From: Deltaproteobacteria bacterium
Lineage (GTDB): Bacteria > Myxococcota_A > UBA9160 > UBA4427
Direction of reading: 5' to 3'
NCBI GenBank assembly: GCA_019310385.1
Contig: JAFDEK010000002.1
Location: 1 to 64,000, forward strand
Length of the DNA: 64,000 nucleotides
The number at the start of each line of letters is the position of its first letter. Positions within the stretch are counted from its first letter, which is position 1. The position numbers and the translations under genes are program-made. The notes beneath the pieces are model-generated. The model was not told where the DNA came from. It worked only from the letters and a program-made list of their open reading frames with translations, and did not search any database. Shown here piece after piece: positions 1 through 64,000 of the stretch.

Positions 1-467
1 CCGGCGTTGCCGAACATCTGGGCCGTGGGCGGCGCCTTCTCCATGCCGCACTTGTCGATCATCACCTTGAAGTGCTTGTCGAGGGCGTTGGTGCGGTCCT
101 GGTACTTGATGCCCAGGGAGCCCTTCTCCATCTTCTCGAAGCCCAGCGCCATGGTGCACTCGGCGAGGCCGCCCTCGACGAACTGCTTGGCCATGAAGAG
201 CGCCGTCGAGCCGGTGGAGCAGTTGTTGTTCACGTTGTAGATCGGGATGCCCGAGTGGCCGAGCTCGTAGAAGGCGCGCTCGCCGGTGGTGGAGTCGCCG
301 TAGCAGTAGCCCACGGCCGCCTGCTCGATCTCCTCGAAGGCGATGCCCGCGTCCTTGATGGCGTTGGTGCCGGCCTCGCGCGCCATGTCGGGGTAGTCCC
401 AATCGCGCGAAAAGGGCTTCTCGAACTTCGTCATGCCGACGCCGATCACGTAAACCTTCCTGCTCAT
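1..467 (-). CDS. SCP-X/Ltp2-type thiolase-like protein (3' end beyond window)
   Basis: The 155 visible residues start [18 protein letters not shown] and contain [11 protein letters not shown] around residues 84-94, the thiolase active-site cysteine region in the form found in sterol-carrier-protein-X thiolases and lipid-transfer-protein aldolases. Such enzymes cleave beta-ketoacyl-CoA or beta-hydroxyacyl-CoA side chains in the cytoplasm. The ATG is followed at once by the conserved N-terminal strand, so the start is secure. The C-terminal domain lies outside the window, so thiolase cannot be separated from retro-aldolase. A DUF35/MaoC fusion, the usual partner of Ltp2-like enzymes, lies at 51.1-52.5 kb. 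Substrate is unknown. Confidence 0.85.
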
Positions 468-799
468 GTCACTCTCCGTTGCTGGCCAGACCATCGGCCT
501 CGGTCGACACCGAGGGAAACCGGTCACGGGCTCGCTGCGGGTCTCGCCTCCGTGCGGATCCCGCGCCCCGTTCGGTCTGGCTTGGGGGTCATCTTTGGTG
601 ACGCGGCAGAGTAGCACGCAACACGCCTTGCAGCCTCCCGGGGGATGAGCGCGCAGGGGCTCCCGGGCGCCCGCGGCCCCAATCGGGCGCGATCCTTGAA
701 ATCGGGGCCGATTGGGAGACACTGGAGCAGGCGGTGGGCCTATCGCGATTGCTGACCCGGAGTCGCGTCAGGCCGTGCCGGAATGAACGGGAGAGAGCC
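468..799. other. Divergent intergenic region between thiolase and HIT genes
   Basis: 332 bases separate the divergent thiolase and HIT genes. No convincing gene is visible; open frames here lack a ribosome site and family features. The region must hold promoters for both genes and contains the inverted repeat listed at 675-716. No clear -35/-10 pair was recognised. Confidence 0.6.
675..716. promoter_or_regulatory. Inverted repeat upstream of the HIT gene, possible operator or hairpin
   Basis: CCCAATCGG at 678-686 is matched by its reverse complement CCGATTGGG at 708-716. GGCCCC at 675-680 also pairs with GGGGCC at 704-709. The arms are exact. The centre is 84 nt before the GTG of the HIT gene. 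Function as operator or mRNA hairpin is inference; no T-tract follows, so it is not a normal terminator. Confidence 0.3.
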
Positions 800-1222
800 G
801 TGGCATCGATATTCACGAAGATCATCAACGGCGAGCTACCTGGGCGCTTTGTCTGGAAGGACTCGAGCTGTGTCGCTTTCATGACCGTCGCGCCCCTCAA
901 GCCAGGCCACGTGCTCGTGGTCCCGCGCGAGGAGGTGGATCACTGGATCGACCTCGAGCCCGATCTCGTCCAGCACCTCGCCTTGGTGGCCCAGACCGTC
1001 AGCAAGGCGATCCAGTCGGGCTTCCAGCCCATGCGCGTGGGCCTCATGGTCGCCGGCATCGAGGTGCCCCACGTCCACCTCCACCTGGTGCCCATCTCCG
1101 CCGTCCACGACCTCGACTTCTCCAACGCGGACAACGACGCCAGCGCGGAGGCCCTCGACGCCGCCGCGGAGACCGTGCGCCGGGAGCTGCGCGCCATGGG
1201 GTGTGCGGAGGTCAGCGACTGA
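800..1222 (+). CDS. HIT-family nucleotide hydrolase/transferase
   Basis: 140 residues with the histidine-triad motif HVHLHLVP near the C-terminus, preceded by a typical HIT core (GHVLVVPREEVDHW). HIT proteins hydrolyse or transfer nucleotides from AMP-linked or dinucleoside substrates; the middle histidine of the triad is the nucleophile. I chose the GTG at 800 because GAGAG lies just before it and ASIFTKIINGELP is the conserved HIT N-terminus; the frame opens at 734 without support. Length matches the small HINT/HIT class. The exact substrate is not predictable. It is a single gene, convergent with the SDR that follows. Confidence 0.9.
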   Translation: MASIFTKIINGELPGRFVWKDSSCVAFMTVAPLKPGHVLVVPREEVDHWIDLEPDLVQHLALVAQTVSKAIQSGFQPMRVGLMVAGIEVPHVHLHLVPISAVHDLDFSNADNDASAEALDAAAETVRRELRAMGCAEVSD

Positions 1223-1256
1223 TCAGCCGCTCGCCCGGCGTTCGGAGGAATGCGGG

Positions 1257-2057
1257 CTAGAGCTTGAAGTGGGAGCGGATCAGCGCGAGGGTCGCCCAGT
1301 CGGGCAGCAGGCGCCGGCCCAGTGGGACCATGACCGACTCCGGCCCGACGCTGTAGCGTACGCGCGGCTGCTTCGCGGAGAGGGCCTTGGCGATGGTCTT
1401 TGCGACGATCTCGGGCCCCGGCGCCTTGGGGAGGGATTCGCGAATCACTTCTTCGCAGCTGCGGATCGCCTCGCCATAGGGAGACGCTTCGTCGTCTCCC
1501 CAGCTCATCGCTTCATTGAAAGGTGTGTTGATGTCGCCGGGCTCCACCAGGGATACGCGGATTCCCAGGCGCCCCACCTCGTTGCGCAGGGCCATGACGG
1601 TGCTCTCCACGGCGGCCTTGCTGGCCGAGTAGTGGGACTGGAAGGGGATCGGTGCCCGGCCCGCCAGGGAGCCCACCAGGACGATGCGGCCGGCGCCGCG
1701 CTCGCGCATGTGGGGAAGCACCGCGCGCAGCACGCGGAGCACGCCGAAGTAGTTGGTGTCGAACTGCTGGCGCGCGGCCTCGATGGAGACTTCCTCGACG
1801 CTGCCGAAGATCCCGAAGCCGGCGTTGCACACCAGGGCGTCGAGCTGCTCCGTGTCGGCGAGCAGCTGCGCGACGGCCTGCGCGACCGAGCTCTCGTCGC
1901 ACACGTCCATGGCGAGCCAGTGCACGCCCGCCGCGTCGGGGGATGGGCTTCGCTGGCTGCGACTGGTGCCGTAGACGCGAAAGCCCTCCTGGGCGAGGTG
2001 CTCGGCCGTGGCCGCGCCGATCCCCGACGAGGCCCCGGTGATGAGGACGGTCTGCAT
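1257..2057 (-). CDS. Short-chain dehydrogenase/reductase (SDR)
   Basis: 266 residues. The N-terminal TGASSGIG cofactor loop (about residues 7-14), the NAG motif and the YSASK catalytic Tyr/Lys pair identify a classical SDR, an NAD(P)-dependent oxidoreductase. CNAGFGIFG and the long C-terminal arm resemble the group of SDRs acting on retinol-, steroid- or acyl-like hydrophobic alcohols, but the substrate cannot be assigned. It lies upstream of the SelW-like gene on the opposite side of a second SDR, and all three run leftward, probably as one transcription unit. Confidence 0.9.
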   Translation of the reverse strand: MQTVLITGASSGIGAATAEHLAQEGFRVYGTSRSQRSPSPDAAGVHWLAMDVCDESSVAQAVAQLLADTEQLDALVCNAGFGIFGSVEEVSIEAARQQFDTNYFGVLRVLRAVLPHMRERGAGRIVLVGSLAGRAPIPFQSHYSASKAAVESTVMALRNEVGRLGIRVSLVEPGDINTPFNEAMSWGDDEASPYGEAIRSCEEVIRESLPKAPGPEIVAKTIAKALSAKQPRVRYSVGPESVMVPLGRRLLPDWATLALIRSHFKL

Positions 2058-2103
2058 GCTGTGGACTCCTGTGTCACCGGCCAGGGGCGCGGCGCCTGCC
2101 GTC

Positions 2104-2391
2104 TCAGTTCCCGCCGCGCTCGCTGTGTCCCAGCTCCTTCGCGGGTGCGACCACGTCGCGCAGCGCCTGCTTGAGCTCCTTTATCTCGGGAAAGCGGCCG
2201 ACCTCGGCGCGGGAGAAGATCGTCCTGCCGTCGACACGCACCTCGAAGATCCCTCCAGAGCCCGGTACCAGCGCGACCTCCCCGAGCTCCTCGGCAAAGC
2301 TCGTGAGTAGCTCCTGGCTGGTCCAGGTTGCACGCAGGAGAAAGCGGCAGGGAGCGCAGTACTCGATCTCGACGCGCGGCTTGCGACTCAT
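2104..2391 (-). CDS. SelW/SelT/SelH (Rdx) family thioredoxin-fold protein
   Basis: 95 residues starting MSRKPRVEIEYCAPCRF. A CxxC pair (CAPC, residues 12-15) at the end of the first strand, followed by GSGGIFEVRVDG and FPEIKELKQALRD, is the pattern of the Rdx family. Eukaryotic SelW has selenocysteine at the second position; here it is an ordinary cysteine codon. Bacterial members are thought to be thiol-redox proteins, with unknown partners. It lies between two SDR genes in the same orientation, so it may serve the same pathway, but this is only context. Confidence 0.8.
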   Translation of the reverse strand: MSRKPRVEIEYCAPCRFLLRATWTSQELLTSFAEELGEVALVPGSGGIFEVRVDGRTIFSRAEVGRFPEIKELKQALRDVVAPAKELGHSERGGN

Positions 2392-2414
2392 GTTCTCCTC
2401 GACGCGTGGACGGC

Positions 2415-3185
2415 CTAGCGCCCGATCACGAAGCCGCTCTCCACCGGGAGCACCGTGCCCGTCACCAGGTCCGAGCCGGTGACGAGGCTCGTGATGGCGG
2501 TCGCGACCTCGTCGGGGGTGCAGGTGCGACCCAGGGGCGTCAGGGCCTGGAAGCCTCGCCTCAGTGCTTCGTAGCGCTCGTCGCCCAGGCCCTCGCGCAG
2601 CCAGGGGCCCTCGATGAAGCCCGGCGCCACGCCGTTGACGCGAATGTTGCTCGGGCCGAGGGCCCGGGCGAGGGTGACGGTGAGATTATTGAGCGCGCCC
2701 TTGGAGGCGCAGTAGGGGATCGAGCTGCCGCGTCCGACCAGGCCCGCGATGCTCGAGGTCATCACGATCTCGCCCCCGCCCGCCGCCTCGAGGGCCGGGC
2801 GAGCCGCGCGCGAGCAGTAGAAGGGCCCCTTGAGGTTCACCGCGAAGATCCGGTCCCAGTCCGGATCCTCCACGGCCTCGAGGTCGCCGTGGTCGACGAA
2901 GACGGTGGTGCCGGCGTTGTTGATCAGGATGTCGAGGCGGCCGAATTCCTTTGCCGCCGTGTCCACCATGGCGCGGCAGGCGGCGTCGTCGGAGACATCG
3001 GCCCGGTGGGCCACGGCCTTCACGCCCTCGGCGCGACAGCTCTCGGCGACTTCTTCGGCGGGCGGCTGGGAGCGGCTGTAGTTGACGAGCACCGCGCAGC
3101 CGAGCTGCGCGAGGCGGCGCGCGGTGGCGGCACCGACGCCCGAGCTGCCGCCGGTCACGATGGCGGCCTTACCTGCGACGTCCAC
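2415..3185 (-). CDS. SDR-family oxidoreductase, 3-oxoacyl-ACP-reductase-like
   Basis: 256 residues. TGGSSGVG cofactor loop at residues 12-19, INNAG, and catalytic S...YCASK. The ending VLPVESGFVIGR is typical of FabG-like SDRs. It probably reduces or oxidises a keto/hydroxy group with NAD(P)H; neighbouring thiolase and SDR genes suggest acyl-CoA or steroid-type substrates, but this is not proven. The start at MDVAGKAAIVTGG is the only one compatible with the Rossmann fold. Confidence 0.9.
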   Translation of the reverse strand: MDVAGKAAIVTGGSSGVGAATARRLAQLGCAVLVNYSRSQPPAEEVAESCRAEGVKAVAHRADVSDDAACRAMVDTAAKEFGRLDILINNAGTTVFVDHGDLEAVEDPDWDRIFAVNLKGPFYCSRAARPALEAAGGGEIVMTSSIAGLVGRGSSIPYCASKGALNNLTVTLARALGPSNIRVNGVAPGFIEGPWLREGLGDERYEALRRGFQALTPLGRTCTPDEVATAITSLVTGSDLVTGTVLPVESGFVIGR

Positions 3186-3304
3186 GGCGCTCTCCCTACC
3201 GCTGGGCCACGCTGCCGATGCGCGGGACAGTTGGCGAGCTTATCACAGGCCCCGTGGGCCTCGGACCCGGGCGCAGGGCAACGTCGTCGGTGACGGTGCG
3301 GCGC

Positions 3305-4276
3305 TCAGCGCCGCAGGAGCACGCGCCAGATCACCGGCCAGCCGAAGATCAGGGGATGACGCCGCTGGCGTTCGCTCACTTCGACCGCCTCCCCCGTGTG
3401 GCGTTCGAACTTCCAGAGCGCGTAGGGGACCCAGTCGCCGAAGGTGAAGGCCGTCTTCAGCAGGCGCAGCACGGCGAGACCGCGGGCCACCGGGCGAGAG
3501 AAGCGCCAGCGCCAGCGGGTCCAGAGCCGTCGGGAGGGGCGCAGCTCCACCTCGAAGGCGCTGCCGCGGGCGACCACCGACTCGAACCATCCCTCTTCGT
3601 CGAGCAGCACCAGGGCGCTGGCTCCGGCGGCATCGTAACGTTCGCTGCGCGCCTGGTAGATGCTGCGGATGGTGTCGCTGCTCTCGGGCCGCTTCTCGGC
3701 GCCGTAGGTGCGGCGGAAGGCCTCCTGCCAGAGCGCTGCGATGGAGAACTTCTGGATCGCGCCCCGTGCCGGGAGGAAGACGCCCAGGCGCTGGATCAAG
3801 GTCTTCACCGCCTGGGCCGCACAGGCAATCACGCGCTGTCGGCTCTCTTCGTCGCGGACGTAGACGAGGATGGAGGGCTGGGCGAAGCGCGCCCAGATGT
3901 AGGGGTGGACGCAGTCCGGTCCGACGCCGTGCTCGAAGTCCTCCAGGGAGATCACGGCGTACTTGGTGCGCAGGGTGCCGAGCTGGGTCTCCGCCTCGAG
4001 GTAGAAGACGTTGGGGGGCAGCAGGCCGTTGGCCCAGGCGATCGGCCGCGAGCTGTAGAAGGCCTGGTAGTCGTCGACCAGCAGGTAGAAGTCGAGCACG
4101 CCCTCGTGGGTGCTCTTGCGCAGACAGGAGCCGTAGAAGAGCACTCCCGCGATGGTCTCATTGCGGTCGTGGCGCTCGAGGATGGCATTGGTGAGCGCGC
4201 GCGCGGCAGGCGGCGCGGCGACGCCGAGCTCGTCCGCCACCTGGTGAGCGAGGGGTGATGCGAGAGCGGTCGACAC
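3305..4276 (-). CDS. Tam41-like cytidylyltransferase, candidate CDP-diacylglycerol synthase
   Basis: 323 residues. The pattern follows mitochondrial Tam41/TAMM41: a nucleotidyltransferase core LFYGSCLRK (residues 46-54, YGS loop), LDFYLLV (61-67, acidic metal ligand), TKYAVISLEDF (104-114) and an arm with PYIWARFAQPSILVYV (125-140). Tam41 condenses CTP and phosphatidic acid to CDP-diacylglycerol and is unrelated to integral membrane CdsA. No long membrane segment is visible except a hydrophobic C-terminal end with many Arg/Trp, which could touch the membrane. It sits 4 nt after a lipid kinase gene that could supply phosphatidic acid and two genes from a CDP-alcohol phosphatidyltransferase that would use the product. 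The family call rests on motif memory, not a search. Confidence 0.7.
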   Translation of the reverse strand: MSTALASPLAHQVADELGVAAPPAARALTNAILERHDRNETIAGVLFYGSCLRKSTHEGVLDFYLLVDDYQAFYSSRPIAWANGLLPPNVFYLEAETQLGTLRTKYAVISLEDFEHGVGPDCVHPYIWARFAQPSILVYVRDEESRQRVIACAAQAVKTLIQRLGVFLPARGAIQKFSIAALWQEAFRRTYGAEKRPESSDTIRSIYQARSERYDAAGASALVLLDEEGWFESVVARGSAFEVELRPSRRLWTRWRWRFSRPVARGLAVLRLLKTAFTFGDWVPYALWKFERHTGEAVEVSERQRRHPLIFGWPVIWRVLLRR

Positions 4277-4280
4277 GGTT

Positions 4281-5249
4281 TCAGGTGCGGACGAAGCGCA
4301 CCGTCCGGTCTGCCGTCAGCTCGACCACCCGGCCCGGCTCCGGATCGAAGAGCTCGCCGTCGACGGTGAAGCCGCAGTCCAGACGCATCTGGACCCGATC
4401 GAGGTTGCGACTCGTGTAGCCGTTGTCGTCGGTCACGAAGTCGAGAGGCCGGCCCCGCAGGATCCCCGGGAAGGAGCGCGCCAGCCGGTTGGAGTTGGAC
4501 GCGATGGAGGTGAAGTGCACGCCGCCGGGACCCACGCCCCAGAAGGGACGCATGCGGGCAAAGAGGCGCGAGAGCGTGCTCGCGATCGTGAGATAGAACT
4601 CGCTGTCGGCCATGGGCTCGCCGTCCAGCAGCACCTGCACCTTGTCGGGCAGCAGGATGCCGTCGTTCTCCCCCATGGCGAGGCGGCCGAGCAGGCCTCC
4701 CGTCACCATGGTGGCGCCCACCACCCCCTGGGCGTGGCGCGCCGCGCCCTCGGTGAACATGCGATGGTTGAGCTCGATGGCCCGGTGGATCAAGCCCAGA
4801 CCGAAGAACATCCCGTACTCGACGTTGCGCTGGAGCCCGTGCTGGACTCGCAGCACCCGCCGGCTGACGACGCGCTTGCTCACGTCCCCGGCGTGGACGT
4901 CGGCGAGCAGCTCGCCGAGCCCCTTCACGGGGTCGCGCCGGCAGCCGATGTCGAGGGCGTTCATATTGGTCCGACCGCCGCGCAGGGGCGCGATCATGGG
5001 AACGCGTTCGCCGAAGACACCGTTGTGGAGGATCTCGGTGAGGGCGGTCTGCAGGGTTCCGTCGCCGCCGTTGACCACCAGGATGTCGACCTCCTGGCGG
5101 GCCAGCTCCGAGAGGGCCTCGGGGACCACGTGTGCGGATCCGGTCTCGACGTGGAGCACGTCGGGGTGCCGCCGCAAGAATCCGAGTAGGCGGTTGACCT
5201 GGGCGTCGTTCTTCCCTGCACGGAGGTTGTTCAGAAGTCCGATTCGCAC
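4281..5249 (-). CDS. Diacylglycerol-kinase-catalytic-domain lipid kinase (YegS/DgkB/LCB5-like)
   Basis: 322 residues. VVNGGDGTLQTAL (residues 58-70) is the nucleotide-binding GGDGT motif of the DAGK/sphingosine kinase superfamily, with a later APLRGGRTNMNA substrate loop and a C-terminal beta-sandwich ending in ELTADRTVRFVRT. Such enzymes phosphorylate diacylglycerol or a related lipid at the membrane face. The next gene downstream (4 nt) is a Tam41-like cytidylyltransferase, so a phosphatidate-like product feeding into CDP-lipid is plausible. The loop is GGRTNM where many relatives have GTGNDFA, so the lipid may not be plain DAG. Confidence 0.8.
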   Translation of the reverse strand: MRIGLLNNLRAGKNDAQVNRLLGFLRRHPDVLHVETGSAHVVPEALSELARQEVDILVVNGGDGTLQTALTEILHNGVFGERVPMIAPLRGGRTNMNALDIGCRRDPVKGLGELLADVHAGDVSKRVVSRRVLRVQHGLQRNVEYGMFFGLGLIHRAIELNHRMFTEGAARHAQGVVGATMVTGGLLGRLAMGENDGILLPDKVQVLLDGEPMADSEFYLTIASTLSRLFARMRPFWGVGPGGVHFTSIASNSNRLARSFPGILRGRPLDFVTDDNGYTSRNLDRVQMRLDCGFTVDGELFDPEPGRVVELTADRTVRFVRT

Positions 5250-5446
5250 TGGCGTTCTCCGAGGGGGGGGACCTGGGTGGGGGGCTACTCGTGATCTCGT
5301 TCGTCGTCCGAAGGACTGATGGATCTACTCGTAGTGTTCGTTCAAGATCTCGACGCGCCTTCTGCGCCGCCTGGGAGTGTCTTCCCTACCTCGTAATCTC
5401 GACTGCCCTTGGCTCGGGCTCGATGCTTGCTCGGTATTTCGGATAC

Positions 5447-6709
5447 TCACCGGCGTGTCAGAGCGTTCGTGAAGTTGATTGCCGCCACGCCACGGTTCTG
5501 GAATTGGAGGGGGAGTGGTCCAGAACCGGGCTTTAGCGTAACTGTAATTTTCGCCATGGACCACACCCTGCGGGGGCTCGACTTTCTCCCTGCGAGGAAG
5601 CGAAGGGGCTGGGGGAGATCGCTCAGGGGGTCGCGCTCCACGAGGGCCTCGGTGAGCGTCGCCTTCCCCATGACCGCGTCTCCGCGCAGTCCCAGATGGC
5701 CCGGAATCCAGTAGTCCTCGTGTCTACGCTTCCTACCATTCTTTCCTGGGGGGAAGAGATCTCCGCCCAAGTCGATGTCGAAGCGGGTTTCAGAAATCAA
5801 CCGGTCGTCTTGCCCGGGGCCTCGCGTCTCGTCCAGCGCGCGAAGCCAACGCGAGCGCTTTCCGGAAGGAGCTGTGAAATCAACCACATAGAGCGCTGTA
5901 CCGGTCTCTCGTGGCGACTGCTGTGACGACTGCCGCAAGGAGCGTTGCGAAAACAACTCGATTCGGCGCTGCACTAGCTTGGTCTCGGAGTTGCGCACCA
6001 CCGTGTGTACGGCGGCAGTTCGTCCCTGCAGCTTGAGCCCGTTGGACATGCCCTCGAGCCAGATGGTTCCCTCGGTGGGCGAGGCCAACGCCAGGAGATC
6101 CAGACCATACCCCTCGGGGGCAACTCCCGCCGGAATCACCATCCCGGCGCGTGGCGCGAAGGAGATATCGATCTTGACATAGCTCTTGGTGACTTCGAGG
6201 CGGTAGCGCGGTCCGTGGAGATCGAGGTGGGACTTACCGATGTCCAGCCGCAGGCGATCGCGCGAGAGTGTCCAACGGGATTTCTGACGCCCGTTGCGGA
6301 AATGCGTGCTCTCCCCCTCGGGATCGATCAGCTCCCCTGTGGCGAAGCCCAGCTGGTCCCCAGGGCCCTCGTTGGTGATGGCGAAGCGGACGAAGAGGTG
6401 GTGTCCCGAGTCGAACTCGCTGGTGAGGTCCCAGTATTCGACCGCCGATCCGCCCTTGGGCAGGCGGGCTGCCGGGTCCGGCGCCTCGACTCGGGGAGGC
6501 GTCTCGTTCGGATGCGGGTCCGCGGGCGCGCCGACCACTGCGGCGGCCGGGCGAGTCGCCAGCTCGGCGGCGTAGTCGGCGTCGGGGATTCCGTCGGCGT
6601 GGCCGGCGTGGGCTCCCCAGACGAGGGCCAGTGCGAGTAGGAGAAGCGGTCGGCCGTGGCTCCTGCAGTGTTTGCGGGCAGCGCGCGGCGCGGATCCGCC
6701 GAAGCTCAC
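5447..6709 (-). CDS. Secreted lipocalin-like protein, possibly CrtC/AttH-related
   Basis: 420 residues from a GTG at 6709 that overlaps the stop of the upstream phosphatidyltransferase (GTGA). The frame stays open back to 7363, but that part is a shadow of the upstream gene. A signal peptide (RPLLLLALALVWGAHAGHAD) begins about 20 residues in. The body has paired beta-strand patterns such as HHLFVRFAITN, FRNGRQKSRWTL and ISFAPRAGMVIP, resembling the double-lipocalin fold of hydroxyneurosporene synthase/AttH proteins that bind lipids or isoprenoids. That family call is tentative. Coupling to a lipid-synthesis enzyme suggests handling of a lipid in the periplasm. An alternative is a carbohydrate-binding beta-sandwich. 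Confidence 0.65.
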   Translation of the reverse strand: MSFGGSAPRAARKHCRSHGRPLLLLALALVWGAHAGHADGIPDADYAAELATRPAAAVVGAPADPHPNETPPRVEAPDPAARLPKGGSAVEYWDLTSEFDSGHHLFVRFAITNEGPGDQLGFATGELIDPEGESTHFRNGRQKSRWTLSRDRLRLDIGKSHLDLHGPRYRLEVTKSYVKIDISFAPRAGMVIPAGVAPEGYGLDLLALASPTEGTIWLEGMSNGLKLQGRTAAVHTVVRNSETKLVQRRIELFSQRSLRQSSQQSPRETGTALYVVDFTAPSGKRSRWLRALDETRGPGQDDRLISETRFDIDLGGDLFPPGKNGRKRRHEDYWIPGHLGLRGDAVMGKATLTEALVERDPLSDLPQPLRFLAGRKSSPRRVWSMAKITVTLKPGSGPLPLQFQNRGVAAINFTNALTRR

Positions 6710-7932
6710 GCTTCGCTGCTCCCCGTCTCTACCGCCTGCTCTTCGTGCCACGGCCGAATGGGATTGCCCCGGCGCCGCTCGGCGAAGGCCTGGGCGATGC
6801 GCACCATGGGGACCACGTTGCAGATCACGGTCCAGACCGCGACCGCGATGTAGCCGGCATCGGGGCGCCCGAGGGCGACTCCCATGCTGAGCAGGACCAG
6901 GTTGGGATTGCGGCGCGCGATGATGGTGCGGAAGAAGCCGTCGAAGGGGCGCCAGGTGAAGATCTCGTGCTTGAAGGCGGCGAGGAAGATCCCTTCGAGC
7001 AGGCGTCCCAGCACGTAGCCGCCGACGATGATCCACATGGCGAGCTCGTAGCCCTGCATGCCTGGGGCGAGCCCGTAGGCCCACGCGGCCCACCAGATCG
7101 GCGGGTGCACGAGGTCGAGGCCGTGGTCCAGGGCGCCGCCGATCTTGCTGGAGGTCAGCGTGCAGCGGGCGAGCTTGCCGTCGACGGTGTCGAGGAAGGT
7201 CATGAGCCACGCCGCCGCCAGGCCGATCCCGAACCATCCCTCGGCGAAGAACCACGTGGCCAGCGCGGTGAGGACGTAGCTCAGGGCGGTGACGCTGTTC
7301 GGCTTGACGCCGCGCGCTGCGAGGCGCCGGGTCACCGCCCGCGCGGGCAGGGGCCAGGCCCACTTGGTGACGAAGTCGGTGATGCCCTTGTAGGAGGCGG
7401 CGAAGATGCGGTTCTCGCTCTCACGGATGTCTTCGTGGCGCGCGCGGTAGATGAAAGGTGGGTCGTGTTTGCGCAGGGCGGCGTTGTAGGCGGGCGCGAG
7501 GCCGAGCCGATCGACGATGCGCAGGTCCCGCCCGCTGGCCTCGATCACCGGGCTTCGCTCGCCTCGCAGAATCGCGACCGCGTTGCCGAGCTCTTCGGCC
7601 GGTATGTGGGCAGCAAGGGCGACTGCCGTCTCGTCGCCGGGCGCGCGATCGATCAGCAACGAGCCCGGCTGCTGCAGCAGGCCGGCGATCAGCCGCTCGT
7701 CGTAGAAGTGATCACCGCGTACGACGACCCAGGCCTCCTGGGATTCGGCCCGAATCTGCTCGCCCGAGCCGATGCACTCGACTCGCGCTGCGCCAGCGCG
7801 GGTCAAGCCCCGCCGCAATCGTTCCTCGGCGCTAAGTCCCCAGACCAGCGCCGGCTCTACTCCCTCCCCGTCGTCGCGCAGGACGAGGGCGGAGGGTGCA
7901 CGCGAGGGTCCGTTGGAACTCGAGCTCGCCAT
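6706..7932 (-). CDS. CDP-alcohol phosphatidyltransferase with N-terminal nucleotidyltransferase-like domain
   Basis: 408 residues. The full CDP-OH signature D-x2-DG-x2-AR-x8-G-x3-D-x3-D is present at residues 248-273 (D248, D251, G252, A255, R256, G265, D269, D273), followed by several membrane helices. It should transfer a phosphoalcohol from a CDP-linked donor to an acceptor alcohol. Residues 1-180 look like a nucleotidyltransferase fold (VVVRGDHFYDERLI at about 69-82) lacking the G-x-G-x-R loop, reminiscent of the fused IPCT-DIPPS enzymes of inositol-phosphate lipid and solute synthesis. It is the first gene of the leftward lipid operon. Head group is unknown; inositol is one possibility. 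Confidence 0.85.
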   Translation of the reverse strand: MASSSSNGPSRAPSALVLRDDGEGVEPALVWGLSAEERLRRGLTRAGAARVECIGSGEQIRAESQEAWVVVRGDHFYDERLIAGLLQQPGSLLIDRAPGDETAVALAAHIPAEELGNAVAILRGERSPVIEASGRDLRIVDRLGLAPAYNAALRKHDPPFIYRARHEDIRESENRIFAASYKGITDFVTKWAWPLPARAVTRRLAARGVKPNSVTALSYVLTALATWFFAEGWFGIGLAAAWLMTFLDTVDGKLARCTLTSSKIGGALDHGLDLVHPPIWWAAWAYGLAPGMQGYELAMWIIVGGYVLGRLLEGIFLAAFKHEIFTWRPFDGFFRTIIARRNPNLVLLSMGVALGRPDAGYIAVAVWTVICNVVPMVRIAQAFAERRRGNPIRPWHEEQAVETGSSEA

Positions 7933-8078
7933 GCGTCTACCTCTGAGCAGGGATCCTTCGGCGCGCTGAGGCTATCACAGCGCCTTGTCGTGAGATAGCC
8001 TCGTGCCGGAATGCCGCGAGAATCCCCCGCTCCCAGAGCGGGGTCTGCATGAGCGGTATGCACTAGCGAAGGACGAAC

Positions 8079-9044
8079 TTGTACACTCTCGCCCACGTCT
8101 CCGATTGGCACACCACGCCCCTGGCGGGCCTCGACCCCACGGCGCTCCTGAGCAAGCGCTTCTTCGGCTGGCTCTCCTGGAATGTCCGGCGCGGCAAGAC
8201 CCACCGGCCGGAGGTGCTGCGGGCCCTCTTCCGTGATCTGCAGGGCGAGAGGCCCGATCACGTGGCCATGACGGGCGACCTCACCAACATCGCGCTCGAG
8301 CAGGAGTGCCAGCTGGCGGCCCGGCAGCTCCGCGAGCTCGGCGGGCCGGATTGGATCTCGCTCATCCCAGGCAACCACGACGCCTACGTGCGGGTTCCGG
8401 TCGCTCGCACGTGGAAGCTCTGGGCGGACTACATCCGCTCCGATCCCGGCGAGGGGGATCCCGCGGAGGCGGCCGGGGAGGACTTCCTCGCTGCGGGCAC
8501 GGCCTGCGAGGAGGCGGCGCCCTTCCCCTGCGTGCGCATTCGCGGGGAGCTGGCGTTGCTGGGCGTATGCACGGCGCGTCCCACTCCGCTCTTCATGGCG
8601 ACGGGCCGGGTGGGCGACGCGCAGCTGCGCCGCCTGGAGGCCCAGCTCGTGGCGCTGGGCGAGCGAGGACTCTGTCGCGTGGTACTCGTGCACCACCCGG
8701 TGGTGGACCATCACGTTTCGCCGCGCCGCCGGCTCAGCGATTCCGCGGCGCTGCGCGAGGTGCTCGAGCGAGCCGGCGCCGAGCTCGTGCTGCACGGACA
8801 CCACCATAGGACGATGTTGGAGCACCTCGCCGGTCCAGAGGGTCCGATTCCCGTCGTTGGTGTTCGATCCTCCTCGGACGTCGGGGAGAAGGAGCACAAG
8901 CGCGCCCAATACAACATCTACTCCATCGAGCGCGAATCGGGGGGGGACCCCGCGAGCAAGGGGCGCTTCCGTATCGAGGTGCAGGTGCGCGGCTGGGATC
9001 CGGAGCACGAACGCTTCGTCGCCGAAGGGCGATCGACCCTCTAG
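8079..9044 (+). CDS. Metallophosphoesterase (calcineurin-like)
   Basis: 321 residues with the ordered metal-ligand motifs of the family: DxH (SDWH, D9/H11), GDxxN (residues 66-70), GNHD (98-101), VHHPVVDHH and GHHH near 245. It is predicted to cleave a phosphomonoester or diester with two metal ions in the cytoplasm; no signal peptide is seen. I chose the TTG at 8079 because AAGGA lies 5 nt upstream and translation then begins YTLAHVSDWHT, the first strand of the fold. It is divergent from the CDP-alcohol transferase gene and may process a phosphorylated intermediate of the same lipid pathway. Confidence 0.85.
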   Translation: MYTLAHVSDWHTTPLAGLDPTALLSKRFFGWLSWNVRRGKTHRPEVLRALFRDLQGERPDHVAMTGDLTNIALEQECQLAARQLRELGGPDWISLIPGNHDAYVRVPVARTWKLWADYIRSDPGEGDPAEAAGEDFLAAGTACEEAAPFPCVRIRGELALLGVCTARPTPLFMATGRVGDAQLRRLEAQLVALGERGLCRVVLVHHPVVDHHVSPRRRLSDSAALREVLERAGAELVLHGHHHRTMLEHLAGPEGPIPVVGVRSSSDVGEKEHKRAQYNIYSIERESGGDPASKGRFRIEVQVRGWDPEHERFVAEGRSTL

Positions 9045-9051
9045 CAGGCTG

Positions 9052-9915
9052 CTAGGCCCGCCCGGCGAGAATGCGGTTGACCAGCTCGAGATCACTGAGC
9101 TTGTCGACGTCGACGGCGGCCTCCGCCATGGGCATCGTCACGGCATGCAGCCGCACGCCGATGACCCGGGAAGCCCTGCGAAAGGCGGCTCGCAGGTCCA
9201 GCCGGCGAGCGAGGAAGAGCAGCAGGGTGAGTGGGCCGAAGGCGCTCACCATGCGCCAGGGCTGCTTGCGGAAGTGCTCGGCCTTCTGCCAGAACTCCAC
9301 CGCTCGGACGGCGTCGGGCGTCAGCAGGGCAAAGAGGTTGGCGCCGCTGTAGCGCTCCCCGCGAAAGGGCAGATAGGTGCGCTTGGCCTCGGGGAAGCGG
9401 GCCTGGATCACGCTCGCCGGCACGAGGGCAATGGCGAGGTCCGCGTCGCTCTCCTCGGCCTCGCCGAGGAAGTGGCTGAGCATCGCCTCGTCGAGGAGCG
9501 CGTGGTCGGCGGTCGTGACGAGAAGCGGTGCCTCGTCCCCGATGGTCTTGATGGCGTCGATGGCGGCGAGCACGCTGCGGCTGGGCGAGTCGGCGGGCGG
9601 CACCAGGCGCACCAGACCCTCGCGCAGCATGGCCGCGATGGTGGGGATCTCTTCGAGCAGCTCCGGGGCGTCGATGCTCAGGAAGATCGAGGCGACGCGT
9701 TCGCTGTGGCCCAGGGTCTCGAGCACCCGTTGCAGCATGGGCGTGCCTGCCACGTCGAGCAGGGCGCGATGCGGCGCGCCGGCCGCTTCGGCGAGCGGGT
9801 CTCCGCTACCGCGGCGGCCGGCCAGTACGAGCACCGTGAAACGCCGGGCCCTCCGATCTGCCGGGCCCATGCTGGCTCGACTCATACCTGCTCGACCCAT
9901 ACCGGTTCGACCCAT
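9052..9915 (-). CDS. MobA-like nucleotidyltransferase
   Basis: Up to 287 residues. VLVLAGRRGSGDPLAEAAG is a variant of the nucleotide-binding loop of MobA/IspD-like NTP transferases, followed by LLDVAGTPMLQRVLETL and VTTADHALLDEAML, where D is the metal-binding acidic position. It probably transfers a nucleotide (CTP or similar) to a phosphorylated alcohol or sugar. The start is ambiguous: the first 15 residues come from a 15-bp tandem repeat in which each unit supplies an ATG, and the last ATG (9870, MGPADRRAR) is also possible. Ends 7 nt from the convergent phosphoesterase. Expected partner: the CDP-alcohol phosphatidyltransferase. Confidence 0.8.
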   Translation of the reverse strand: MGRTGMGRAGMSRASMGPADRRARRFTVLVLAGRRGSGDPLAEAAGAPHRALLDVAGTPMLQRVLETLGHSERVASIFLSIDAPELLEEIPTIAAMLREGLVRLVPPADSPSRSVLAAIDAIKTIGDEAPLLVTTADHALLDEAMLSHFLGEAEESDADLAIALVPASVIQARFPEAKRTYLPFRGERYSGANLFALLTPDAVRAVEFWQKAEHFRKQPWRMVSAFGPLTLLLFLARRLDLRAAFRRASRVIGVRLHAVTMPMAEAAVDVDKLSDLELVNRILAGRA

Positions 9916-9927
9916 ACCTGCTCAAGT
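9868..9927. repeat. 15-bp tandem repeat, four copies, over the start of the MobA-like gene
   Basis: Four consecutive 15-bp units begin at 9868, 9883, 9898 and 9913 (consensus CATACCTGCTCGACC). Read on the minus strand each unit contains an in-frame ATG and encodes M-[GS]-R-[TA]-[GS], so the repeat multiplies candidate start codons. It stays in frame. Confidence 0.9.
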
Positions 9928-9933
9928 AGGCGA

Positions 9934-10710
9934 CTAGGCGACCGCGAGACTCGGCTGCTGGGGCGCACGCTCGATGCGCTTTGCGAGGGAGGCTCTCACT
10001 TCGGCGAGGTCTTCGGGAGAATCGACCTCCCCCCACCACAGACCGGTGATCGTCGTGGTCTCGACGGGATGGCTCTGCGCGATGGTGTTGATCACCTGGA
10101 GGTACCAGGCCTTCAGTCCCTCGGGCGTGCGCATGGCCGCGTCCAGGGTGTCGCGGAAGATCTGCACGCCCTCGCCGCGGAAGAGCAGCATCCCGATGGA
10201 CTCGCCGTTCACGATCTCGGCGTCGAGGGTCTTGCCTATCGCGAGCAGGCGCCGACTTCCGTCGATGGAGACCTTCATGTCGTCGTCGTCGTAGCCGTGC
10301 TTCTCATTGATGGTGACCGTGATCGGCGCGACGGGCGAAGCGAGCAGGCGCCTCAGCGCCGCCTCTTCGAAGAGGGTGTCGCCGTTGAGCACGATGAAGT
10401 CTTCGCTCACGCTCCGGGTCGCGAGCCAGATCGTGGCGAGATTGTCCGCCACCTCGTAGAAGGGGTTGAACAGCGTCTCCACGACGAGGCCGGGGATTCC
10501 GTGGTCCGCGATGTAGTCCTCGACCTTGTCGGCCCGGAAGCCCACCACGACGGTGACCTGCTCCACGCCGCAGGCCGCCAGGGCGCGCAGCTGAACCTCG
10601 AGCAGGGCGCGGCCGTCCACGACGGGCAGCAGGCACTTGGGCATGTCTTCGGTCAAAGGGAGGAGACGGCGTCCCTGTCCGGCGCTCACGATGATGGCTT
10701 TGACGGGCAT
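9934..10710 (-). CDS. Sugar-phosphate/alditol-phosphate nucleotidyltransferase (cytidylyltransferase-like)
   Basis: 258 residues. AIIVSAGQGRRLLPLTEDMPKC (first 25 residues) is the NTP-binding G-x-G-x-R-L...P-K signature; VLNGDTLFEE carries the metal-binding D. The sequence resembles LicC/IPCT-type cytidylyltransferases that make CDP-choline or CDP-inositol, consistent with a CDP-alcohol phosphatidyltransferase nearby. GGAGG lies 5 nt before the ATG. It precedes the MobA-like gene in the same direction (18 nt gap), so the two may form an operon. The base preference (CTP versus another NTP) cannot be read from sequence alone. Confidence 0.85.
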   Translation of the reverse strand: MPVKAIIVSAGQGRRLLPLTEDMPKCLLPVVDGRALLEVQLRALAACGVEQVTVVVGFRADKVEDYIADHGIPGLVVETLFNPFYEVADNLATIWLATRSVSEDFIVLNGDTLFEEAALRRLLASPVAPITVTINEKHGYDDDDMKVSIDGSRRLLAIGKTLDAEIVNGESIGMLLFRGEGVQIFRDTLDAAMRTPEGLKAWYLQVINTIAQSHPVETTTITGLWWGEVDSPEDLAEVRASLAKRIERAPQQPSLAVA

Positions 10711-10956
10711 TGAGTCCTCCAGGGTTCGGGCCTTCGCCGGAGTCTGTCGACGGGGATCAGGGATTCCGGTACTGCGGCCCTATGAGCTCGAAGGCTGCAC
10801 GGCAGCCCTTGCGGTCATGTCTGTGGGGGAGGTGGACTTGCGCTGGCTCTTCGGAGTCGCACCGCGGTGTCTTCCCTTGCGGCCCCATAGTGATGCCACT
10901 TCGGGGACTGGGGTTCCGTGGTGCGGATCACCGGGATATTACACCGTCTTCCTCTC

Positions 10957-11787
10957 TCAGGCTCCGTTGCCCGCGGGGGGAAGGGCCCGCAGGGCGGCGT
11001 CGATCGCGCACACCTCCGTGAGCAGGCGATCGAGGTCGTCGAAGTCGATCTGGCTCGGGCCGTCGCAGGGCGCCGACTCCGGATAGGGATGGGACTCGAC
11101 GAAGAGGGCGTCGATGCCGGTGGCAACGGCCGCGCGCGCCAGGGGCGCCACGAAGCGGCGGTCGCCATCGGAAGCCCCGCCGAGGGCGCCAGGGTACTGG
11201 ACCGCGTGGGTGGCGTCGAAGCAGACGGGCACGAACTGGCGCATCTGCACCAGACCCTGCATGTCCGCGATGAGGTTGTTGTAACCGAACTGCGTGCCCC
11301 GGTCGGTCACCATCACGCCCTCTACACCGAAGTGATCGAGCTTTTCCACCGCGTGCATGATGTCCTGGGGCGCGACGAACTGGCCCTTCTTGATGTTCAC
11401 GGGCAGGCCCGTCGCCGCGCAGGCGGCGAGCAGGTCGGTCTGACGACACAGGAAGGCCGGAACTTGGAGGCAATCCACCACGTTTGCGGCGATCTTGGCC
11501 TGGTCGGACTCGTGCACATCCGTGAGCAGGGGAAGCCCGGTGGCGCGCTTGATGCCTGCAAGGGCGCGCAGACCCTCGTCAATGCCGGGCCCGCGATAGG
11601 CGTCGTGACGTGAACGATTGGCCTTGTCGAAGGAGGCCTTGAACACGAGGGGAATGTCGTGGTCCGCCGCGATCCGCTGGATCGCGCGAGCGTTGTCGAT
11701 CGCCTCGAGCTCGTCCTCGATCACGTTGAGTCCGCTGATCAGGACGAGCGGCGCTCCATCACCGAGCGCGATCTCTCCAATCCGCAT
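10957..11787 (-). CDS. kdsA: 3-deoxy-8-phosphooctulonate synthase (Kdo-8-phosphate synthase)
   Basis: 276 residues. KASFDKANRS, GLPLLTDVHE, QVPAFLCRQTDL, VNIKKGQFVAP, TDRGTQFGYNNL, FDATHAVQ and the C-terminal FVESHPYPESAPCDGP are hallmark KdsA segments. The enzyme condenses PEP with arabinose-5-phosphate to Kdo-8-phosphate for the LPS inner core. GGAGGAAG sits 7 nt before the ATG at 11787; the frame extends to 11871 but without support. Length is normal. The C-terminal metal-site Cys (APCDGP) suggests the metal-dependent class, though this needs alignment. It lies next to an ELM1-family gene and the Lpt fusion, forming an LPS neighbourhood. Confidence 0.95.
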   Translation of the reverse strand: MRIGEIALGDGAPLVLISGLNVIEDELEAIDNARAIQRIAADHDIPLVFKASFDKANRSRHDAYRGPGIDEGLRALAGIKRATGLPLLTDVHESDQAKIAANVVDCLQVPAFLCRQTDLLAACAATGLPVNIKKGQFVAPQDIMHAVEKLDHFGVEGVMVTDRGTQFGYNNLIADMQGLVQMRQFVPVCFDATHAVQYPGALGGASDGDRRFVAPLARAAVATGIDALFVESHPYPESAPCDGPSQIDFDDLDRLLTEVCAIDAALRALPPAGNGA

Positions 11788-12237
11788 CTGACTTCCTCCG
11801 ACAGGGGGTCGTCTCCCCGCTCTAGATAGCAGCACCGGCCCCACTCCTCTACGTCTCATTCGACGCGGCATTCACAGCAGCAACAGGCCGGACAGCGTGA
11901 ACATGTGGGCGTGATCGACGACCGGATCGCGCCGTCGGTTCCCCTTTTCCCATTAGTTCAGCAAAAACGGGCATCTCCACAATGCGCAGGTACGTGTCCA
12001 AAATGCCCCAATTTGCGAGAATAAAGTGATTTCTCACCCGGATCACGATCGACATCTTCGGATATCGGCCGCTGGTGCGTGTAGCTGTAAGGAAGTTGCC
12101 GCTATGGGACTGGAATCCCGGTCGACTTACCCGAGGGATTCGAGAGAGGGGGTCGATGTAGCACGTTCTGCACCCTGGAGGGTGATTCGGGGTAGCATGG
12201 CGGCCGAGCGACGGTGCTCCCAGGGGAGGCATTCGGG
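11788..12237. other. Divergent, comparatively AT-rich intergenic region
   Basis: 450 bases between divergent kdsA and the ELM1-family gene. The stretch 11935-12080 is clearly richer in A/T than the rest of the window (for example AATTTGCGAGAATAAAGTG), as expected for promoters. A leftward frame of 127 codons spans it but has no start support or familiar motif. I could not fix a -35/-10 pair with confidence. Confidence 0.5.
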
Positions 12238-13461
12238 GTGAGCCAGGGCGTCGATCCCGACGGTGAGGCGGATGCGGGATCCATGCGGGCCTCGCCGTCG
12301 CAGGGCTCCCCTGGCGCCGATTCTGGTGGAGCTTCGCCGCTGCCCCGGGTCTGGGTGCTGGCTGACGACCGGCCCGGCAACACCACCCAGTCGGTCGGCC
12401 TCGCCGAGAGCCTCGCCTGGCCTTACGAGATCAAGCAGCTCCGCTGCCGGCTCTTCGCCGGTCTCCACAACCGGCTGCTCAGGGCTTCGCTGCGCGGCAT
12501 CCACCGCGGCGGCTCGAGCCCCCTCGAGCCACCCTGGCCGGCTCTGGTCATCGCCGCGGGGCGCCGCACCGCGCCGGTTGCCCTGTGGATCCGCGAGCAG
12601 AGTGGGGGGCGCACCCGGCTGGTCGAGCTGGGGCGCAAGGGCGGCGACGCCGCCGAGCTCTTCGATCTCAGTGTGATTCCCGAGTACGGGCGGCTCCTTC
12701 CGCATCCCAACCGCATCGTGACCCGCGCTCCTCTCACGCGCATCACGCCCGAGCTGCTCGAGGCTGCGTCGGAGCAGTGGCGCGACACCCTGGTGGAAGC
12801 CGGGGCGGCGCCGCGTATCGCCTTTCTCGTCGGAGGCAGCTCGGGTCAGTACTGGCTCGGAGCCGAAGGGGCGCGCCGGATGGGAGAGGAGGTCGCCGAG
12901 ATGGCCCGACGAGCAGGCGGCTCGCTCTTCGTCACGACGAGCCGTCGCACCGGCGAGGCCGCGACCCGAGCCCTGCAGACTGGACTGGGTCCGGTCGCCT
13001 GTTTCTATGCCTGGCGGCCCGACGCCGATGCCGCGGGCAACCCGTACCGCGGGTATCTCGCTCTTGCGGATGCCTTCGTGATCACCGGCGACAGCGAGTC
13101 GATCCTCGCCGAGGCCTGCTCGACGGGCAGCCCGGTGTATGTCTATCCCCTGCCGGTGCGCCCGAGCTTTCGCGTACTGCGCTTCTTTCGGGAGTCCGTC
13201 GTGCGCCTGGCCCAGGCGGGAACCGGGAGCTACCGCGATGCTCCCCAGCGCAAGGGCCTCGAGGCCTTCTGCGCCTGGCTGATCTCTCGCGGCTTCGTGC
13301 GGCCGACCCGGGATCTCGACCTGCTCCACGACTCGCTGGTCGAGGAGGGCGTGTTGCAGCGCTTCGGTGCCCCCTACGCGCCCAGCGATCGGGGGCCCCT
13401 GTGCGAGGTCGAGCAGGTGGCCGACCGCGTACGGGGCTTGATGTCGGCGACAGGGACCTGA
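12238..13461 (+). CDS. ELM1/GtrOC1-family putative glycosyltransferase
   Basis: 407 residues from GTG at 12238, preceded by GGGGAGG; the frame is open from 12214. After a low-complexity lead, VLADDRPGNTTQSVGLAE and later FLVGGSSGQYW, TSRRTGEAA, YLALADAFVITGDSESILAEA and GSPVYVYPLP match the mitochondrial-fission ELM1 family, a GT-B-like fold. Bacterial members are regarded as putative glycosyltransferases in envelope polysaccharide synthesis; the TGDS-x-SE motif resembles a sugar-nucleotide site. Location between kdsA and LptF-LptG supports a role in LPS core assembly. Biochemical function of the family is not settled, so the product name is provisional. Confidence 0.8.
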   Translation: MSQGVDPDGEADAGSMRASPSQGSPGADSGGASPLPRVWVLADDRPGNTTQSVGLAESLAWPYEIKQLRCRLFAGLHNRLLRASLRGIHRGGSSPLEPPWPALVIAAGRRTAPVALWIREQSGGRTRLVELGRKGGDAAELFDLSVIPEYGRLLPHPNRIVTRAPLTRITPELLEAASEQWRDTLVEAGAAPRIAFLVGGSSGQYWLGAEGARRMGEEVAEMARRAGGSLFVTTSRRTGEAATRALQTGLGPVACFYAWRPDADAAGNPYRGYLALADAFVITGDSESILAEACSTGSPVYVYPLPVRPSFRVLRFFRESVVRLAQAGTGSYRDAPQRKGLEAFCAWLISRGFVRPTRDLDLLHDSLVEEGVLQRFGAPYAPSDRGPLCEVEQVADRVRGLMSATGT

Positions 13462-13482
13462 TCGGGGGCCCGCTGCACCGCT

Positions 13483-15762
13483 TCACTCCTTCGTGCGGCG
13501 TCCCAGGCGGGAGAGGGGCTGTCCGCGCGCGCGCAGGTGCAAGCCGAGGTACGCCGCCAGGGCGGCAAGGACCAGGACGGGCCCCCAGCCGGCGAGCAGC
13601 GGATTCAAGGCGCCCCCGTAGCCCAACGACGCGCCGGTCCCGCTGAGCAGGACCCATCCCACACCGAGCACGATGCTGAGCAGCAGCGTGGTCGCCGACG
13701 CGGGAAAGGGCGGGCCTCCGACCGCGAAGAAGAGGATGATGGCGGGAAGCACGATGCACGCGAGAGGCGTCGCGAGCTTCACCTGCAGGTCGACGCGCAG
13801 AGCCGTGGCATCCAGGCCGTTGCTCTCGATGTCGGCGATCTCCTTGCGCAGCTCCATCACGCTCAGGTGCATGGTGTCCACCTTGGCCGGCAGCGTCGTG
13901 CCCAGTCGCGCGAAGCGAGGCGCCTCTACCACGCGGAAGGCCTCGTTCTTCCACTCGATGCGCGTGGGCTCGCGCAGCCGCCAGTTGCCCCGTCCGAAGT
14001 GGCGCGCCGACTCGGCGTCCGTACGGCTGACGGGCAGGCCGTCCTCGCCCATCTCGAAGAAGGTGATTCCCTCGGCGCTGCCGCCCTCGCTGTCCAGATG
14101 GTCCACCTGGTTGATGCGCCCGGCCACGCGGTACCAGATGGGGGCGGCCTCCTGTCCAAGCCGCGATGCGGCCCAGATCTGCTCGCGCTTGACGTGGTCC
14201 TGCCTGGCGCTTGCTCGGGGCACCAGCTCGTTGTTGAGCATGAAGAAGGCGGGCACGATCAGGCTGCAGATCACGAGCACCGGAAGCAGGGCCTTGGGGG
14301 CGGGAATCCCGCACGCCCGCATGCCAATCAGCTCGCCCTGCACCGCCAGGTGGCTGGCGGTCAGGGCCGTTGCGACGAGCAGCGACATGGGAATGACCCG
14401 GGAGGCGAGGACCGGGAGACGCGCCGCGTAGAAGTTCACGATTGCGAGTGCCGAGGCCTCGTATCGGGCGAACCACTGCAGCCGATCCAGAATGTCGATG
14501 AGCAGGTAGGCCGAGAGGAGCGCCGCAAAGGCGAGCAGGGCGAACTGGAGAAAGCGCCCCGCCACGTAGCGCGGCAAGGGAAAACGACGCGGTCCGCGCT
14601 TCGTCGAGCGGGGCGTGCGCTCGCGTTTGCCGCCGCCGCGCTGCCGGTCGAATTCACGTCCGAAGACACCGCGACGGGCGATCGAGGAGAAGAGCCAGGC
14701 GGCCAGCACGGCGACCAGGGCGTTGGGCAACCAGACGCCGGCCTGGGCGGAGAGCCTGCCGTTCTGGATCAGACCGTTGCCGAGCTGCACCGTGCCGAAG
14801 TAGGCGATGAGCACGCCGAGGCCGAGAATGCCGCCGGCGGATCGCGAGTACTCCTTGCGCGAGAGGAAGAGGGGCACGGCGAGCAGGCCGAACAAGAGAG
14901 TCGTCACCGGCAGGGAGATGCGACGGTGCAGCTCGATGAGCGCCTCCGGGTAGGAGACCTCCAGCTCGGCCTCCTCCTGGGCGAGCGCGCGCAGCTCGGG
15001 GAGGCTGGCGCCCTTGCGGATCTCCTCCTTGCTGCGCGTCACGGGACGGTTGCTCTCGGGCAGCATGGTGGTCATGGTCGCGAACCCGATCTGCTGCTTT
15101 TTCTCGTCGGGAGAGAAGAGAATGCGACCCTCCTCGAGGGTCACGCGTATGGAGCCGTCCTCGCCGGTTTCGAGCAGCCCGGATCGGGCGAAGATCGTCT
15201 CGCCGAGGGAGGGCACCCAGAGGAGCACGTTCTTCATGCGGTCTCCGCGCGCGGAGACCTCCCGTGCCTGGATCTGCCAGTCGCCGAATTCGTGGATGAT
15301 GCCCGCGCGAATCTGGGCACCGGGGTTCTCCTTCGACATCTCTTCCAGGGCGCGGTCGAGGGAGTGGCTCGCCCAGGGTGACGCCATCGCGGACAGGCCC
15401 AGGGCGACGAGGGTCATGGCCAGCGCGAAAGCGCCAAAGGGACCGGCGAGACGGGTGGCCGGGATGCCGAGGGTCTCGAGGACGAGGATCTCGAGATCGG
15501 CCCCCATCCGCCCCATGGCAAAGAGCGCTCCCATCAGAACGGCGAGGGGGAAGATCATGGTGAGCAGCGGAACGACCTGGTAGAAGGCGATGAGCGCCAC
15601 CGCGTCCGCACCGAATCCGCGGTTGATGACCAGGTCGGAATAGCCGAGCAGATCCTTGGCGAGGACCACCGCGGTGAGCCCGAGCAGGGAGAGCAGGGTG
15701 GGGCTGATGAGCTCTCGCGCGACGTAGCCGTAGAGGATTCTGCCGGGGCGGCGATGCTTCAC
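13483..15762 (-). CDS. LptF-LptG fusion, LPS export permease
   Basis: 759 residues, about twice the usual 360-390 of LptF or LptG. Two complete YjgP/YjgQ permease units follow each other: unit one starts LYGYVARELISPTLL, has VLMGALFAMGRMGADLEILVLE, a beta-jellyroll region and C-terminal helices to about residue 385; an Arg/Lys-rich linker (GGGKRERTPRSTKRGPRR) leads to unit two starting PRYVAGRFLQFALL, with ASHLAVQGELIGMRACG and a C-terminal helix set. LptFG forms the inner-membrane channel that LptB2 uses to extract LPS. GTG at 15762 has AGAGGAG upstream. A single chain replacing the heterodimer is unusual; no frameshift or stop interrupts it. Confidence 0.9.
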   Translation of the reverse strand: MKHRRPGRILYGYVARELISPTLLSLLGLTAVVLAKDLLGYSDLVINRGFGADAVALIAFYQVVPLLTMIFPLAVLMGALFAMGRMGADLEILVLETLGIPATRLAGPFGAFALAMTLVALGLSAMASPWASHSLDRALEEMSKENPGAQIRAGIIHEFGDWQIQAREVSARGDRMKNVLLWVPSLGETIFARSGLLETGEDGSIRVTLEEGRILFSPDEKKQQIGFATMTTMLPESNRPVTRSKEEIRKGASLPELRALAQEEAELEVSYPEALIELHRRISLPVTTLLFGLLAVPLFLSRKEYSRSAGGILGLGVLIAYFGTVQLGNGLIQNGRLSAQAGVWLPNALVAVLAAWLFSSIARRGVFGREFDRQRGGGKRERTPRSTKRGPRRFPLPRYVAGRFLQFALLAFAALLSAYLLIDILDRLQWFARYEASALAIVNFYAARLPVLASRVIPMSLLVATALTASHLAVQGELIGMRACGIPAPKALLPVLVICSLIVPAFFMLNNELVPRASARQDHVKREQIWAASRLGQEAAPIWYRVAGRINQVDHLDSEGGSAEGITFFEMGEDGLPVSRTDAESARHFGRGNWRLREPTRIEWKNEAFRVVEAPRFARLGTTLPAKVDTMHLSVMELRKEIADIESNGLDATALRVDLQVKLATPLACIVLPAIILFFAVGGPPFPASATTLLLSIVLGVGWVLLSGTGASLGYGGALNPLLAGWGPVLVLAALAAYLGLHLRARGQPLSRLGRRTKE

Positions 15763-15866
15763 GGCGACTCCTCTGGGCTGGTGGACCACGAAAAACGCCG
15801 AGAGCGTAGGCCGCAACCCGGCGCGGAGCCAACATCACGCGCCGGGAGGATCCCTGGGTCCGGCTC

Positions 15867-17297
15867 CTAGAGGCTGCGCAGGTACTCGGTGTCGCGCTCT
15901 TCGAGAGCGCTGCGGATTTCGGCGTGACGCTCGCGGTCGAGGCGGTAGCGCGCCAGGAAGTAGATCGACGCGCTCGCCAGCACGGCGGTTCCGACGGCGT
16001 AGAAGAGGCCGAGGTCGGTGACGATCTGCGGTGAGATCCCGCCCACATCGACGTTCTCGGTGAGGCCGACCGTGTCCACCAGCACGCCGCCGAGCAGCTG
16101 GCCGAGCCCCGTCGCGGTCTTGGCGGAGAAGGAGAGCGCACCGAAGTAGATTCCCTCGCGTCGTCGTCCCGTGATCAGCGCGTCCTCGTCGGTGATGTCC
16201 GCCATCATCGAGCCCAGGGTCGCCGAGGCCGCGGCGGCACCGAAGGCCATCAGGAAGCCGGCCGACACCACGAAGCCGATGTAGGCGCGGGTTCCGGGTT
16301 CCGGCAGCCAGTCGAGGACGCGGAAGAGCGGCGGCAGCGAGGCGAAGGCGGCGAACCAGATCACGCCGAAGAGGAAGGTGGGCTTCTTGTCGTATCGGCG
16401 CGCTACGGCGGTCCACACCGGCAGGCCGCAGAGCACACCCGCGCCGGCGGCGATGGTGTAGTGGAAGATGTCGCGGGTATCGAGCTGCCAGAAGTAGGTC
16501 CCCATGTGGAGACCGAGCACCCCCTGGACGCCGATGATCACTGCGAAGATCGTCGCGCCGATGAAGAGCGCACGAAAGGAGTGATTGTGCAGGGAGTAAC
16601 GCAGCTCCTCCAACAGGCCGACCTGCGCCGACGATCCGCCAGCCGGCAGGTAGCGGATGCGGGAGTGGGTGCCGATGCCGGAGGCCGTGATGGTGACGAA
16701 GATCGCGATGGCGAATACGAAGGCGAAGGCGGGGTAGGCCTCGGGATTGAGCTGGCCGTTTGGGTACTCCGGCGTGCTGCGCATGAAGTAGCCGAGGCCC
16801 ACGAGGCCCGCGACGATCCCGCCTCCCAGGCCCATGAAGGAACGGACGGCGACGATGGAGGTGCGGTCGTCGTAGTCGCTCGACAGCTCGGCGCCGAGGG
16901 AGAGGTGCGGGACCGAGTAGGCCGTCATCGCGGTGCGTGCGAGCAGGGTGAAGAGCAGCAGCCAGAGCGCGAGCTGGATCTGGCTGAGTCCCTCTGGTGG
17001 GGTGAAGAGGAAGTAGTAGAAGATCGCGAGGGGAAGCGCCGCCGCGTACATGAAGGGATGACGCCGCCCCCAGCGCGACTGCAGGCGATCCGAGAGCATC
17101 CCCGCCATGGGGTCCGTGATCGCATCGCAGAGCAGGGCGATGAAGATGACGATGCCGACCGCCGTTCCGGACAGGCCGAGGACCTGGGTGTAGTAGAAGA
17201 GCAGAAAGGCCGCGAAGGAGGTGCTCTTGATCCCTTCTGCCGCCTGGCCGAGCCCGTACCAGAGCTTCGTCGTATTGCTCAGCTGGGGGACGGCCAA
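15867..17297 (-). CDS. MFS transporter, GPH/MelB-like cation symporter family
   Basis: 476 residues with about 12 hydrophobic segments. The start TTKLWYGLGQAAEGIKST, the DAITDPMAGMLSDRL segment and RWGRRHPFMY match the glycoside-pentoside-hexuronide:cation symporter family; DxxxDP is its cation-site signature. Members of this family in proteobacteria also move non-sugar substrates, so the cargo is unknown. The gene lies 104 nt upstream of the LptF-LptG start and is leftward, so it could be cotranscribed. Confidence 0.85.
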   Translation of the reverse strand: MAVPQLSNTTKLWYGLGQAAEGIKSTSFAAFLLFYYTQVLGLSGTAVGIVIFIALLCDAITDPMAGMLSDRLQSRWGRRHPFMYAAALPLAIFYYFLFTPPEGLSQIQLALWLLLFTLLARTAMTAYSVPHLSLGAELSSDYDDRTSIVAVRSFMGLGGGIVAGLVGLGYFMRSTPEYPNGQLNPEAYPAFAFVFAIAIFVTITASGIGTHSRIRYLPAGGSSAQVGLLEELRYSLHNHSFRALFIGATIFAVIIGVQGVLGLHMGTYFWQLDTRDIFHYTIAAGAGVLCGLPVWTAVARRYDKKPTFLFGVIWFAAFASLPPLFRVLDWLPEPGTRAYIGFVVSAGFLMAFGAAAASATLGSMMADITDEDALITGRRREGIYFGALSFSAKTATGLGQLLGGVLVDTVGLTENVDVGGISPQIVTDLGLFYAVGTAVLASASIYFLARYRLDRERHAEIRSALEERDTEYLRSL

Positions 17298-17506
17298 TTC
17301 TCGACTCGGATTTCCGCCCTCGGCTCACTGCCACGGGCAGGGACCGTGGCCGCACGGCCGGGGCGACACATTCGTGGTGGGACAGGACAGGGGGGCGGAG
17401 GCTCGCGTTCCGCCGGCGGGTCAGACAATATGGCGGCGCGGGATGCTGTCAACCGCGAGCGGGAGAATCCGCAGCCCGGATCGCGGCCGGCGACGCTGGA
17501 GCGGGC

Positions 17507-17734
17507 TCAGGCCACAGCGTGCCCCGGCTCGTCTCGAGCCCTGACCTCGCTCAGGACGACCTTTCCGGTCTCCAGCATGACGTCGACCAGATCGCAAACC
17601 TCGCCCTCGTCCTCGCTGCACTCGCTCGCAGCAAGGACGAGCTCGACGAGGGAGAGCTCGATTCCGTCGGCCTGCTCGAGAAGGGTGCGATTGCGCTGCT
17701 GCCAGGGGGCTGCGTCGGGGTGTGCGTTTTCCAT
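17507..17734 (-). CDS. Small acidic hypothetical protein
   Basis: 75 residues starting MENAHPDAAPWQQRNRT, rich in Glu/Asp/Leu with a predicted helical centre (LSLVELVLAASECSEDEGEV) and no signal peptide or membrane segment. GC-rich third positions suggest coding, but there is no good ribosome site before the ATG and I know no family. Its frame remains open upstream to 18487, overlapping the glutaredoxin gene, and that part is a shadow. Confidence 0.45.
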   Translation of the reverse strand: MENAHPDAAPWQQRNRTLLEQADGIELSLVELVLAASECSEDEGEVCDLVDVMLETGKVVLSEVRARDEPGHAVA

Positions 17735-18061
17735 GGCCGAGGGCCTATGCAGCTCGTGTGCCCACCGTGCCCTCGCGTTGTAGAATCGAAAAACACCATT
17801 CGAATTCAATCCTTGCACCCCTGCCCCAGGGCGCATCCCCGGGTGGCAGGCAGCGCCGGGTCGTCGGAATCCCGACGTTGGCGGCGGGTCGCCGACGCCC
17901 TCTGTCGAGCGGGTCCCGCGGGCGCTGCCCGGACCCCTGGCGCCAGGCGAGCCAAGGCCGGAAACTCGCGGACCGCCGCCGCGGGTCGCGGGGCGGGCCG
18001 AGACGGGCCGAGACAGGACAGACGATGGAAGCCGAATTGGAGGCCCGAATTGGAGGCCGGA
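17735..18061. other. Intergenic region upstream of the glutaredoxin-like gene
   Basis: 327 bases between a leftward small gene and the rightward glutaredoxin-like gene. An AT-richer patch at 17785-17810 (TAGAATCGAAAAACACCATTCG) may hold promoters. Further right is a 10-bp tandem duplication GGGCCGAGAC at 17995-18014 and the start of the repeat at 18027. No additional gene is convincing. Confidence 0.45.
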
Positions 18062-18075
18062 GTGGAGGCCGACGT
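18027..18075. repeat. 12-13 bp tandem repeat, four copies, carrying Shine-Dalgarno sequences
   Basis: Units begin at 18027, 18039, 18052 and 18064 (GGAGGCCGAATT-like). Each contains GGAGG or GGAAG, so the repeat creates several ribosome-binding sites just before the glutaredoxin start codons at 18062 and 18074. Confidence 0.85.
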
Positions 18076-18343
18076 GCAAGACGCCGAGGGGCTGGTCCTC
18101 TATCAGACCGAGGGCTGCCCCTACTGCGTGAAGGTGCGCCGCTACCTCGAGCAGGCGGGGAGGTCCATCGAGCTGCGGGACCTGCGCGGCACTCCGGATG
18201 CCGTCCAGGAGCTGATCGCCGCCACCCGCAGGCGCACCGTTCCCTGTCTGCGCATCGAAACGGCGCCTGGAGACTTCGAGTGGCTCCACGAGTCCGCCGA
18301 TATCATCGACTACCTGGCCGCCCGCTTCGCTGAAGAGGGCTAG
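18062..18343 (+). CDS. Glutaredoxin/GST N-terminal-like thiol protein
   Basis: 93 residues. LVLYQTEGCPYCVKVRRYLEQ contains the CPYC redox motif of glutaredoxins at the end of strand one; RRRTVPCLRI carries the cis-Pro (TVP) and HESADIIDYLAARF fits the last helix. It should reduce disulfides or glutathione adducts. GTG at 18062 and GTG at 18074 are both preceded by GGAGG 5 nt upstream because of the tandem repeat; either may be used. A TetR gene follows after 37 nt, possibly cotranscribed. Confidence 0.85.
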   Translation: MEADVQDAEGLVLYQTEGCPYCVKVRRYLEQAGRSIELRDLRGTPDAVQELIAATRRRTVPCLRIETAPGDFEWLHESADIIDYLAARFAEEG

Positions 18344-18380
18344 CAGGCCCGCCCCGGGTGATTGGCCTAAACTTATTCCC

Positions 18381-19046
18381 ATGCGCGAAGCCGCAAAGAG
18401 CCCCGGTGGTGCCGGCTCCCGTGAGATTCGTGTCCCCCAGCAGGCCAGGAGCCGTCTGACCCGCGAGCGGGTCCTGGAGGCGGCCACCGATTGCTTCGAG
18501 AGCCGGGGCTATGACGAGACCACCACCGCGATGATCGCAGCCGAGGCCGGCATCGCGGTCGGCACCCTCTACGGCTACTTCAACAACAAGCGCGAGATCC
18601 TGCTCGAGCTCATCGACGGGCACGTCCACGGTATGGCGGAATACGTGATCGCCCAGCTCGATCCCGAGCGCTGGAAGGGCGCCGATCCGCGCGAGAAGAC
18701 CCGCTCCCTGATCGACGCCATTTTCCATACCCAGCGCCTGCAGCCGGGCATGCAGCGCATCATGTGGGAGCGCTACTTCAAGGACGAGGATTTCCGCAGG
18801 CCCGTGGAGAGCATCCGGCGCCGGGTGCGCGCGGCGCTCGACGCCCTGCTCGAGGCCGAGCGCCAGGAGGGGGTCATGCGCGAGGTCGACCTCGAGATGG
18901 CCTCCTACGTGGTCTTCAACTCGGTGCAGTGGAACGCCACCCAGATCTTCATCGAAGGCGACGCGAAGCAGATCGCCGCCGCAGCCGAGGCCACCGCGGA
19001 CATGATCGCGAGCTATCTGCTGCTGGACTGCGGAGACGACGCCTAG
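18381..19046 (+). CDS. TetR-family transcriptional regulator
   Basis: 221 residues. The helix-turn-helix region is classical: RERVLEAATDCFESRGYDETTT, then IAAEAGIAVGTLYGYFNNKREIL (about residues 55-77). The C-terminal domain is helical and ligand-binding, with aromatic residues (MWERYFKDEDF), suggesting a hydrophobic effector. Such proteins repress adjacent genes. Targets are unknown: the glutaredoxin gene upstream in the same direction is one candidate. Confidence 0.92.
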   Translation: MREAAKSPGGAGSREIRVPQQARSRLTRERVLEAATDCFESRGYDETTTAMIAAEAGIAVGTLYGYFNNKREILLELIDGHVHGMAEYVIAQLDPERWKGADPREKTRSLIDAIFHTQRLQPGMQRIMWERYFKDEDFRRPVESIRRRVRAALDALLEAERQEGVMREVDLEMASYVVFNSVQWNATQIFIEGDAKQIAAAAEATADMIASYLLLDCGDDA

Positions 19047-19070
19047 GGCTGAGCCGGGGCGATAGCGCCC

Positions 19071-19394
19071 TCACGAGGGCCCGAAGATGGGATCCAGCGC
19101 CTCGTCGGCCAGGAGCTCGAGGGCCTCTCCCGCCACACGGTCGGGGTCGAGCCGGTCGGCTCGCTCCAGCAGGCGCTGCCGGGCCGCCTCTTGGGAGTCG
19201 CAGCGTTCCCAGCGGCGCTGGCCGAGCAGGTAGTAGTACTCCCGCAGCCGCTCGACCCGCAGCGGGCCGTCCAGGGGCACGCACTCGCCGTTCCGGAAGA
19301 CCAGGAAGGTACCCTCTCCGGCTCGTCGGCTCTCCCGTGTGTCTCCGCTCTGCAACAGCTCGGCTCCTGTTCCCCTACTGCTGTAATTGTACAC
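19071..19394 (-). CDS. Hypothetical protein
   Basis: 107 residues if it starts at the GTG at 19394; the frame stays open back to 19712 but overlaps the preceding gene there. It contains GEGTFLVFRNGECVPLDGP, an aromatic REYYYLLGQRRW, and a helical Arg/Glu-rich tail. Codon use is strongly G/C at third positions, as in neighbours. No signal peptide or known family is recognised. The gap to the upstream beta-barrel-like gene is 43 nt, so they may share a transcript. Confidence 0.5.
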   Translation of the reverse strand: MYNYSSRGTGAELLQSGDTRESRRAGEGTFLVFRNGECVPLDGPLRVERLREYYYLLGQRRWERCDSQEAARQRLLERADRLDPDRVAGEALELLADEALDPIFGPS

Positions 19395-19437
19395 CCGCAG
19401 CGTTACGACGGGCGCTGTGGCGCGTTCGCGTTTCGCA

Positions 19438-19956
19438 TCAGAAACGGACCTCGAAGCCAAGGGTTGGGGTTCCTCCCAGCTCGCGGCGCTCCCCACTACC
19501 CGCGGGATCGTCGGCGGGCTGGAGCGCGCCTCCCTGGACGGCACCTCCTTGGACGGCACCTCCTTGGACATAGTCGAGGAGTACGCCGGAGCGCAGGTAC
19601 AGGGGACCGGCGACGGGAATCGAGTATGCGACCTCGCCCCGGCCGACACGGGTGCCCGCGCCTCCGTTGATGGGGAGATCGTCAGCCCGGTAGCGCGCGG
19701 AATAGTGCCCACCGAGAGGATTCAGGGCGCTCCAGTCGGGAAGAGGCGTCTTCGCTGCGGTGGGGGGCGCTGCGGTGGGGAGCTGAGCGGCGGCCGCGGG
19801 CTTACGAGCGGCCGCAGGCTCTTCTCGCGCCGCAGGCGCTTCTTGCGCCGCAGGCGCTTGCCCATCGCTCGCCAGAGCGGGAGTGGCGGCGAGAAGTGCG
19901 ACGCCCAGCACGCTGATCGCAGACTTCCAGGTCATCGCCGAGGTTCGTCTGTTCAT
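19438..19956 (-). CDS. Secreted Ala/Pro-rich protein with beta-barrel-like C-terminus
   Basis: 172 residues. A signal peptide (SAISVLGVALLAATPALA) is followed by an Ala/Pro/Glu-rich low-complexity stretch (residues 30-70) and a compact C-terminal domain with alternating strands, ending TLGFEVRF; a terminal Phe is typical of outer-membrane beta-strands, but only a few strands fit, so it is not a full porin. GGAAGGAGG precedes the ATG. Two in-frame tandem repeats make its AAQEAP-like and VQGGA-like segments. Role unknown; periplasm or outer membrane is likely. Confidence 0.75.
   Translation of the reverse strand: MNRRTSAMTWKSAISVLGVALLAATPALASDGQAPAAQEAPAAREEPAAARKPAAAAQLPTAAPPTAAKTPLPDWSALNPLGGHYSARYRADDLPINGGAGTRVGRGEVAYSIPVAGPLYLRSGVLLDYVQGGAVQGGAVQGGALQPADDPAGSGERRELGGTPTLGFEVRF
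19522..19566. repeat. 15-bp tandem repeat, three copies, in frame (VQGGA)
   Basis: Units at 19522, 19537 and 19552; the last two are identical (GACGGCACCTCCTTG). On the minus strand they encode repeats of V-Q-G-G-A close to the C-terminus of the secreted protein. Confidence 0.92.
19809..19862. repeat. 18-bp tandem repeat, three copies, in frame
   Basis: Units at 19809, 19827 and 19845 share GCGCCGCAGGCGCTT; the last two are identical over 15 bases. They encode the Ala/Glu/Pro-rich segment after the signal peptide. A similar GCCGCAGGCGCT core is seen at 43.87-43.92 kb. Confidence 0.85.
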
Positions 19957-20219
19957 CGGATCGGTCCTCCTTCCTTCGCCCGGCTCCGCTGGCGATGCAG
20001 CTGCCGCCGGCAGGGGCGAATGGAGGTTGTTGGATGCCGGGCCACCACACGCGGTTCGCCCCGCGGGACGGGTTTCCCCCTGGGAGCGCAGAAAGCCGAA
20101 AAAGTCTTGCGGGGTTTCCGGCTGATCTCCGCGGTACGGGATGAACGCAGCTCCAGAGACTCAGGCGGGCACGGAAACCGCGGCGTCTCGTTCGGAGCCC
20201 GGAAGAAGGAGAGAGCAGA

Positions 20220-20849
20220 ATGACCATGAAGGCCCTCTACGACATCGACTACGACATGGACCATGGTACGAGTATCGAGATCACGACGGCATACAGCGCC
20301 GTCGCAGACGAGACGGTTGCGCCCCGCGCCAGCGCGAGCCGCGGCGGCTTCCTGGCGGGTGGTCTCGAGTGGATGCCCCTCGAGCGCACCGCGGGCCTCG
20401 ATCCCCTGGACCTCTGGATCACCCTGCACGATCAGCGCGAGCGCGGGCTGAGTGAGGGGTGGCGCTTCGCCGAGCGCAGCGAGGTCGAGGCGCTGATCTC
20501 CACCTTCTGCGATCAGCCGGAGGGTCGCGCCGAGCTGCTGGGGATGCTGGGTCTGGTGCGTGGCTCCGTCGATCGGGACGGCACGGTGCACCGGGAGCTC
20601 GAGGCCTGGTTCACGGAGGATCCCATGCGGGAGATCGGTCTCGGACTCGTGAAGGGTGAGGTCGTGACCCGGGGCGGTCGACTGGTGGAGTCCCGCTTCG
20701 AGTCCTGCGATCCCTGGATGAGCGAGACGGAGGCCAAAACGGCTGCGGTGCTGGTGGTACGCGACGAGCACTGGACCGCGCTCTCCGGCGAGCCCGCCGG
20801 CAAGGATGTGGACGCTCATGCTGAGCTCGAAAGCTCCTGGGGCTGCTGA
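20220..20849 (+). CDS. Hypothetical protein with PEP-CTERM-ectodomain-like segment
   Basis: 209 residues. AAGGAGAG precedes the ATG. The segment GGLEWMPLERTAGLDPLDLW...LSEGWRFAERSEVEALISTF (about 40-100) follows the GLEWLDL...GWRxATxxEVxxL pattern seen in many exported PEP-CTERM-type proteins. Here there is no signal peptide and no C-terminal sorting tail; the protein ends SSWGC. It may be cytoplasmic or exported by other means. A strong hairpin terminator follows 85 nt after the stop, so this is a monocistronic unit. The domain has no known function. Confidence 0.75.
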   Translation: MTMKALYDIDYDMDHGTSIEITTAYSAVADETVAPRASASRGGFLAGGLEWMPLERTAGLDPLDLWITLHDQRERGLSEGWRFAERSEVEALISTFCDQPEGRAELLGMLGLVRGSVDRDGTVHRELEAWFTEDPMREIGLGLVKGEVVTRGGRLVESRFESCDPWMSETEAKTAAVLVVRDEHWTALSGEPAGKDVDAHAELESSWGC

Positions 20850-20933
20850 GTCAGAAGCCGAGTCGAAGTAGTGCTGAGCTGACGCGAGAACGCGTGGATG
20901 TCGAGCTGAGCAGCAGTTGCGCAGTAGTGGTGA

Positions 20934-20972
20934 AGGGCCGGACGACCCAGAGTCGTCCGGCCCTCTTTGCTT
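20934..20972 (+). terminator. Rho-independent terminator
   Basis: A perfect 12-bp stem, AGGGCCGGACGA (20934-20945) with TCGTCCGGCCCT (20953-20964), a 7-nt loop and a following CTTTGCTT. It ends the transcript of the 209-residue protein before the sigma factor operon. The T-tract is short, as is common in GC-rich genomes. Confidence 0.85.
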
Positions 20973-21082
20973 GCGCCGGGATCGACGCACTTCGCCTTCC
21001 TGGCCTCGAGCTCGGTCTCAGCCGGATCCCGCACATGGGCGCCGCTCTTGTCACCCCGGCGGCGAGGGGCGAGAATTCGCAG

Positions 21083-21679
21083 ATGGGGGACGAATCGCAG
21101 CGAGCCGGAGATGCCCAGCCGGAGACGCTCTCGGAGGAGCGCGCCGCGCCGGGCTCCAAGGCCGACGATCTGATCGAGTCGGTATACGCCGAGCTGCGAC
21201 GCCTGGCCGCGAGCTACCTGCAGCAGGAGCGCAGCGGTCACACCCTCCAGGCGACGGCGTTGGTCCACGAGGCCTACGCGCGTCTCGTCGATCAGAGCCG
21301 AGCCGAATGGAAGAGTCGCACCCACTTCTTCGCCGTCGGTGCCAAGATGATGCGGCGCATCCTCATCGACCACGCCCGGGAGCGGCGCAGCCAGAAGCGC
21401 GGCGGGGAGCAGCAGCGCGTTACCCTGAGCGCTGCGGGAGAGATGCCCGGCGGCGGGGATCTCGACTACGAGGAGCTGCTCTCCATCGACGAGGCCCTTC
21501 ACCGGCTTGCCGAGCTCGACGAGCGCCAGGCCAAAGTGGTGGAGCTGCGCTTCTTCGCGGGGATGAGCGTTGCCGAAGTCGCCGAGTTCCTCGACGTCTC
21601 CCCGCGCACCGTGGAGGGCGACTGGACCCACGCGCGCACCTGGCTGCGCCGCGAGCTCTCCGAGCGGAACGGCGCGTGA
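21083..21679 (+). CDS. ECF-type RNA polymerase sigma factor
   Basis: 198 residues from the ATG at 21083. Region 2 (YAELRRLAASYLQQERSGHTL, then EAYARLVDQ and FFAVGAKMMRRILIDHARER) and region 4 (LDERQAKVVELRFFAGMSVAEVAEFLDVSPRTVEGDW) match the TIGR02999-like ECF subgroup. This subgroup is commonly encoded next to Ser/Thr kinases and lacks a classical anti-sigma factor. The frame is open from 20894, but the upstream part overlaps the terminator hairpin. Its stop overlaps the next start (GTGA), so sigma factor and kinase are translationally coupled. Target promoters are unknown. Confidence 0.93.
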   Translation: MGDESQRAGDAQPETLSEERAAPGSKADDLIESVYAELRRLAASYLQQERSGHTLQATALVHEAYARLVDQSRAEWKSRTHFFAVGAKMMRRILIDHARERRSQKRGGEQQRVTLSAAGEMPGGGDLDYEELLSIDEALHRLAELDERQAKVVELRFFAGMSVAEVAEFLDVSPRTVEGDWTHARTWLRRELSERNGA

Positions 21680-24384
21680 GCGCCGAGCGCCACCAGCGAA
21701 TCAAGCAGATCTTCCTCGATGCCCTCGAGTACGCAGGCGAAGAGCGTGAGGCTTTCCTCGACGCATCCTGCGGCGACGATGGGAGCATGCGCGAAGAGGT
21801 GGAGTCCCTCCTGGCCCACCATCGGCCCGAGGCGGCCTTCGAGCCGCTGGTCGTGAGCGCGGGCTCGGACCGCCCCTCCAAGGAGAAGCCGCTGCGCTTC
21901 GCGGCCGGCGACGTCTTCGCCGAGCGTTATCGCGTGGTGGATCGGCTCGGGCGAGGCGGCATGGGCGAGGTCTATCGCGCCGACGATCTCACCCTGGGCA
22001 CGCCCGTCGCCCTGAAGCTTCTTCACACGGCGGATTCCGCACTCCGCACCCAGCTGCTGCAAGAGGTGAAGCTCGCCCGGCAGATCACCCATCCGGCCGT
22101 GTGCCGGGTCTACGACCTGGGCGAGGCGGAGGGGGAGCTCTACTTCACCATGGAGTACCTCGAAGGGGAGGATCTGAGCTCCCTCCTCAAGCGCGCGGGC
22201 CGTCTGCCTTCGTCTCGCGTGGCGGAGATGGGCAGCGTCCTGTGCGAAGGACTGGCCGCGGCCCACGCTCGCGGCGTGCTCCACCTCGACCTGAAGCCCG
22301 CCAACGTGCTGATCGACGAGAGCGGACAGGTTCGAATCACCGACTTCGGCATCGCGACGACCCTGGAAGAGGCCAGGCTGGTGAGCGCGACCTACGGCAC
22401 GCCGGGCTACATGGCGCCGGAGCAGCTCGGCACACCCCACACGCTCTCCGAGCGGACCGACCTCTACTCCCTTGCCCTCGTGCTCTACGAGCTCGTCGCG
22501 GGGCAGCCGGCCTTCGACGATCCCAGCATGACCCGGGTCCTGGAGATGCAGCGTGAGGCGCGGCCGACGCCGCCCTCCCGGCTCGTGCCCGACGTCGACC
22601 CCGAGCTCGAGCGGATACTCCTGCAGGCCCTGGAGAAGGATCCCGCCCGGCGGCCCGAGTCCGCCTCCGCTATGGGGAGCCGTCTCTCGGCGCTGACCCA
22701 AGGCGCTGGCCAGGGCGCGGCGGTGGAGGGCAGGGCGGCGGCGGGTCCGGCGGATGCGAGCGCGGTCTCGGCGGGGGGCACGGCGGGGGGCTCAGCGGAG
22801 GTCGCCGCGGGATCGCGGGAAGCCGAGGCCGGCGCCCCGGAGCAGCAGCGCGGCGTGCTCGTCGGCGTCGGGGTCGCCTTTCTCTTCATCGTGGTCTTTC
22901 TCGGTCTCTGGCGCGGCTCGAGTGTCGACGATCCTACCCTGCTGGTGCCGGTGCCGGTGCCCGCGCCGCAAGCTCAGCCCGAGCCCGTCGCGCGTCCGAC
23001 CCTCGCCATCCTGCCCTTCGAGAATCTCAGCTCCGACACGGAGAACGCCTTTCTTGCCGACGGCATCACCGAAGATCTCTACTCGCTGCTCGCCGAGACC
23101 AATTCGCTGCGAGTGCTGGCCCGGACCTCCGTGCGCAATTACGCGCGCTCCCAGCAGAGCCTGCCCCAGCTCGCGCGCGAGATCGGCCTCACCAACCTGC
23201 TCGAGGGGAGCGTCCGGCGGCAGGGAGCGCGGGTGCGCGTGAGCGTTCAGCTCATCGACGCCGTCGACGAGACGCAAGTATGGGCCAGCGACTTCGAGCG
23301 CGAGCTCGACTCGGAGAATCTCTTCGAGCTCCAGTCCGAAGTGGCCCGGGCCATCGCGTCGGCCTTGCAGATGAAGTTCACGCCCGAGGACCAAGCCCGT
23401 CTCGCGCGCAGGCCCACCGCTGATCCGGCGGCCTACGACCGCTACCTGCTCGGTCGCCGCCACTTCGAGCGCGTCACCGAAGCCGACCTGCTGGCGAGCA
23501 TCCAGCACTTCCGGGAGGCGGTGGAGCTGGACCCGAATTTCGCGGACGCATGGTCCTACCTGGCCCTCTCCTACACCCTGGCTGCGAGGGGCGGAGTCGT
23601 GGCGCCCGCCGCGGCTTACCCCCAGGCCAGCGAAAGTGCCCGCAGGGCCCTCGCCATCGACGATCGGCTCGACGAAGCGCATCTCGCCATGGCGCGGGTC
23701 CTGCTCAGCCACGACTGGCGCTGGGACGCCGCGTTGCTCTCCCTGGGACGGGTCCTGGTCTTGAATCCCGACTCGGCGCGCGCGCACCTGGACCACGCCT
23801 ACCTGCTCTCGAGCGCCGGTCGCTTCGACGAGTCCATCGCCGCTGTGGATCGGGCCATCGCCCTCGATCCGGGCTCGCCCTTCGCGTGGGCGCAGCGCGG
23901 GCGGCGGCTCCTCGACGCGCGCGACTACGAAGCCGCGGCCGAGGCCGCGAGCCGGGCCCTCGAGCTCGAGCCCGGCCACGCCGGCGCCCTCTCCGTGCTG
24001 GGCTTCAGCCAGCTCATGCGCGAGGAGTACAGCGCGGCCATAGAGGCCTTCGAGGGCTCCCTGGCGGACTTCGGGGAGAGCCCCATCGTCATCGCGAATC
24101 TAGGCTATGCGTTGGGTCGCGCCGGGCGCGCCGGGGACGCGCGCGCGGCTCTGACCCGGCTGGAGGCCCTCGCGAGCCAGCGCTTCGTGTCGCCGGTCTA
24201 TCGCGCCTTCGTGCACCTGGGGATGGGGGAGCGGGAGGCCTCCCTGCGCTGGCTGGAAGGCGCCGTCGAGCAGCGCGATCCGGCCTCGATCTGGCTTGCG
24301 GTCGATCCCCATTACGACATCCTGCGCGACGAGCCCCGATTTGCGGCGCTGGTCGAGAAGGTGGGAGCCCCGGTGCTCCGCTGA
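21676..24384 (+). CDS. Membrane Ser/Thr protein kinase with TolB/FlgO-like and TPR domains
   Basis: 902 residues. Kinase: LGRGGMGEVY (residues 91-100), VALK with K114, HLDLKPANVL (203-212, D205), DFG (223-225) and GTPGYMAPEQ. The usual Arg before the catalytic Asp is Leu, so this is a non-RD-type kinase. A single membrane helix (393-412) is followed by an LPFENLSSDTENAFLADGITEDL domain (about 445-580), as in TolB/FlgO-like sensory proteins, then tetratricopeptide repeats (600-890) outside the membrane. An Ala/Gly-rich linker precedes the helix. GTG at 21676 overlaps the sigma factor stop. It probably phosphorylates or gates the co-encoded sigma factor. N-terminal extension of the open frame back to 20917 is a shadow. 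Confidence 0.93.
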   Translation: MSAERHQRIKQIFLDALEYAGEEREAFLDASCGDDGSMREEVESLLAHHRPEAAFEPLVVSAGSDRPSKEKPLRFAAGDVFAERYRVVDRLGRGGMGEVYRADDLTLGTPVALKLLHTADSALRTQLLQEVKLARQITHPAVCRVYDLGEAEGELYFTMEYLEGEDLSSLLKRAGRLPSSRVAEMGSVLCEGLAAAHARGVLHLDLKPANVLIDESGQVRITDFGIATTLEEARLVSATYGTPGYMAPEQLGTPHTLSERTDLYSLALVLYELVAGQPAFDDPSMTRVLEMQREARPTPPSRLVPDVDPELERILLQALEKDPARRPESASAMGSRLSALTQGAGQGAAVEGRAAAGPADASAVSAGGTAGGSAEVAAGSREAEAGAPEQQRGVLVGVGVAFLFIVVFLGLWRGSSVDDPTLLVPVPVPAPQAQPEPVARPTLAILPFENLSSDTENAFLADGITEDLYSLLAETNSLRVLARTSVRNYARSQQSLPQLAREIGLTNLLEGSVRRQGARVRVSVQLIDAVDETQVWASDFERELDSENLFELQSEVARAIASALQMKFTPEDQARLARRPTADPAAYDRYLLGRRHFERVTEADLLASIQHFREAVELDPNFADAWSYLALSYTLAARGGVVAPAAAYPQASESARRALAIDDRLDEAHLAMARVLLSHDWRWDAALLSLGRVLVLNPDSARAHLDHAYLLSSAGRFDESIAAVDRAIALDPGSPFAWAQRGRRLLDARDYEAAAEAASRALELEPGHAGALSVLGFSQLMREEYSAAIEAFEGSLADFGESPIVIANLGYALGRAGRAGDARAALTRLEALASQRFVSPVYRAFVHLGMGEREASLRWLEGAVEQRDPASIWLAVDPHYDILRDEPRFAALVEKVGAPVLR

Positions 24385-24396
24385 CCCGCGCGCAGC

Positions 24397-24430
24397 AGAC
24401 CGAGGTGGAGAGAAGACCGACGTGGAGGAC
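24397..24430. repeat. 17-bp tandem duplication after the kinase gene
   Basis: AGACCGAGGTGGAGA at 24397 recurs with two differences at 24414, a 17-bp period. It lies 13 nt after the kinase stop codon and ends near the ribosome site of the next gene. Confidence 0.75.
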
Positions 24431-24453
24431 GGAAGGGGGTGACGAAGGTGATC

Positions 24454-24972
24454 ATGAAGAAACTCGAGACGCAGTGGACACTTCGGAGGACCTGGTGGGC
24501 GGCGGCAGCGACGCTCGCGGGACTACTCCTGCTCGCCTGGGCGTCCTCGGCCGCGGAGCCCCTCGCAGAGCTGCCCGACGGTGACGACTACGGTGCGGGT
24601 ATCACCCTGGCCAAGCTCTCGGACTTCGAGGACGTGCTCGCCCGGCCCGACCAGTTTGCCGGGAGCCCCGTGCTGATCCGTGGACGCATCTCCGACGTGT
24701 GTCAGCGCAAGGGCTGCTGGACGGTCCTCAGCCAGGGCGAGTCGCAGGTTCGGGTGCGCTTCAAGGACTACGGCTTCTTCCTCCCCAAGGATTGCAGCGG
24801 CAAGCAGGCCTACGTGGAGGGCATCGTGGCCGTCGAGACCCTGAGCGAGAAGATGGCGCGGCACTACGCGGAGGAATCACGCGGCGAGGACCCTGCCAAG
24901 ATCGAGGGTCCGCGGCAGGTGGTGGGCTTCACTGCCAGCGGCGTGCGTATCGTCGATGTGGTGGATCGCTAG
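24454..24972 (+). CDS. DUF4920 domain secreted protein
   Basis: 172 residues with an N-terminal signal peptide (WWAAAATLAGLLLLAWASSAAE). The core ISDVCQRKGCWTVLSQ...VRVRFKDYGFFLPKDCSGK fits DUF4920: two cysteines in VCQxKGCW and a FKDYxFFxPKD motif. DUF4920 is an uncharacterised periplasmic OB-like domain; the paired Cys may bind metal. The ATG at 24454 (MKKLETQW) is preferred over the GTG at 24439. The stop lies 2 nt from the convergent MshEN-domain gene. Confidence 0.85.
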   Translation: MKKLETQWTLRRTWWAAAATLAGLLLLAWASSAAEPLAELPDGDDYGAGITLAKLSDFEDVLARPDQFAGSPVLIRGRISDVCQRKGCWTVLSQGESQVRVRFKDYGFFLPKDCSGKQAYVEGIVAVETLSEKMARHYAEESRGEDPAKIEGPRQVVGFTASGVRIVDVVDR

Positions 24973-24974
24973 AC

Positions 24975-26105
24975 CTAACGCTGCTTGCCCGCGAGGATGA
25001 GGCGCTCGTAGGCCCGGGAGATGCATTCGCACAGGGCTTCCAGTGCCGCCGCCGAGGTGTCGCCGAAGGAATCGGAGCCATTGTCGGCGTAGAGCACGTT
25101 CACGACGCGCTCGCGAATCATCACCGGATGTAGAAAGACCTCCTGGGGCTCCGGGCGCTTCATGGCCTCGAGAATGCGCCCGTCGGGTCCGTCCCTGGGC
25201 GGGGGACCCCGGAAGGGCAGCGCATTCACGGCGGGATGCGTGAAGACGCTCACGGTGTCGAGGGGCATCTCGATCCCCTGCAGCGTCTCGTCCATTCCCT
25301 CGCCGTTGGCTCCGATGCCCGCGACGCTTGCGCCGCGCACCACGAAGAGCGCCGCGGCACTGCTGTAGCAGCGGGCGATACGGAGCCCGAGCCGGACGAT
25401 TTCGTCGCGCTCCGAGGCCGACTCGAGCTGCGTCTCCAGCAAGGCGATCGCGCCCGGGCGCAGGTCGGGCGACGATGTGGGCTGCTTTCGAAGCGAGGGC
25501 CGCGGAGTGCTCGGCGGGCTGGGCTCGATTACCAGCTCCTCGAGGAGGATGATCTCTTCGGGGGCACTGGAAGCGGGCTGAGGATCGCTGCCGGCTTCGG
25601 TCCCGCTCTGGGGAGTCGCCGCGGCCGGCGCCCCCCGGATCCTCAGTCGCTGGGACAGGTTGAAGTAACGCGGATGCCGGTCGATCCCGAGGTGGACCTC
25701 GAGCCAGTAGTGGAGCCGAGCCTCGGGCAGGATGTAGGGAACCACCTCGCGTCCGGCCGCCATGGCGACGAAGTCGAGATGGTCGAGGTTCGTGGGGTCC
25801 AGCATGGCGACATGGATCGCGTGTCGCTCGAGCTTCAGGGGAAGAACCTGGCAGCGGCGCACCACGGACATGGGCACCGCCTTCACCGCCTCGGGGTCGA
25901 GGTTCTCGAGCCACTCGGGCGGCGCCAGGGGGATGCCGTGATAGTTGGTGAGATGCGCCGCCAGCTCCTCGAGCACGAGAAAGCCGAGCTCGAGCAGAAC
26001 CGTTCCGATTCGGCCCCCGTAGACGCTTTGGTAGCGGAGCGCTTCGTCGAGCTGGTCCGGGGCCAGGGCCCCTTTTTCGAGCAAGTAGTTTCCGAATTGA
26101 ATCAT
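24975..26105 (-). CDS. Stand-alone MshEN (GspE N-terminal) plus GAF-like protein
   Basis: 376 residues from ATG at 26105 (MIQFGNYLLEKG). Residues 1-150 repeat the T2SSE/MshEN pattern (FGNYLLEKGALAPDQLDEALRYQ; YGGRIGTVLLELGFL; VPMSVVRRCQVLPLKLE; MLDPTNLDHLDFV), a domain that in GspE/MshE binds c-di-GMP or pilus partners. There is no ATPase domain. A Pro/Ser-rich linker (180-225) leads to a C-terminal domain with a GAF-like order ending VNVLYADNGSDSF. It could be a c-di-GMP-responsive adaptor. Its ATG was chosen over 26141 because it starts the fold. Confidence 0.8.
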   Translation of the reverse strand: MIQFGNYLLEKGALAPDQLDEALRYQSVYGGRIGTVLLELGFLVLEELAAHLTNYHGIPLAPPEWLENLDPEAVKAVPMSVVRRCQVLPLKLERHAIHVAMLDPTNLDHLDFVAMAAGREVVPYILPEARLHYWLEVHLGIDRHPRYFNLSQRLRIRGAPAAATPQSGTEAGSDPQPASSAPEEIILLEELVIEPSPPSTPRPSLRKQPTSSPDLRPGAIALLETQLESASERDEIVRLGLRIARCYSSAAALFVVRGASVAGIGANGEGMDETLQGIEMPLDTVSVFTHPAVNALPFRGPPPRDGPDGRILEAMKRPEPQEVFLHPVMIRERVVNVLYADNGSDSFGDTSAAALEALCECISRAYERLILAGKQR

Positions 26106-26290
26106 GGGTTCTCGTTCGCGTGCGGGTTGCGTCCAGCTCATCGGGTCGACGACGGGCTTCCTTGAAGCCGCGCATCCCTTGCCGGTAGCGGGAGCTCCGT
26201 CTCGCTTCGGTAAAGGTGCAGGGACACTGGAATGGGCCTCTCGCTCGGGCTCGATTCGCCGATAAGAAACTGGCTCGGGGGTGGAGCGCC

Positions 26291-26908
26291 ATGGATTCTC
26301 CGAGAAATAGGACCTCCGAGAAGGAGCATTCCGTGCAGCGCAGCGTCCCGCGACTTCTTCCCTCTTTCGTGTCCCGATGGGCCGTCGTTCAGGTGCTTCT
26401 CCATGGAGCTCTGCTCGGCATGGCGGTTGCGCCCGCTGACGCTCAGATGGTGAAGTCGCTCTTTCCGGCAGGTCAGAGCGCCGACGGCTACTACGTCCCC
26501 TTCGACGGTCAGGGAAAGCTCGAGGTCGGCATCCTGGCGGAGTTGAACGGCAAGCGACCCGTGACCCTGGGAGCCCGCATCGAGATCACCGAGGAGCACC
26601 ATGCGGTCCAGGAGAAGTCCTTCGAATCCGAAGCGCAGCTCGTTGCCGCCGGACGCCGGGGCAGTGGCGGGCGGGATCAGTGGTACCTCCAGGGTTTCGT
26701 CTGGACCATCGGGTGCGGTGCCGATGGCCGAGAGGTGGAGATCGGCGGTGAGGTGGTGGGCGCGAGCCCGGTGGAGTTCGTCATCGCGGTGGGGGCCGTG
26801 GCGCCGCGGGAGTCCGGGGACGAACTCGTCCTGATTCCCGACAGCATTGCCGAGTCGAGTTCCAAGCGCGTGGTCTGCGGCGAGTACGCGCCGCTGCCCA
26901 GGCCTTGA
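26291..26908 (+). CDS. Secreted hypothetical protein
   Basis: 205 residues from ATG 26291 (GGAG upstream); the frame is open from 26216. After a basic N-terminus, a hydrophobic signal segment (WAVVQVLLHGALLGMAVAPADA) precedes a single small beta-rich domain with two Cys residues. No family is recognised. Its stop is 33 nt before the exporter start, so it may be the first gene of the exporter operon and could act as its periplasmic partner. Confidence 0.7.
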   Translation: MDSPRNRTSEKEHSVQRSVPRLLPSFVSRWAVVQVLLHGALLGMAVAPADAQMVKSLFPAGQSADGYYVPFDGQGKLEVGILAELNGKRPVTLGARIEITEEHHAVQEKSFESEAQLVAAGRRGSGGRDQWYLQGFVWTIGCGADGREVEIGGEVVGASPVEFVIAVGAVAPRESGDELVLIPDSIAESSSKRVVCGEYAPLPRP

Positions 26909-26940
26909 GGCACAGGCGCCCGTGCCAGGGGGGGGAAGAG

Positions 26941-29469
26941 TTGAAGCATCAGGAACGCTGGGACGTCGCGCTTCGCGCGCGACTCGAACGAGCCCTCGCG
27001 GACTGGGGACGCCGGGCCCATGTTCGGCCCTGGATCGTCATTGCGATCATGTTCGGCCTGGCGGCGGCGCTGAGCTCTCAGCTGCCCAAGATCCAGATCG
27101 AGACCTCTCCCGACGAGCAGCTCCACAAGAGCGATCCCGCTCGGGTCGTCTACGAGCGCTTTCGAGCCCAGTTTGGCCGGGAAGAGGTCGTCGTGCTGGC
27201 GATCCAGCCCAAGGAAGTCTTCGACCTCGCTTTTCTCGAGAAGCTCCGCGCCCTGCACACCGAGCTCGAGGAGCGGGTGCCCTACCTCGACGAGGTGTCG
27301 AGCCTCATCAACGCCCGCGAGACCCTGGGTGTGGGCGACGAGCTCATCGTGCGGGATCTCCTCGAGGAGTGGCCCGAGACGCCGGAGCAGCTCGCGAGCC
27401 TGCGCGAACGCGTCCTCGCCAACCCGCTCTACAAGAGCTTCCTCATTTCGAGCGACGGTCGCGTCACCGCCGTCGTGATCAAGAACGATGCCTTCTCCTC
27501 CCAGGCCCTCGAACTCGACGACCTGTCGGCGGGCTTCGAAGAGGCCGGCTCCGGCGCCGGGAGCGAGGCGGAAGACCGGCCCTTCCTGACCGGCGCCGAG
27601 AACGGCGAGATCATCCGCGCCATCAACGAGGTGGTGGAGGGCTACCGTGGCCCCGGCTTCGATGTGTACGTGGCAGGGGGGCCCGTCATGGGCTTCCGCA
27701 TCATGGAGGAGATGCAGCGCAACATGCTGCTCTTCTCCCTGTTGTCCATCTGTGCGGTGGCGATCTTGCTCTTCGCTCTCTTCCGGCGCCTCTCGGCGGT
27801 CTTTCTGCCGCTGGTCGTGATCGGGCTCTCGGTGCTATCCACCTTCGGCACCATGGCGATCACGGGCAAGCCCCTGGGCATCCCGACCCAGATCCTGCCC
27901 TCCTTTCTCCTCGCCGTGGGGGTCGGCGGCGCCGTACACCTGCTCGTGATCTTCTTCCAGCGCTTCGACGCCGGTGCGCCCCGGCAGGAGGCCCTCGCCT
28001 TCGCGCTCGGACACTCGGGCCTCGCCATCGTGATGACGGGGCTCACCACCGCGGGCGGCCTGGCCTCCTTCGCGGTCGCCGAGATCGCACCGGTGGCCGA
28101 TCTGGGCATCTTTGCGCCGGTGGGGATCCTACTGGGTCTGGCCTATTGCCTGATCCTGCTGCCCGCGCTCCTGGCGGTGGTTCCCCTGAGCCCGCGCGCG
28201 GGTCGCGATGGCAGGGCGGGGCCCGACTGGGTCGAGCGCGTCCTGCTGTGGACCGGCGATCGCTGCGTCGACCGCCCCTGGATCGTCGTCGGCTGCATGG
28301 CGGCAATCCTGCTCTTCTCCCTGGCCGGCGCGTCGCGCTTGCAGTTCACCTACGACCCCTTGCGTTGGTTCGACGAGCAGGAGCCCGTACGGATCGCCAT
28401 GGACTACGTCGACCACCATCTCGACGGCAACATCTCCCTGGAGATCACTGTCGACAGTGGCCGGGAGAACGGGCTCATGGACCCGGTGCTGCTCCAGAAG
28501 CTCGACGCTCTACGCGAGGAGGTTGCCACCATCGAGGGCGAGGGGGGTCTGCGGGTCGGCGCCAGCGTCTCCATTGCGGACATCGTGAAGGAGATCCACC
28601 AGGCCCTCAACGAGAACCGTCCCGAGTACCGTGTGATCCCCGACCAGGAGCAGCTCGTCGCCCAGGAGCTGCTGCTCTTCGAGAGCAGCGGAGCCGATGA
28701 CCTCGAGGAGGTGGTGGACAGCCAGTTTCGCCTGGCGCGCTTCAGCCTGAAGATGCCCTACGCGCCCCCCATGCTCTTCAAGGGCTTCATCGACCAGATC
28801 GTGGAAGCCTTCGAGAGGAGCTTGGGCGAATCGGTCGTGGTGACGCCCACGGGCTTCGCCGCCATCATGACCCGCTCCCTGGGTGCGGTCTCGACCAGCA
28901 TGGTGCGTAGCTATCTCATCGCCCTGGCGATCATCACGCCCCTCATGTTCCTGCTGCTCGGGAACCTGCGCAGCGGCGCGGCCGCCATGGTGCCCAACCT
29001 CGCACCCATCATCGTCACCCTCGGCTTGATGGGCTGGACGGGCATCCCCCTCGATCTCTTCACGCTGCTCATCGGCAGCATCGCGATCGGTCTCGCGGTC
29101 GACGACACCATCCACTTCATGCACAACTTCCGGAAGCTCTACGAGGCGACGGGCGACGTTCGCCACGCAGTGCGGGAGACCCTGCGCACGACGGGTCATG
29201 CCCTGCTGGTGACCTCCATCGTGCTTTCCCTGGCCTTCTTCGTCTACATGTTTGCCAGCCTCGAGAACCTCGTCCTCTTCGGCCTTCTCACGGGCTTCAC
29301 CATCATCACGGCCTTCGTGGCGGACATCACCGTCTCGCCCGCACTCATGACCCTCGCTGCACGCCACGATGTCCTGGCGGCCGAGCGGGCCCGCCGGCGC
29401 GAGTATGCCGATGCGCCCGGGGAGGACGCGCTGCCGCGGTCCATTGCCGCAGAGCGAGCGATCGAGTAA
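26941..29469 (+). CDS. RND-superfamily (MMPL/HpnN-like) exporter
   Basis: 842 residues in two halves, each with one N-terminal helix, a periplasmic loop and five clustered helices: first half WIVIAIMFGLAAALSSQLP and the helices around residues 265-420, second half WIVVGCMAAILLFSLAGASRL and helices near 640-790. SPDEQLHKSDPA and DDTIHFMHNFRK (proton-relay D pair) are typical of the MMPL/Patched/HpnN group, which moves hydrophobic cargo (lipids, hopanoids) across the inner membrane. The start is uncertain: TTG at 26941 with a purine-rich leader, or an upstream TTG at 26905. A SIMPL-domain gene follows. Confidence 0.85.
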   Translation: MKHQERWDVALRARLERALADWGRRAHVRPWIVIAIMFGLAAALSSQLPKIQIETSPDEQLHKSDPARVVYERFRAQFGREEVVVLAIQPKEVFDLAFLEKLRALHTELEERVPYLDEVSSLINARETLGVGDELIVRDLLEEWPETPEQLASLRERVLANPLYKSFLISSDGRVTAVVIKNDAFSSQALELDDLSAGFEEAGSGAGSEAEDRPFLTGAENGEIIRAINEVVEGYRGPGFDVYVAGGPVMGFRIMEEMQRNMLLFSLLSICAVAILLFALFRRLSAVFLPLVVIGLSVLSTFGTMAITGKPLGIPTQILPSFLLAVGVGGAVHLLVIFFQRFDAGAPRQEALAFALGHSGLAIVMTGLTTAGGLASFAVAEIAPVADLGIFAPVGILLGLAYCLILLPALLAVVPLSPRAGRDGRAGPDWVERVLLWTGDRCVDRPWIVVGCMAAILLFSLAGASRLQFTYDPLRWFDEQEPVRIAMDYVDHHLDGNISLEITVDSGRENGLMDPVLLQKLDALREEVATIEGEGGLRVGASVSIADIVKEIHQALNENRPEYRVIPDQEQLVAQELLLFESSGADDLEEVVDSQFRLARFSLKMPYAPPMLFKGFIDQIVEAFERSLGESVVVTPTGFAAIMTRSLGAVSTSMVRSYLIALAIITPLMFLLLGNLRSGAAAMVPNLAPIIVTLGLMGWTGIPLDLFTLLIGSIAIGLAVDDTIHFMHNFRKLYEATGDVRHAVRETLRTTGHALLVTSIVLSLAFFVYMFASLENLVLFGLLTGFTIITAFVADITVSPALMTLAARHDVLAAERARRREYADAPGEDALPRSIAAERAIE

Positions 29470-29478
29470 GGGTTCCTT

Positions 29479-29506
29479 CTCCGCGAATCGCACTCCGCGA
29501 ATCAGA
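29479..29506. repeat. 14-bp tandem duplication after the exporter gene
   Basis: CTCCGCGAATCGCA at 29479 is followed by CTCCGCGAATCAGA at 29493, 10 nt after the exporter stop and before the SIMPL ribosome site. Confidence 0.8.
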
Positions 29507-29522
29507 ACAGGAGCAGGAAGCC

Positions 29523-30275
29523 ATGGACTCCCGCCGCATCCCCTTCGTGTGCCACACGCGCCGACGGCACGCAGCCGCGCTGCTCCTGCTCGGGGCCCTT
29601 GGCTTCGTCCTTCCGGGCAGCGCCCTGGGCGACGACGAAGAGCCGCGAGTCATCCGCGTGAGTGGCGAGGCGACCGCGAGTGCGCCGCCGGATCAGGTCA
29701 TCGTCGAGCTCGCCGTGGTGACCGAGCGGGATCGCGCTGCCGACGCCGTCGAGGAGAACGCGAGGCTGCTCGACGCGGTGATCGCGGCTTTGCGCAAAGA
29801 GGTCGGCAAGCAGGGGCGGATCGAGACCGCGAGCTACTCCCTCAGCCCCCGTTACAGCTACGTGAAGAGCAGCAATACGCGCAGCCTCGAAGGCTACACG
29901 GCTCGCAACTCGCTACGCATTACCCTCGACGACCTCGACCGGGTGGGAGCGGTCATCGACCGCGGAACCGCGGCCGGGGCCAACGAGGTGCAGAGCCTCA
30001 AGTTCACCCTGAAGAACGACGAGCCTCAGCACGACGAGGCGCTGCGCGCCGCCGCCCTGCGCGCCATGGCGAAGGCCCGCACCATCGCCGACGCCCTGGG
30101 GCTCGACGTCGAAGAGGTAATCAGCGTCGACGAGACCACCCGGGTGGTGCGCCCGGCCTACGCCGAGATGGCCGCCGGCCGCGCGTCCGCCGCGACCCCG
30201 GTAGTGGCTCCGGGCGGAGTGGACGTGCGCGCGCAGGTGAACCTCCGCGTCGGAGTCTCGCCCCGGGACCGCTAG
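29523..30275 (+). CDS. SIMPL (DUF541) domain periplasmic protein
   Basis: 250 residues. A signal peptide (HAAALLLLGALGFVLPGSALG) is followed by the SIMPL fold: VIRVSGEATASAPPDQVIVELAV, RIETASYSLSPRYSY, GYTARNSLRITLDDLDRVGAVID, and the AAALRAMAKARTIADALG helix with VDVRAQVNLRV at the end. SIMPL proteins are periplasmic, of uncertain function, linked to envelope and oxidative stress. GGAGCAGGAAG lies before the ATG. Confidence 0.88.
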   Translation: MDSRRIPFVCHTRRRHAAALLLLGALGFVLPGSALGDDEEPRVIRVSGEATASAPPDQVIVELAVVTERDRAADAVEENARLLDAVIAALRKEVGKQGRIETASYSLSPRYSYVKSSNTRSLEGYTARNSLRITLDDLDRVGAVIDRGTAAGANEVQSLKFTLKNDEPQHDEALRAAALRAMAKARTIADALGLDVEEVISVDETTRVVRPAYAEMAAGRASAATPVVAPGGVDVRAQVNLRVGVSPRDR

Positions 30276-30329
30276 GGGCGGGTCGGTGGGAGAGTCGCAT
30301 CGGCGCCCGGCGCTCTATAGACTGCGGGC

Positions 30330-31076
30330 ATGACGGATCTCGACGGGCTCGACGAGAAAGACCGCAGCGCTCTGGACCGCATGGTGTCCGAGCTCCAGCA
30401 GCAGCACAGTGACGCGCTGCTCGCCGTGCTGCTGACCGGAGAGGCGGCCAGTGCGGACTATCGCCCCGCAAAGACGCGCCTCACCACCCTGGTGCTGCTG
30501 GGCGAGGTTACGCCCGAAGCCCTGCGCCGCACCCGCGGCAGCCTCAAGGCCTGGAGCAAGCGGCGCATCGCGACGCCGCTCTTCATGGATCCGCTCTACG
30601 TCGAGAGCGCCCTCGACGTGTTTCCCATCGAGCTCCTCGAGATCGGCGATCGCCATCTCCTGCTCCACGGCGAATCGGATCCCTTCGCCGACCTCGAGAT
30701 CCACCTGCCCCACCTGCGCCTCGAGGTCGAGGAGCAGCTGCGGGGCAAGATGCTCCACCTGTGGGAGGCCTACCTCGAGGTGGGGGCCTCGAAGCGCGAG
30801 CTGAAGCGCCTGCTGGTGGAATCGCCCCTGGGCTTCGAGGTGGCCCTGCGCGGTCTGCTGCGCCTGCGCCAGGAGGCCGGCGCCCGGCGCCCGGATGACT
30901 CCGACGCGTTGCTGGCCGCTGTGGAGACCGAGTTCGGGGTCGCGCTCCCCACCCTGCGCCGCCTCGAGGCCGTGCGCGGCGGGAAGGGGAGCATCGCGGG
31001 CGACGAGGTGGAGCCCCTCTTCGACATCTACCTCGCCGAAGTGCGAAGCCTGGTCCGCACCATCGACGGCCTGTGA
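30330..31076 (+). CDS. Nucleotidyltransferase-fold-like hypothetical protein
   Basis: 248 residues, no signal peptide or membrane helix. The order LLAVLLTGEAAS...RLTTLVLLGEVT...ESALDVFPIELLEIGDRHLLLHG resembles a nucleotidyltransferase fold in which the GS-x10-D-x-D triad is largely lost, followed by an all-helical domain (LRLEVEEQLRGKMLHLWEAYLE). It is probably not catalytic, or uses a divergent site. The next gene (TPM) starts within its stop codon (TGATG), so the two are coupled. LemA follows, suggesting a membrane-stress or protein-folding context. Confidence 0.75.
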   Translation: MTDLDGLDEKDRSALDRMVSELQQQHSDALLAVLLTGEAASADYRPAKTRLTTLVLLGEVTPEALRRTRGSLKAWSKRRIATPLFMDPLYVESALDVFPIELLEIGDRHLLLHGESDPFADLEIHLPHLRLEVEEQLRGKMLHLWEAYLEVGASKRELKRLLVESPLGFEVALRGLLRLRQEAGARRPDDSDALLAAVETEFGVALPTLRRLEAVRGGKGSIAGDEVEPLFDIYLAEVRSLVRTIDGL

Positions 31077-31837
31077 TGCGGGCGGCTTTCCGCGCATCAC
31101 TGGTGTGTGTCGCCATGCTGCTGGCCTGGACGGTCCGCGCCCAGGACTTCGTCGCGGTGCCCGAGCTGCGGGGCCCGGTCAACGACCGGGCCGGGGTGCT
31201 CTCCGCCGGCCAGGCCCGCGCCCTCTCGGACCTCGCCCGGGAGCTCGAGCAGAAGACCGGCGTGGAGATGGCGGTCCTCACCCTTCCCAGCACGGCGCCC
31301 GAGACCGTCTTCGGCTACGGCATGCGGGTCGCCGAGGCGTGGCAGCTCGGCAAGCAGGGCAAGGACGACGGCCTGCTCTTCGTCGTCGCCGTCGAGGACC
31401 GCAAGCTCCACATCTTCACCGGCTATGGCCTCGAGGGAATCCTGCCCGACGGCCGGGTCGGCGAGATCCGCGATCGCTCCATGCTTCCCTTGTTTCGCGA
31501 GGGTCGCTATGCCGACGGGATCCACGCCGGCATGCGGTCCGCGGCGGAGATCATCGCCGCCGACGCGGGAGTGCAGCTCTCCGGCGAGCCGATCCGCCGG
31601 CCCCGGCGCTCCAACGAGGGCATCCGGCTCCTGCCCTTGCTGATCTTCTTCCTGTTTCCGCTGGTCCCGTTCCTGCTCGGCGGGAGGCGGCGACGCTTCT
31701 ATGGCCCGGTCTTCTTCGGTGGCGGGCTCGGCGGCGGCTTTGGCGGCCGCGGCGGCTTCGGCGGAGGGGGCGGCTTCGGGGGCGGCTTCGGCGGAGGCGG
31801 TGGCTTCGGGGGCGGCGGCGCCGGGGGTGGGTGGTGA
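31076..31837 (+). CDS. TPM-domain (YgcG/DUF477) membrane protein
   Basis: 253 residues. A signal peptide is followed by the TPM domain: PVNDRAGVLSAGQARALSDLARELEQKTGVEMAVLTLPS and GLEGILPDGRVGEIRDRSMLP. A membrane segment (LLPLLIFFLFPLVPFLLG) leads to a Gly/Phe-rich tail (GGFGGRGG-type repeats) with GGGW at the end. The family is tied to photosystem repair in plants and to membrane quality in bacteria, usually next to LemA, as here. ATG at 31076 overlaps the previous stop by 1 nt. Confidence 0.9.
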   Translation: MRAAFRASLVCVAMLLAWTVRAQDFVAVPELRGPVNDRAGVLSAGQARALSDLARELEQKTGVEMAVLTLPSTAPETVFGYGMRVAEAWQLGKQGKDDGLLFVVAVEDRKLHIFTGYGLEGILPDGRVGEIRDRSMLPLFREGRYADGIHAGMRSAAEIIAADAGVQLSGEPIRRPRRSNEGIRLLPLLIFFLFPLVPFLLGGRRRRFYGPVFFGGGLGGGFGGRGGFGGGGGFGGGFGGGGGFGGGGAGGGW

Positions 31838-31916
31838 AGCGCCCGCGGCGCTACAGGCGGAAGAGACGGCGGCCTTTCGCAGTATCGTAGAGCTTCGCAA
31901 CAAGGAGACGACCGAC

Positions 31917-32471
31917 ATGGCCCGACCCAGCGCAACCCTTCTCGCACTCCTTATCCTCGCCTTCGCGCCCAGCGGTTGCGGCTACAACACCCTGGTCGGC
32001 GAGCGGGAAGGGGTGGACGCGGCCTGGAGCGAGGTGGAGAACCAGCTCCAGCGGCGCAACGACCTGATTCCCAACCTCGTGAGCACTGTGAAGGGCTACG
32101 CGGCCCACGAGAAGGAGGTCCTCACCGAGGTCACCGAGGCCCGCAGCCGGGTGGCGGGCGCCGGCACGCCCAGGGAGAGCATGGAGGCCTCCAACCAGCT
32201 ATCGGGCGCGCTCTCCCGTCTGCTCCTCGTGGTCGAACGCTACCCCGACCTCAAGGCGAACCAGAACTTCACCCGTCTCCAGGATGAGCTTGCGGGAACC
32301 GAGAACCGCCTGGCCGTGGCGCGCAAGCGCTACAACGACGCCGTCCGTCTCTATAACACCACCGCGAAGAAGTTCCCCACGAATCTGATTGCCGGCATGT
32401 TCGGCTTCGATCCCGCCGAATATTTCGAGGCCCCGACCAGCGCGAAAGAGGTGCCGGCCGTCGAGTTCTAG
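31917..32471 (+). CDS. LemA-family lipoprotein
   Basis: 184 residues. A lipobox (FAPSGC, Cys20) follows a short signal peptide, then the LemA helices: VDAAWSEVENQLQRRNDLIPNLV, VKGYAAHEKEVLTEVTEARSRV, YPDLKANQNFTRLQDELAGTENRLAVARKRYNDAVRLYN, and FPTNLIAGMFGF. LemA proteins are membrane-anchored coiled helical bundles; here the N-terminus is a lipoprotein signal, while many family members have an uncleaved helix. AAGGAG lies 9 nt before the ATG; the frame extends back to 31701 as a shadow of the TPM gene. Confidence 0.92.
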   Translation: MARPSATLLALLILAFAPSGCGYNTLVGEREGVDAAWSEVENQLQRRNDLIPNLVSTVKGYAAHEKEVLTEVTEARSRVAGAGTPRESMEASNQLSGALSRLLLVVERYPDLKANQNFTRLQDELAGTENRLAVARKRYNDAVRLYNTTAKKFPTNLIAGMFGFDPAEYFEAPTSAKEVPAVEF

Positions 32472-32488
32472 GGTTCCGGCGCCAGGCG

Positions 32489-34735
32489 CTAGCTCCCTGA
32501 AGCCGGCCGCACGAAGATGGGCGAGGACCAGGCCCGCTCCTCCACGGGAGCCAGGCAGTCGTCGGCGGGGTCGGTCTTGTCCGGCTGCGCGTAGCAGGGA
32601 TGGGCGCGGATGCAGCGGCCGTCCCCGTCGCGCTCGCAGCGCAGGGTGTCGCCGTTCACCGCCGGGGTCGGCTCCTGGATGGCGCGCACGTAGTAGACGG
32701 TTTCGCGCTGCCGCCTGGCGAAAGTAGGATCTTCGAAGTTCGCGATGCAGCCGGAAGGATCGTCCGAGCAGGGGATCACCAGCCAGGGATCGTCGATGAG
32801 GCGCGCGAGGGGTTCGCCGGGCTGCTGCTGGGGCTGGATGCGCACGATCTCGAGGCGGGCGATGCTCCGGCGCTCGTTGCCCGGGTTGTTGCATTCCCCC
32901 TTGCAGAGGCGCGCCATGCGCTCGGCCGAGAGCTGCTCTTCCACGACCTCGGGGCAGCCCGGCAGCTGCTCGAGGGCGCCGGCCGCGCGCACTTCGAAGC
33001 GCGGCGGGCGCGTGACCTCCGCCTCGGAGCCCATGGGCAGCCGCTCACCGTTCTCGCCCACGAGGTGGAACCAGAGCAGCATGCGCTCGCCCGAGGTCCC
33101 GTAGACCTCCCGTCGCTTCAGCGCCTCGAAGATGGAGCCGCGATCGCGCCCCTCGGCGTGGGCGGCGACGAGACCCCCTGTATAGAAGAAGGAGGCGTCC
33201 CGCTCGGTCTGGCCAGCGGCGAGGGATACCTCGGTAACGGGGCGCGAGGTGGGGGAGGGCGCGTCTGTGCCGCCCTGGCCGGGCACCGGGTTCTGCATGC
33301 GCTTCACATCCGCCATGCCCCGGCGGCCGAACTCCTTGTAGCCGCTGCCCGCTCGCGCGGTGTGGTTGTCGCTGGACGCCATGAGGCCCCAGCGAAAGCG
33401 CCGCGGCGTTCCGTCCGCGGCGAAGATCGACGAGGCGAGGCCGTACTGGGCGCTCATGTCGGGCATGTAGGAGTAGGCGGGGAGGAAGCTGTCGGGCAGC
33501 TGGCCGCACTCGAGCCACTCCTCGGGCTGGGCGCCCGGGATCACCTGCTCGCGGAAGAGCTGCTTGAGGTCGTCGATCACCCGGGCCTCGGCGAAATGCT
33601 GCCGCGCCTGGGCGACCCGCTCTTGGCAGAGCGCCGAGGCCGGGTCTTCGCAGCGACTGCGGATGATCTCTCCCGCACGCCAGCAGCAGGGCTCGAAGCC
33701 GTCCCGGGGCTCGGGGCAGCTCACGCTGCCGTCGGCCTCCCGGCGGACTGCCTCGTAGTCGACCCAGCGCTCGGAGCTGCCGTGGCCCGAATAGACCTCG
33801 AAGAGCCGCTCCCGGGCGGGGTCGTGCTGGTCGAGCTGTCGGGCCAGGTTGGCGCCCACGGGCGCCATGAGGCCCCAGGCCGTGCCGTGGGGGATGACGA
33901 GGCTCTCGAAGCCCCAGTCGTCGAGCTTTGCGTAGAGCTGGGCCGGGGTGTCGGTGAGCTCGATGCAATCGTCGGGAAGCTCGCGCACGGGAAGGCCCCG
34001 CGGACACTCCGGGACATCCTGCAAGCTCTCGACGAAGTGGTTGAAGTCGAGGTAGGCGCTCGCCCGCAGTGGGTCGAAGATCGAGAAGATTCGCATCAGG
34101 GAGAGCTTGTCGAGGTCGCCCCGACTGGCGCCGATGGGCCGAGCGGGAATCGCATCGTCCTCGAGGCCCATGAGGACCACGTTCTTGTGGCCGTAGTGCT
34201 CGGCGGGGTTGCGCATGGCCTGGGACCACTCCCAGCCGAGGAAGGCCACGGTGTCGGGGCTCGCAGGGTCGCCCGCAACGGCGTTGCACTGGCGGATCGA
34301 CTCGACGCTCTCCCGCCACTGGTGGGGGGTGAGGTTCTCGGCGTGGTCGTTGATGCTCCAGAAGTCGAGGCCGGAGCAGAAGCGCGCGAAGTCGCAGGCG
34401 TCGGCGGGCGGGTGGGCGCCTTCCCCGCTCCAGGCCGGCAGGCTGAACGCAAAGGCGTCGAGGGAAAAGGTGGTGTGGACGTGGAGGTCGCCAAAGAGGA
34501 TCTGCTTCTGGGAGGCTGGGCGCAGGGCCCAGCGCGCCTTCCCCTGGCTGGCATCGCGCTCGGCGACCTGCTCGGGCGGAATGCGCGACTCGGTGATGTC
34601 GCCCGCCTGCGGCGGCGAGCCCCCGACGCCCCGCCAGATCGCGAGGCCCGCGAGGGCCAGGGCCAGCAGGATGACGGCGATGCCGGCCAGTCCTTTCAGT
34701 ACCAGGCCCTTCAGTCGTAGTCGTCCCACCTTCAA
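32489..34735 (-). CDS. DUF3604 protein, predicted membrane-anchored metal-dependent hydrolase
   Basis: 748 residues from a TTG at 34735 that overlaps the stop of the upstream GH3 gene (TTGA); GGGGGAAG lies just before it. An N-terminal membrane helix (LAGIAVILLALALAGLAIW) precedes the DUF3604 domain. GDLHVHTTFSLDAF is a PHP-like metal-binding start, and FWSINDHAENL, FLGWEWSQ and LMASSDNHTARAG supply further His/Asp ligands. DUF3604 is an uncharacterised family in the PHP-type amidohydrolase-like fold. Enzyme substrate unknown; the operon with a beta-glucosidase-like GH3 suggests a glycan or glycoside substrate at the cell surface. Confidence 0.88.
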   Translation of the reverse strand: MKVGRLRLKGLVLKGLAGIAVILLALALAGLAIWRGVGGSPPQAGDITESRIPPEQVAERDASQGKARWALRPASQKQILFGDLHVHTTFSLDAFAFSLPAWSGEGAHPPADACDFARFCSGLDFWSINDHAENLTPHQWRESVESIRQCNAVAGDPASPDTVAFLGWEWSQAMRNPAEHYGHKNVVLMGLEDDAIPARPIGASRGDLDKLSLMRIFSIFDPLRASAYLDFNHFVESLQDVPECPRGLPVRELPDDCIELTDTPAQLYAKLDDWGFESLVIPHGTAWGLMAPVGANLARQLDQHDPARERLFEVYSGHGSSERWVDYEAVRREADGSVSCPEPRDGFEPCCWRAGEIIRSRCEDPASALCQERVAQARQHFAEARVIDDLKQLFREQVIPGAQPEEWLECGQLPDSFLPAYSYMPDMSAQYGLASSIFAADGTPRRFRWGLMASSDNHTARAGSGYKEFGRRGMADVKRMQNPVPGQGGTDAPSPTSRPVTEVSLAAGQTERDASFFYTGGLVAAHAEGRDRGSIFEALKRREVYGTSGERMLLWFHLVGENGERLPMGSEAEVTRPPRFEVRAAGALEQLPGCPEVVEEQLSAERMARLCKGECNNPGNERRSIARLEIVRIQPQQQPGEPLARLIDDPWLVIPCSDDPSGCIANFEDPTFARRQRETVYYVRAIQEPTPAVNGDTLRCERDGDGRCIRAHPCYAQPDKTDPADDCLAPVEERAWSSPIFVRPASGS

Positions 34736-37140
34736 GCTTCCCCCTCGATCTCCACCCGGGTTGGCCGGATCTCCCGCGGCTCGAGGCTTCGCGTCTTGCC
34801 CTCGATGTCCTTGCCCTCGATGTTCTTGCACTCGATATCAAAGCTGCCCTCGAGGCGGATGTCCCGGCTCGAGGCGCCTGCGCGTACCCTGACCTCGCCG
34901 GCCTCGACCACCAGGTTCATCGCGCGATCGTAGAAGGCGAGCTGGCTGGGATCGAGGACGAAACGTATTCGTCGGCGCTCGCCGGCCGCCAGGGCGACCC
35001 GTGCGAAGCCGGCCAGCTGCTGGAGCGGGCGCGTCACGCTCGCCACGGGATCCTGCAGGTAGAGCTGCACGACCTCTTCGCCAGCGCGCTCACCCGCGTT
35101 GTGTATGGCCAGGCTGATCTCGATGGCCTGGTCTGCCGCGATGGTCGCCGACGAGAGCTGCAGCTCCGAATACTCGAAGCGCGTGTAGGAGAGGCCGTGG
35201 CCGAAGGGAAAGAGGGGGGCGGCGGGGCCGTCGGTGTAGTTGGGCCAGGTGGTCGCTCCCGGGGCGTCTCCGCCGGACCACTTCTGATAGTGATACACGG
35301 GGAGCTGCCCGACGCTGCGGGGCAGGCTCACGGGAAGCCGGCCCGAGGGATTCAGCGAGCCGAAGAGGAGGTCCGCGATCGCGCCGCCTCCCTCTTCTCC
35401 GGGCAGCCAGGCCTCGACGATCGCGGGCACGTGGGAGGCGATCCACGGAAGCGCGAGCACGCGGCCGCTCACGAGCACCACCACCGTGGGCGTTCCGGTT
35501 GCAACGACCTCCTCGACGAGGCGCTGCTGCAGGCCCGTGAGACCGAGCTCCGATGCGTCGCGGAATTCGCCGCTCGTGCAGCCGTTCACGAGACCCGAGC
35601 GACCGCCCACGAAGACGACGGCGACTTCGGCTGCGCGCGCGGCTGCGAGGGCGTCGGCCAGTCCCTCCGCGTCGTTGCCCAGCACGTCGCAGCCCCGGGC
35701 ATGCCTCACCTCGCTGCGCGCCGACACCGCCTGGCGGATGCCTTCCAGGGGAGTGGTCGTGGGCGGGAAGTAGGGGCCCGGCGCGAAGGCGCTGGCGCCC
35801 GAGCGGGGGAGGATCCCGGCTGGATCGTCGCCCGCCTGTCCGTAGATGATCTCGAGATGCGCGGGATAGTGGTAGTCGCCCTGGAGCAGGCGCGGGTCGT
35901 CCGCGCAGGGTCCGATGACCGCGATGCTTCCGATGTCGGGGTCGAGGGGGAGCAGGTTGCCCTCGTTGCGCAGCAGGACGAGGGACTTGCGCGCGAGCTC
36001 ACGGGCGAGCTCCCGGCTGCGGGGTGTCTGGTACGTGGCCGCGGCGGCGCTCTCGTCGACGTAGGGCTCTTCGAAGAGTCCGAGCTCGAGCTTCAAGCGC
36101 AGCACCCGGCGCAGCGAGCGATCGACGAACTCCGTGGCGAGCCGGCCGTCTGCGAGGCGCGCTGCCAGCTCGGCGTAGCAGTCCGTTGCCGGGAGCTCGA
36201 CGTCGAGTCCGGCCTCGAGGGCCATCTGGGCGGCGTCGGCCTTGTCGGCCGCGACGCGGTGAGAGCTCACGAGCAGCATGACGGTGAAGTAGTCCGCGAC
36301 CACGAGGCCCTCGAAGCCCAGCTCGCCGCGCAGCAGGTCGTCGAGGATCGCCTTGGAGCCGCCGCAGGGCAGGCCGTCCACGTCGTTGTAGGCGTTCATC
36401 ACCGACGCGAGATCGGCCTCTGCGATGGCGGCCAGGAAGGGACGGGCGAAGACCTCGCGCAGCTCGCGGGGGCCGATGTGGGCGGGTCGGTGGTTGTGGC
36501 CGCCCTCCGAGAGCCCGTAGCCGAGGAAGTGCTTCGCCGTGGCGGCGACGCCCCGGCGCAGATCGCTGCCCTGCACGCCGCGCACGTAGGCGACGCCCAT
36601 GCGGCTCGTCAAGTACGGGTCCTCTCCGTAGGTCTCTTCCACCCGGCCCCAGCGCGGATCGCGCGCGATGTCGAGCACCGGGGCCAGAGTCTGACGTGCT
36701 CCCACGGCGAGCATTTGCTGGCGAATCAAGTCGGCGCCGGCTTCGACGAGCACCGGATCCCAGGTGCTCGCGAGCCCGATGCCCTGGGGCAGCTGGTCCG
36801 CGTCCCGCGCCGTGAAGCCACCCGTGCTCTCCTCGTGGACGATGGCGGGAATCCCCAGGCGCGTCTTCTCGACGAGATGTCGCTGGATGGCGTTCATGAA
36901 CGCCGCGCTCTCGCACGGGCGCAGACCCGTGGAGGCGCCGATGCGCGTCACCTGGCCGGTTCCCGCATGGAGCAGCTCCTTCGCTTTGGCGGGCGAGAAA
37001 GCATCGTCTTCGACGAGCTGGGTCGACCACACGCAGCCGAGCTGGGCGATCTTCTCTTCGGGGCTCATGTGGCCGAGGAGATCCTCGGCGCGTTCCTCGA
37101 CGGGAAGGGAGGCGTCGCGGAAAGGGGGATCTTGCTGCAT
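34732..37140 (-). CDS. Glycoside hydrolase family 3 (beta-glucosidase-like)
   Basis: 802 residues from ATG at 37140 (GGAG upstream). Domains: (1) TIM-barrel with DPRWGRVEETYGEDPYLTSRMG (161-182), KHFLGYG (203-209) and the nucleophile region GFEGLVVADY, D283; (2) alpha/beta sandwich with an acid/base loop region; (3) C-terminal fibronectin-like domain. No signal peptide is apparent, so it may be cytoplasmic. Length fits GH3 enzymes (about 750-850). Its last residues are built by a 15-bp in-frame repeat giving IEGKD/IEGKT. It is translationally coupled to the DUF3604 gene. Confidence 0.92.
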   Translation of the reverse strand: MQQDPPFRDASLPVEERAEDLLGHMSPEEKIAQLGCVWSTQLVEDDAFSPAKAKELLHAGTGQVTRIGASTGLRPCESAAFMNAIQRHLVEKTRLGIPAIVHEESTGGFTARDADQLPQGIGLASTWDPVLVEAGADLIRQQMLAVGARQTLAPVLDIARDPRWGRVEETYGEDPYLTSRMGVAYVRGVQGSDLRRGVAATAKHFLGYGLSEGGHNHRPAHIGPRELREVFARPFLAAIAEADLASVMNAYNDVDGLPCGGSKAILDDLLRGELGFEGLVVADYFTVMLLVSSHRVAADKADAAQMALEAGLDVELPATDCYAELAARLADGRLATEFVDRSLRRVLRLKLELGLFEEPYVDESAAAATYQTPRSRELARELARKSLVLLRNEGNLLPLDPDIGSIAVIGPCADDPRLLQGDYHYPAHLEIIYGQAGDDPAGILPRSGASAFAPGPYFPPTTTPLEGIRQAVSARSEVRHARGCDVLGNDAEGLADALAAARAAEVAVVFVGGRSGLVNGCTSGEFRDASELGLTGLQQRLVEEVVATGTPTVVVLVSGRVLALPWIASHVPAIVEAWLPGEEGGGAIADLLFGSLNPSGRLPVSLPRSVGQLPVYHYQKWSGGDAPGATTWPNYTDGPAAPLFPFGHGLSYTRFEYSELQLSSATIAADQAIEISLAIHNAGERAGEEVVQLYLQDPVASVTRPLQQLAGFARVALAAGERRRIRFVLDPSQLAFYDRAMNLVVEAGEVRVRAGASSRDIRLEGSFDIECKNIEGKDIEGKTRSLEPREIRPTRVEIEGEA
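34795..34839. repeat. 15-bp tandem repeat, three copies, in the GH3 C-terminus
   Basis: Units at 34795, 34810 and 34825 (CTTGCCCTCGATGTC-like). On the minus strand they encode I-E-C-K-N, I-E-G-K-D and I-E-G-K-T near the end of the GH3 protein, after its last domain. Confidence 0.9.
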
Positions 37141-37203
37141 CTCCGGATCTCCAACGATCGAAAGCTCTCTCCACACTACATAATCAGGGCTAGGCTGCGC
37201 CCC

Positions 37204-37722
37204 ATGGTGAGCGACCGAAAGGCACACTTCGTCGAAGAGCTGCGGCGCCACTATCGCGAGCTGATCTCCGGCGCCCATCGCGCCGAGAGCGACGCGGGCG
37301 AGGCAGCGGATCAGATCCAGCGCGAGGCCCGCCGCCGGGAGGACAGCAAGTCCGCGGTGGAGGCCGGCCGCATGGCGGCGGGCCACCGCCAGCGCAGGCA
37401 GCGCGCGAAGGAGGAGCTCGAGAGCTTGATCTCCTTTGCGGCCGAAGGCCTGCGCGAGCTGGGTCCGCGCGACGCCGTCGGCCTCGGCGCCCTGGTAGAC
37501 GTCTCCATCGAAACCGACGAGGGGTCCGAAGAGCGCACGTTCTTCGTGCTTCCAGTCGGGGCGGGCACCGAGCTGCACGGGCCCGGTGGCGACGGCTTCG
37601 TCTCCGTCATCACGCCGGCTTCTCCCGTCGGACGCGCGCTGCAGGGGGCCCGGGCGGGGGATCAGGTCGAGGTCCTCGTTCGCGGCCGGGATCGCGAGTG
37701 GACCGTGGTCGACCTCTGCTGA
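37204..37722 (+). CDS. GreA/GreB C-terminal-domain protein
   Basis: 172 residues. The N-terminal half is a charged coiled coil (ELRRHYRELISGAHRAESD to EELESLISF) and the C-terminal half has the GreA/GreB fold: VGLGALVDVSIETDEGSEERTFFVLP and ITPASPVGRALQGARAGDQVEV. GreA-type factors bind the RNA polymerase secondary channel and stimulate transcript cleavage. Whether the coiled-coil tip keeps the acidic pair needed for cleavage is uncertain, so it may act as a GreA-like competitor. It is divergent from the GH3 gene (63 nt), and convergent with the oxidoreductase. Confidence 0.85.
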   Translation: MVSDRKAHFVEELRRHYRELISGAHRAESDAGEAADQIQREARRREDSKSAVEAGRMAAGHRQRRQRAKEELESLISFAAEGLRELGPRDAVGLGALVDVSIETDEGSEERTFFVLPVGAGTELHGPGGDGFVSVITPASPVGRALQGARAGDQVEVLVRGRDREWTVVDLC

Positions 37723-37789
37723 GGCTTCGGAGGGGCCGCGAGCCGCGCTTCGCGGTCGTCAGCGAAGCCTGGCCCGGCCCGACCGAGGC

Positions 37790-40027
37790 TCAGGCCGGGG
37801 CGACCTCCACCGGGATTCCGTTCACGATGGCGTTGCCCGACGGCGCGTCGACGAGGTCGCCCGGCGCCAGCACGTTGTTGCAGACGCCCGCGTGGCGGGA
37901 GGCGACGGAGAGGCGCGCGCCACGCTTGTCGTGTCCCCAACCATGGGGCAGGCACACGACGCCGGGGCGCATCTCGTCGCTCACCTCCACCGGCACCTCG
38001 AGGCTGCCCGCGCTCGAGCTCACCCGCGCGGTGGCGCCGTCTTCGAGGTTGCGTGCTCGGGCGTCGTCGGGATGGATGATGAGGGTGCAGCGATCGCGTC
38101 CCGTCACCAGGGCCGGGACGTTGTGCATCCACGAGTTGTTGGAGCGCACGTGGCGGCGGCTCACGAGGACGAGGCCCTCTTCGCCCTTGCCGAGGGCCTC
38201 GCGCAGGCGCGGCAGGTCGCTCGTGATGTAGTCGGGCGCCAGCTCGACCTTGCCCGAAGGCGTCGCGAGCACTTCGTCCAGGTAGGGCACCATGGGGCCC
38301 AGATCGATGCCGTCCGGCTCGGCGGCGAGCTTTGCGAGGGTGAGGCCTTCCGGGTCCTCCCCGTAGCACTCGCCCCAGGGTCCCGTGCGGATCTGGAAGT
38401 CGAGCAGACGCGAGGGGCCGTGTCCCGGCGTGGCGGCCACGATCTCGGCGGGGTCGCGGCCCTCGATCCGCGAGCCGGGTAGCTGGGTGATGGCGGCGAC
38501 CAGTCCGGCGAAGAAGAGCTGGTCGAGGGCGCGGGTATCGACGTCGGCGGCCTTCTGGCCCTGCACCAGGGCGGCGAGGGTCAGCAGGATCTCCCACTCC
38601 GCCGGTCGTTCCGTTTCGGGTTCGAAGATGGCCTCGGAGAACTTGCCCGCGCTGCGCACCGCCCAGCTCCACTGCATCTCGTCGTAGTGGGGCTGCTCGA
38701 GCACCGACAGGCCCGGGAGGATCACGTGGGCGTGGCGGCTCGTCTCGTTCAGCCAGTTGTCGATGGAGATCATGCACTCGAGCTCGGGCAGGGCCGCGTC
38801 GAGCTCGGCGCAGCCGGGCGACGAGAGCACCGGATTGCCCGCGACGGTGAGGAGCGCCTTGATCTGCCCTTCGCCCGGCGTCGCGATCTCCTCGGCCAGG
38901 CAGGAAATGGGCACCTGGCCCAACACCTCGGGCGCGCCGCGCACGCGGGACTTCCAGCGGTGGAAGCTGTAGCCCTCGGCGAAGTCCGGCGGCGTGAGCG
39001 AGAGCAGCGACCAGGCGATGGGCTTCGCGAACATCGATCCTCCCGCCTTGTCGAGGTTCCCGGTGAGCACGTTGAGCACCTCGACCAGCCAGGAGGCCAG
39101 GGTTCCGAACTCCTGGGTGCAGGTGCCGATGCGGCCGTACACCGCCGCGCGCTCGGCCGCCGCGAGCTCTCGCGCGCTGCGGCGAATGTCATCGGCCGGG
39201 AGGCCTGTGCGCAGGGCCACTGCTTCCGGCGTAAAGTCGCGGCACAGGGCCTCCACCTCCTCGACGCCCGTGACCCGGCCTGCGAGGTGTCCGAGGTCGA
39301 CCAGCCCCTCCGCGAAGAGCACGTTTGCCCAGGCCATGAGGAGCGCCGCGTCGCCGCCGGGCCGGATCGGCAGCCACTCGTCGGCGTGCTTCAGTGTGCC
39401 GGTGCGGCGCGGGTCCACGACGATCACCTTTCCGCCTCGTTCGCGGATGGCGTCGAAGCGCCCGAGGATGTCCGCACAGGCCACGAGGCTGCCCTGGGAG
39501 GCATGGGGGTTGGCGCCCATCACCACCAGGTGGTCGCAGCGGTCGACGTCGGGGACCGGGATCTTCCACATCCCGCCGTAGAGCAGCGCGTTCGAGACGT
39601 TCTTGGGCCACTGGTCGACGGTGCCCGCGGAGTAGACCACCGGAAGGTCCGTCATGGGGATGAACGCGCCGGTGTAACGCGAGAGCGAGTAGTTGTGGGC
39701 GACGGGGTTGCCGAAGTAGACCGTCATGGCCTGCTTGCCATGGGCCTCGATGACCGGCTGCAGGCGTCGCTCGATTTCCGCGAAGGCCTCCTCCCAGCTC
39801 ACCTCGACGAACTCGTCGCCACGCCGTACCAGAGGCTGTCGCAGCCGATCCGGGTCTTCGTGCAAGTGCCCCAGAGTCGTGCCCTTCGGGCAGATGTAGC
39901 CCCGGCTCCAGACGTCGTCTTCGTGGGGGCGGATCTTCGTGACCCGGCCCCCCTCCACGCTGATCTTCAGGCCGCACATGGCCTCGCACAGAGGGCAGGT
40001 CTTGATGTAGGTAGCGTCGGCGGGCAT
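37790..40027 (-). CDS. Molybdopterin-dependent oxidoreductase (catalytic subunit)
   Basis: 745 residues. The N-terminal CPLCEAMCGLKI...GYICPKG supplies the four Cys of a [4Fe-4S] cluster (about residues 11-50). Molybdopterin-guanine-dinucleotide binding blocks follow (HNYSLSRYTGAFI; VVMGANPHASQGS; VVDPRRTGTLKHAD; LVEVLNVLTGNLDKAGGSMF), and the C-terminal molybdopterin dinucleotide-binding domain (SNNSWMHNVP; VVCLPHGWGHDKRG). There is no Tat signal, so it is cytoplasmic. It resembles formate dehydrogenase/BisC-like enzymes, with the substrate unassigned. No small electron-transfer subunit lies beside it. Confidence 0.9.
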   Translation of the reverse strand: MPADATYIKTCPLCEAMCGLKISVEGGRVTKIRPHEDDVWSRGYICPKGTTLGHLHEDPDRLRQPLVRRGDEFVEVSWEEAFAEIERRLQPVIEAHGKQAMTVYFGNPVAHNYSLSRYTGAFIPMTDLPVVYSAGTVDQWPKNVSNALLYGGMWKIPVPDVDRCDHLVVMGANPHASQGSLVACADILGRFDAIRERGGKVIVVDPRRTGTLKHADEWLPIRPGGDAALLMAWANVLFAEGLVDLGHLAGRVTGVEEVEALCRDFTPEAVALRTGLPADDIRRSARELAAAERAAVYGRIGTCTQEFGTLASWLVEVLNVLTGNLDKAGGSMFAKPIAWSLLSLTPPDFAEGYSFHRWKSRVRGAPEVLGQVPISCLAEEIATPGEGQIKALLTVAGNPVLSSPGCAELDAALPELECMISIDNWLNETSRHAHVILPGLSVLEQPHYDEMQWSWAVRSAGKFSEAIFEPETERPAEWEILLTLAALVQGQKAADVDTRALDQLFFAGLVAAITQLPGSRIEGRDPAEIVAATPGHGPSRLLDFQIRTGPWGECYGEDPEGLTLAKLAAEPDGIDLGPMVPYLDEVLATPSGKVELAPDYITSDLPRLREALGKGEEGLVLVSRRHVRSNNSWMHNVPALVTGRDRCTLIIHPDDARARNLEDGATARVSSSAGSLEVPVEVSDEMRPGVVCLPHGWGHDKRGARLSVASRHAGVCNNVLAPGDLVDAPSGNAIVNGIPVEVAPA

Positions 40028-40086
40028 GGGGGGGGCTCCTTGCGCCGGGAATGGCCGGAGGGGAATGCTATCGCGATCGCCGGGTC

Positions 40087-40125
40087 ATTGCGCTGGCCCG
40101 TTGCGCTGGCCCATTGCGCCAGCCC
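40087..40125. repeat. 13-bp tandem repeat, three copies
   Basis: Units at 40087, 40100 and 40113 (ATTGCGCTGGCCC). They lie just beyond the stop codon of the 377-residue gene (40127) and before the oxidoreductase start region. Confidence 0.9.
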
Positions 40126-40126
40126 G

Positions 40127-41260
40127 TCAGGTGGCCGGATCGAGGAACTCCTTGAAGCCGTAGGGGGCATGGGGGCCCAGGGAGATCTGCTCCAGGACGC
40201 CGACGCCCTGGGCGCCGCTGCTCGAGGTCGCACGCACCACCTGCTGGATGTGCTGGTTCTCGAGCGCCATGGGGTCGACCTCGTCGCAGCGCCACGACTC
40301 GCCGCCGATGGCGAGCTCGCCCTTCCAGTGCCCGTGGCCCCACTGCGGGTGCATGTAACCGATGCCCTTCATGCGGAAGCAGGCGAGGGGCTCGAGGGCG
40401 ATCTCCTCGCGCTCGCCGCTCTTGCGCGTGAGCCCGATGGAGGCGCTCCCGGCGCGGCGGGTGCCCGGGATGTACTCGATCGCGTGGTCGACGCTACCGA
40501 GCAGCTCGATGCTCTCGTCCACGGCGCCGGGGATGTCGTCGGGGCTGCCGTCGTAGACGGGCACCAGCGCGCCGTCCCAGTGGAACTTGCGCCCGCTCGC
40601 GTCCTCGAAGGCGCCGAAGTGGGTGCAGCGATCCTGCCAGTGGATCGGTGCCCACAGGAAGAAGACCTGCACGTCGCCCGGCGGCTGGGGGGCGACGCCC
40701 GGATCCGGCGGGCCGATGGGGCGCACGCCCCAGCTGCGGTCCTTGACGCCGTAGACGCGCTCGGGGTCGAGCTTCACGCTCTGTCCGGCATAGCGCAGCT
40801 CGCCCGACCAGCGGCCGAACTGGGCGAAGCGCGTGACGTCCATGAGGAGGCGCGGTCCGCGGTGAATCGTCTGGCGCCCCTCCTCGACGCAGGCCGTGCG
40901 CGCCGTGAAGGTGAGCTCGCCCTCGATGCCCGTCTCGTTGGAGTCGAGGATGATGCGTATGGATTTCATCGGCTCGACTACGTCGACGCGGAAGGGGCCG
41001 CAGCGCATGTCCGTGGGCTCCTTGGGTGCGCGGCACGACCCGTGGAAGGCGTGCTGCTCGCCGCCGCGCACGATGCTGACGCCACAGTCGAGGATGCCCA
41101 GGTTGGGATAGATCGCCGACCCGATTCCGATATAGAGCTCGCCGTCGTCCTGGAAGGCGTTGAACCAGTAGCGGTCGTAGGTGTTGCGGTCGCCCGAGAG
41201 AGGCTGGGCGACGGGCTGGGGAATCTGGTGGATGGGGTAGTCGTCGAGCTTGCTGAGCAT
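40127..41260 (-). CDS. Uncharacterised protein with lipocalin-like/beta-rich pattern
   Basis: 377 residues, no signal peptide. Beta-rich segments with conserved-looking motifs: YWFNAFQDDGELYIGIGSAIYPNLG (about 31-55), GVKDRSWGVRPIGPPDPG, FFLWAPIHWQD and FGAFEDASGRKFHWDG. This DxxWGxR and hydrophobic-strand order recalls the double-lipocalin AttH/CrtC-like or DUF7064/7065 type proteins often found with lipid and steroid degradation genes, but I cannot assign a family. It precedes the molybdopterin oxidoreductase by 99 nt in the same direction, so a substrate-binding or auxiliary role for that enzyme is possible. Confidence 0.8.
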   Translation of the reverse strand: MLSKLDDYPIHQIPQPVAQPLSGDRNTYDRYWFNAFQDDGELYIGIGSAIYPNLGILDCGVSIVRGGEQHAFHGSCRAPKEPTDMRCGPFRVDVVEPMKSIRIILDSNETGIEGELTFTARTACVEEGRQTIHRGPRLLMDVTRFAQFGRWSGELRYAGQSVKLDPERVYGVKDRSWGVRPIGPPDPGVAPQPPGDVQVFFLWAPIHWQDRCTHFGAFEDASGRKFHWDGALVPVYDGSPDDIPGAVDESIELLGSVDHAIEYIPGTRRAGSASIGLTRKSGEREEIALEPLACFRMKGIGYMHPQWGHGHWKGELAIGGESWRCDEVDPMALENQHIQQVVRATSSSGAQGVGVLEQISLGPHAPYGFKEFLDPAT

Positions 41261-41346
41261 GGGGGGGCTCCGATGCGCGCTGAGGTGTGATTAGGGTAAT
41301 TCTACACGCCGGCCGGCTGCCGGCCCCGTGCTTCTCCTTGCCGCTC

Positions 41347-42216
41347 TCAATCGCCGTCGCGGGGGCGGGGGCCGGTGGGGGGACGGGTGAGGGCTTCGAA
41401 GGCCTCGTCGCCCAGCATCCGGCGGCAGAGGCTCGAGAAGTCGTCGTGGTCCGAAGCGGTGATGCCGCCGCACACGTTCATCACCTGGCCGGTGACCCAG
41501 CTCGACAGATCGCTCACCAGGTAGAGGACGCCGTCGCCCACCTCCTCGGCCTCCCCCGGACGGCCGAGCAGGGTGCGCTGGGTCAGGGCTTCGCGCATGT
41601 CGTCGTCGAATACCAGGCTCACACTCTCGCTCATCACCAGCCCGGGCCGGATCCCGTTCACCCGGATGCCGAAGGGCGCCAGCTCCTGGGCGGCGCAGTG
41701 AACCAGGGCGTCGAGGCCGGCCTTGGTCACCGTGTAGGGAGCCATCCAGCGAGTGGGGCGCAGGGCGGACTGGGACGAAATGGTGACGATGGCTCCGCGT
41801 CCCGCGTCCCTCATGCGCAGGGCGGCGTGCTTGATCGTCATGGCAGAGCCCAGGATGTTGATGTCGAAGGAGTAGCGCCAGGAGTCCGGCGTCTGGGCGA
41901 GGATCGGCCCGGGGCTCCCCGAACCCGCGTTGGCGACCGCGATGTCGAGGCGGCCCTCGGAGTCGGCGGCGGCCGCCACCGCGGACTCGACCTCCTCCTC
42001 GACAGTGACGTCGCAGCGGGTCCAGGCCACGCTGGCGCCGTCTCTGGCGTCGGTCTCGAGCTCGGCGGCGGCGGTCTCGAGCACCTCCTGGCGCCGACCC
42101 GCGATGGTGACGCGGGCGCCGGCCTGGAGCAGGCGGCGCGCGATGCCGAACCCGATTCCGGTGCCGCCCCCCGTCACCAGGGCGCTGCGCCCGCTGAGAG
42201 ACACTTCTACCGACAT
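41347..42216 (-). CDS. SDR-family oxidoreductase
   Basis: 289 residues. TGGGTGIGFG cofactor loop, VANAGSG (the NAG motif), and YTVTK with Tyr/Lys in the catalytic position. The C-terminus is longer than most FabG types and ends in a Pro/Arg-rich tail. NAD(P)-dependent alcohol or keto-acyl oxidoreductase; the nearby CoA genes suggest an acyl-CoA substrate. Start is the first Met before the Rossmann strand. Confidence 0.9.
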   Translation of the reverse strand: MSVEVSLSGRSALVTGGGTGIGFGIARRLLQAGARVTIAGRRQEVLETAAAELETDARDGASVAWTRCDVTVEEEVESAVAAAADSEGRLDIAVANAGSGSPGPILAQTPDSWRYSFDINILGSAMTIKHAALRMRDAGRGAIVTISSQSALRPTRWMAPYTVTKAGLDALVHCAAQELAPFGIRVNGIRPGLVMSESVSLVFDDDMREALTQRTLLGRPGEAEEVGDGVLYLVSDLSSWVTGQVMNVCGGITASDHDDFSSLCRRMLGDEAFEALTRPPTGPRPRDGD

Positions 42217-42297
42217 GGTTTCTCCTCTGTCGCGTCTGTCGCGCCCGCCTCGATTGTCGCGACACCAGTGTAAACCGGGCGGGAGAGCGGCACGAGC

Positions 42298-42314
42298 GGG
42301 TGCCTTTTTTGCTT
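42298..42314 (+). promoter_or_regulatory. Candidate sigma-54 promoter upstream of the PEP-CTERM gene
   Basis: GG at 42299-42300 and GC at 42311-42312 are exactly 10 nt apart (GGTGCCTTTTTTGC), matching the -24/-12 geometry of sigma-54 promoters with TTGC at -12, although the -24 block is GGTGCC instead of TGGCAC. It lies 65 nt before the ATG. PEP-CTERM genes are known to be sigma-54-dependent in some bacteria. A short hairpin with GGCAC/GTGCC (42289-42304) overlaps it and is an alternative reading. Confidence 0.35.
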
Positions 42315-42376
42315 GTCACTCGCGTGGGTGCCGTGAGACAATCGAGCCGATTCTGAGGTGAGGGTAGGAGATCCCT

Positions 42377-43861
42377 ATGCGCAAATCTTTCGTCCTCCCG
42401 TCGGCGATCGTCGGCAGCCTGCTCCTCGCGCTCTCCGCCGCCGCCAATCCGCCCCTGGCGAATCCCGGCTTCGAGGCCGGCCTCGGCCCGGACAACCCCA
42501 CCTTCCATACGACCGCTCTTGCGGGCAACAAGGGGCCCTCGGCGGCCGACGATTGGGACGTGTTCCACGACACGGCGGGAGGACTCCTGACGATTACGGA
42601 GCAGGTTGAGACCACGCTTCCCGGCGGCGGCACGAGCATGCTCTACGTCGAAACCCACGAGCCGCTGAGAGGCCTGCTTCAGGTCACGGGCCCCATGGGC
42701 TCCGGCCCGCCTCACTGCACCGCCTCCGCCTGGGTGTACGTGACCAGCGGCGTCGTGGGGCTCGGCGCCGGCGACGACGGCGGCGCCACGGCCCCGAGCG
42801 TCGTCAGCACGACCACTGACGTCTGGGAGTTCCTCCAGACTCCGAACGCCCAGTCGCCCTGCAACAGTATTGTGATCTACTCCATCGGGGGCGGCGCGAA
42901 TTTCGACGTCGACAACGCCGAGCTGAAGGAGTTCCAGGTCTTCGACGACCCGGCGCCCGTCGAGTACAGCAACTTCCTCGACGAGAAGGCGATCCCCGGT
43001 GGCGGCAACCACAACGGCCTCGATCCGGGGCAGGTCCTGTACACCGAGCCGGTGGACGGCGCGGCGGACTCCAATCCCCAGGACGTCGTCGACTTCTTTC
43101 CCTTGCTCGAGAGCGGAAACGAGCCCGACGCCCAGATCGACGCCCTGGCGAACGGCGCCGACGCCTTCTTCGACCCGGTGGTGGCCGACCAGGAGATCCT
43201 GCTGATCTCGATTCTCGGCGATCCTGGCCCCATCGAGCCCATCGCTGCCTACTACGAGGATGCGACGGGTGCGACGGGCGTCCAGTACACCCAGCGGGAC
43301 CTGAACGCCGTGAATGCACCCGGCGATCTCGACGACGTCGACGGCCTCGAGCTGTGGAGGGGGATGGACGACGCGACCCTCGACGACGCCGACTACTTCT
43401 CGACCCAGGGCGATGCGACCGGAGTGTCGATCTACAGCTACATCACCGGCGCATCGGCTTCCTACGTCACACGGGCCCAGATCCATGGCGCCCTCTCCAC
43501 CCTGGGCTTCACCGGCGGCGTTGGCGATGTGGACGTCGATGCCCTGATGGTGAAGGACACCAACGGCGCGGGCGACTGGGACGAGGGCGACGAGATCCTC
43601 TTCAGCATTCGCAGTGCGGCGGGCTGGACGGGCGGCGAGATCGTGCACTGGCGCTTCGGCTCTGCGGCCGGCTACCTCTTCCACGGCGGACACGACTGGG
43701 ATTCGAGCTTCGATCTCTCCACCGCGTTCCCCGTCGGCGTGGGCGACCAGGAGGTGGACGCCATCGAGGCGACCTCCGTGCCCGAGCCCGCAGAGCTGCT
43801 GCTGCTCGCCTGCGGCGCGCTGCTGCTGCGGGGTCTCGACCGGAGGCGACGAGCCGGGTGA
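42377..43861 (+). CDS. PEP-CTERM-sorted exported protein
   Basis: 494 residues. A signal peptide (SAIVGSLLLALSAAA) starts the chain; a jelly-roll-like domain (ANPGFEAGLGPDNPTFHTT to FDVDNAELKEFQVF) resembles carbohydrate-binding folds; the middle has Asp-rich repeats (DADYFSTQGDATGV; DVDALMVKDTNGAGDWDEGDE, calcium-loop-like). The C-terminus VPEPAELLLLACGALLLRGLDRRRRAG is a classical PEP-CTERM signal: VPEP, hydrophobic helix, Arg tail. It would be cleaved by an exosortase (none in the window) and placed on the cell surface or extracellular matrix. GGTAGGAG is 7 nt before the ATG. No enzymatic motif is seen. Confidence 0.92.
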   Translation: MRKSFVLPSAIVGSLLLALSAAANPPLANPGFEAGLGPDNPTFHTTALAGNKGPSAADDWDVFHDTAGGLLTITEQVETTLPGGGTSMLYVETHEPLRGLLQVTGPMGSGPPHCTASAWVYVTSGVVGLGAGDDGGATAPSVVSTTTDVWEFLQTPNAQSPCNSIVIYSIGGGANFDVDNAELKEFQVFDDPAPVEYSNFLDEKAIPGGGNHNGLDPGQVLYTEPVDGAADSNPQDVVDFFPLLESGNEPDAQIDALANGADAFFDPVVADQEILLISILGDPGPIEPIAAYYEDATGATGVQYTQRDLNAVNAPGDLDDVDGLELWRGMDDATLDDADYFSTQGDATGVSIYSYITGASASYVTRAQIHGALSTLGFTGGVGDVDVDALMVKDTNGAGDWDEGDEILFSIRSAAGWTGGEIVHWRFGSAAGYLFHGGHDWDSSFDLSTAFPVGVGDQEVDAIEATSVPEPAELLLLACGALLLRGLDRRRRAG

Positions 43862-43870
43862 GGGTGACTT

Positions 43871-43920
43871 GCCGCGGGCGCTTCATCGGGCCGCGGGCTT
43901 TGTTTGGCCGCAGGCGCTCA
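43871..43920. repeat. 17-19 bp tandem repeat, three copies, after the PEP-CTERM gene
   Basis: GCCGCGGGCGCTT-like units at 43871, 43890 and 43907, 9 nt after the PEP-CTERM stop and running into the alcohol dehydrogenase stop (43918). The core GCCGCAGGCGCT also occurs in the 19809 repeat. Confidence 0.75.
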
Positions 43921-44964
43921 GGGATTCACGATCACCTTGACGACGCCCTTGCTCTTGTCGGCGGCCAGCTCGAAGGCGCCCGCGATGTCGTCGAGGGGGC
44001 ACTGATGGGTCACCAGCTCCCGGGCGGGAAGCTGCCCTGACGCCATCCACTCGAGGCACAGCTCGAAGTCGTGCCGCTTGCCCTTCATGCCATAGGTGAG
44101 CGAGAAGATCACCTGGGCGTCCTTGAGGACGGCGTCCCAGGAGTTCACGGGTACCGGCTCGTCCCAGAGCCCGAGCACGACGATGGTGCAGCCGGAGCGC
44201 AGCACCGCGAGGGCCTGGGCGAAGGTGGGTGCGTGACCGCCGACACTCTCGACGACCAGGTCTGCGCCCAGCCCCCCCGTCTCGGCCTTGATCCGCTCGA
44301 CCAGATCGTCGTCACCGCTGCGCAGCACTACGTCGGCGCCGAAGCGTTCGGCCAGCTTCGCCTGGGCGTCGTGCTTGGCGGTGATGATGACCTTGCTCGC
44401 TCCCAGGGCCTTGGCGGTTGCCGCGGCGCTCAGTCCCAGCACGCCGGCTCCCAACACCACCACCGTCTCGCCACCCTGGAGGCCGCCGCGGCGCACGCCG
44501 CTCACCGCGCAGGCGCAGGGCTCGACCACGGCCGCGGTGTTCGTCTCGATGCCTTCGGGCAGGACGTAGAGCCCTCGCTCGGTGGTCTCGAGGTACTCGA
44601 CGAAGCCCCCGATACCGAGGAAACGGCGGCGCTCGCACTGGCCGTAGAGGCCCGCGGCGCACTGCACGCAGGCGCCGCAGGAGCTGCTCTCGAAGAAGTC
44701 GATGACGACCCGATCTCCAGGCTTCACGCGGGTGACCCGGGCGCCCACCTCGTCCACGACGCCGGCGTACTCGTGGCCTCCGCCGCCCGGCAGGGGAAAG
44801 CGCATGAGGCCCTGCTCCACCGGGGCGCCCGTCCACCAGTGCAGGTTGCTGCCGCAGATTCCCAGGCTCTCGATGCGGACGATGACGGTGTCGTCCGAGG
44901 CCGCGGGCCGCGGGGTCTCCTCCAAGCGGATGTCGCGAGGCCCTATCAGAACTGCGGATCGCAT
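43918..44964 (-). CDS. Zinc-dependent alcohol dehydrogenase (MDR superfamily)
   Basis: 348 residues from ATG 44964. ICGSNLHWW replaces the usual GICGTDxH; GGGGHEYAG is the catalytic-Zn Glu/His motif, and SCGACVQCAAGLYGQCE supplies the four structural-zinc cysteines. VVVLGAGVLGLSAAATAKALG is the NAD-binding loop. It probably oxidises a secondary alcohol or polyol, like sorbitol/threonine dehydrogenases. GGGAG precedes the ATG. It is convergent with the PEP-CTERM gene. Confidence 0.9.
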   Translation of the reverse strand: MRSAVLIGPRDIRLEETPRPAASDDTVIVRIESLGICGSNLHWWTGAPVEQGLMRFPLPGGGGHEYAGVVDEVGARVTRVKPGDRVVIDFFESSSCGACVQCAAGLYGQCERRRFLGIGGFVEYLETTERGLYVLPEGIETNTAAVVEPCACAVSGVRRGGLQGGETVVVLGAGVLGLSAAATAKALGASKVIITAKHDAQAKLAERFGADVVLRSGDDDLVERIKAETGGLGADLVVESVGGHAPTFAQALAVLRSGCTIVVLGLWDEPVPVNSWDAVLKDAQVIFSLTYGMKGKRHDFELCLEWMASGQLPARELVTHQCPLDDIAGAFELAADKSKGVVKVIVNP

Positions 44965-45054
44965 CATGAGCTCCCGGTGCAAGGGCTCCGGGCCCTCGTG
45001 TGGATCGCGAGATGCTAGCCCAACGCGGCGTACAGCCAGCTATAGTGGGCCGCC

Positions 45055-45936
45055 ATGCTCGACTCTGCAGCCGCCCCGGACAGCCGGCCCGTCTTCCACC
45101 TCGACGGTGCGCTCCTCGTTCCAACCGGTCTCGCCACGGGACCCTGGTACGCCGACAGCCAGCACGGGAGCGCGATGCTCGGCCTGCTGGCGCGTGCGGT
45201 CGAGCAATTCCCCGCGCCCGGGCCCGTGCAGGTCACCCGCCTCACGGTGGACTTCATGCGCGCGGCGCCCCTGATACCCGTCTCGACCCCCGTCCGACTA
45301 CTGCGCCGCGGTAGGACGACGGAGGTCCTGGAGACCGAGATCACGGCAAATGGGGAGGTGTATGCCCGGGCCACGGCGATGCGCTTTCGCGTGGCGGATC
45401 TTCCGGTCACCGACGAGGCGCCTCGCTACGGTCTCGGTCGCCCCATGCACCTGCCCTCCGCGGACGAGATCCCCAGCGCCGATGGACTGGATCGGAGCGA
45501 GGAGGATGCCTTCCACATGGCCCTGGAGATGCGCCCGAACGTGGGCCCAGAGGGCCCTGCGATCTGGTTCCGCATGCGAAATTCCCTGGTGGCGGGGGAG
45601 GCGCTGACTCCCACGGTGCGCGCGGCCATCGTCGCGGACTGGACCTACGCGGTGCCCATCGTCCACCAGGCCCTCCTGGGCAACGAGGCGCAGGAAGAGC
45701 GCAGCCTCAGCCCCATCAGCCCCATCAACCCCGACACCAGCGTCAACCTCCACCGGCCCATGGAAGGCGAGTGGGTCTGCCTCGACGCCCACGTCTACTA
45801 CGGGGATCTCGGCGCTGGCACCGCGGTGGCTCAGCTCTTCGACGAGCGCGGGCCCATAGGCCACTCGTCCCAGTCGCTCTTGATTCGGGAGGGGGAGAGG
45901 ATGCCCGCCGCCGAGCGCGAGCGAAGCCGGCACTGA
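45055..45936 (+). CDS. Acyl-CoA thioesterase-like (double hotdog) protein
   Basis: 293 residues. TGPWYADSQHGSAMLGLLARAVEQF with VTRLTVDFMRAAPLIP and later SPINPDTSVNLHRPMEGEWVCLDAHVYYGD match the TesB-like family with two hotdog folds (4HBT_3-type). Such proteins hydrolyse acyl-CoA to free acid and CoA. The catalytic D/T/Q set of TesB cannot be verified here. It lies near other CoA genes in the region; substrate unknown. Confidence 0.8.
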   Translation: MLDSAAAPDSRPVFHLDGALLVPTGLATGPWYADSQHGSAMLGLLARAVEQFPAPGPVQVTRLTVDFMRAAPLIPVSTPVRLLRRGRTTEVLETEITANGEVYARATAMRFRVADLPVTDEAPRYGLGRPMHLPSADEIPSADGLDRSEEDAFHMALEMRPNVGPEGPAIWFRMRNSLVAGEALTPTVRAAIVADWTYAVPIVHQALLGNEAQEERSLSPISPINPDTSVNLHRPMEGEWVCLDAHVYYGDLGAGTAVAQLFDERGPIGHSSQSLLIREGERMPAAERERSRH

Positions 45937-45985
45937 TTCGAATCAGGGCTGGGCGCCGTGGGCCGCCAGGGCCTTCATCGCCATT

Positions 45986-46023
45986 CTGTCGCTGTCGGCA
46001 CTCTCTGTCGCTGTCGGCAGTCT
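45986..46023. repeat. 19-bp tandem duplication between two convergent genes
   Basis: CTGTCGCTGTCGGCA at 45986 recurs exactly at 46005, a 19-bp period, overlapping the stop of the amidohydrolase (46022). Confidence 0.85.
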
Positions 46024-47752
46024 ATGCGGCGCAGTCACCCGGCACCTCGACGGTTTCGGTGTCCCGGCCCGAGTGGAAAATGGTGCCGGGCAGGGCGCCG
46101 GTGTGCTCCTGGCCCGTGACGATCTCGACGCCGTTGACCAGTACGTGCTCGATCCCCTCGGCGTCGGCGTAGAGGCGGCCCGCCCCGGCCGGGAGATCGA
46201 AGCGGGTGTAGGTCTCGCCCACGTCGACGCGCTCGGGATCGAAGACGACGATGTCGGCGTGCCAGCCCTGGGCCAGGCGCCCGCGCTCGCGCAGGCCGTA
46301 GAGGCGGGCGGGCACCTCGCTGAGCTGGTGCACCGCGTCTTCCAGGCTGATGACCCCGTGTTTGCGCACCCCGTTGCCGAGCACCTGGGTCGAGAACGCG
46401 AAGGTGTCGATCATGTCGAGATGGGCGCCGGCGTCCGAGGCGCCGATTACCGCGCGATCGTCGCGCCAGGTGCTGCCGCGCAGCTCCCAGCTGGCCGCGT
46501 CCTGCCCCATGGCGGGGGGCATGAAGTAGGTCTGCAGGTCGTCCTCGAGGGCGATGTCGATCATGGTGTCGAAGGTCGATTTGCCGAGTTCGTCGGCGAT
46601 CTCGTCGATGCGTCGGCCGAGGTACTTCTCGTTGGCGGGCGAGACGGTCTGGTTGATGGACAGGTTGCCCCACACCGCGAGAGCCTGGAGGATGCCCGAT
46701 TCCGGCGAGTTGGCGTCTTGGTCGAGCCGCGCCCGCAGCGCGGGGTCGCGCAGCCGCTCCATGCGCTCCTCGATGGAGAGCTTGAATAGATCCGCCCAGC
46801 CGTGCAGGGCATCGAAGACGAAGCCCGCGTGGAGATTGATGCGCACCGTCATGGGCTGGGGGACCGTGAGGGCGATCACCTCGGCGCCGCGCTCTCGCGC
46901 GTAGTCGCCCGCGGAGAGCTGTCCCTCCACGTAGTCGTGATTGAGCGAGGTGGGGGCGAGGACGTTCCAGTTGAGGGGGCGCCGGGCCGCCAGGGAGAGA
47001 TCGGTCATGAGCTGCTTCTGCTCGTCGCTGAAGGCCGTGGTGCCGGGCAGGAACTCGAGGGCGGTGCCCGGAAACTCGCGCACCACGCCCGCCAGCGCGA
47101 TCAGCTCCTCGCGACTCGCGTGGCGTGAGGGCACCGGGTTTCCGTCGGCGTCGTTGTGGGTGGGGGAGACCGTCGAGGAGAAGCCGAGGCCGCCCTGGGC
47201 GAGGGACTCGCGCAGCAGGGCGATCATCTGCTCGAGCTCCTCGTCGCTGGCCTCGTGGCCGACTGCCCGCTCGCCCATGACGACCCGGCGCAGGGCGGAG
47301 TGGCCCACCATGAAGCCCGCGTTCACGGCCAGCTTGCCCTCGAGGCGCTCGAGGTACTCGCCGAAGCTGCTCCAGTCCCACGGCACGCCGGCCTCGAGAC
47401 TCTCGATGGGCATGCCTTCCACCCGGGCGAGCATGCGCATGAGGTATTCTCCGGCGTCGGCGCTGAGGGGCGCGATGCTGAAGCCGCAGTTGCCGCCCAC
47501 GATGGAGGTCACGCCGTGAAAGGGCGAGGGGCTCAGGGTGCCGTCCCAGAAGGCCTGGGCGTCGTAGTGGGTGTGGATGTCGACGAAGCCGGGCGCCACG
47601 ATCCTGCCCGTGGCGTCGATGGTGCGGCGCGCCTCCTGGTGGACCTCGCCGATGGCGGTGATGCGGCCGTCGCGAATCCCCACGTCGGCCCGCTGGCGCG
47701 GGGTCCCGCGTCCGTCGATGACCTCTCCGCCCTTGATGACGACGTCCAGCAT
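46022..47752 (-). CDS. Amidohydrolase, N-acyl-D-amino-acid deacylase-like
   Basis: 576 residues. LDVVIKGGEVIDGRG opens the composite beta-sandwich, and APGFVDIHTHYDAQ (about 53-66, H60 and H62) is the first metal-ligand motif of amidohydrolases. IVGGNCGFS, ASDAGAHLDM (catalytic Asp) and the C-terminal GWHADIVVFDPERVD fit the D-aminoacylase subgroup (Zn-dependent removal of the acyl group from N-acyl-D-amino acids). Cytoplasmic, no signal peptide. Could instead act on another N-acyl or cyclic amide. Confidence 0.85.
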   Translation of the reverse strand: MLDVVIKGGEVIDGRGTPRQRADVGIRDGRITAIGEVHQEARRTIDATGRIVAPGFVDIHTHYDAQAFWDGTLSPSPFHGVTSIVGGNCGFSIAPLSADAGEYLMRMLARVEGMPIESLEAGVPWDWSSFGEYLERLEGKLAVNAGFMVGHSALRRVVMGERAVGHEASDEELEQMIALLRESLAQGGLGFSSTVSPTHNDADGNPVPSRHASREELIALAGVVREFPGTALEFLPGTTAFSDEQKQLMTDLSLAARRPLNWNVLAPTSLNHDYVEGQLSAGDYARERGAEVIALTVPQPMTVRINLHAGFVFDALHGWADLFKLSIEERMERLRDPALRARLDQDANSPESGILQALAVWGNLSINQTVSPANEKYLGRRIDEIADELGKSTFDTMIDIALEDDLQTYFMPPAMGQDAASWELRGSTWRDDRAVIGASDAGAHLDMIDTFAFSTQVLGNGVRKHGVISLEDAVHQLSEVPARLYGLRERGRLAQGWHADIVVFDPERVDVGETYTRFDLPAGAGRLYADAEGIEHVLVNGVEIVTGQEHTGALPGTIFHSGRDTETVEVPGDCAA

Positions 47753-47767
47753 GACTCTCTCCCTTTC

Positions 47768-47806
47768 ATGGGTGCCGCGAATGGATGCCGCATATGGGTG
47801 CCGCGG
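47768..47806. repeat. 13-bp tandem repeat, three copies
   Basis: Units at 47768, 47781 and 47794 (ATGGGTGCCGCGA-like), immediately upstream of the amidohydrolase start codon at 47752. Confidence 0.92.
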
Positions 47807-47919
47807 CCGCGTTGCATACCCCCGGGCCGAGTCCGGGATTATATCACCCGCTGGAGCTGTGCCCCGAGCGAATCGACGGGGATTGAAGGCTCGATGCCCT
47901 GCCCCCTAAACTCGGGCCC

Positions 47920-48732
47920 ATGGCAATCGTGGACTTCGACGACGTGCTGGGCTGTCTCGAGCTACAGCGGCTGGGCGAGGGCCGCTACACGGCGCCCAAT
48001 ATCCCCATGCCCTATCGCCGGGTGTTCGGAGGGCAGCTTCTCGCGCAGGCGATCGCCGTCGCGGCGGCTGCGGCGGAGGGAAAGTCGCCGAAGTCCATCC
48101 ACGTGAGCTTTCCGCGGGAGGGGGATCTCGCGAAGCCCGTCGAGTATCGGGTGCAGCGGCTCCAGGAGGGGCGCAGCTTCGCGAGCCTGTGGATCGAGGC
48201 GCGCCAGGGGGAGACGTCGATCCTCGGCGCCCTGGTCTCGCTCCATGCCGAGGAGCCTGGCCTCTCCCATCAGCTCGACGCGCCGGAGGTCGGCACGCCC
48301 GAGGATGCAGCGCCCGTCGACCTCAGCATGATTCCCTGGGAGACGCGCATGGTGGGCGGCGTCGATCTCGCGAGCGATGCCGTTGGCCCGCCGAGCCTCG
48401 AGCTCTGGATGCGCGCGCCGGCGCTGCCCGACGATCCCGTGATCCACCAGGCGCTCTTCGCCTACGCGTCGGACCTCACCCTGATCGGAACCGCGCTGCG
48501 TCCCCATGAAGGTGTCAGCGAGGCCCATGTCCACGAGAAGATCGCGACGGCGGTCACGACACACACCGTCTGGTTTCACCGGCCCCTGCGCATGGACGAT
48601 TGGATCCTGGTCGCCCAGGAGAGCCCGACGGCGGCGGGCGCCCGGGGCTTCGGCCTCGGCCACGCCTACTCGCGGGACGGAGTCCTCGTGGCGTCATTCG
48701 GTCAGGAGAGCCTCATTCGCCCGCTCGGCTGA
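47920..48732 (+). CDS. Acyl-CoA thioesterase II (TesB-like)
   Basis: 270 residues. YRRVFGGQLLAQAIAVAAAAA is the TesB N-terminal hotdog signature; SIHVSFPREGDLAKPVEYRVQRLQEGRSFASLWIEA, and SLELWMRAP...HQALFAYASDLTLIGTAL and TTHTVWFHRPLRMDDW complete both hotdogs, with the D of YASDLTLI in the catalytic position. It hydrolyses medium or long acyl-CoA. The next gene starts 15 nt after its stop. Confidence 0.9.
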   Translation: MAIVDFDDVLGCLELQRLGEGRYTAPNIPMPYRRVFGGQLLAQAIAVAAAAAEGKSPKSIHVSFPREGDLAKPVEYRVQRLQEGRSFASLWIEARQGETSILGALVSLHAEEPGLSHQLDAPEVGTPEDAAPVDLSMIPWETRMVGGVDLASDAVGPPSLELWMRAPALPDDPVIHQALFAYASDLTLIGTALRPHEGVSEAHVHEKIATAVTTHTVWFHRPLRMDDWILVAQESPTAAGARGFGLGHAYSRDGVLVASFGQESLIRPLG

Positions 48733-48746
48733 GGGGTCAGCTCCTC

Positions 48747-50288
48747 ATGCCGGGCATGTCTCGGTCCCACGCCCCTTCACAAATGGGCAAGGCACCCTCA
48801 CTTCGATACCCTCGGCGGGTGTCACGCCTGGCCCCTGGCAGAACCCGGCTCCGCATTCCACCGCTCGACGCTGGCTTGGCCCCAACCGTCGCGCCTGGCC
48901 TCGCCTCTGGCCTCGCCACTTGCCTCGTTTTCTGCCTCTGCTGGGGCCTCTCCTGCAGCTCCGAGCCCCCGCCGCGCTCGATCCTGCTGATCACCGTGGA
49001 TACCCTGCGGGCCGACCACCTGGGCATCTACGGCTACCCGCGCTCCACCAGCCCCAATATCGATCGCTGGTTCGCGGACGCCGCCATCTTCGAGCGTTCC
49101 TATTCCACCGAGGCGCGCACGCCCCAGAGCGTCACGAGCATTCTCAGCGGACGACTCCCCCAGGAGCATCGGGTGCGCAAGTACTGGCAGCTGGTGCCCG
49201 ATGAGATCCGGCTGATCCCCGACCTGCTTCCCGAGGCCCATCAGAAGGCCGCCTTCGTTTCCAATGCCGTGCTGGTCGACAAGGCCATCGGGATCGCCGA
49301 TCGCTTCGAGCACTACGACGAGGACTTCGACCGCTCCGGCCCCGATGGCCGGAACACGGGCGAGCGGGATGCGCGCGCGACGACCGACGCCGTGCTGCGC
49401 TGGCTGCGCGAGGAGCGCGACCCGGATCGACCCTTCTTCGTGTGGATCCATTACATGGATCCCCACATCCCCTACCGCCCGCCGGAGGAGTGGAGCGCCG
49501 CATTCAGCCACGACGAGCCCGCCCTGGTTCCGCGCAGCCGCTTCTCTCTCGGCATGTTCGGAAAGGAAGTCGACGGCCCACCCGTGGACGCCCGCGACTT
49601 TGTCGACGCCTACGACGCCGAGATCGCCTTCATGGACCACGAGATCGGACGGCTGCTGGACACGTGGGCAGAGCTCGAATCCCTCGACGACAGCCTGATG
49701 CTCCTCACCGCAGACCACGGCGAGGCCCTCATGGAGTACGAGATGTACTTCGGCCACGGATACCAGGTCTACGAGTCGATCATCCATGTACCGCTCCTGG
49801 TGCGTGGCCCCGGCGTCCGGTCCGCGCGTCATCCCGGTCTGACCTCCGGCATCGACGTGCTGCCCACGGTGCTGGCCTTCGCGGGAGGCGCCTCTCCCGA
49901 GGAGCTCCCGGGCATCGACCTCTCCGGTCCGGCGGCGATTCCGCCCGAGCGCATCGTCTATGCCGAGACCACCTTTGCGAAGAACACCTGGCGGACGGCG
50001 ATTCGGGCCATGGACAAATGGATGCTGCGCATCGCCCGCGAGGGAGACATCGCCGAATGGCGCCACTACGATCTGGCCGCGGACGTGGGCGAGGAGGCCC
50101 CGCGTCCCTGGAGCGCCGGCGCTTCGGGCGGCGATCGCCTGCTCGAGCTCCTCGCGAAGGACCCCGATCGCGCCGGCCCCGCGCGCATCGCCGCGCCCGG
50201 CGGCGTCACCGGCCCCAACGAGATCGCGCCGCGGGTGAGCGAAGAAGAGCTCGAGACCCTGCGCGCCCTCGGCTACGTGGGCGACTAG
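48747..50288 (+). CDS. Sulfatase/alkaline-phosphatase-fold lipoprotein hydrolase
   Basis: 513 residues from ATG 48747, with GAGGGG upstream. A hydrophobic stretch ending in GLSC is a lipobox, so it is a lipoprotein. LLITVDTLRADHLGIYG supplies the first metal Asp; STEARTPQSVTSILSG is where sulfatases carry the Cys/Ser converted to formylglycine, but here the aligned residue is a Thr, without the C/S-x-P-x-R pattern. LLTADHGEALMEY and HVPLLVRGPG give the second metal-ligand set. It is probably a phosphodiesterase, phosphatase or transferase of the same superfamily rather than a formylglycine sulfatase. The C-terminus carries a repeat with the stop codon. Confidence 0.85.
   Translation: MPGMSRSHAPSQMGKAPSLRYPRRVSRLAPGRTRLRIPPLDAGLAPTVAPGLASGLATCLVFCLCWGLSCSSEPPPRSILLITVDTLRADHLGIYGYPRSTSPNIDRWFADAAIFERSYSTEARTPQSVTSILSGRLPQEHRVRKYWQLVPDEIRLIPDLLPEAHQKAAFVSNAVLVDKAIGIADRFEHYDEDFDRSGPDGRNTGERDARATTDAVLRWLREERDPDRPFFVWIHYMDPHIPYRPPEEWSAAFSHDEPALVPRSRFSLGMFGKEVDGPPVDARDFVDAYDAEIAFMDHEIGRLLDTWAELESLDDSLMLLTADHGEALMEYEMYFGHGYQVYESIIHVPLLVRGPGVRSARHPGLTSGIDVLPTVLAFAGGASPEELPGIDLSGPAAIPPERIVYAETTFAKNTWRTAIRAMDKWMLRIAREGDIAEWRHYDLAADVGEEAPRPWSAGASGGDRLLELLAKDPDRAGPARIAAPGGVTGPNEIAPRVSEEELETLRALGYVGD
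48895..48930. repeat. 12-bp tandem repeat, three copies, in the lipoprotein signal peptide
   Basis: CTGGCCTCGCCT-like units at 48895, 48907 and 48919, in frame, encoding small hydrophobic residues (GLASGLATCLV) of the signal peptide. Confidence 0.8.
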
Positions 50289-50321
50289 AGAGTGGGTGAC
50301 TAGAGAGTGGGCGACTGGGGG
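50277..50321. repeat. 15-bp tandem repeat, three copies, containing the stop codon
   Basis: Units GTGGGCGACTAGAGA (50277), GTGGGTGACTAGAGA (50292) and GTGGGCGACTGGGGG (50307). Unit one ends the hydrolase (V-G-D-stop at TAG 50286-50288), unit two duplicates the same stop, and unit three gives an in-frame GTG for the following glycosyltransferase. Confidence 0.95.
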
Positions 50322-50336
50322 CTTTCTGCGCTAGGC

Positions 50337-51074
50337 ATGAGTACGATGAAGCTCACGGTCGCCATACCGGTCTACAACGAAGCGGGCACCATCGCGGCCC
50401 TCGTCGACCGCGTGCAGGCGGTGCCCCTCGAGAAGGAGCTCGTGATCGTCGACGACTGCTCGACGGACGGGTCGCGCGAAAAGCTCGCAGAGCTGGAGGC
50501 CTCCCACCAGAACCTCCGGGTCATCCGTCACGAGTTCAATCAGGGAAAGGGCGCGGCCCTGCGTACCGCCTTCGCCGCGGCTCGCGGTGAGATCGTCGTC
50601 ATCCAGGACGGCGATCTCGAGTACAACCCCGACGAGTACCCGAAGCTGATCCGTCCCATCCTCGACGGCAACGCCGACGTCGTCTACGGATCGCGCTTCG
50701 CCGGCGGCGAGTCCCACCGCGTCCTCTACTTCTGGCACTCCCTCGGCAACAAGGCCCTGACCCTGCTCTCCAACATCTTCACGGATCTCAACCTCACCGA
50801 CATGGAGACCTGTTACAAGGTCTTTCGAAGGGAGGTGTTGCAGTCCATCACCATCGAAGAGAATCGCTTCGGCTTCGAGCCCGAGATCACCGCCAAGGTC
50901 TCGCAGCAGCGCTGGCGCATCTACGAGGTCGGCATCTCCTATGCGGGGCGCACCTACGAGGAGGGCAAGAAGATCGGCTGGCGCGATGGCGTCCGGGCCA
51001 TCTGGTGCATTCTCAAGTACAACATCTGGCGGCGGCAGTCCGTGCGGGCGCCGCGTGGACCGGAACCCTCGTGA
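50337..51074 (+). CDS. Family 2 glycosyltransferase
   Basis: 245 residues from ATG 50337 (a second ATG at 50346 and a GTG at 50307 are alternatives). [56 protein letters not shown] (DxD-like acceptor/metal site) and GSRFAGG identify a GT-A enzyme close to dolichol-phosphate mannosyltransferase/undecaprenyl-phosphate glycosyltransferase types. It lacks the C-terminal membrane helices of DPM1-like enzymes, so it is soluble or peripheral. Likely adds sugars to a lipid carrier; sugar unknown. Confidence 0.9.
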
Positions 51075-51098
51075 TCAAGCGATACGGAGTCGCCGGAA

Positions 51099-52508
51099 TC
51101 AGCTCGTAGCGCCGCTCGGAAGCTCGATCTCCATGCTCCCGGTCACGTGGTCCCCGATCCGATTGCGCCCCCGCAGCCCGAGCTCGACGATTCCCTTGCC
51201 GGCCTCGCTGCGCTTCGAGAGCACCTTCGCCGACATCAGCATGGTGTCGTGGGGATAGTTGGGCACGCCGAGGCGGATCTTCAGCCCCCGGATCAGCGCC
51301 TCGGGTCCCGCCCAGTCGCTGGCGTAGCGTCCGCAGAGGCCGGTGGTGGTGAGGATGTTCATGAAGATGTCCGGCGAGCCGCGCTGGGCCGCGAGCTCCG
51401 GGTCGTGGTGGACGTCCTGATAATCCCGGGACGCGATCGCGGTGGCGACGATGCTCGTCCGGGTGATGGGGATGGAGCAGGCCGGTAGCGCCTCGCCCTC
51501 CTCGACCTCCTCGAAGCGCAGGGTGGTGGTGCGGCGCGCAGGACGCAGCGGCCGGAAGAAGGGGAGGGCGAGCTCCCGGTCGGGCTTCTGGATCGCGAGC
51601 TCGAGAGGCATGCCGATCTCGACCTGCTCGGGATCCACCTCCACGATGTTGGTGATGAGCCGGGTGCCCTCCTCGAGCTCGACCAGCCCGACGATATAGG
51701 GGTAGTCCATGAAGGGCATTCGGGGGTGGCAGGGCTCGACGAAGCTGTAGAGCGTTCCCTTTCCGCCGGCGACGCTGTGGCCGAGCTCGTAGCTGCCGCA
51801 CTTGGGGCAGCGCACGACCGGAGGATGATGGAGCGCGCTGCACGCCGTGCACTGCTGAATGCGCAGCTCGCCCTGCTCGAGGCCCTCCCAGAAGAAGCGG
51901 GTGTCCTGGCTGATGCCCGGCCGGGGGCGCCGCGGGCGAGGCTCCGGCGCTGCGTTCTCGTCGGGGGTCGGAGCCGTGCGGCCGGTGCCGGGCTTGAACT
52001 TGAGCAGGACGAACTTCATCCGGCCCACCACCTCGTCCTCTTGGTTGCGATACTCGGTCACGGTCGTGACGAAGTGGCCCACGCCGAGGGCGGTCCGCTT
52101 CTCCTCGGAGACGCTCTCCAGCCGCTGCACGCCGGTCAGCAGATCGCCGAGGCGCAGGTAGCGCAGGTATTCATGCTCGGTGCCGGTGGCCACCACCGAG
52201 GTGAAGCCCGCGTCGTCGAGTGCGCCGAGGACGTTGCCCTCGGAATTCCCGCCGCCGCCCGCGGGCCGGGGCGCGAGCCCGGGCATGGTCCAGGTCATCA
52301 GCATGGTGGGCGGCGCGACGATCTGGCCGTGAACGCTCTTGGCCGCGAACTCCGGGTCCGTGTAGACCGGATCCTGGTCCTCCATGGCGTCGCACCAGTG
52401 GCGGATCATCGGCTGGTTGATGGGATCCAGTGCCGTCTGGGGTGCGCTCTGCCCGCCGATTTTCTCACGCAGCTCGTCCAAGAAGGCCGATTTCTCTGCT
52501 TCCGTCAT
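51099..52508 (-). CDS. MaoC-DUF35 (OB-fold)-MaoC fusion, ChsH2/ChsH1-like hydratase and acyl-CoA binding protein
   Basis: 469 residues in three parts: (1) MaoC N-terminal hotdog, residues 10-170; (2) rubredoxin-like zinc ribbon (Cys 220, 223, 234, 237) plus OB-fold of the DUF35 type, to about 320; (3) C-terminal MaoC hotdog with the hydratase signature SRDYQDVHHDPELAA (D362, H367). In mycobacterial steroid catabolism the two MaoC proteins ChsH1/ChsH2 form a hydratase and DUF35 docks the Ltp2 aldolase. Here all are in one chain, and an SCP-X/Ltp2-like gene opens the window. Probably hydrates an enoyl-CoA. Start MTEAEKSAFLDELREK is conserved. Confidence 0.9.
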   Translation of the reverse strand: MTEAEKSAFLDELREKIGGQSAPQTALDPINQPMIRHWCDAMEDQDPVYTDPEFAAKSVHGQIVAPPTMLMTWTMPGLAPRPAGGGGNSEGNVLGALDDAGFTSVVATGTEHEYLRYLRLGDLLTGVQRLESVSEEKRTALGVGHFVTTVTEYRNQEDEVVGRMKFVLLKFKPGTGRTAPTPDENAAPEPRPRRPRPGISQDTRFFWEGLEQGELRIQQCTACSALHHPPVVRCPKCGSYELGHSVAGGKGTLYSFVEPCHPRMPFMDYPYIVGLVELEEGTRLITNIVEVDPEQVEIGMPLELAIQKPDRELALPFFRPLRPARRTTTLRFEEVEEGEALPACSIPITRTSIVATAIASRDYQDVHHDPELAAQRGSPDIFMNILTTTGLCGRYASDWAGPEALIRGLKIRLGVPNYPHDTMLMSAKVLSKRSEAGKGIVELGLRGRNRIGDHVTGSMEIELPSGATS

Positions 52509-52591
52509 CTAGCTGCTCTCCTGCTTCGGTCCAGGTTTCGGTCGAAAGGTCTGTCGAAGGCCCCTACGGCCCCTTCGCTCGGCGGCTGCCC

Positions 52592-52658
52592 GGGCCGCGA
52601 GCGCCCAGAGGCCAGAATCGGGCCGCGAGCGCCCAGAAGCGGGCCGCGAGCGCCCAGA
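52592..52658. repeat. 18-bp repeat, three copies, in divergent intergenic region
   Basis: GGGCCGCGAGCGCCCAGA occurs at 52592, 52620 and 52641, with spacings of 28 and 21 bp. It lies in the 285-bp region between the divergent fusion and CoA-transferase genes. It is too few and irregular for CRISPR. Confidence 0.85.
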
Positions 52659-52793
52659 AGATAGTGCCTGCCCAACATTGATTCTTCTCCCGGGCCGGTG
52701 CAGCCTCTGCGGTGTGGATAGTCCAATCTCAGGTCGTGGAGCGGCGCGGCAGAGGCCCGGGGCCCGCGCGGCCGCCCGGAGGGAGAATAGGTG

Positions 52794-55193
52794 ATGAACG
52801 GCGCGTCCAACTGGCCCCTGGCGGGTTTGCGGGTCCTGGACCTCTCTAGCGAGATCGCGGGGCCCTGGTCTACGAAGATGCTCGTCGACGCCGGCGCCGA
52901 GGTCGTGAAGATCGAGTCGCCGGAGGGCGGAGACCCCCTGCGGCGCTGGAGCGCCTCGGGCGCGTCCATCGCCGAGGGCGAGGACGGGGCCCTCTTCCAG
53001 CACCTCAACGCCTCGAAGCGCAGCGCCGTCCTCGACCTCGAGAGCGAAGAGGGTCGCGCAGCGTTCCTCGACCTGGCCGCGGGCGCCGACCTCGTGGTCG
53101 AGAGCTTCGCACCCGGCGAGCTCGAAGGCCTGGGCCTGGGCTTCGAGACCTTGCAAGAGCGCAATCCGGCCCTCTCCCTGGTGTCGATCTCGTCCTGGGG
53201 CGGGAGCGGGCCCTGGGCCTCCCGTGCGGCCACCGAGTTCACGCTGCAGGCCGCCACGGGTTCGACGGCCCACCGCGGGCTCGAGGAGCGCGTGCCCGTC
53301 GCCGCGGGCGGGCGTGTGGGAGAATGGGTGGCGGGCAGCTTCGCGGCCGTCGGGTCGATGTTGGCGTGGCTCTCGGCTCGCAACACCGGAAAGGGTCATC
53401 ACGTAGACCTCTCGATCTTCGAGGCCCTGCTCCTCTCCATGACCTACTTCTTCGACCTGGCGAGCCAGTGGCGCGAGGAGTCCCTGCATCGCGGCATCGA
53501 GGTTCCCTCCATCGAGCCCGCCGCCGACGGTTGGGTGGGCTTCTGCACCATCACGGGCCAGCAGTGGAAGGACTTCTGCTCCATGCTGGGCGAGCAGGAG
53601 CTCGGCGAGGACGACCGCTGGCTCGACGGGACCCTGCGTTCGAGCGAGTTCGCGTATCTCCACGGCATCATTCATCGCTGGACCCGGGAGCGCAGCGTCG
53701 ACGAGATCGTCGAGCTGGGAAACCTCTTGCGCATCCCCACCGCGCCCATCGGCGACGGCCGCAACCTGCCCGAGCGCGATCACTTCGTGGAAAGGGGTGT
53801 CTACGCAACGGGGCCCGGTGGCTTCGTGCGCCCGCGGCCGTCCTATCAGCTCGAGAAGACCGCTCTGCGGCCCTTCGGGCCTGCGCCGAAGCTGGGCGAG
53901 CACACCCGGGAGGTGCTGGACGAGCGCGGGAACGAGCGGCGAGTGGCGCCGAGCCTCCTCGGCGGTGACTCCGCGCTCCCCCTGAAGGGCCTGCGAGTCG
54001 TCGACCTCTCGACCTTCTGGGCGGGGCCCATCCTCGGGAGCATCCTCTCCGACATGGGGGCGGACGTCATCAAGGTGGAGTCGATCCAGCGCCCCGACGG
54101 CATGCGCTTCGCGGGCGCAATCCCCACGGATCGCATGTGGGAGTGGTCGCCGGTGTTTCACGGCGCCAACACGGGCAAGCGCGACGTTACCCTGCAGCTC
54201 GACAGCGCCGAGGGCCTCGAGCAATTGAAGCGTCTCATCGCCGGCTCGGACGTGGTGTTCGAGAACTACTCGGCCCGGGTGGTCGAGAATTTCGGCATCG
54301 GCTGGGAGGTGGTGCGCGAGCTCAACCCGCGTTGCGTCATGCTGCGCATGCCCGCCTTCGGGCTCGACGGTCCCTGGCGCGATCGGCCCGGCTTCGCAAT
54401 GACGGTCGAGCAGGTGAGCGGCCTCGCCTGGATGACGGGCTACCCGGATCTTCCACTCGTCATGCGGGGTGCCTGCGATCCCGTCGGAGGTCTCTCCGCC
54501 CTGTTCGCCCTCCTCGTGGCCCTCGAGGAGCGGAGCCGCACTGGCGAGGGACAGCTCGTCGAGGCCTCCCTGGTCGAGGCGGCTCTCAACGTGGCCTCCG
54601 AGCAGGTGATCGAGTATTCGGCCTACGGTGCGCTGCTCGAGCGCAATGGCAACCGTGGGCCCTATGCCGCGCCCCAGGGCGTCTATGCCTGTGCGGAAGC
54701 GGGCGAGCACGTTGCCATCGCGGTGGCTACGGACGAGCAGTGGCGAGGGCTGCGTTCTCTTCTCGGCGATCCGGAGTGGGCGCGGGATCCGGCGCTGGAT
54801 CGTGCGGAGGGACGCCGCGCGGCCCACGATGCCATCGACGCGGAGATCGGGAAGTGGCTTGCTTCGCGCAAGCGCGACGCAGCGGTCGAGACCCTGCTGG
54901 GTGCGGGTGTACCCGCCAACGCCCTCGTCAACGGTCACGCGGTCTCCCCCAATCCCCAGCTCGAGGCCCGCGGCTTCTTCCAGCACATGGAGCACCCCGT
55001 GACCGGCAAGACCCGCTACCCCGGTCTTCCCATGTCCTTCTCGGGCCTCGCCCGGGGCCTGCATCCGAGTCCGCCCCCGCTGCTGGGCCAACACAACGAC
55101 GAGGTGCTCGGAGGAGAGCTCGGATTGGGTGAGGATGAGCTGGCAGATCTTCGCGAGCGCAAGGTGATCGGAGAGCGGCCGACCTTCATGTGA
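52794..55193 (+). CDS. Tandem family III (CaiB/BaiF) CoA-transferase fusion
   Basis: 799 residues, about twice the usual 400. Two CaiB/BaiF domains: domain one (1-395) begins LAGLRVLDLSSEIAGPW with the family's GLRVLDL...GPW motif and IKIESPEGGDP-like CoA loop (VVKIESPEGG); domain two (about 402-799) begins LKGLRVVDLSTFWAGPI and has VIKVESIQRPDG and FENYSARVVENFG. Each can hold the catalytic Asp in its central region. Family III enzymes transfer CoA between carboxylic acids. The ATG at 52794 follows GGAGG. Fusion rather than a homodimer is the unusual feature; it is not interrupted. Confidence 0.93.
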   Translation: MNGASNWPLAGLRVLDLSSEIAGPWSTKMLVDAGAEVVKIESPEGGDPLRRWSASGASIAEGEDGALFQHLNASKRSAVLDLESEEGRAAFLDLAAGADLVVESFAPGELEGLGLGFETLQERNPALSLVSISSWGGSGPWASRAATEFTLQAATGSTAHRGLEERVPVAAGGRVGEWVAGSFAAVGSMLAWLSARNTGKGHHVDLSIFEALLLSMTYFFDLASQWREESLHRGIEVPSIEPAADGWVGFCTITGQQWKDFCSMLGEQELGEDDRWLDGTLRSSEFAYLHGIIHRWTRERSVDEIVELGNLLRIPTAPIGDGRNLPERDHFVERGVYATGPGGFVRPRPSYQLEKTALRPFGPAPKLGEHTREVLDERGNERRVAPSLLGGDSALPLKGLRVVDLSTFWAGPILGSILSDMGADVIKVESIQRPDGMRFAGAIPTDRMWEWSPVFHGANTGKRDVTLQLDSAEGLEQLKRLIAGSDVVFENYSARVVENFGIGWEVVRELNPRCVMLRMPAFGLDGPWRDRPGFAMTVEQVSGLAWMTGYPDLPLVMRGACDPVGGLSALFALLVALEERSRTGEGQLVEASLVEAALNVASEQVIEYSAYGALLERNGNRGPYAAPQGVYACAEAGEHVAIAVATDEQWRGLRSLLGDPEWARDPALDRAEGRRAAHDAIDAEIGKWLASRKRDAAVETLLGAGVPANALVNGHAVSPNPQLEARGFFQHMEHPVTGKTRYPGLPMSFSGLARGLHPSPPPLLGQHNDEVLGGELGLGEDELADLRERKVIGERPTFM

Positions 55194-55231
55194 GGCCTTG
55201 CCTTGTGAGACCTTGTCATGTGAGGCGCTGC
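55187..55231. repeat. 15-bp tandem repeat, three copies, containing the stop codon
   Basis: CATGTGAGGCCTTGC (55187), CTTGTGAGACCTTGT (55202) and CATGTGAGGCGCTGC (55217). Unit one holds the TGA of the CoA-transferase (ATG TGA), and the unit repeats that TGA twice more downstream. Confidence 0.95.
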
Positions 55232-55402
55232 GGGTGATCGGCGGCACGCGCAGGCCGCGGCGTGTCGTCCCGGTCACGTCGTGTTGCTTCGCGACTGCGC
55301 TTCGCTCTCTGCGCAGTCGCTTCGCGGATCGCAACTGTGCGCTCTCTTGCCGTCATCTGCCCGGGCTCGTCACCCTTTGCTGGAGGTGAACGCTTTATTG
55401 CG

Positions 55403-55432
55403 TTGCGAGGGCAAGGCTCGGATTCCTATACG
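55403..55432 (+). promoter_or_regulatory. Candidate sigma-70-type promoter, possibly leaderless, before the CPBP gene
   Basis: TTGCGA (55403-55408) and TATACG (55427-55432) with an 18-bp spacer, in a short AT-richer patch. Start of transcription would be near 55439-55440, where the CPBP frame begins with GTG; no Shine-Dalgarno is properly spaced there. This would make the transcript leaderless. Evidence is weak because both boxes are imperfect. Confidence 0.3.
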
Positions 55433-55439
55433 GTGAAGG

Positions 55440-56225
55440 GTGAAATGGCGACCCTCTTCTGAAGGCAGATCTTGCTCGAGCGCGAGTAACACCGCCGCCG
55501 GCTCTGGCAATGGAGGCGGGAAGCGCAGGAGATCGGGTCACGAGGCGGAGGGGCGCCTGCTCTCGAGCCTGCTGCTGATGCTGATGGTGTGGTCGGTCCT
55601 CATCGCCGGGGCGAGCTGGCCACCCGCGCCGCTGCGCGAGGCGGGGGTCCTCGCGAGCCAGCTCGTCGCCAGCGTGATGGTGCTCTTCCGCCAGTGCTGG
55701 AAGCGGGTGGGCCTTCCCGCGGCGGCATGGTGTGGCGTTGCGATCGGCTTCGTCCTGTATCCCGGGCTCGTGTGGCTCGTCTCCCGTGCGGGGCACGATC
55801 TCTTCGGCCTCTCCTACGCGAGCCCCCGCGCGCCCGGGGCGGGTGAGCCTGCCGGCTGGTTGGCGGCCGTGGTGCTCTCTCCGCTCTTCGAAGAGAGCCT
55901 CTATCGCGGGCAGCTGCTTCCAGCCCTGCGCGCCGTGGCGGGTCCCGGGGTGGCGCTGCTCTTCTCGAGTGCGTTCTTCGCGTTCAGCCATCTCACGCCC
56001 TGGAGCATGTTGACGACCTTCCTGGTGGGGCTGGCTCTCGGCTGCGTGTCGCTCGTGACGCGAGATCTGTGGCTGTGCGTCGGACTGCATGCCGGGCTGA
56101 ATCTCGCCCTCGTCATCACGGGCTCTCCGCCCCAGCGTCTTGCGCTGTCGGTGCCGGCGAGCCTCGCGGTCGGGCTGGCGTGCCTGGTTGTTCTATCGCG
56201 TCCCGGTAGGAGTCCTCATGCCTGA
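55440..56225 (+). CDS. CPBP-family intramembrane glutamic/metallo protease (myxosortase-like)
   Basis: 261 residues with about six membrane helices. The three family motifs are all present: SPLFEESLYRGQLLP (E151, E152, R156), FFAFSHLTPW (H184) and GLHAGLN (H217, N221). CPBP enzymes include Rce1 and the myxosortases, which cut C-terminal sorting signals. The GTG at 55440 has no good ribosome site and the first 35 residues are low complexity, so the true start may be leaderless or later. It is the first gene of an operon overlapping the next by 8 nt. A sorting role is inference from the RHS protein in the same operon. Confidence 0.88.
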   Translation: MKWRPSSEGRSCSSASNTAAGSGNGGGKRRRSGHEAEGRLLSSLLLMLMVWSVLIAGASWPPAPLREAGVLASQLVASVMVLFRQCWKRVGLPAAAWCGVAIGFVLYPGLVWLVSRAGHDLFGLSYASPRAPGAGEPAGWLAAVVLSPLFEESLYRGQLLPALRAVAGPGVALLFSSAFFAFSHLTPWSMLTTFLVGLALGCVSLVTRDLWLCVGLHAGLNLALVITGSPPQRLALSVPASLAVGLACLVVLSRPGRSPHA

Positions 56226-57177
56226 ACTCGTGATCCTGGGCCTCGTCCTGGCGGTGGCCTCGCTTGCGCTTCTCGCCATGCCCGCCCGCTTGTTTCCAGG
56301 CGCTGAAGGCTCCATTCAGGGCGCTGAGGGCTCCATCCGAGGCGCTGAAGGCTCCATCCCAGGCGCTGAGGCTGGCGGCGCGGTGCTGGCAGCTCGCTAC
56401 CGCGTGGTTTCGCTCGTGGCCGTCGCGGCCTTCGGGTGCCTGCTTCGCGGGCTCGTTCCCGAGTCCGCTGCCCGGGACGGGGCCTCGTACCTCGCGGTGC
56501 TCACCGTCGGCTATGGGCACCTGGGCGGGGCTGCGTACTTCTCGCTCGGCCGACTCAGAAGGCCTGCGGGCGTATCGCTTCCCCTGCTCGCTCTCTTCGC
56601 GGTCGGCAGCGTTGCGACGCTCTTCGCCGCATGGTCGTGGCTCGCGAACGCGGGCATGGCATTCCTCTCGCCCTATCTGCTGTGGATCTTCTTCTCGCTC
56701 TTCGCGGTATCCACCTGGCACGTCATCGAGAACGACCTTGCCCTCGCCCGGGCCTACCGCAGCGGGCTGCGTCTCGGCGGGCTGAGTCGACGCGCGGGCG
56801 ATCAGCTCGCTTCCCTGGCTGCGACGGCGGCCATTACCGGGCTGGGCGTTCACCTGGTCCACTCGCCATCGCGCTGGCTCAGCTTCGGTGACCTCTTCAC
56901 TCTGGTCGTCCTGTACCACCTGGTGGGGTGGCTCGTCTTCTTTGCGGATCGGGCGAGGCGGCTCGGGGGGCGGGACCGTCAGCAGCTCCTCGCCAGGCTG
57001 GCCCTCGTGCACCTGCCCCCGGCCGCACTCGCCGGGCTCCTGATCTCCTGGGCGCCCCCGGGCCTGACCGGGCTGCGCGAGATCGTCTTCGGCCCCGGGG
57101 TCTATTCCTTCTTTGCCCTGCTCCACGTTTTGCAGACCGCTTGGGTGCGTGGGTGCGAGGAGCGCCATGCGGAGTAG
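56218..57177 (+). CDS. Polytopic His-containing membrane protein of unknown function
   Basis: 319 residues. About eight hydrophobic segments; several carry His: GYGHLGGAAYF, VSTWHVIEND, GLGVHLVHSPS, VVLYHLVGWLVFF and LLHVLQTAWVRG. The pattern suggests metal or heme ligands within the membrane, or a lipid-modifying fold, but no family is recognised. Near the N-terminus a 21-bp tandem repeat inserts three GAEGSI copies. ATG at 56218 has TAGGAG upstream and overlaps the CPBP stop; its own end overlaps the next gene by 11 nt, so it belongs to the same translated unit. Confidence 0.8.
   Translation: MPELVILGLVLAVASLALLAMPARLFPGAEGSIQGAEGSIRGAEGSIPGAEAGGAVLAARYRVVSLVAVAAFGCLLRGLVPESAARDGASYLAVLTVGYGHLGGAAYFSLGRLRRPAGVSLPLLALFAVGSVATLFAAWSWLANAGMAFLSPYLLWIFFSLFAVSTWHVIENDLALARAYRSGLRLGGLSRRAGDQLASLAATAAITGLGVHLVHSPSRWLSFGDLFTLVVLYHLVGWLVFFADRARRLGGRDRQQLLARLALVHLPPAALAGLLISWAPPGLTGLREIVFGPGVYSFFALLHVLQTAWVRGCEERHAE
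56299..56370. repeat. 21-bp in-frame tandem repeat, three full copies and a partial one
   Basis: Units begin at 56299, 56320 and 56341, with a 9-bp partial at 56362 (GGCGCTGAAGGCTCCATC). Translated as GAEGSIQ, GAEGSIR, GAEGSIP, GAE. It lies just after the first membrane helix. Confidence 0.95.
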
Positions 57178-57898
57178 CGGGCTTCAGCTCCTGTGTCTGA
57201 GCGCCGCCTTCTGGGTCGCGGTCCTGGGATATCGCGGTCGAGCGCCCTTGCGTCTCCTCGGCGGCCTGGTGTTGGGAGCGCTGAGCGCCCATCTCGGCTG
57301 GGCCTTGCTGCGCGCCGACGTGGTTGCCCAACACCCCGCGTTGCTGCTCGATCCTCGCGCCGGCTTCTGCGTGCTCTTCGTGCCCCTCGGCATGCTCGCG
57401 GTGGCGCCGTGGCGCGATGGCGAGCCGGGCGTGAGGGCATTTCTGTCCGGCACCTTCGCCGTTCTGCCGCTGGCCCTCGCGGTGGCCCGGCTGGGCTGTG
57501 TCCTGGTGGGCTGCTGTGGAGGTGGAGGCAGGGCGGGCTCGGGATTACCCCCGCACGCCGTGGCCCTGTACGACGTCGCGGGGCTCATCGCGCTGCACTT
57601 CGTTCTGCGCCAAACGCCCCGGGCCCTCGTGGCCTGCGTCTTCTGCACCAGCTTTGGAGGGCTGCGGCTACTGCTCGAGCCCCTGCGTGGCGGGCCTTCG
57701 ACGGCTGCGCCGCTGATGGCCCCGACGCTTCTCGCAGGGGCGTGGCTCGTCTTCGGGCTTCTGCTGTCTCTCGGCCCTCTGCGCTCTTCGCCCTCACTGC
57801 GTTCTCTGGGCTTCGCGTTCGCCGTCGACTCGGCCATCCCAGCGAAGGCGGATTCTCGGTCCCCGACACCCCGACTGCCACACAGGGGAGATTCTTGA
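57167..57898 (+). CDS. Lgt-like (prolipoprotein diacylglyceryl transferase-related) membrane protein
   Basis: 243 residues, about seven membrane helices. ARLGCVLVGCCGGGGR (107-122) follows the ARxGCFLxGCCxG signature of Lgt-type proteins and GLRLLLEPLRGG (165-176) resembles their RFxxEFLR region. Lgt moves diacylglyceryl from phosphatidylglycerol to the lipobox Cys of prolipoproteins. This copy is short and divergent, and the genome presumably has a housekeeping lgt elsewhere, so a dedicated role is plausible. GAGGAG precedes the ATG at 57167. It overlaps the RHS gene (TGATG). The last 30 residues are a polar tail. Confidence 0.7.
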   Translation: MRSSGLQLLCLSAAFWVAVLGYRGRAPLRLLGGLVLGALSAHLGWALLRADVVAQHPALLLDPRAGFCVLFVPLGMLAVAPWRDGEPGVRAFLSGTFAVLPLALAVARLGCVLVGCCGGGGRAGSGLPPHAVALYDVAGLIALHFVLRQTPRALVACVFCTSFGGLRLLLEPLRGGPSTAAPLMAPTLLAGAWLVFGLLLSLGPLRSSPSLRSLGFAFAVDSAIPAKADSRSPTPRLPHRGDS

Positions 57899-60800
57899 TG
57901 CGTGCCTATCGAAAATTCGCGGGAACGAGAGCGGGACGGGTCTTCTCCGTCGTGCAGTGTCTCTTGCTACTGCTCGCCACGAGCTGCATCCCGATCGGTT
58001 ACGAGGGACGGGGAGACGGCCAGCCGGCGGCCGGCCGGCCCGAGTTCCAGCGCTCCATGGTCGTCGAGCTTCCCGGCTCGACGACGGTCAACATGGCGGG
58101 AGGCAACCTGATGGTCGATCGCGTCGATCTCACCATCGATACGCGTCTCGGAACCCAGGTGTACGGAGCCGCCTACAACTCCACCGGCAATGAGTGGATC
58201 TGGTCCTTCGATCTTCGCTACGACGGCGAGCGCTTCATCGACGCCACGGGCGCCCGCTACTTCATCGACGGGCTGTCCCCTGGCGCGATGATCCCCGGGT
58301 CGGACTGGGTGCGCGTGGACGCCGATACCCTGCGGCGCATCGACGGCATGCTCTTCCACTTCGAGAACGGCAAGGTGGCCCGGATCCACCGCGCATCGTC
58401 GCAATATCCCCAGCTCTTCTACCGCTACCGGATCATGGGCGGCGAGGGCTACGTCGACCGCATCTCCGACTGCACCCGTTCGTACATCTGCGACGAGGTC
58501 GTCGCTCTGCACTGGGCGTTTCTGCCGGGCTCGGGCGTGCAGCTCCAGGTCATCGCCGACCGCAGCGGTCGCGAGGCGCATTTCAAGTACCGTCAAGGTC
58601 GGATCGTCAGCGCACGCGATCCCCTGGATCTCGAGCAGCTCTGGCCGGGGTACCGCTACGAGTACGCGGGCGAGGGGGGACGCCTCTCGGCCGTGGTCGA
58701 TTCCGAGGAGGCGCGCATCGAGTACAGCTACGCGTTCGGACGCATTCAGGAGCTGCGCCAGATCGGCGCCCAGAATCCCGTGCATCGCTTCGAGTTCGGC
58801 TGGGACGCCGAACGGGCGATGTGGTACGGCGCCAGCCTCGGCCCTGGAGGTCAACTCTGTGTGCGCCGCTACGAGAGCTTCGGACGACTTCGCGAGCTGA
58901 GCTGTGATCCCGACGAGTTCGTAGCCATGAGCTGGGACAGAGATCTGCGTCCCTCCAGCCGCTATCACAACGGACTCACGACGAGCTGGAGCTACCCGGA
59001 CGCGAACACGGTGGTGGAAACCCGGCCTTCCGGAAACCGGGTCACCACGGTCTACTCCCCGACCGGCGTCGACCGCAGGGGCAGGCGTCCCGTGGCCTCG
59101 GTCCGCGACAGCCTCGGGCTCATCGAGCACCGCGGTTACAACCCGGCGGGCCGGCTCCGGGCCATCGACAACGGTGAGGGCGACCGGCTCTGGTTCCAAT
59201 ACGACTCCGACGAGCACATCAGCGCACTGATCCGAAACAGCACGGTCGTGGAAGAGGCGCCCTCGGTCTCGATCTACTTCGACGACTTCCACGTCAGCGG
59301 GCAGCCGCAGTATGTCTTCCATCCGGACCAGATGGGAGAGCTGCGCAGCTACGACGCGGTGGGGAATCAACTCACCGGCTCGAATCTCGCTCGAGCCGTG
59401 GATCCCGGGCGCCCCGGAATCGTGTCGCGCGCCTTCGACGGTGACCGGAACTTGCGCGAGCTGAGGGTCAAGGGAATCGCCTCGGAGGGAACGCAGGGCC
59501 CGCAGGAGGTGATCCGTATCGATTACCGCTCGGACCACCAGGTTTCGCAAATCTCACGTCCCTTCGGTGGTGACAGCCGCTTCGAGTACGACGAGCTCGG
59601 TCGCCGGGTGGCACGCTACGACGTGGTCGATGGCGTGGAGCGCCCCGCCCGCATGACCTACGACGCGAGCGGAAACCTCCGATCCATGGAGCAGGCCAAC
59701 GGTATGCGGGTCGAGCTCGATTACGACTCGCTCGATCGTGTGAGTGAACAGCGCTGGCTGCGCCAGGGAGTCGTGTCGAAGATCCTGTGGATCGGGCGCA
59801 GCGATGGGCGGGTCAGCGAGCTGCGCGATTCTACCCATGCCTATCAGCCGGAGACGATCCAGTACGACCAGGCCGGCCGGATCGCACGCGTGGATTTTCC
59901 GATGGGCCTCGCATCCCGGCAGCTCGAGTACGATCTACGCAACCGCGTGATCGCAACCCACTACCTCCAGGACGATCTCGGCGTTCGCAGTCTCGAGTAC
60001 GCATACGATCTCGCGGACCGCCGGGTGGGTGTGTGGGACGACGGCGAGCGCGCCTGGGAGAAGACCTTCGAGGGCGGCCGGCTGGCGAGGCAGGACTACG
60101 GGACCACGGGCTACAGCTCCGTCTCCTACGAGCTCACGGGTGAAGCGCTGGGCTGGGTAGGCTACACGGAAGCTCGCAACTTCATGGGCGCCAGGGTCGT
60201 GCGAATCGATTACGACCGCAATCCGTGCAATACGTCGATCTGGAATCTTTGTACGGACGTCTTCGTGGAGGTGATGGGGGTCCACGCGGCGGTCGCCCAC
60301 GAGAGCTATGCGGTGGGTCAAGTGACCGGGGCCGCCGGAAGGCGCGTGCTGGCCTCGCTCGGAGGCGACCTAACGGTGGGTTCGGTGCCCCAGGCGGGGG
60401 ATCCCGGTGCGGGGAGCCACTTCGACTATGACGCGCTGAACAACATCGAACGCATCGCGACACTACCGGATGGTCCCGAGATCTCCTTCGTCTACAACGC
60501 GGAGCGCAATCGACTGCTCGAAACTCGCGAGGCGAATTCCGGTGACATCATCCACGCATACGCGTACGATGAGTCGGGCTATGTGACCAGCCGGGACGGC
60601 GTGCCCATCGGCTACGACGACGCGGGGCTCACGGTGTCGATCGGAAACGATGTCAGCTTCGAGTGGGACGCCCTGGGGCGCCCGGTCTCCTCCAATGTGG
60701 AGGGGCAGCAGCGTCACTACTATTTTGGCGGTGACGTCCTCGGGGATGCCGTGGGCAACCTCTTTGCTATCGAGTCCGACGAGTTCACGATCGATCTCAC

Positions 60801-61542
60801 CCAGGGCACCCACCGCTTCCGCCACTACGACTTCCGCAACAACGTCCGCTTTGTCACTGACGACCAGGGAGAGGTGGTCCAGCACTTCGTGTACGGGCCC
60901 TACGGCGTGGTGGAGGAGTTCGGAAGCGGTCAGGGGCAGAGCTTCGCTCGCGGCCAGGGAATTGGCAGCACGGGCCTGACCCTGCTGGGCGTGCGCGTTC
61001 TGGACTCCGACATCGGCCGATTCATCTCGCCGGACCCGATCCTGCAGCTCGGCGATTCCCACGGCTATGCGGGCGGGAACCCGCTGGACCTGTGGGACCC
61101 GGATGGCCGGCATGCGACCGGCGCCGAGTTCGGCGGAGGGGTGAGTCGGTTCGAAATCGGAACCCTCTTGATCCTGACAGGCGCGGCGCTCGCAACGGGG
61201 GCTGGCGTGCTCGCCGGGTTGGGCTACGCGGCGGCAGCCACGGCCCTGGGCATTACAAGCACGGGCTTCGTCTTCACGGGATGGGCGGTGGCCGCATCAG
61301 AAATCGTCGGCGCGGCTCCTGCCCCGCCATCCTCGCCGGGAGGGGGGCCCTACCAGGCCCCCGACGTCGGAGCAACACTCGAGGCTACGACCTTTGGCTG
61401 CTCACCGACCCATCCTTCGACGGTTCCGGTGCTTCCCGCTGCGATCTGGCTTCTGGCGCCACTTCAGATCCTCCTGGGGTGTCTCCTGGTGTCGCGCCAC
61501 CGGCGTGCGAGGCGGCGCGAAGACGGTCGAGGCTGGGAGTGA
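57898..61542 (+). CDS. RHS-repeat lipoprotein with C-terminal Cys-hydrophobic-Arg tail
   Basis: 1214 residues. The signal peptide ends in LATSC (Cys30), a lipobox. Residues about 60-1060 hold RHS/YD repeats (for example LRYDGERFIDATG, YRYEYAGEGGRLSAVVD, FHFDYDALNNIERI-like); the RHS core LRVLDSDIGRFISPDPIL then GNPLDLWDPDG closes the shell near 1065. The C-terminal part has a Gly/Ala-rich helix pair (TLLILTGAALATGAGVLAGLG), then FGCSPTHPS (Cys1168), a hydrophobic helix (VLPAAIWLLAPLQILLGCLLV) and RHRRARRRE. This resembles a C-terminal sorting signal rather than a toxin. Start at the ATG overlapping the Lgt-like stop; the upstream open frame to 57193 is a shadow. Confidence 0.88.
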   Translation: MRAYRKFAGTRAGRVFSVVQCLLLLLATSCIPIGYEGRGDGQPAAGRPEFQRSMVVELPGSTTVNMAGGNLMVDRVDLTIDTRLGTQVYGAAYNSTGNEWIWSFDLRYDGERFIDATGARYFIDGLSPGAMIPGSDWVRVDADTLRRIDGMLFHFENGKVARIHRASSQYPQLFYRYRIMGGEGYVDRISDCTRSYICDEVVALHWAFLPGSGVQLQVIADRSGREAHFKYRQGRIVSARDPLDLEQLWPGYRYEYAGEGGRLSAVVDSEEARIEYSYAFGRIQELRQIGAQNPVHRFEFGWDAERAMWYGASLGPGGQLCVRRYESFGRLRELSCDPDEFVAMSWDRDLRPSSRYHNGLTTSWSYPDANTVVETRPSGNRVTTVYSPTGVDRRGRRPVASVRDSLGLIEHRGYNPAGRLRAIDNGEGDRLWFQYDSDEHISALIRNSTVVEEAPSVSIYFDDFHVSGQPQYVFHPDQMGELRSYDAVGNQLTGSNLARAVDPGRPGIVSRAFDGDRNLRELRVKGIASEGTQGPQEVIRIDYRSDHQVSQISRPFGGDSRFEYDELGRRVARYDVVDGVERPARMTYDASGNLRSMEQANGMRVELDYDSLDRVSEQRWLRQGVVSKILWIGRSDGRVSELRDSTHAYQPETIQYDQAGRIARVDFPMGLASRQLEYDLRNRVIATHYLQDDLGVRSLEYAYDLADRRVGVWDDGERAWEKTFEGGRLARQDYGTTGYSSVSYELTGEALGWVGYTEARNFMGARVVRIDYDRNPCNTSIWNLCTDVFVEVMGVHAAVAHESYAVGQVTGAAGRRVLASLGGDLTVGSVPQAGDPGAGSHFDYDALNNIERIATLPDGPEISFVYNAERNRLLETREANSGDIIHAYAYDESGYVTSRDGVPIGYDDAGLTVSIGNDVSFEWDALGRPVSSNVEGQQRHYYFGGDVLGDAVGNLFAIESDEFTIDLTQGTHRFRHYDFRNNVRFVTDDQGEVVQHFVYGPYGVVEEFGSGQGQSFARGQGIGSTGLTLLGVRVLDSDIGRFISPDPILQLGDSHGYAGGNPLDLWDPDGRHATGAEFGGGVSRFEIGTLLILTGAALATGAGVLAGLGYAAAATALGITSTGFVFTGWAVAASEIVGAAPAPPSSPGGGPYQAPDVGATLEATTFGCSPTHPSTVPVLPAAIWLLAPLQILLGCLLVSRHRRARRREDGRGWE

Positions 61543-63515
61543 AGGAAGCCAGGGATCTGTGCTCGGACGGAGTCGCGCCTCCGAGAGACGATGAGGAGGC
61601 ATTCGAGCTTCGTCGTTCTTCGAGGGTCGGGCTCGTGCTCGCTCCGTACTCGGGAGCACTGGTCGCGGTGGTGCTCGCGTTCTGGATGCAGGAGGCCGGC
61701 TACCACCCCGGCCACCTTCCGCTGAGTCGCTACCTCATCCCGTTGACGCTGATTCTGCTGCTCGCGATCCTGGTCACGCTACGCATTGTCACCACTCGAG
61801 CGCACCTGCGCATCGCTGGAAAAGAGATCGCGTTTCCCGGCATCGCGTGCTTCTGGAAGAATCGAAGACTGCGTACGAAGGAAATCAGGTCCTACGTCCG
61901 GATCGGCCACGGACCTTCCAGTCGCGTGTTCTTCTCCTGGGCTGGCTTCAATTCCACGAGGGTCTATGGCCCACGGAGCTTCGTCGAGCCCGACGCCCTC
62001 GATCGTTTCGATGCTGCGATGACCCGGGCACTCGCCGGCCACCCGGAGCTGGATCAGGTACTGCTTCGTGGTTCCCTGATTGCCAGGCTTCGAAGAGCCC
62101 CGCGGCTCTGCCTGGCCATCGCCGTTGCGCTGGCACTCGTGTTCTGCTGGCAGCTCATCCGATCGAGCCACAGCCCGCCGGTGGATGCTCTGCTCTCCGG
62201 AGCACTCTCTCCATGGCTCGTCTGGCACCAGGGCGAGTGGTTTCGGCTGGCCTCGGCACCGCTGCTCCACGGGGGAGTCCTCCACTTGATGCTCAATCTC
62301 GTGACATTCATCGCCCTGGGCTTGATGATCGAGCCGGCACTGGGTCGCTGGAGGATGCTGGTCGTCATCGCGTCGAGCGCAGCGGTGTCGAGCATTGCGA
62401 GCTCCTTCGTGAGCGCGTCCCTCGCAAGCATGGGTTTCTCCGGCGCGGTCTTCGGGCTGCTCGGCGCCTCCATCGCCCTCGTGTTTCGCTTTCATCGACT
62501 CATGGCGATTGGCTGGCAGGGTGGCGCAGGGATGCTGCTGCTCACGTTGTTTGCAGTCGTGTCCCAGTGGTTCACCATGCCGATCATCGACCACGCCGCG
62601 CATGTCGCCGGGCTGCTGACGGGCGCACTGCTCGGGCTGGTGCTCGGCAGCGAGCGCGAGCTGCAGCAAGGCGATCACCAGCCGGGCAGGGCGCTGGTAC
62701 TGCTCGGGGCGATCTCCTGTGCGCTGTGGTTGCTGGCCGCAGGGAGGGCTGTGCAATACGGCGAGGCACACGATCTCGGGACGCTACTGCGAGAACTCAG
62801 GGAGAATACGGATCCTGGCAGGGCGGGCCGAAAGCTCGTGTATGCGAGCGTGCTGGCCGTCTCGGCACTGGAGGACGAGCGGGTTGGAGCGGTGGACCTC
62901 GCTCGGGCGAGTGAGGTGTTGTCGGACGTGGTGGAGCGCGGCTCGGGGTCACCCGATACGCTGACTATTCTCGCCGCGCTCGAGTACGTGCTGGGGAACC
63001 CACGAGTTGCCGTGAAACATGCGAGAGAGGCTGACGCAGGGGACAAGGGCGAAGCAGACGCAGATTGGATCGCGGAGCTTTCGCTCTACGAATGGATGAG
63101 CGACCCGGTTCGCGCCGGTCCCGGAGCTGCGGTGGCCGAAGGAGCAGGCGGTGTGCCCGCGCTCACTGTGGTGGACGACGCTCCGCGTACCGGCGATGTT
63201 CTCACACTCACCTCGCCCATCGCGCATCCCAAGGGCCTCGTGGCACACGTCCTGGTGCTGGAAGGCAGGGAGTTGCGCGGCTTCCTGCGGCTGCGCTTCG
63301 GCCCCTTTCGAGGTGGACAGAGGCACTTCGCAGAAGGGTGGAGCGAATTCCGGGAGGGTCGCGAGCTGAGCTATCGGATCACCTATTTCGATGAACCCGC
63401 TGAGCCGCTTCGGCCGGGAGACTGGCAGTGGCGTTACTGGCCGTGGCAGCCGGAGGTGGTCGAGTTCCTCGATGAACGGGCGGCGGCGTTGCGGCATTCG
63501 GCCGAGTTTCTGTAG
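61539..63515 (+). CDS. Rhomboid-family intramembrane serine protease with N- and C-terminal extensions
   Basis: 658 residues from GTG 61539 overlapping the RHS stop (GTGA). A first pair of helices (about 33-85) is followed by a small PH-like segment (85-170) before the rhomboid core: HGGVLHLMLNL (H244...N253), GFSGAVFGLLGA (S301 nucleophile) and DHAAHVAGLLTGALLG (H355). After six helices a 250-residue helical and beta C-terminal domain follows, ending EFLDERAAAL. Rhombosortases process GlyGly-CTERM proteins; here rhomboid and CPBP proteases share one operon with one RHS target. No GlyGly-CTERM is visible, so its substrate is unknown. Confidence 0.88.
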   Translation: MKEARDLCSDGVAPPRDDEEAFELRRSSRVGLVLAPYSGALVAVVLAFWMQEAGYHPGHLPLSRYLIPLTLILLLAILVTLRIVTTRAHLRIAGKEIAFPGIACFWKNRRLRTKEIRSYVRIGHGPSSRVFFSWAGFNSTRVYGPRSFVEPDALDRFDAAMTRALAGHPELDQVLLRGSLIARLRRAPRLCLAIAVALALVFCWQLIRSSHSPPVDALLSGALSPWLVWHQGEWFRLASAPLLHGGVLHLMLNLVTFIALGLMIEPALGRWRMLVVIASSAAVSSIASSFVSASLASMGFSGAVFGLLGASIALVFRFHRLMAIGWQGGAGMLLLTLFAVVSQWFTMPIIDHAAHVAGLLTGALLGLVLGSERELQQGDHQPGRALVLLGAISCALWLLAAGRAVQYGEAHDLGTLLRELRENTDPGRAGRKLVYASVLAVSALEDERVGAVDLARASEVLSDVVERGSGSPDTLTILAALEYVLGNPRVAVKHAREADAGDKGEADADWIAELSLYEWMSDPVRAGPGAAVAEGAGGVPALTVVDDAPRTGDVLTLTSPIAHPKGLVAHVLVLEGRELRGFLRLRFGPFRGGQRHFAEGWSEFREGRELSYRITYFDEPAEPLRPGDWQWRYWPWQPEVVEFLDERAAALRHSAEFL

Positions 63516-63525
63516 CCGGCCTCCT

Positions 63526-64000
63526 TCAACTTGCCACCCCGTCCGCGGGTGGTTCCTTGGGGCCGGCTTTGCTTCGCAGCCTGCGCCAGACCTGCCACGC
63601 GATGGCGCCTATCGGTGGCGCGATCGCGATGGTCGCCTCAGAGATCCGCGACGGCTGGAAGAAGTCGACTCCCGAGAGGAGCACCTTCGGGGTCAGCGTC
63701 GCGTGGTGGCTGGTCCAACCCACGGCGAGGAGCGGGAAGCACAAGAGGTGGATCGGGATCCACAGCCAGCGGAGCCTCTGCTTGCTTCTCCAGCAATCGG
63801 CGGCGCTCCAGAGCACGAAGATCGGAATCGCGAAGGCGCTGAAGAAGACGATCCAGAGGATAGGGCCCTTTCCGGCGAGGGTTACGCTGTGGATTGCTTC
63901 GAGGTCGCCGGGTAGCGGATGGAAAGTCGCTCCGGTGATCTGCAGCGATCCATCTCTCTCGCGAAAGACCATCGTGAAAGCGTGCTGGTACTCACCTGCG
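63526..64000 (-). CDS. Hypothetical membrane protein (5' end beyond window)
   Basis: 158 codons are open to the window edge; the ATG at 63972 is a possible start, but the residues before it (GEYQHAFTMVF) read like a continuing strand, so I treat the gene as truncated. Two or three membrane segments (ILWIVFFSAFAIPIFVLW; WIPIHLLCFPLLAVGW; ATIAIAPPIGAIAW) surround a His-containing SHHATLTPK loop. No family is recognised. It is convergent with the rhomboid gene (10 nt gap). Confidence 0.65.
   Translation of the reverse strand, partial: AGEYQHAFTMVFRERDGSLQITGATFHPLPGDLEAIHSVTLAGKGPILWIVFFSAFAIPIFVLWSAADCWRSKQRLRWLWIPIHLLCFPLLAVGWTSHHATLTPKVLLSGVDFFQPSRISEATIAIAPPIGAIAWQVWRRLRSKAGPKEPPADGVAS

Follow-up and report, generated by a model that had tools for sequence, protein, structure and literature searches.

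A Tam41-fold nucleotidyltransferase family of Myxococcota as a probable CpgC-type enzyme of phosphosphingolipid gene clusters

What is the role, in a bacterium of the Myxococcota_A lineage, of a protein that carries the motifs of mitochondrial Tam41 and is encoded directly beside a lipid kinase? The window, by which we mean the whole stretch of 64,000 nucleotides analysed here, begins at base 1 of its contig, and the gene in question lies near that end. The initial annotation had taken its product for a bacterial Tam41-type CDP-diacylglycerol (CDP-DAG) synthase next to a DAG kinase. We suggest, with a probability of about 0.62, that it is a CpgC-type CTP:ceramide-1-phosphate cytidylyltransferase, which would yield CDP-ceramide in the pathway of a phosphosphingolipid similar to ceramide-phosphoglycerate (CPG). 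The proposed activity and substrate are our reading of a computed fold, conserved residues, a gene cluster and an association with serine palmitoyltransferase (SPT). The features of the window that the argument needs are the following.

734..1222, forward strand: HIT-family protein (PF01230, E 2.7e-18).
3305..4276, reverse strand: Tam41-fold nucleotidyltransferase, probably CpgC-type, 323 aa with a GTG start; the main finding.
4281..5249, reverse strand: lipid kinase with a DAGK_cat domain (PF00781, E 3.3e-8; GGDG at residue 61), CpgB/ceramide-kinase-like.
5447..6655 (start approximate), reverse strand: AttH/CrtC-like tandem lipocalin, exported-looking (AF2 pLDDT 83.8; VIA Z 25.1 to AttH, 2ich).
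6706..7932, reverse strand: CDP-alcohol phosphatidyltransferase, CpgA-like (PF01066, E 5.5e-9; 46% identity to the copy of the R. marmotae cluster).
8079..9044, forward strand, facing away: metallophosphoesterase in the place of CC_1158 (PF00149, E 7.1e-12).
9052..9915, reverse strand: first MobA-like nucleotidyltransferase (PF12804, E 2.9e-12; 2dpw, E 1.9e-17).
9934..10710, reverse strand: second MobA-like nucleotidyltransferase, candidate CpgD, a CTP:phosphoglycerate cytidylyltransferase (PF12804, E 3.7e-12; 4jd0, E 9.3e-11).
12214..13461, forward strand: ELM1-like protein (PF06258, E 6.1e-62), which recurs in the related clusters L103 and L106.
13483..15816, reverse strand: fused LptF-LptG permease of 777 aa, a candidate for lipid export (above the cut-offs of both TIGR04407 and TIGR04408).

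The reading frame at 3305..4276 is a real gene and belongs to a conserved family. Its GC content by codon position is coding-like (0.68, 0.49 and 0.90), and the motifs quoted in the initial annotation are all present in the protein, namely YGS at residues 48-50, LDF at 61-63, KYAVIS at 105-110 and, at 129-140, ARFAQPSILVYV, which fits AxFAQPxxLVYV. A family match was found in 32 of 60 related genomes, the own genome counted, and phylum-wide in 29 of 282 genomes, all of them labelled as the own genome, the same family or the same order. The named relatives are chiefly Myxococcota assemblies. A remote family member found in an assembly of the Gemmatimonadales led to a search of the Gemmatimonadota, where 41 of 200 genomes had a match, 31 of these full-length; among 72,556 plasmid records the family occurs in 17 (13 Roseomonas, 2 Pseudomonas, 1 Diaphorobacter and 1 Qipengyuania). 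Regarding the alignments, the first one (A1) has 31 rows, the duplicate loci L002-L005 being excluded because their contigs are identical to L009, L010, L013 and L027, and the second one (A2) has 24 rows, that is, 18 of the 31 rows of A1 plus six plasmid rows.

The protein is not a member of the Pfam family Tam41_Mmp37 (PF09139). The profile search proposed in the initial annotation was negative up to E 10 for two sets of family members (0/31 and 0/24), and the protein itself had no Pfam or NCBIfam match up to E 1. Tam41 was likewise missed when PDB sequences were searched with the profiles of A1 and A2 (best E 0.38 and 0.43). PF09139 also had no match in 377 Myxococcota genomes, but the control genomes gave none, so this absence is not proven. 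When the family profile was aligned to the two solved Tam41 sequences with hhalign, a colinear alignment of 171 columns was obtained (19% identity, score 29.1, E 0.0023), and none of 300 column-shuffled controls equalled its score, the shuffle maximum being 24.1. Thus, the order and spacing of the motifs do follow Tam41, as had been claimed. The hhalign probability was 12.5-13.6%, and for this reason the sequence alone is weak support for kinship with Tam41. A Firmicutes Tam41 used as query had no match in the plasmid collection; in the viral collection it gave one short match, at 3001-3126 of an IMG/VR contig (L108), which comprises 43 Tam41-like residues with 44% identity at a place without an ORF of 100 aa.

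The comparison of folds was strong. An AlphaFold (AF2) model of the protein built from 31 sequences reached a pLDDT of 93.1 and a pTM of 0.91. In the Foldseek search with this model the best rows were aminoglycoside nucleotidyltransferases (E 1e-4, TM about 0.25), and Tam41 was absent among the best 50, which consisted of aminoglycoside and other nucleotidyltransferases; therefore a realignment was needed, and the 998 best Foldseek chains were realigned with VIA-align. The top three were then all Tam41, specifically, 7ecd (Z 18.4, rmsd 3.2, 230 residues), 6ig4 (Z 16.5) and 6ig2 (Z 16.2). These matches cover 219-230 residues and extend over model residues 5-279, exceeding the nucleotidyltransferase core, whereas the next fold reached Z 8.7 over 114 residues. 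The predicted model therefore has the two-domain fold of Tam41, and the label 'Tam41-like' holds for the fold and the active-site pattern but not for Pfam membership. We regard the protein as a predicted peripheral nucleotidyltransferase, made of a nucleotidyltransferase domain and a second domain, and its C-terminal basic helices probably anchor it at the membrane.

Thirteen residues of the aligned region are invariant in the 24 family rows, and eight of them (Y48, G49, S50, D62, K105, R130, Y191 and R196) are identical in both Tam41 sequences. The motif YGS and the sole catalytic Asp are thus found in 24 of 24 rows and in both Tam41. According to PMC11646218, of the three acidic residues typical of this fold Tam41 retains a single one, and D62 aligns with it. 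The initial annotation would have given up Tam41 on a low match together with missing Mg-binding residues; the profile match is indeed absent, but the one acidic residue that Tam41 keeps has its invariant counterpart. Three further invariant residues differ from both Tam41, namely Q133 opposite K, E194 opposite D and P88 opposite T. The motif GRFQKP, which is how both solved Tam41 sequences read, is replaced by ARFAQP, with Q133 in place of the Lys in all 24 rows, and the segment from D62 to K105 is shorter than its Tam41 counterpart. Because of this glutamine and the short segment, even the use of CTP by the family is something that we infer.

The same differences, the general divergence from Tam41 and the first place of aminoglycoside nucleotidyltransferases in Foldseek would suit a cluster nucleotidyltransferase that uses a different donor (ATP or UTP) or a different acceptor (the phosphate of a sphingoid base, a headgroup or even CPG). 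We consider this unlikely, as the VIA Z for Tam41 is double that of any other fold and covers two domains, and deletion of CC_1161, the Caulobacter gene for CpgC, is reported in PMC11324152 to halt CPG formation just past the kinase step. A cytidylyltransferase with a substrate unlike that of Tam41, probably ceramide-1-phosphate, remains the reading that we prefer.

Upstream of the Tam41-like gene the order on the reverse strand is kinase, lipocalin-like protein and CDP-alcohol phosphatidyltransferase, and the stop codon of the kinase lies 4 nt ahead of the GTG start. The kinase shares 32% and 31% identity with the kinases of two plasmid sphingolipid clusters, and a comparison with one YegS-type kinase from Gemmatimonadota reported no match. 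The lipocalin-like protein has a signal-peptide-like start and no Pfam match, and its model is as close to fungal pericyclases (VIA Z 25) as to AttH; it is possibly a periplasmic lipid binder or carrier, or a lipid-modifying enzyme. Regarding the second MobA-like protein, its match 4jd0 is the top structural hit reported for CpgD in PMC12275187. Genes for HIT-family proteins also occur in L102, L105, L106 and L107, and such a recurring protein might serve the hydrolysis or salvage of a nucleotide intermediate. A DAHP synthase gene also lies among the further neighbours of the cluster in the window. The LptF and LptG parts are fused in the window and are separate genes in the plasmid clusters.

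The neighbourhood is conserved. We compared 20 Myxococcota fragments from the 31 other genomes with a match (ends at up to 20 kb; tblastn E 1e-4), and the kinase was adjacent in 19 of them, with the phosphoesterase found in 18, the first nucleotidyltransferase and the lipocalin-like protein in 17 each and the CDP-alcohol transferase in 10. SPT was on the same fragment as the family gene in two of the 20. Six of the 17 plasmid records with the family were examined as loci; a CpgB-type kinase was adjacent in five and 2 kb away in the sixth. The window holds the CDP-alcohol transferase, the phosphoesterase, the MobA-type nucleotidyltransferases and LptF/LptG, which are the partners by which we recognise a CpgC-type locus. 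A second, divergent clade of CDP-alcohol phosphatidyltransferases is found in L087, L096, L100 and L105 (38-45% identity to the L105 copy), and its members are candidates for a CDP-ceramide-using enzyme.

The link to sphingolipids is clearest on plasmids. The R. marmotae cluster runs from the phosphoesterase through the CDP-alcohol transferase, the kinase, the family gene and SPT to ACP, which repeats the order from CC_1158 through spt (CC_1162) given for Caulobacter in PMC11324152; the plasmid clusters and the region of Caulobacter both contain LptF/LptG genes. An SPT-like gene is found in 16 of the 17 plasmid records with the family, compared with 29 such records overall, a count to which many near-identical R. 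mucosa records contribute. The two plasmid SPT neighbours that were scanned scored 639 and 618 bits, above the NCBIfam equivalog cut-off of 500. CPG-like clusters were also seen on pPNP1 of Pseudomonas sp. JS425 (L103) and on the IncP plasmid pDCB2 of Diaphorobacter (L105), the latter typed as conjugative, near integron or mercury resistance genes.

In the genome of the window the likely SPT, judged by sequence, is encoded on another contig (L072); it scores 479 bits to the solved SPTs 8guh and 3a2b and lies under the NCBIfam SPT equivalog cut-off (580.5 against 640). Among the 60 relatives, strong SPT orthologs accompanied the family in 27 of its 32 genomes and occurred in 15 of the 28 that lack it (Fisher p 0.012, kinship ignored), where strong means at least 540 bits, a cut chosen after the gap in the scores was visible. 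Outside the own family the figures were 10 of 15 with the Tam41-like gene and 2 of 15 without. Five of the 32 family-bearing genomes had no strong SPT ortholog, and 15 genomes had SPT without the family. The CerS-like protein, for which we used as query an R. marmotae protein that is putatively CerS from its cluster position and a GNAT match, was found in 12 of the 60 relatives, 11 of the 32 with the family and 1 of the 28 without it (p 0.003, kinship ignored); it had no match in the genome of the window, which is 88% complete.

The Caulobacter genes give these associations a pathway. PMC11324152 describes there a phosphoesterase (CC_1158), a CDP-alcohol enzyme (CC_1159), the ceramide kinase CpgB (CC_1160) and CpgC (CC_1161), with spt (CC_1162) and further ceramide genes, the nucleotidyltransferases CC_1152 and CC_1153 and LptF2/LptG2 in the same region. 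The window carries this set minus the ceramide genes, and a headgroup cluster for a phosphosphingolipid, similar to CC_1158-CC_1161 (cpgA, cpgB and cpgC), describes it better than a 'DAG kinase operon'. According to the same source, CC_1161 is required for CPG and CPG2, and its deletion stops the formation of CPG itself, that is, the first headgroup step, directly after the ceramide kinase; CC_1159 is described as dispensable for CPG. The kinase step and the formation of CDP-glycerate by CpgD have been established biochemically in Caulobacter, and the need for CC_1161 genetically, as far as these papers report. The probable orthology of our gene with CC_1161 is based on gene order, by way of the Roseomonas plasmids.

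On this basis the following route can be proposed. After the lipid (ceramide) kinase has acted as step 1, the 3305..4276 enzyme would move CMP from CTP onto ceramide-1-phosphate in step 2, giving CDP-ceramide and pyrophosphate. A CDP-alcohol phosphatidyltransferase would then swap CMP for glycerate or a related alcohol (step 3), and the MobA-type nucleotidyltransferases would provide CDP-glycerate for extension, with trimming by the phosphoesterase (step 4). LptF-LptG may export the resulting outer-membrane lipid, perhaps helped by the lipocalin-like protein.

The CDP-DAG synthase of the initial annotation, with the kinase making phosphatidic acid (PA) and the 3305..4276 enzyme turning it into CDP-DAG on a second, soluble route beside CdsA, appears improbable. 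It would agree with the Tam41 fold of the model, with the CDP-DAG formation by bacterial Tam41 (Kimura 2022, as described in PMC11646218) and with the phosphorylation of DAG by purified CpgB in vitro (PMC10331486). Against it stand the missing PF09139 match, the ordinary CdsA present in the genome of the window, a kinase that resembles those of sphingolipid clusters and a cluster and plasmid linkage that match the Caulobacter CPG genes and indicate sphingolipid synthesis; moreover, PMC10331486 reports that the cpgB deletion left PA unchanged in Caulobacter. That mitochondria obtained their Tam41 pathway from this family, as the initial annotation suggested, is hardly credible, because mitochondrial Tam41 and the family have fold and motifs in common and nothing else, no profile-level relation to PF09139 exists, the genomic context differs and the already published bacterial Tam41 of Firmicutes (crystal structure 7ecd; Kimura 2022 in PMC11646218) is far nearer to fungal Tam41, with 42% identity against 19% of the aligned columns for our family.

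Gemmatimonadota loci probably serve a different lipid pathway. We examined the neighbourhoods in 20 of the 31 genomes with a full-length match and scanned the gene content with Pfam in L134, L144 and L146, where the family copies adjoin a PlsC-like acyltransferase, an acetoacetate-decarboxylase (ADC)-like protein, a YegS-type kinase and a CDP-alcohol transferase in varying sets. Because of this acyltransferase, YegS-type kinase and CDP-alcohol transferase context, the lipid there may differ. An SPT/BioF-like enzyme, present in L144 and L146, lies about 2 kb from the family gene in 6 of the 20 fragments and is 39-45% identical to the SPT of the window genome; the two that were scanned fell below the SPT cut-offs.

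PMC11324152 (2024) noted in CC_1161 an InterPro domain hinting at a CDP-DAG synthase and already proposed an NDP-activated ceramide, and Tam41 is not mentioned in the three CPG papers covered; for this reason what is new here is limited to assigning the fold, identifying the conserved residues and extending the reading to Myxococcota and Gemmatimonadota. Among the papers searched, none treats CDP-ceramide, bacteria and sphingolipid jointly. The mechanism of CpgC, the step from ceramide-1-phosphate to ceramide-phosphoglycerate, is termed 'unidentified' in papers from 2025-2026 (PMC12275187, PMC13228409), and the lipid is reported to let Caulobacter survive without LPS. Recognition of the Tam41 fold makes this step directly testable and supplies conserved residues as targets for mutation, the family can serve to flag phosphosphingolipid clusters in Myxococcota, whose copies of the gene escape the Pfam models, and the attractive interpretation as a CDP-DAG synthase of the mitochondrial kind is corrected. 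We give about even odds to the more general view that a distinct Tam41-fold family makes CDP-ceramide and that bacteria assemble phosphosphingolipids by a route in which a CDP-lipid is combined with a CDP-alcohol transferase. If true, CDP-ceramide synthesis would fill the CpgC step, the range of the route would grow beyond Proteobacteria to include Myxococcota and Gemmatimonadota, and two lipid classes would be served by the Tam41 fold.

Compared with known systems, the Tam41/TAMM41 CDP-DAG synthases (6ig2, 6ig4, 7ecd; PF09139) have in common with the 3305..4276 protein the fold over 219-230 residues, YGS, the single Asp, the K of KYxVxS, the R of xRFxxP and YxxD/ExR; the family differs from them in that it has no profile match, the stretch from Asp to KY is shorter, Q replaces the K of GRFQKP, E replaces the D of YxGDxR and the gene context is another one. 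The ANT(4') aminoglycoside nucleotidyltransferases share the nucleotidyltransferase core (Z 8.7, 114 residues), but the match stops there and their gene context is unrelated. CpgC of Caulobacter (CC_1161, CCNA_01219) adjoins spt and other ceramide genes, which the window genome has elsewhere and not in the cluster; like the 3305..4276 gene, it lies beside a CpgB-type kinase and has the same cluster partners, namely the CDP-alcohol transferase, the phosphoesterase, the nucleotidyltransferases and LptF/LptG.

Follow-up and report, generated by a model that had tools for sequence, protein, structure and literature searches.

In Myxococcus xanthus, cleavage of the MYXO-CTERM tail by the CPBP protease MrtX depends on the tail cysteine, and in the published myxosortase model this cysteine is lipidated before cleavage by an Lgt-like acyltransferase, the cognate enzyme being unidentified there (PMC11980579). 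In E. coli, MrtX can also cut a MYXO-CTERM tail although no dedicated transferase is present (PMC11980579). The literature was searched for JDVT-CTERM, 'lipo-invert' and any C-terminal Lgt, and nothing was found beyond that study. The window analysed here, a stretch of 64,000 nt from a Deltaproteobacteria bacterium (Myxococcota_A; UBA9160; UBA4427; assembly GCA_019310385.1, contig JAFDEK010000002.1), carries an RHS lipoprotein with a cysteine-containing C-terminal tail together with a CPBP protease, a divergent Lgt paralogue (LgtL) and a His-rich multi-helix membrane protein (HisMP). Within an uncultured order of Myxococcota, the genes of these four proteins are inherited together as a system.

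Analysis of the window revealed five reading frames running head to tail on the plus strand between positions 55440 and 63515, with successive overlaps of 8, 11, 1 and 4 nt, as an earlier note on this DNA had described. They encode the CPBP (Rce1-like) glutamic intramembrane protease (55440..56225), HisMP (56218..57177), LgtL (57167..57898), the RHS lipoprotein (57898..61542) and a rhomboid protease (61539..63515). Shine-Dalgarno-like sequences, GGAG or GGGGAG, precede the HisMP, LgtL and RHS genes. The longer RHS frame that opens at 57193 in the list of open reading frames is a mechanical extension upstream, the real start being at 57898. The five genes had been proposed as one set, and the association was found again in relatives for RHS, LgtL, CPBP and HisMP, but the five-gene order was not conserved. 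These genes were clustered in several different orders, co-occurring even where they were unlinked, and the rhomboid gene was present at few loci; the five-gene operon as a unit was thus ruled out.

A domain search of the RHS protein identified RHS repeats (94 bits) and the RHS core, and orthologues were found in 44 of 80 relatives. The cysteine of the N-terminal lipobox, C30 (codon 57985..57987, plus strand), and that of the tail, Cys1168 (codon 61399-61401, plus strand), were both invariant among 16 orthologues, and the lipobox cysteine was present in all 40 RHS family members, tailed and untailed. The tail (61396..61539, plus strand) has a tripartite architecture composed of Cys1168-Ser-Pro, a hydrophobic helix (61429-61491, plus strand) with Gln1190 lying in the membrane (codon 61465-61467, plus strand), and an Arg cluster. 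Alignment of the tails showed the invariant cysteine in the pattern C-[SAT]-P, followed by the helix with a Gln or Asn within the membrane (23/23 aligned tails) and by the Arg cluster. The earlier description of a lipobox combined with a GC-hydrophobic-Arg tail was therefore upheld for both cysteines, while the conserved motif is C-[SAT]-P and not GC.

None of ten RHS tails matched MYXO-CTERM (TIGR03901), for which the window's genome gave only borderline places, nor did the tail match GlyGly-CTERM; assignment of the tail to MYXO-CTERM or another curated CTERM was ruled out, there being no match. For one tail the NCBIfam model 'lipo-invert' (NF058595) reached E 0.067; across the phylum nearly all of its places fell below the cut-off, which was exceeded in 2 of 189 genomes. 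As a rule there is one such tail per genome, so that most genomes have one substrate. The RHS tail is the sole convincing tail of its kind in the window's genome, and no further convincing one was found inside the 64,000-nt window. The C-[SAT]-P tail is a new putative C-terminal sorting signal.

LgtL matched the LGT family PF01790 with 25.2 bits (cut-off 24.9). Its AlphaFold2 model (pLDDT 86) had E. coli Lgt (5azb) as the sole match below E 0.001 in a fold search of the PDB (E 1.7e-4, probability 1.00), and LgtL residues R108, R167, E171 and R174 aligned with R143, R239, E243 and R246 of E. coli Lgt. In E. coli Lgt the arginines are essential for diacylglyceryl transfer and the HGGL region is proposed to bind the lipobox peptide. 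The catalytic Arg residues were invariant in 18 aligned LgtL sequences, E171 was nearly invariant, and the HGGL region was absent, a conserved L-x-x-P-x-G stretch standing in its place. The His of HGGL is not universal by itself, since the housekeeping Lgt of the window's own genome has YGGL. That housekeeping lgt lies on another contig (171.9 bits), which rules out LgtL as the sole housekeeping lgt, a concern raised in advance by the earlier note. Lgt paralogues found elsewhere in the phylum scored lower (at most 65 bits), and none of the twelve loci read had a CPBP gene beside them. When named genomes were scanned with LgtL, loci of the system turned up only in MAGs that carry the label Myxococcota, Myxococcales, Deltaproteobacteria or simply bacterium; LgtL matches in other phyla lacked a CPBP or HisMP neighbour by the profiles used. 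Some members of the window's family have LgtL apart from the other system genes, in another conserved neighbourhood, and other roles are therefore possible. LgtL is a strong candidate for the type of lipid-attaching enzyme that work on tail-anchoring systems has so far been missing.

The CPBP protein, the candidate remover of the RHS C-terminal helix, matched PF02517 (Rce1-like/CPBP) with 68 bits, and the residues previously named as catalytic, E151, E152, H184 and H217, were invariant in ten homologues, leaving an intact E/E/H/H site. It scored 18.6-19.3 bits against the myxosortase-core model NF040914, below the cut-off of 100 bits, which none of the 80 relatives reached. Among curated sorting proteases, MrtJ came nearest by model score (29.7-30.1 bits, below the cut-off of 75). 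HisMP had no match in Pfam, NCBIfam or PDB-fold searches; it has invariant GYGH and S-x-W-H-x-x-E-N motifs and three further His, and was found in 20 of 379 genomes of the phylum, all 20 within the order that carries the RHS system. By these sequence features HisMP is a new membrane protein family, and it stands close to the core of the system (18/22 tailed genomes), having been given no role before. The rhomboid matched PF01694 with 83.5 bits and is translationally coupled to RHS by the 4-nt overlap. It adjoins RHS in only six tailed loci, including that of the window, and in two untailed loci, a minority of RHS genes, so its proposed place as a core member was given up; the rhomboid is accessory.

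The distribution of the partner genes was compared in RHS-family genomes with a readable C-terminus, 22 of them tailed and 17 untailed. LgtL was found in 21 of the 22 tailed genomes and in 0/17 untailed ones (p=3.5e-10), CPBP in 20/22 against 1/17 and HisMP in 18/22 against 1/17, and the counts were also significant at genus level. Independent contrasts on the RHS tree were few, and all three agreed (3/3, p 0.25). Exceptions were the tailed genome G054 (85% complete), where LgtL was not detected, two well-assembled tailed genomes that lack HisMP, and the untailed G063 and G069, which lack LgtL and have Cys tails of another kind and a CPBP that has diverged. Genome G001 carries an untailed RHS paralogue in addition to its tailed copy. 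These counts support the earlier claim that a dedicated Lgt-like enzyme and a CPBP protease are tied to the RHS Cys tail. RHS relatives lacking the Cys tail, which the same note had named as counter-evidence, do exist, but precisely in genomes that are likewise without LgtL; 18/18 untailed members keep the lipobox cysteine. As LgtL is absent where the tail is missing while the lipobox stays, the case is strengthened, and since all RHS members keep the N-terminal lipobox, LgtL follows the C-terminal cysteine and not the N-terminus.

On the sequence evidence, the locus probably encodes a C-terminal lipid-anchoring system that is dedicated, as a rule, to a single substrate in each genome and in which LgtL would lipidate the tail cysteine and CPBP would remove the helix, so that RHS would be doubly lipid-anchored. 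The RHS protein would be exported by Sec and lipidated on Cys30 by the housekeeping Lgt/Lsp pathway. The C-terminal helix would keep it in the inner membrane, its Arg cluster being cytoplasmic and Cys1168 facing the periplasm, an orientation suggested by the tripartite tail. LgtL would then move a diacylglyceryl group onto Cys1168, as its fold, its retained catalytic arginines and its co-inheritance with the tail suggest, and the myxosortase and CAAX precedents lead us to propose that the CPBP protease subsequently cleaves beside the lipidated cysteine and frees RHS of the helix. HisMP may work with the protease, perhaps finishing the new C-terminus, and the RHS shell would end up tethered by lipid at each end. 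In a bolder version, which we hold only tentatively, LgtL would be a diacylglyceryl transferase dedicated to C-terminal cysteine and would form, with CPBP and HisMP, a bacterial counterpart of the CAAX triad: the client would be lipidated, cleaved and then finished at its new C-terminus by HisMP, a His-rich membrane enzyme of a kind not described before, and would carry lipid at both ends.

LgtL might instead be a second Lgt for the lipobox cysteine of RHS, the C-terminal helix serving merely as membrane anchor. The conserved lipobox cysteine and the relationship of LgtL to Lgt agree with this, but we regard it as improbable: untailed members retain that cysteine, yet LgtL is missing from their genomes (the G001 paralogue aside), a housekeeping Lgt is already present, and a mere anchor leaves the invariant tail cysteine unexplained. 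It is unlikely, if somewhat less so, that CPBP cleaves a tail whose cysteine is modified by the housekeeping Lgt or by no enzyme, LgtL being otherwise employed, as in preparation of the donor lipid or as a chaperone. Because MrtX needs no dedicated transferase in E. coli (PMC11980579), the housekeeping Lgt might suffice here too. The compact size of LgtL and its loss of HGGL point the same way. However, LgtL tracks the tail across genomes and retains the arginines without which E. coli Lgt cannot transfer diacylglyceryl.

The gene overlap with RHS and a weak match to the rhombosortase model (35.9 bits, below the cut-off of 84) would be compatible with the rhomboid as the processing protease, rhombosortase-like, CPBP then having another function. 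This is very unlikely, as only six tailed loci, and two untailed ones as well, have the rhomboid beside RHS, against CPBP in 20/22 tailed genomes, and the tail lacks a GlyGly-CTERM match. An RHS core is a typical feature of polymorphic toxins, and the small membrane proteins encoded next to toxins often confer immunity. The RHS core and neighbouring membrane proteins would fit that general picture, with the membrane proteins as immunity or export factors and the tail without a sorting role. We give this hardly any credence: no toxin domain was found after the core, where only a low-complexity linker and the conserved tail occur, variable toxin domains were not seen in tailed relatives, and the partners belong to conserved enzyme families, have intact active sites and co-occur even when unlinked. 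In the preferred reading, C-terminal lipid anchoring by LgtL and CPBP, some uncultured relatives of myxobacteria appear to lipidate the tail of a single large surface protein and afterwards to trim it. An Lgt paralogue and a CPBP protease are co-inherited with the Cys-tailed client, and client relatives that have neither the tail nor the transferase serve as a natural control. C-terminal lipidation can be tested on this set, which is small and genetically defined, with one client and two or three enzymes. The tail adds a putative new sorting signal and HisMP a new family of membrane proteins, and the system suggests how the target of an Lgt can shift from the N-terminus to the C-terminus.

Compared with known systems, the locus shares a rhomboid gene and a tripartite tail with rhombosortase/GlyGly-CTERM, but its tail has no GlyGly motif and the rhomboid is not co-inherited with it. 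RHS polymorphic toxins likewise have RHS repeats and the core domain, whereas no variable C-terminal toxin domain follows the core here. As in the canonical Lgt/LspA pathway, LgtL has the Lgt fold and catalytic Arg pair, cysteine is the expected acceptor and lipidation would precede proteolysis; the probable acceptor is, however, a C-terminal cysteine in inverted topology, the HGGL region is replaced and the protease is CPBP, not LspA. By analogy with the eukaryotic CAAX pathway (prenyltransferase, Rce1, ICMT), a C-terminal cysteine would be lipidated and Rce1-type cleavage would follow, possibly with a third membrane enzyme, HisMP, although the transferase is of Lgt type and periplasmic and no relation between HisMP and ICMT could be detected. 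In the JDVT-CTERM/MrtJ two-gene system, too, one Cys-tailed client is served by a CPBP protease (PMC11980579), but that system is known from beta- and gammaproteobacteria, not Myxococcota, has neither an Lgt paralogue nor HisMP described, and CPBP reaches about 30 bits against its cut-off of 75. MrtX/MYXO-CTERM (Guo, Haft and Wall 2025, PMC11980579), from the same phylum, resembles the locus in its CPBP protease (an E/E/H/H site here), its tripartite tail of invariant Cys, helix and Arg cluster, and the Lgt-like acyltransferase of its published model. Unlike it, the present system has a CPBP protein that scores about 19 bits against the 100-bit myxosortase-core cut-off, usually has one client per genome where MrtX has dozens, and combines a C-[SAT]-P tail bearing an in-membrane Gln/Asn with the extra HisMP family and a dedicated, co-inherited Lgt paralogue.

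Analysis of the forward strand revealed five genes overlapping by 8, 11, 1 and 4 nt, as the earlier note had described: a CPBP glutamic intramembrane protease (55440-56225), a His-rich membrane protein, HisMP (56218-57177), a divergent Lgt paralogue, LgtL (57167-57898), an RHS lipoprotein (57898-61542) and a rhomboid (61539-63515). Pfam and NCBIfam searches supported the CPBP, RHS and rhomboid assignments, matched LgtL to LGT at the cut-off and found no family for HisMP. Shine-Dalgarno-like sequences precede the HisMP, LgtL and RHS genes. Close to its N-terminus, HisMP carries in-frame tandem repeats of GAEGSI units (56299-56375) that are absent from its homologues.

In the C-terminal tail shared by the RHS orthologues, a short spacer separates C-[SAT]-P from a hydrophobic helix that carries a mid-helix Gln or Asn, often as P-x-Q; an Arg cluster follows. 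Alignment of 23 tails indicated that the Cys is invariant and that Gln or Asn occurs in every tail, C-H-G replacing C-[SAT]-P in the tail of locus L046 only, while in a whole-protein alignment (n=16) both the lipobox C30 and the tail C1168 were invariant despite freely varying C-terminal surroundings. The tail profile matched 23 places in 80 genomes at E <=1.8e-10, the next best being 0.002; all 23 belong to the RHS family, which argues for one client per genome as the norm, with two in G007 and in G025. In G025 the second tail contains a long insert and came to light only when the locus was read; as RHS tails were the training set of the profile, diverged clients could escape it. RHS relatives at five loci of genomes without LgtL (L164, L165, L166, L168 and L169) have a different Cys tail, in which hydrophobic residues and then an Arg cluster come after C-G-[LI]-x-x-E; this is a second type of C-terminal anchor borne by the same RHS shell. 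Cys-tailed RHS proteins with a diverged CPBP and undetected LgtL were found in G063 (L162, L120; HisMP also diverged) and G069 (L167); these may represent a diverged form of the system.

The conservation survey covered 80 genomes from the family and the order, among them the window genome, and 44 of the 80 contained the RHS family. With truncated RHS copies excluded, 22 genomes were tailed and 17 had untailed copies only. LgtL was present in 21/22 tailed versus 0/17 untailed genomes (Fisher p 3.5e-10), HisMP in 18/22 versus 1/17, and CPBP in 20/22 versus 1/17 at a threshold of ~1e-24 chosen after the score gap had been seen; genus-level counts were still significant. Untailed RHS relatives, which the earlier note had regarded as a possible objection, do exist, yet in genomes without LgtL. 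Because the lipobox Cys is kept in 40/40 family members examined, LgtL tracks the C-terminal and not the N-terminal Cys. Well-supported branches of the RHS-shell tree, constructed without the tail region, require at least four tail-state changes; they yield three independent pairs, too few for significance alone, in which LgtL agreed in nearly all random pairings and was never opposite.

With LgtL of the window as query, matches were obtained in 24/80 genomes at E 0.001, 23 being confirmed by profile. RHS, HisMP, LgtL and CPBP are grouped in varying orders at L029, L030, L040, L048 and L049, three of them occur together at L046 and L122, LgtL and CPBP form divergent pairs at L045 and L047, and in some genomes the genes lie on separate contigs. 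In one genome a single frame (L043) joins CPBP (residues 16-239) to HisMP (261-555), weak support since the genes normally overlap and an assembly frameshift could mimic fusion. HisMP is not strictly required, being missing from four tailed genomes, two of them well assembled (G011 and G039). Some members of the window's family have LgtL on its own, within a different conserved gene neighbourhood that has no relation to RHS (L031, L033, L035, L036, L037, L041, L042 and L044), and carry their RHS and CPBP-HisMP genes elsewhere in the genome. HisMP was detected in 20/379 genomes sampled across the phylum, every one in the window's order, to which LgtL matches above 73 bits are also restricted. 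The order is uncultured; where the cluster occurs in named records, these are MAGs that bear the label Myxococcota, Myxococcales, Deltaproteobacteria or just bacterium.

The Lgt-like gene proved separate from the housekeeping lgt, which lies on contig C117 of the same genome and whose product scored 171.9 bits versus 24.9 for LgtL. The AlphaFold2 model of LgtL (mean pLDDT 86) matched only one PDB fold at E <0.001, that of E. coli Lgt (5azb); an LgtL profile that included one housekeeping row aligned with this enzyme at E 4e-10. R108, R167, E171 and R174 of LgtL correspond to R143, R239, E243 and R246 of the E. coli enzyme, of which R143 and R239 are essential in E. coli (PMC4728403). These residues are retained, while HGGL, the proposed binder of the lipobox peptide (PMC4728403), is replaced by a conserved L-x-x-P-x-G stretch; such a pattern could be that of a transferase with unchanged donor and different acceptor. 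The His is not universal, since the window genome's housekeeping Lgt carries YGGL there.

Direct observation covers the genes and their active-site residues, the two invariant Cys, co-inheritance and the tailed/untailed control, and RHS, LgtL, CPBP and HisMP very probably constitute one functional system. The RHS protein would be exported via Sec and its tail positioned in the membrane; LgtL would transfer lipid onto Cys1168, CPBP would cleave the tail and the protein would be displayed at the surface. If the CAAX pathway is taken as a parallel, HisMP might, speculatively, be the third enzyme, with a finishing role. Modification of the tail Cys by the putative transferase LgtL is reasonably likely, the whole lipidate-then-cleave model marginally less so. 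Co-inheritance upholds the link drawn in the earlier note between Lgt-like enzyme, CPBP and RHS tail, but not its five-gene order, and lipidation and cleavage are steps that we infer. Nor was the rhomboid retained as a core member, since its gene adjoins RHS in six loci with the tail, that of the window among them, and also in two untailed loci; it is best regarded as accessory to RHS. Its relatives sit directly downstream of RHS whatever the tail type, which suggests that it acts with the RHS shell itself. The protease domain of the window rhomboid is flanked by a long extension on either side.

The CPBP protease MrtX of M. xanthus cleaves MYXO-CTERM tails and needs the tail Cys; its authors proposed that an Lgt-like enzyme lipidates before cleavage and stated that the cognate acyltransferase remains unidentified (PMC11980579). 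Lgt paralogues with R-x-G-C-x-x-x-G-C-C were found in Myxococcota genomes outside the order (L292, L293, L295 and L297) and are acyltransferase candidates for MYXO-CTERM tails. The window CPBP scored only 19 bits where the myxosortase-core cut-off is 100 bits, a level that no protein in any of the 80 genomes exceeded, and MYXO-CTERM matches in the window genome were borderline only (best E 0.006). The putative system is not a member by these curated tests, and in its working it would be myxosortase-like.
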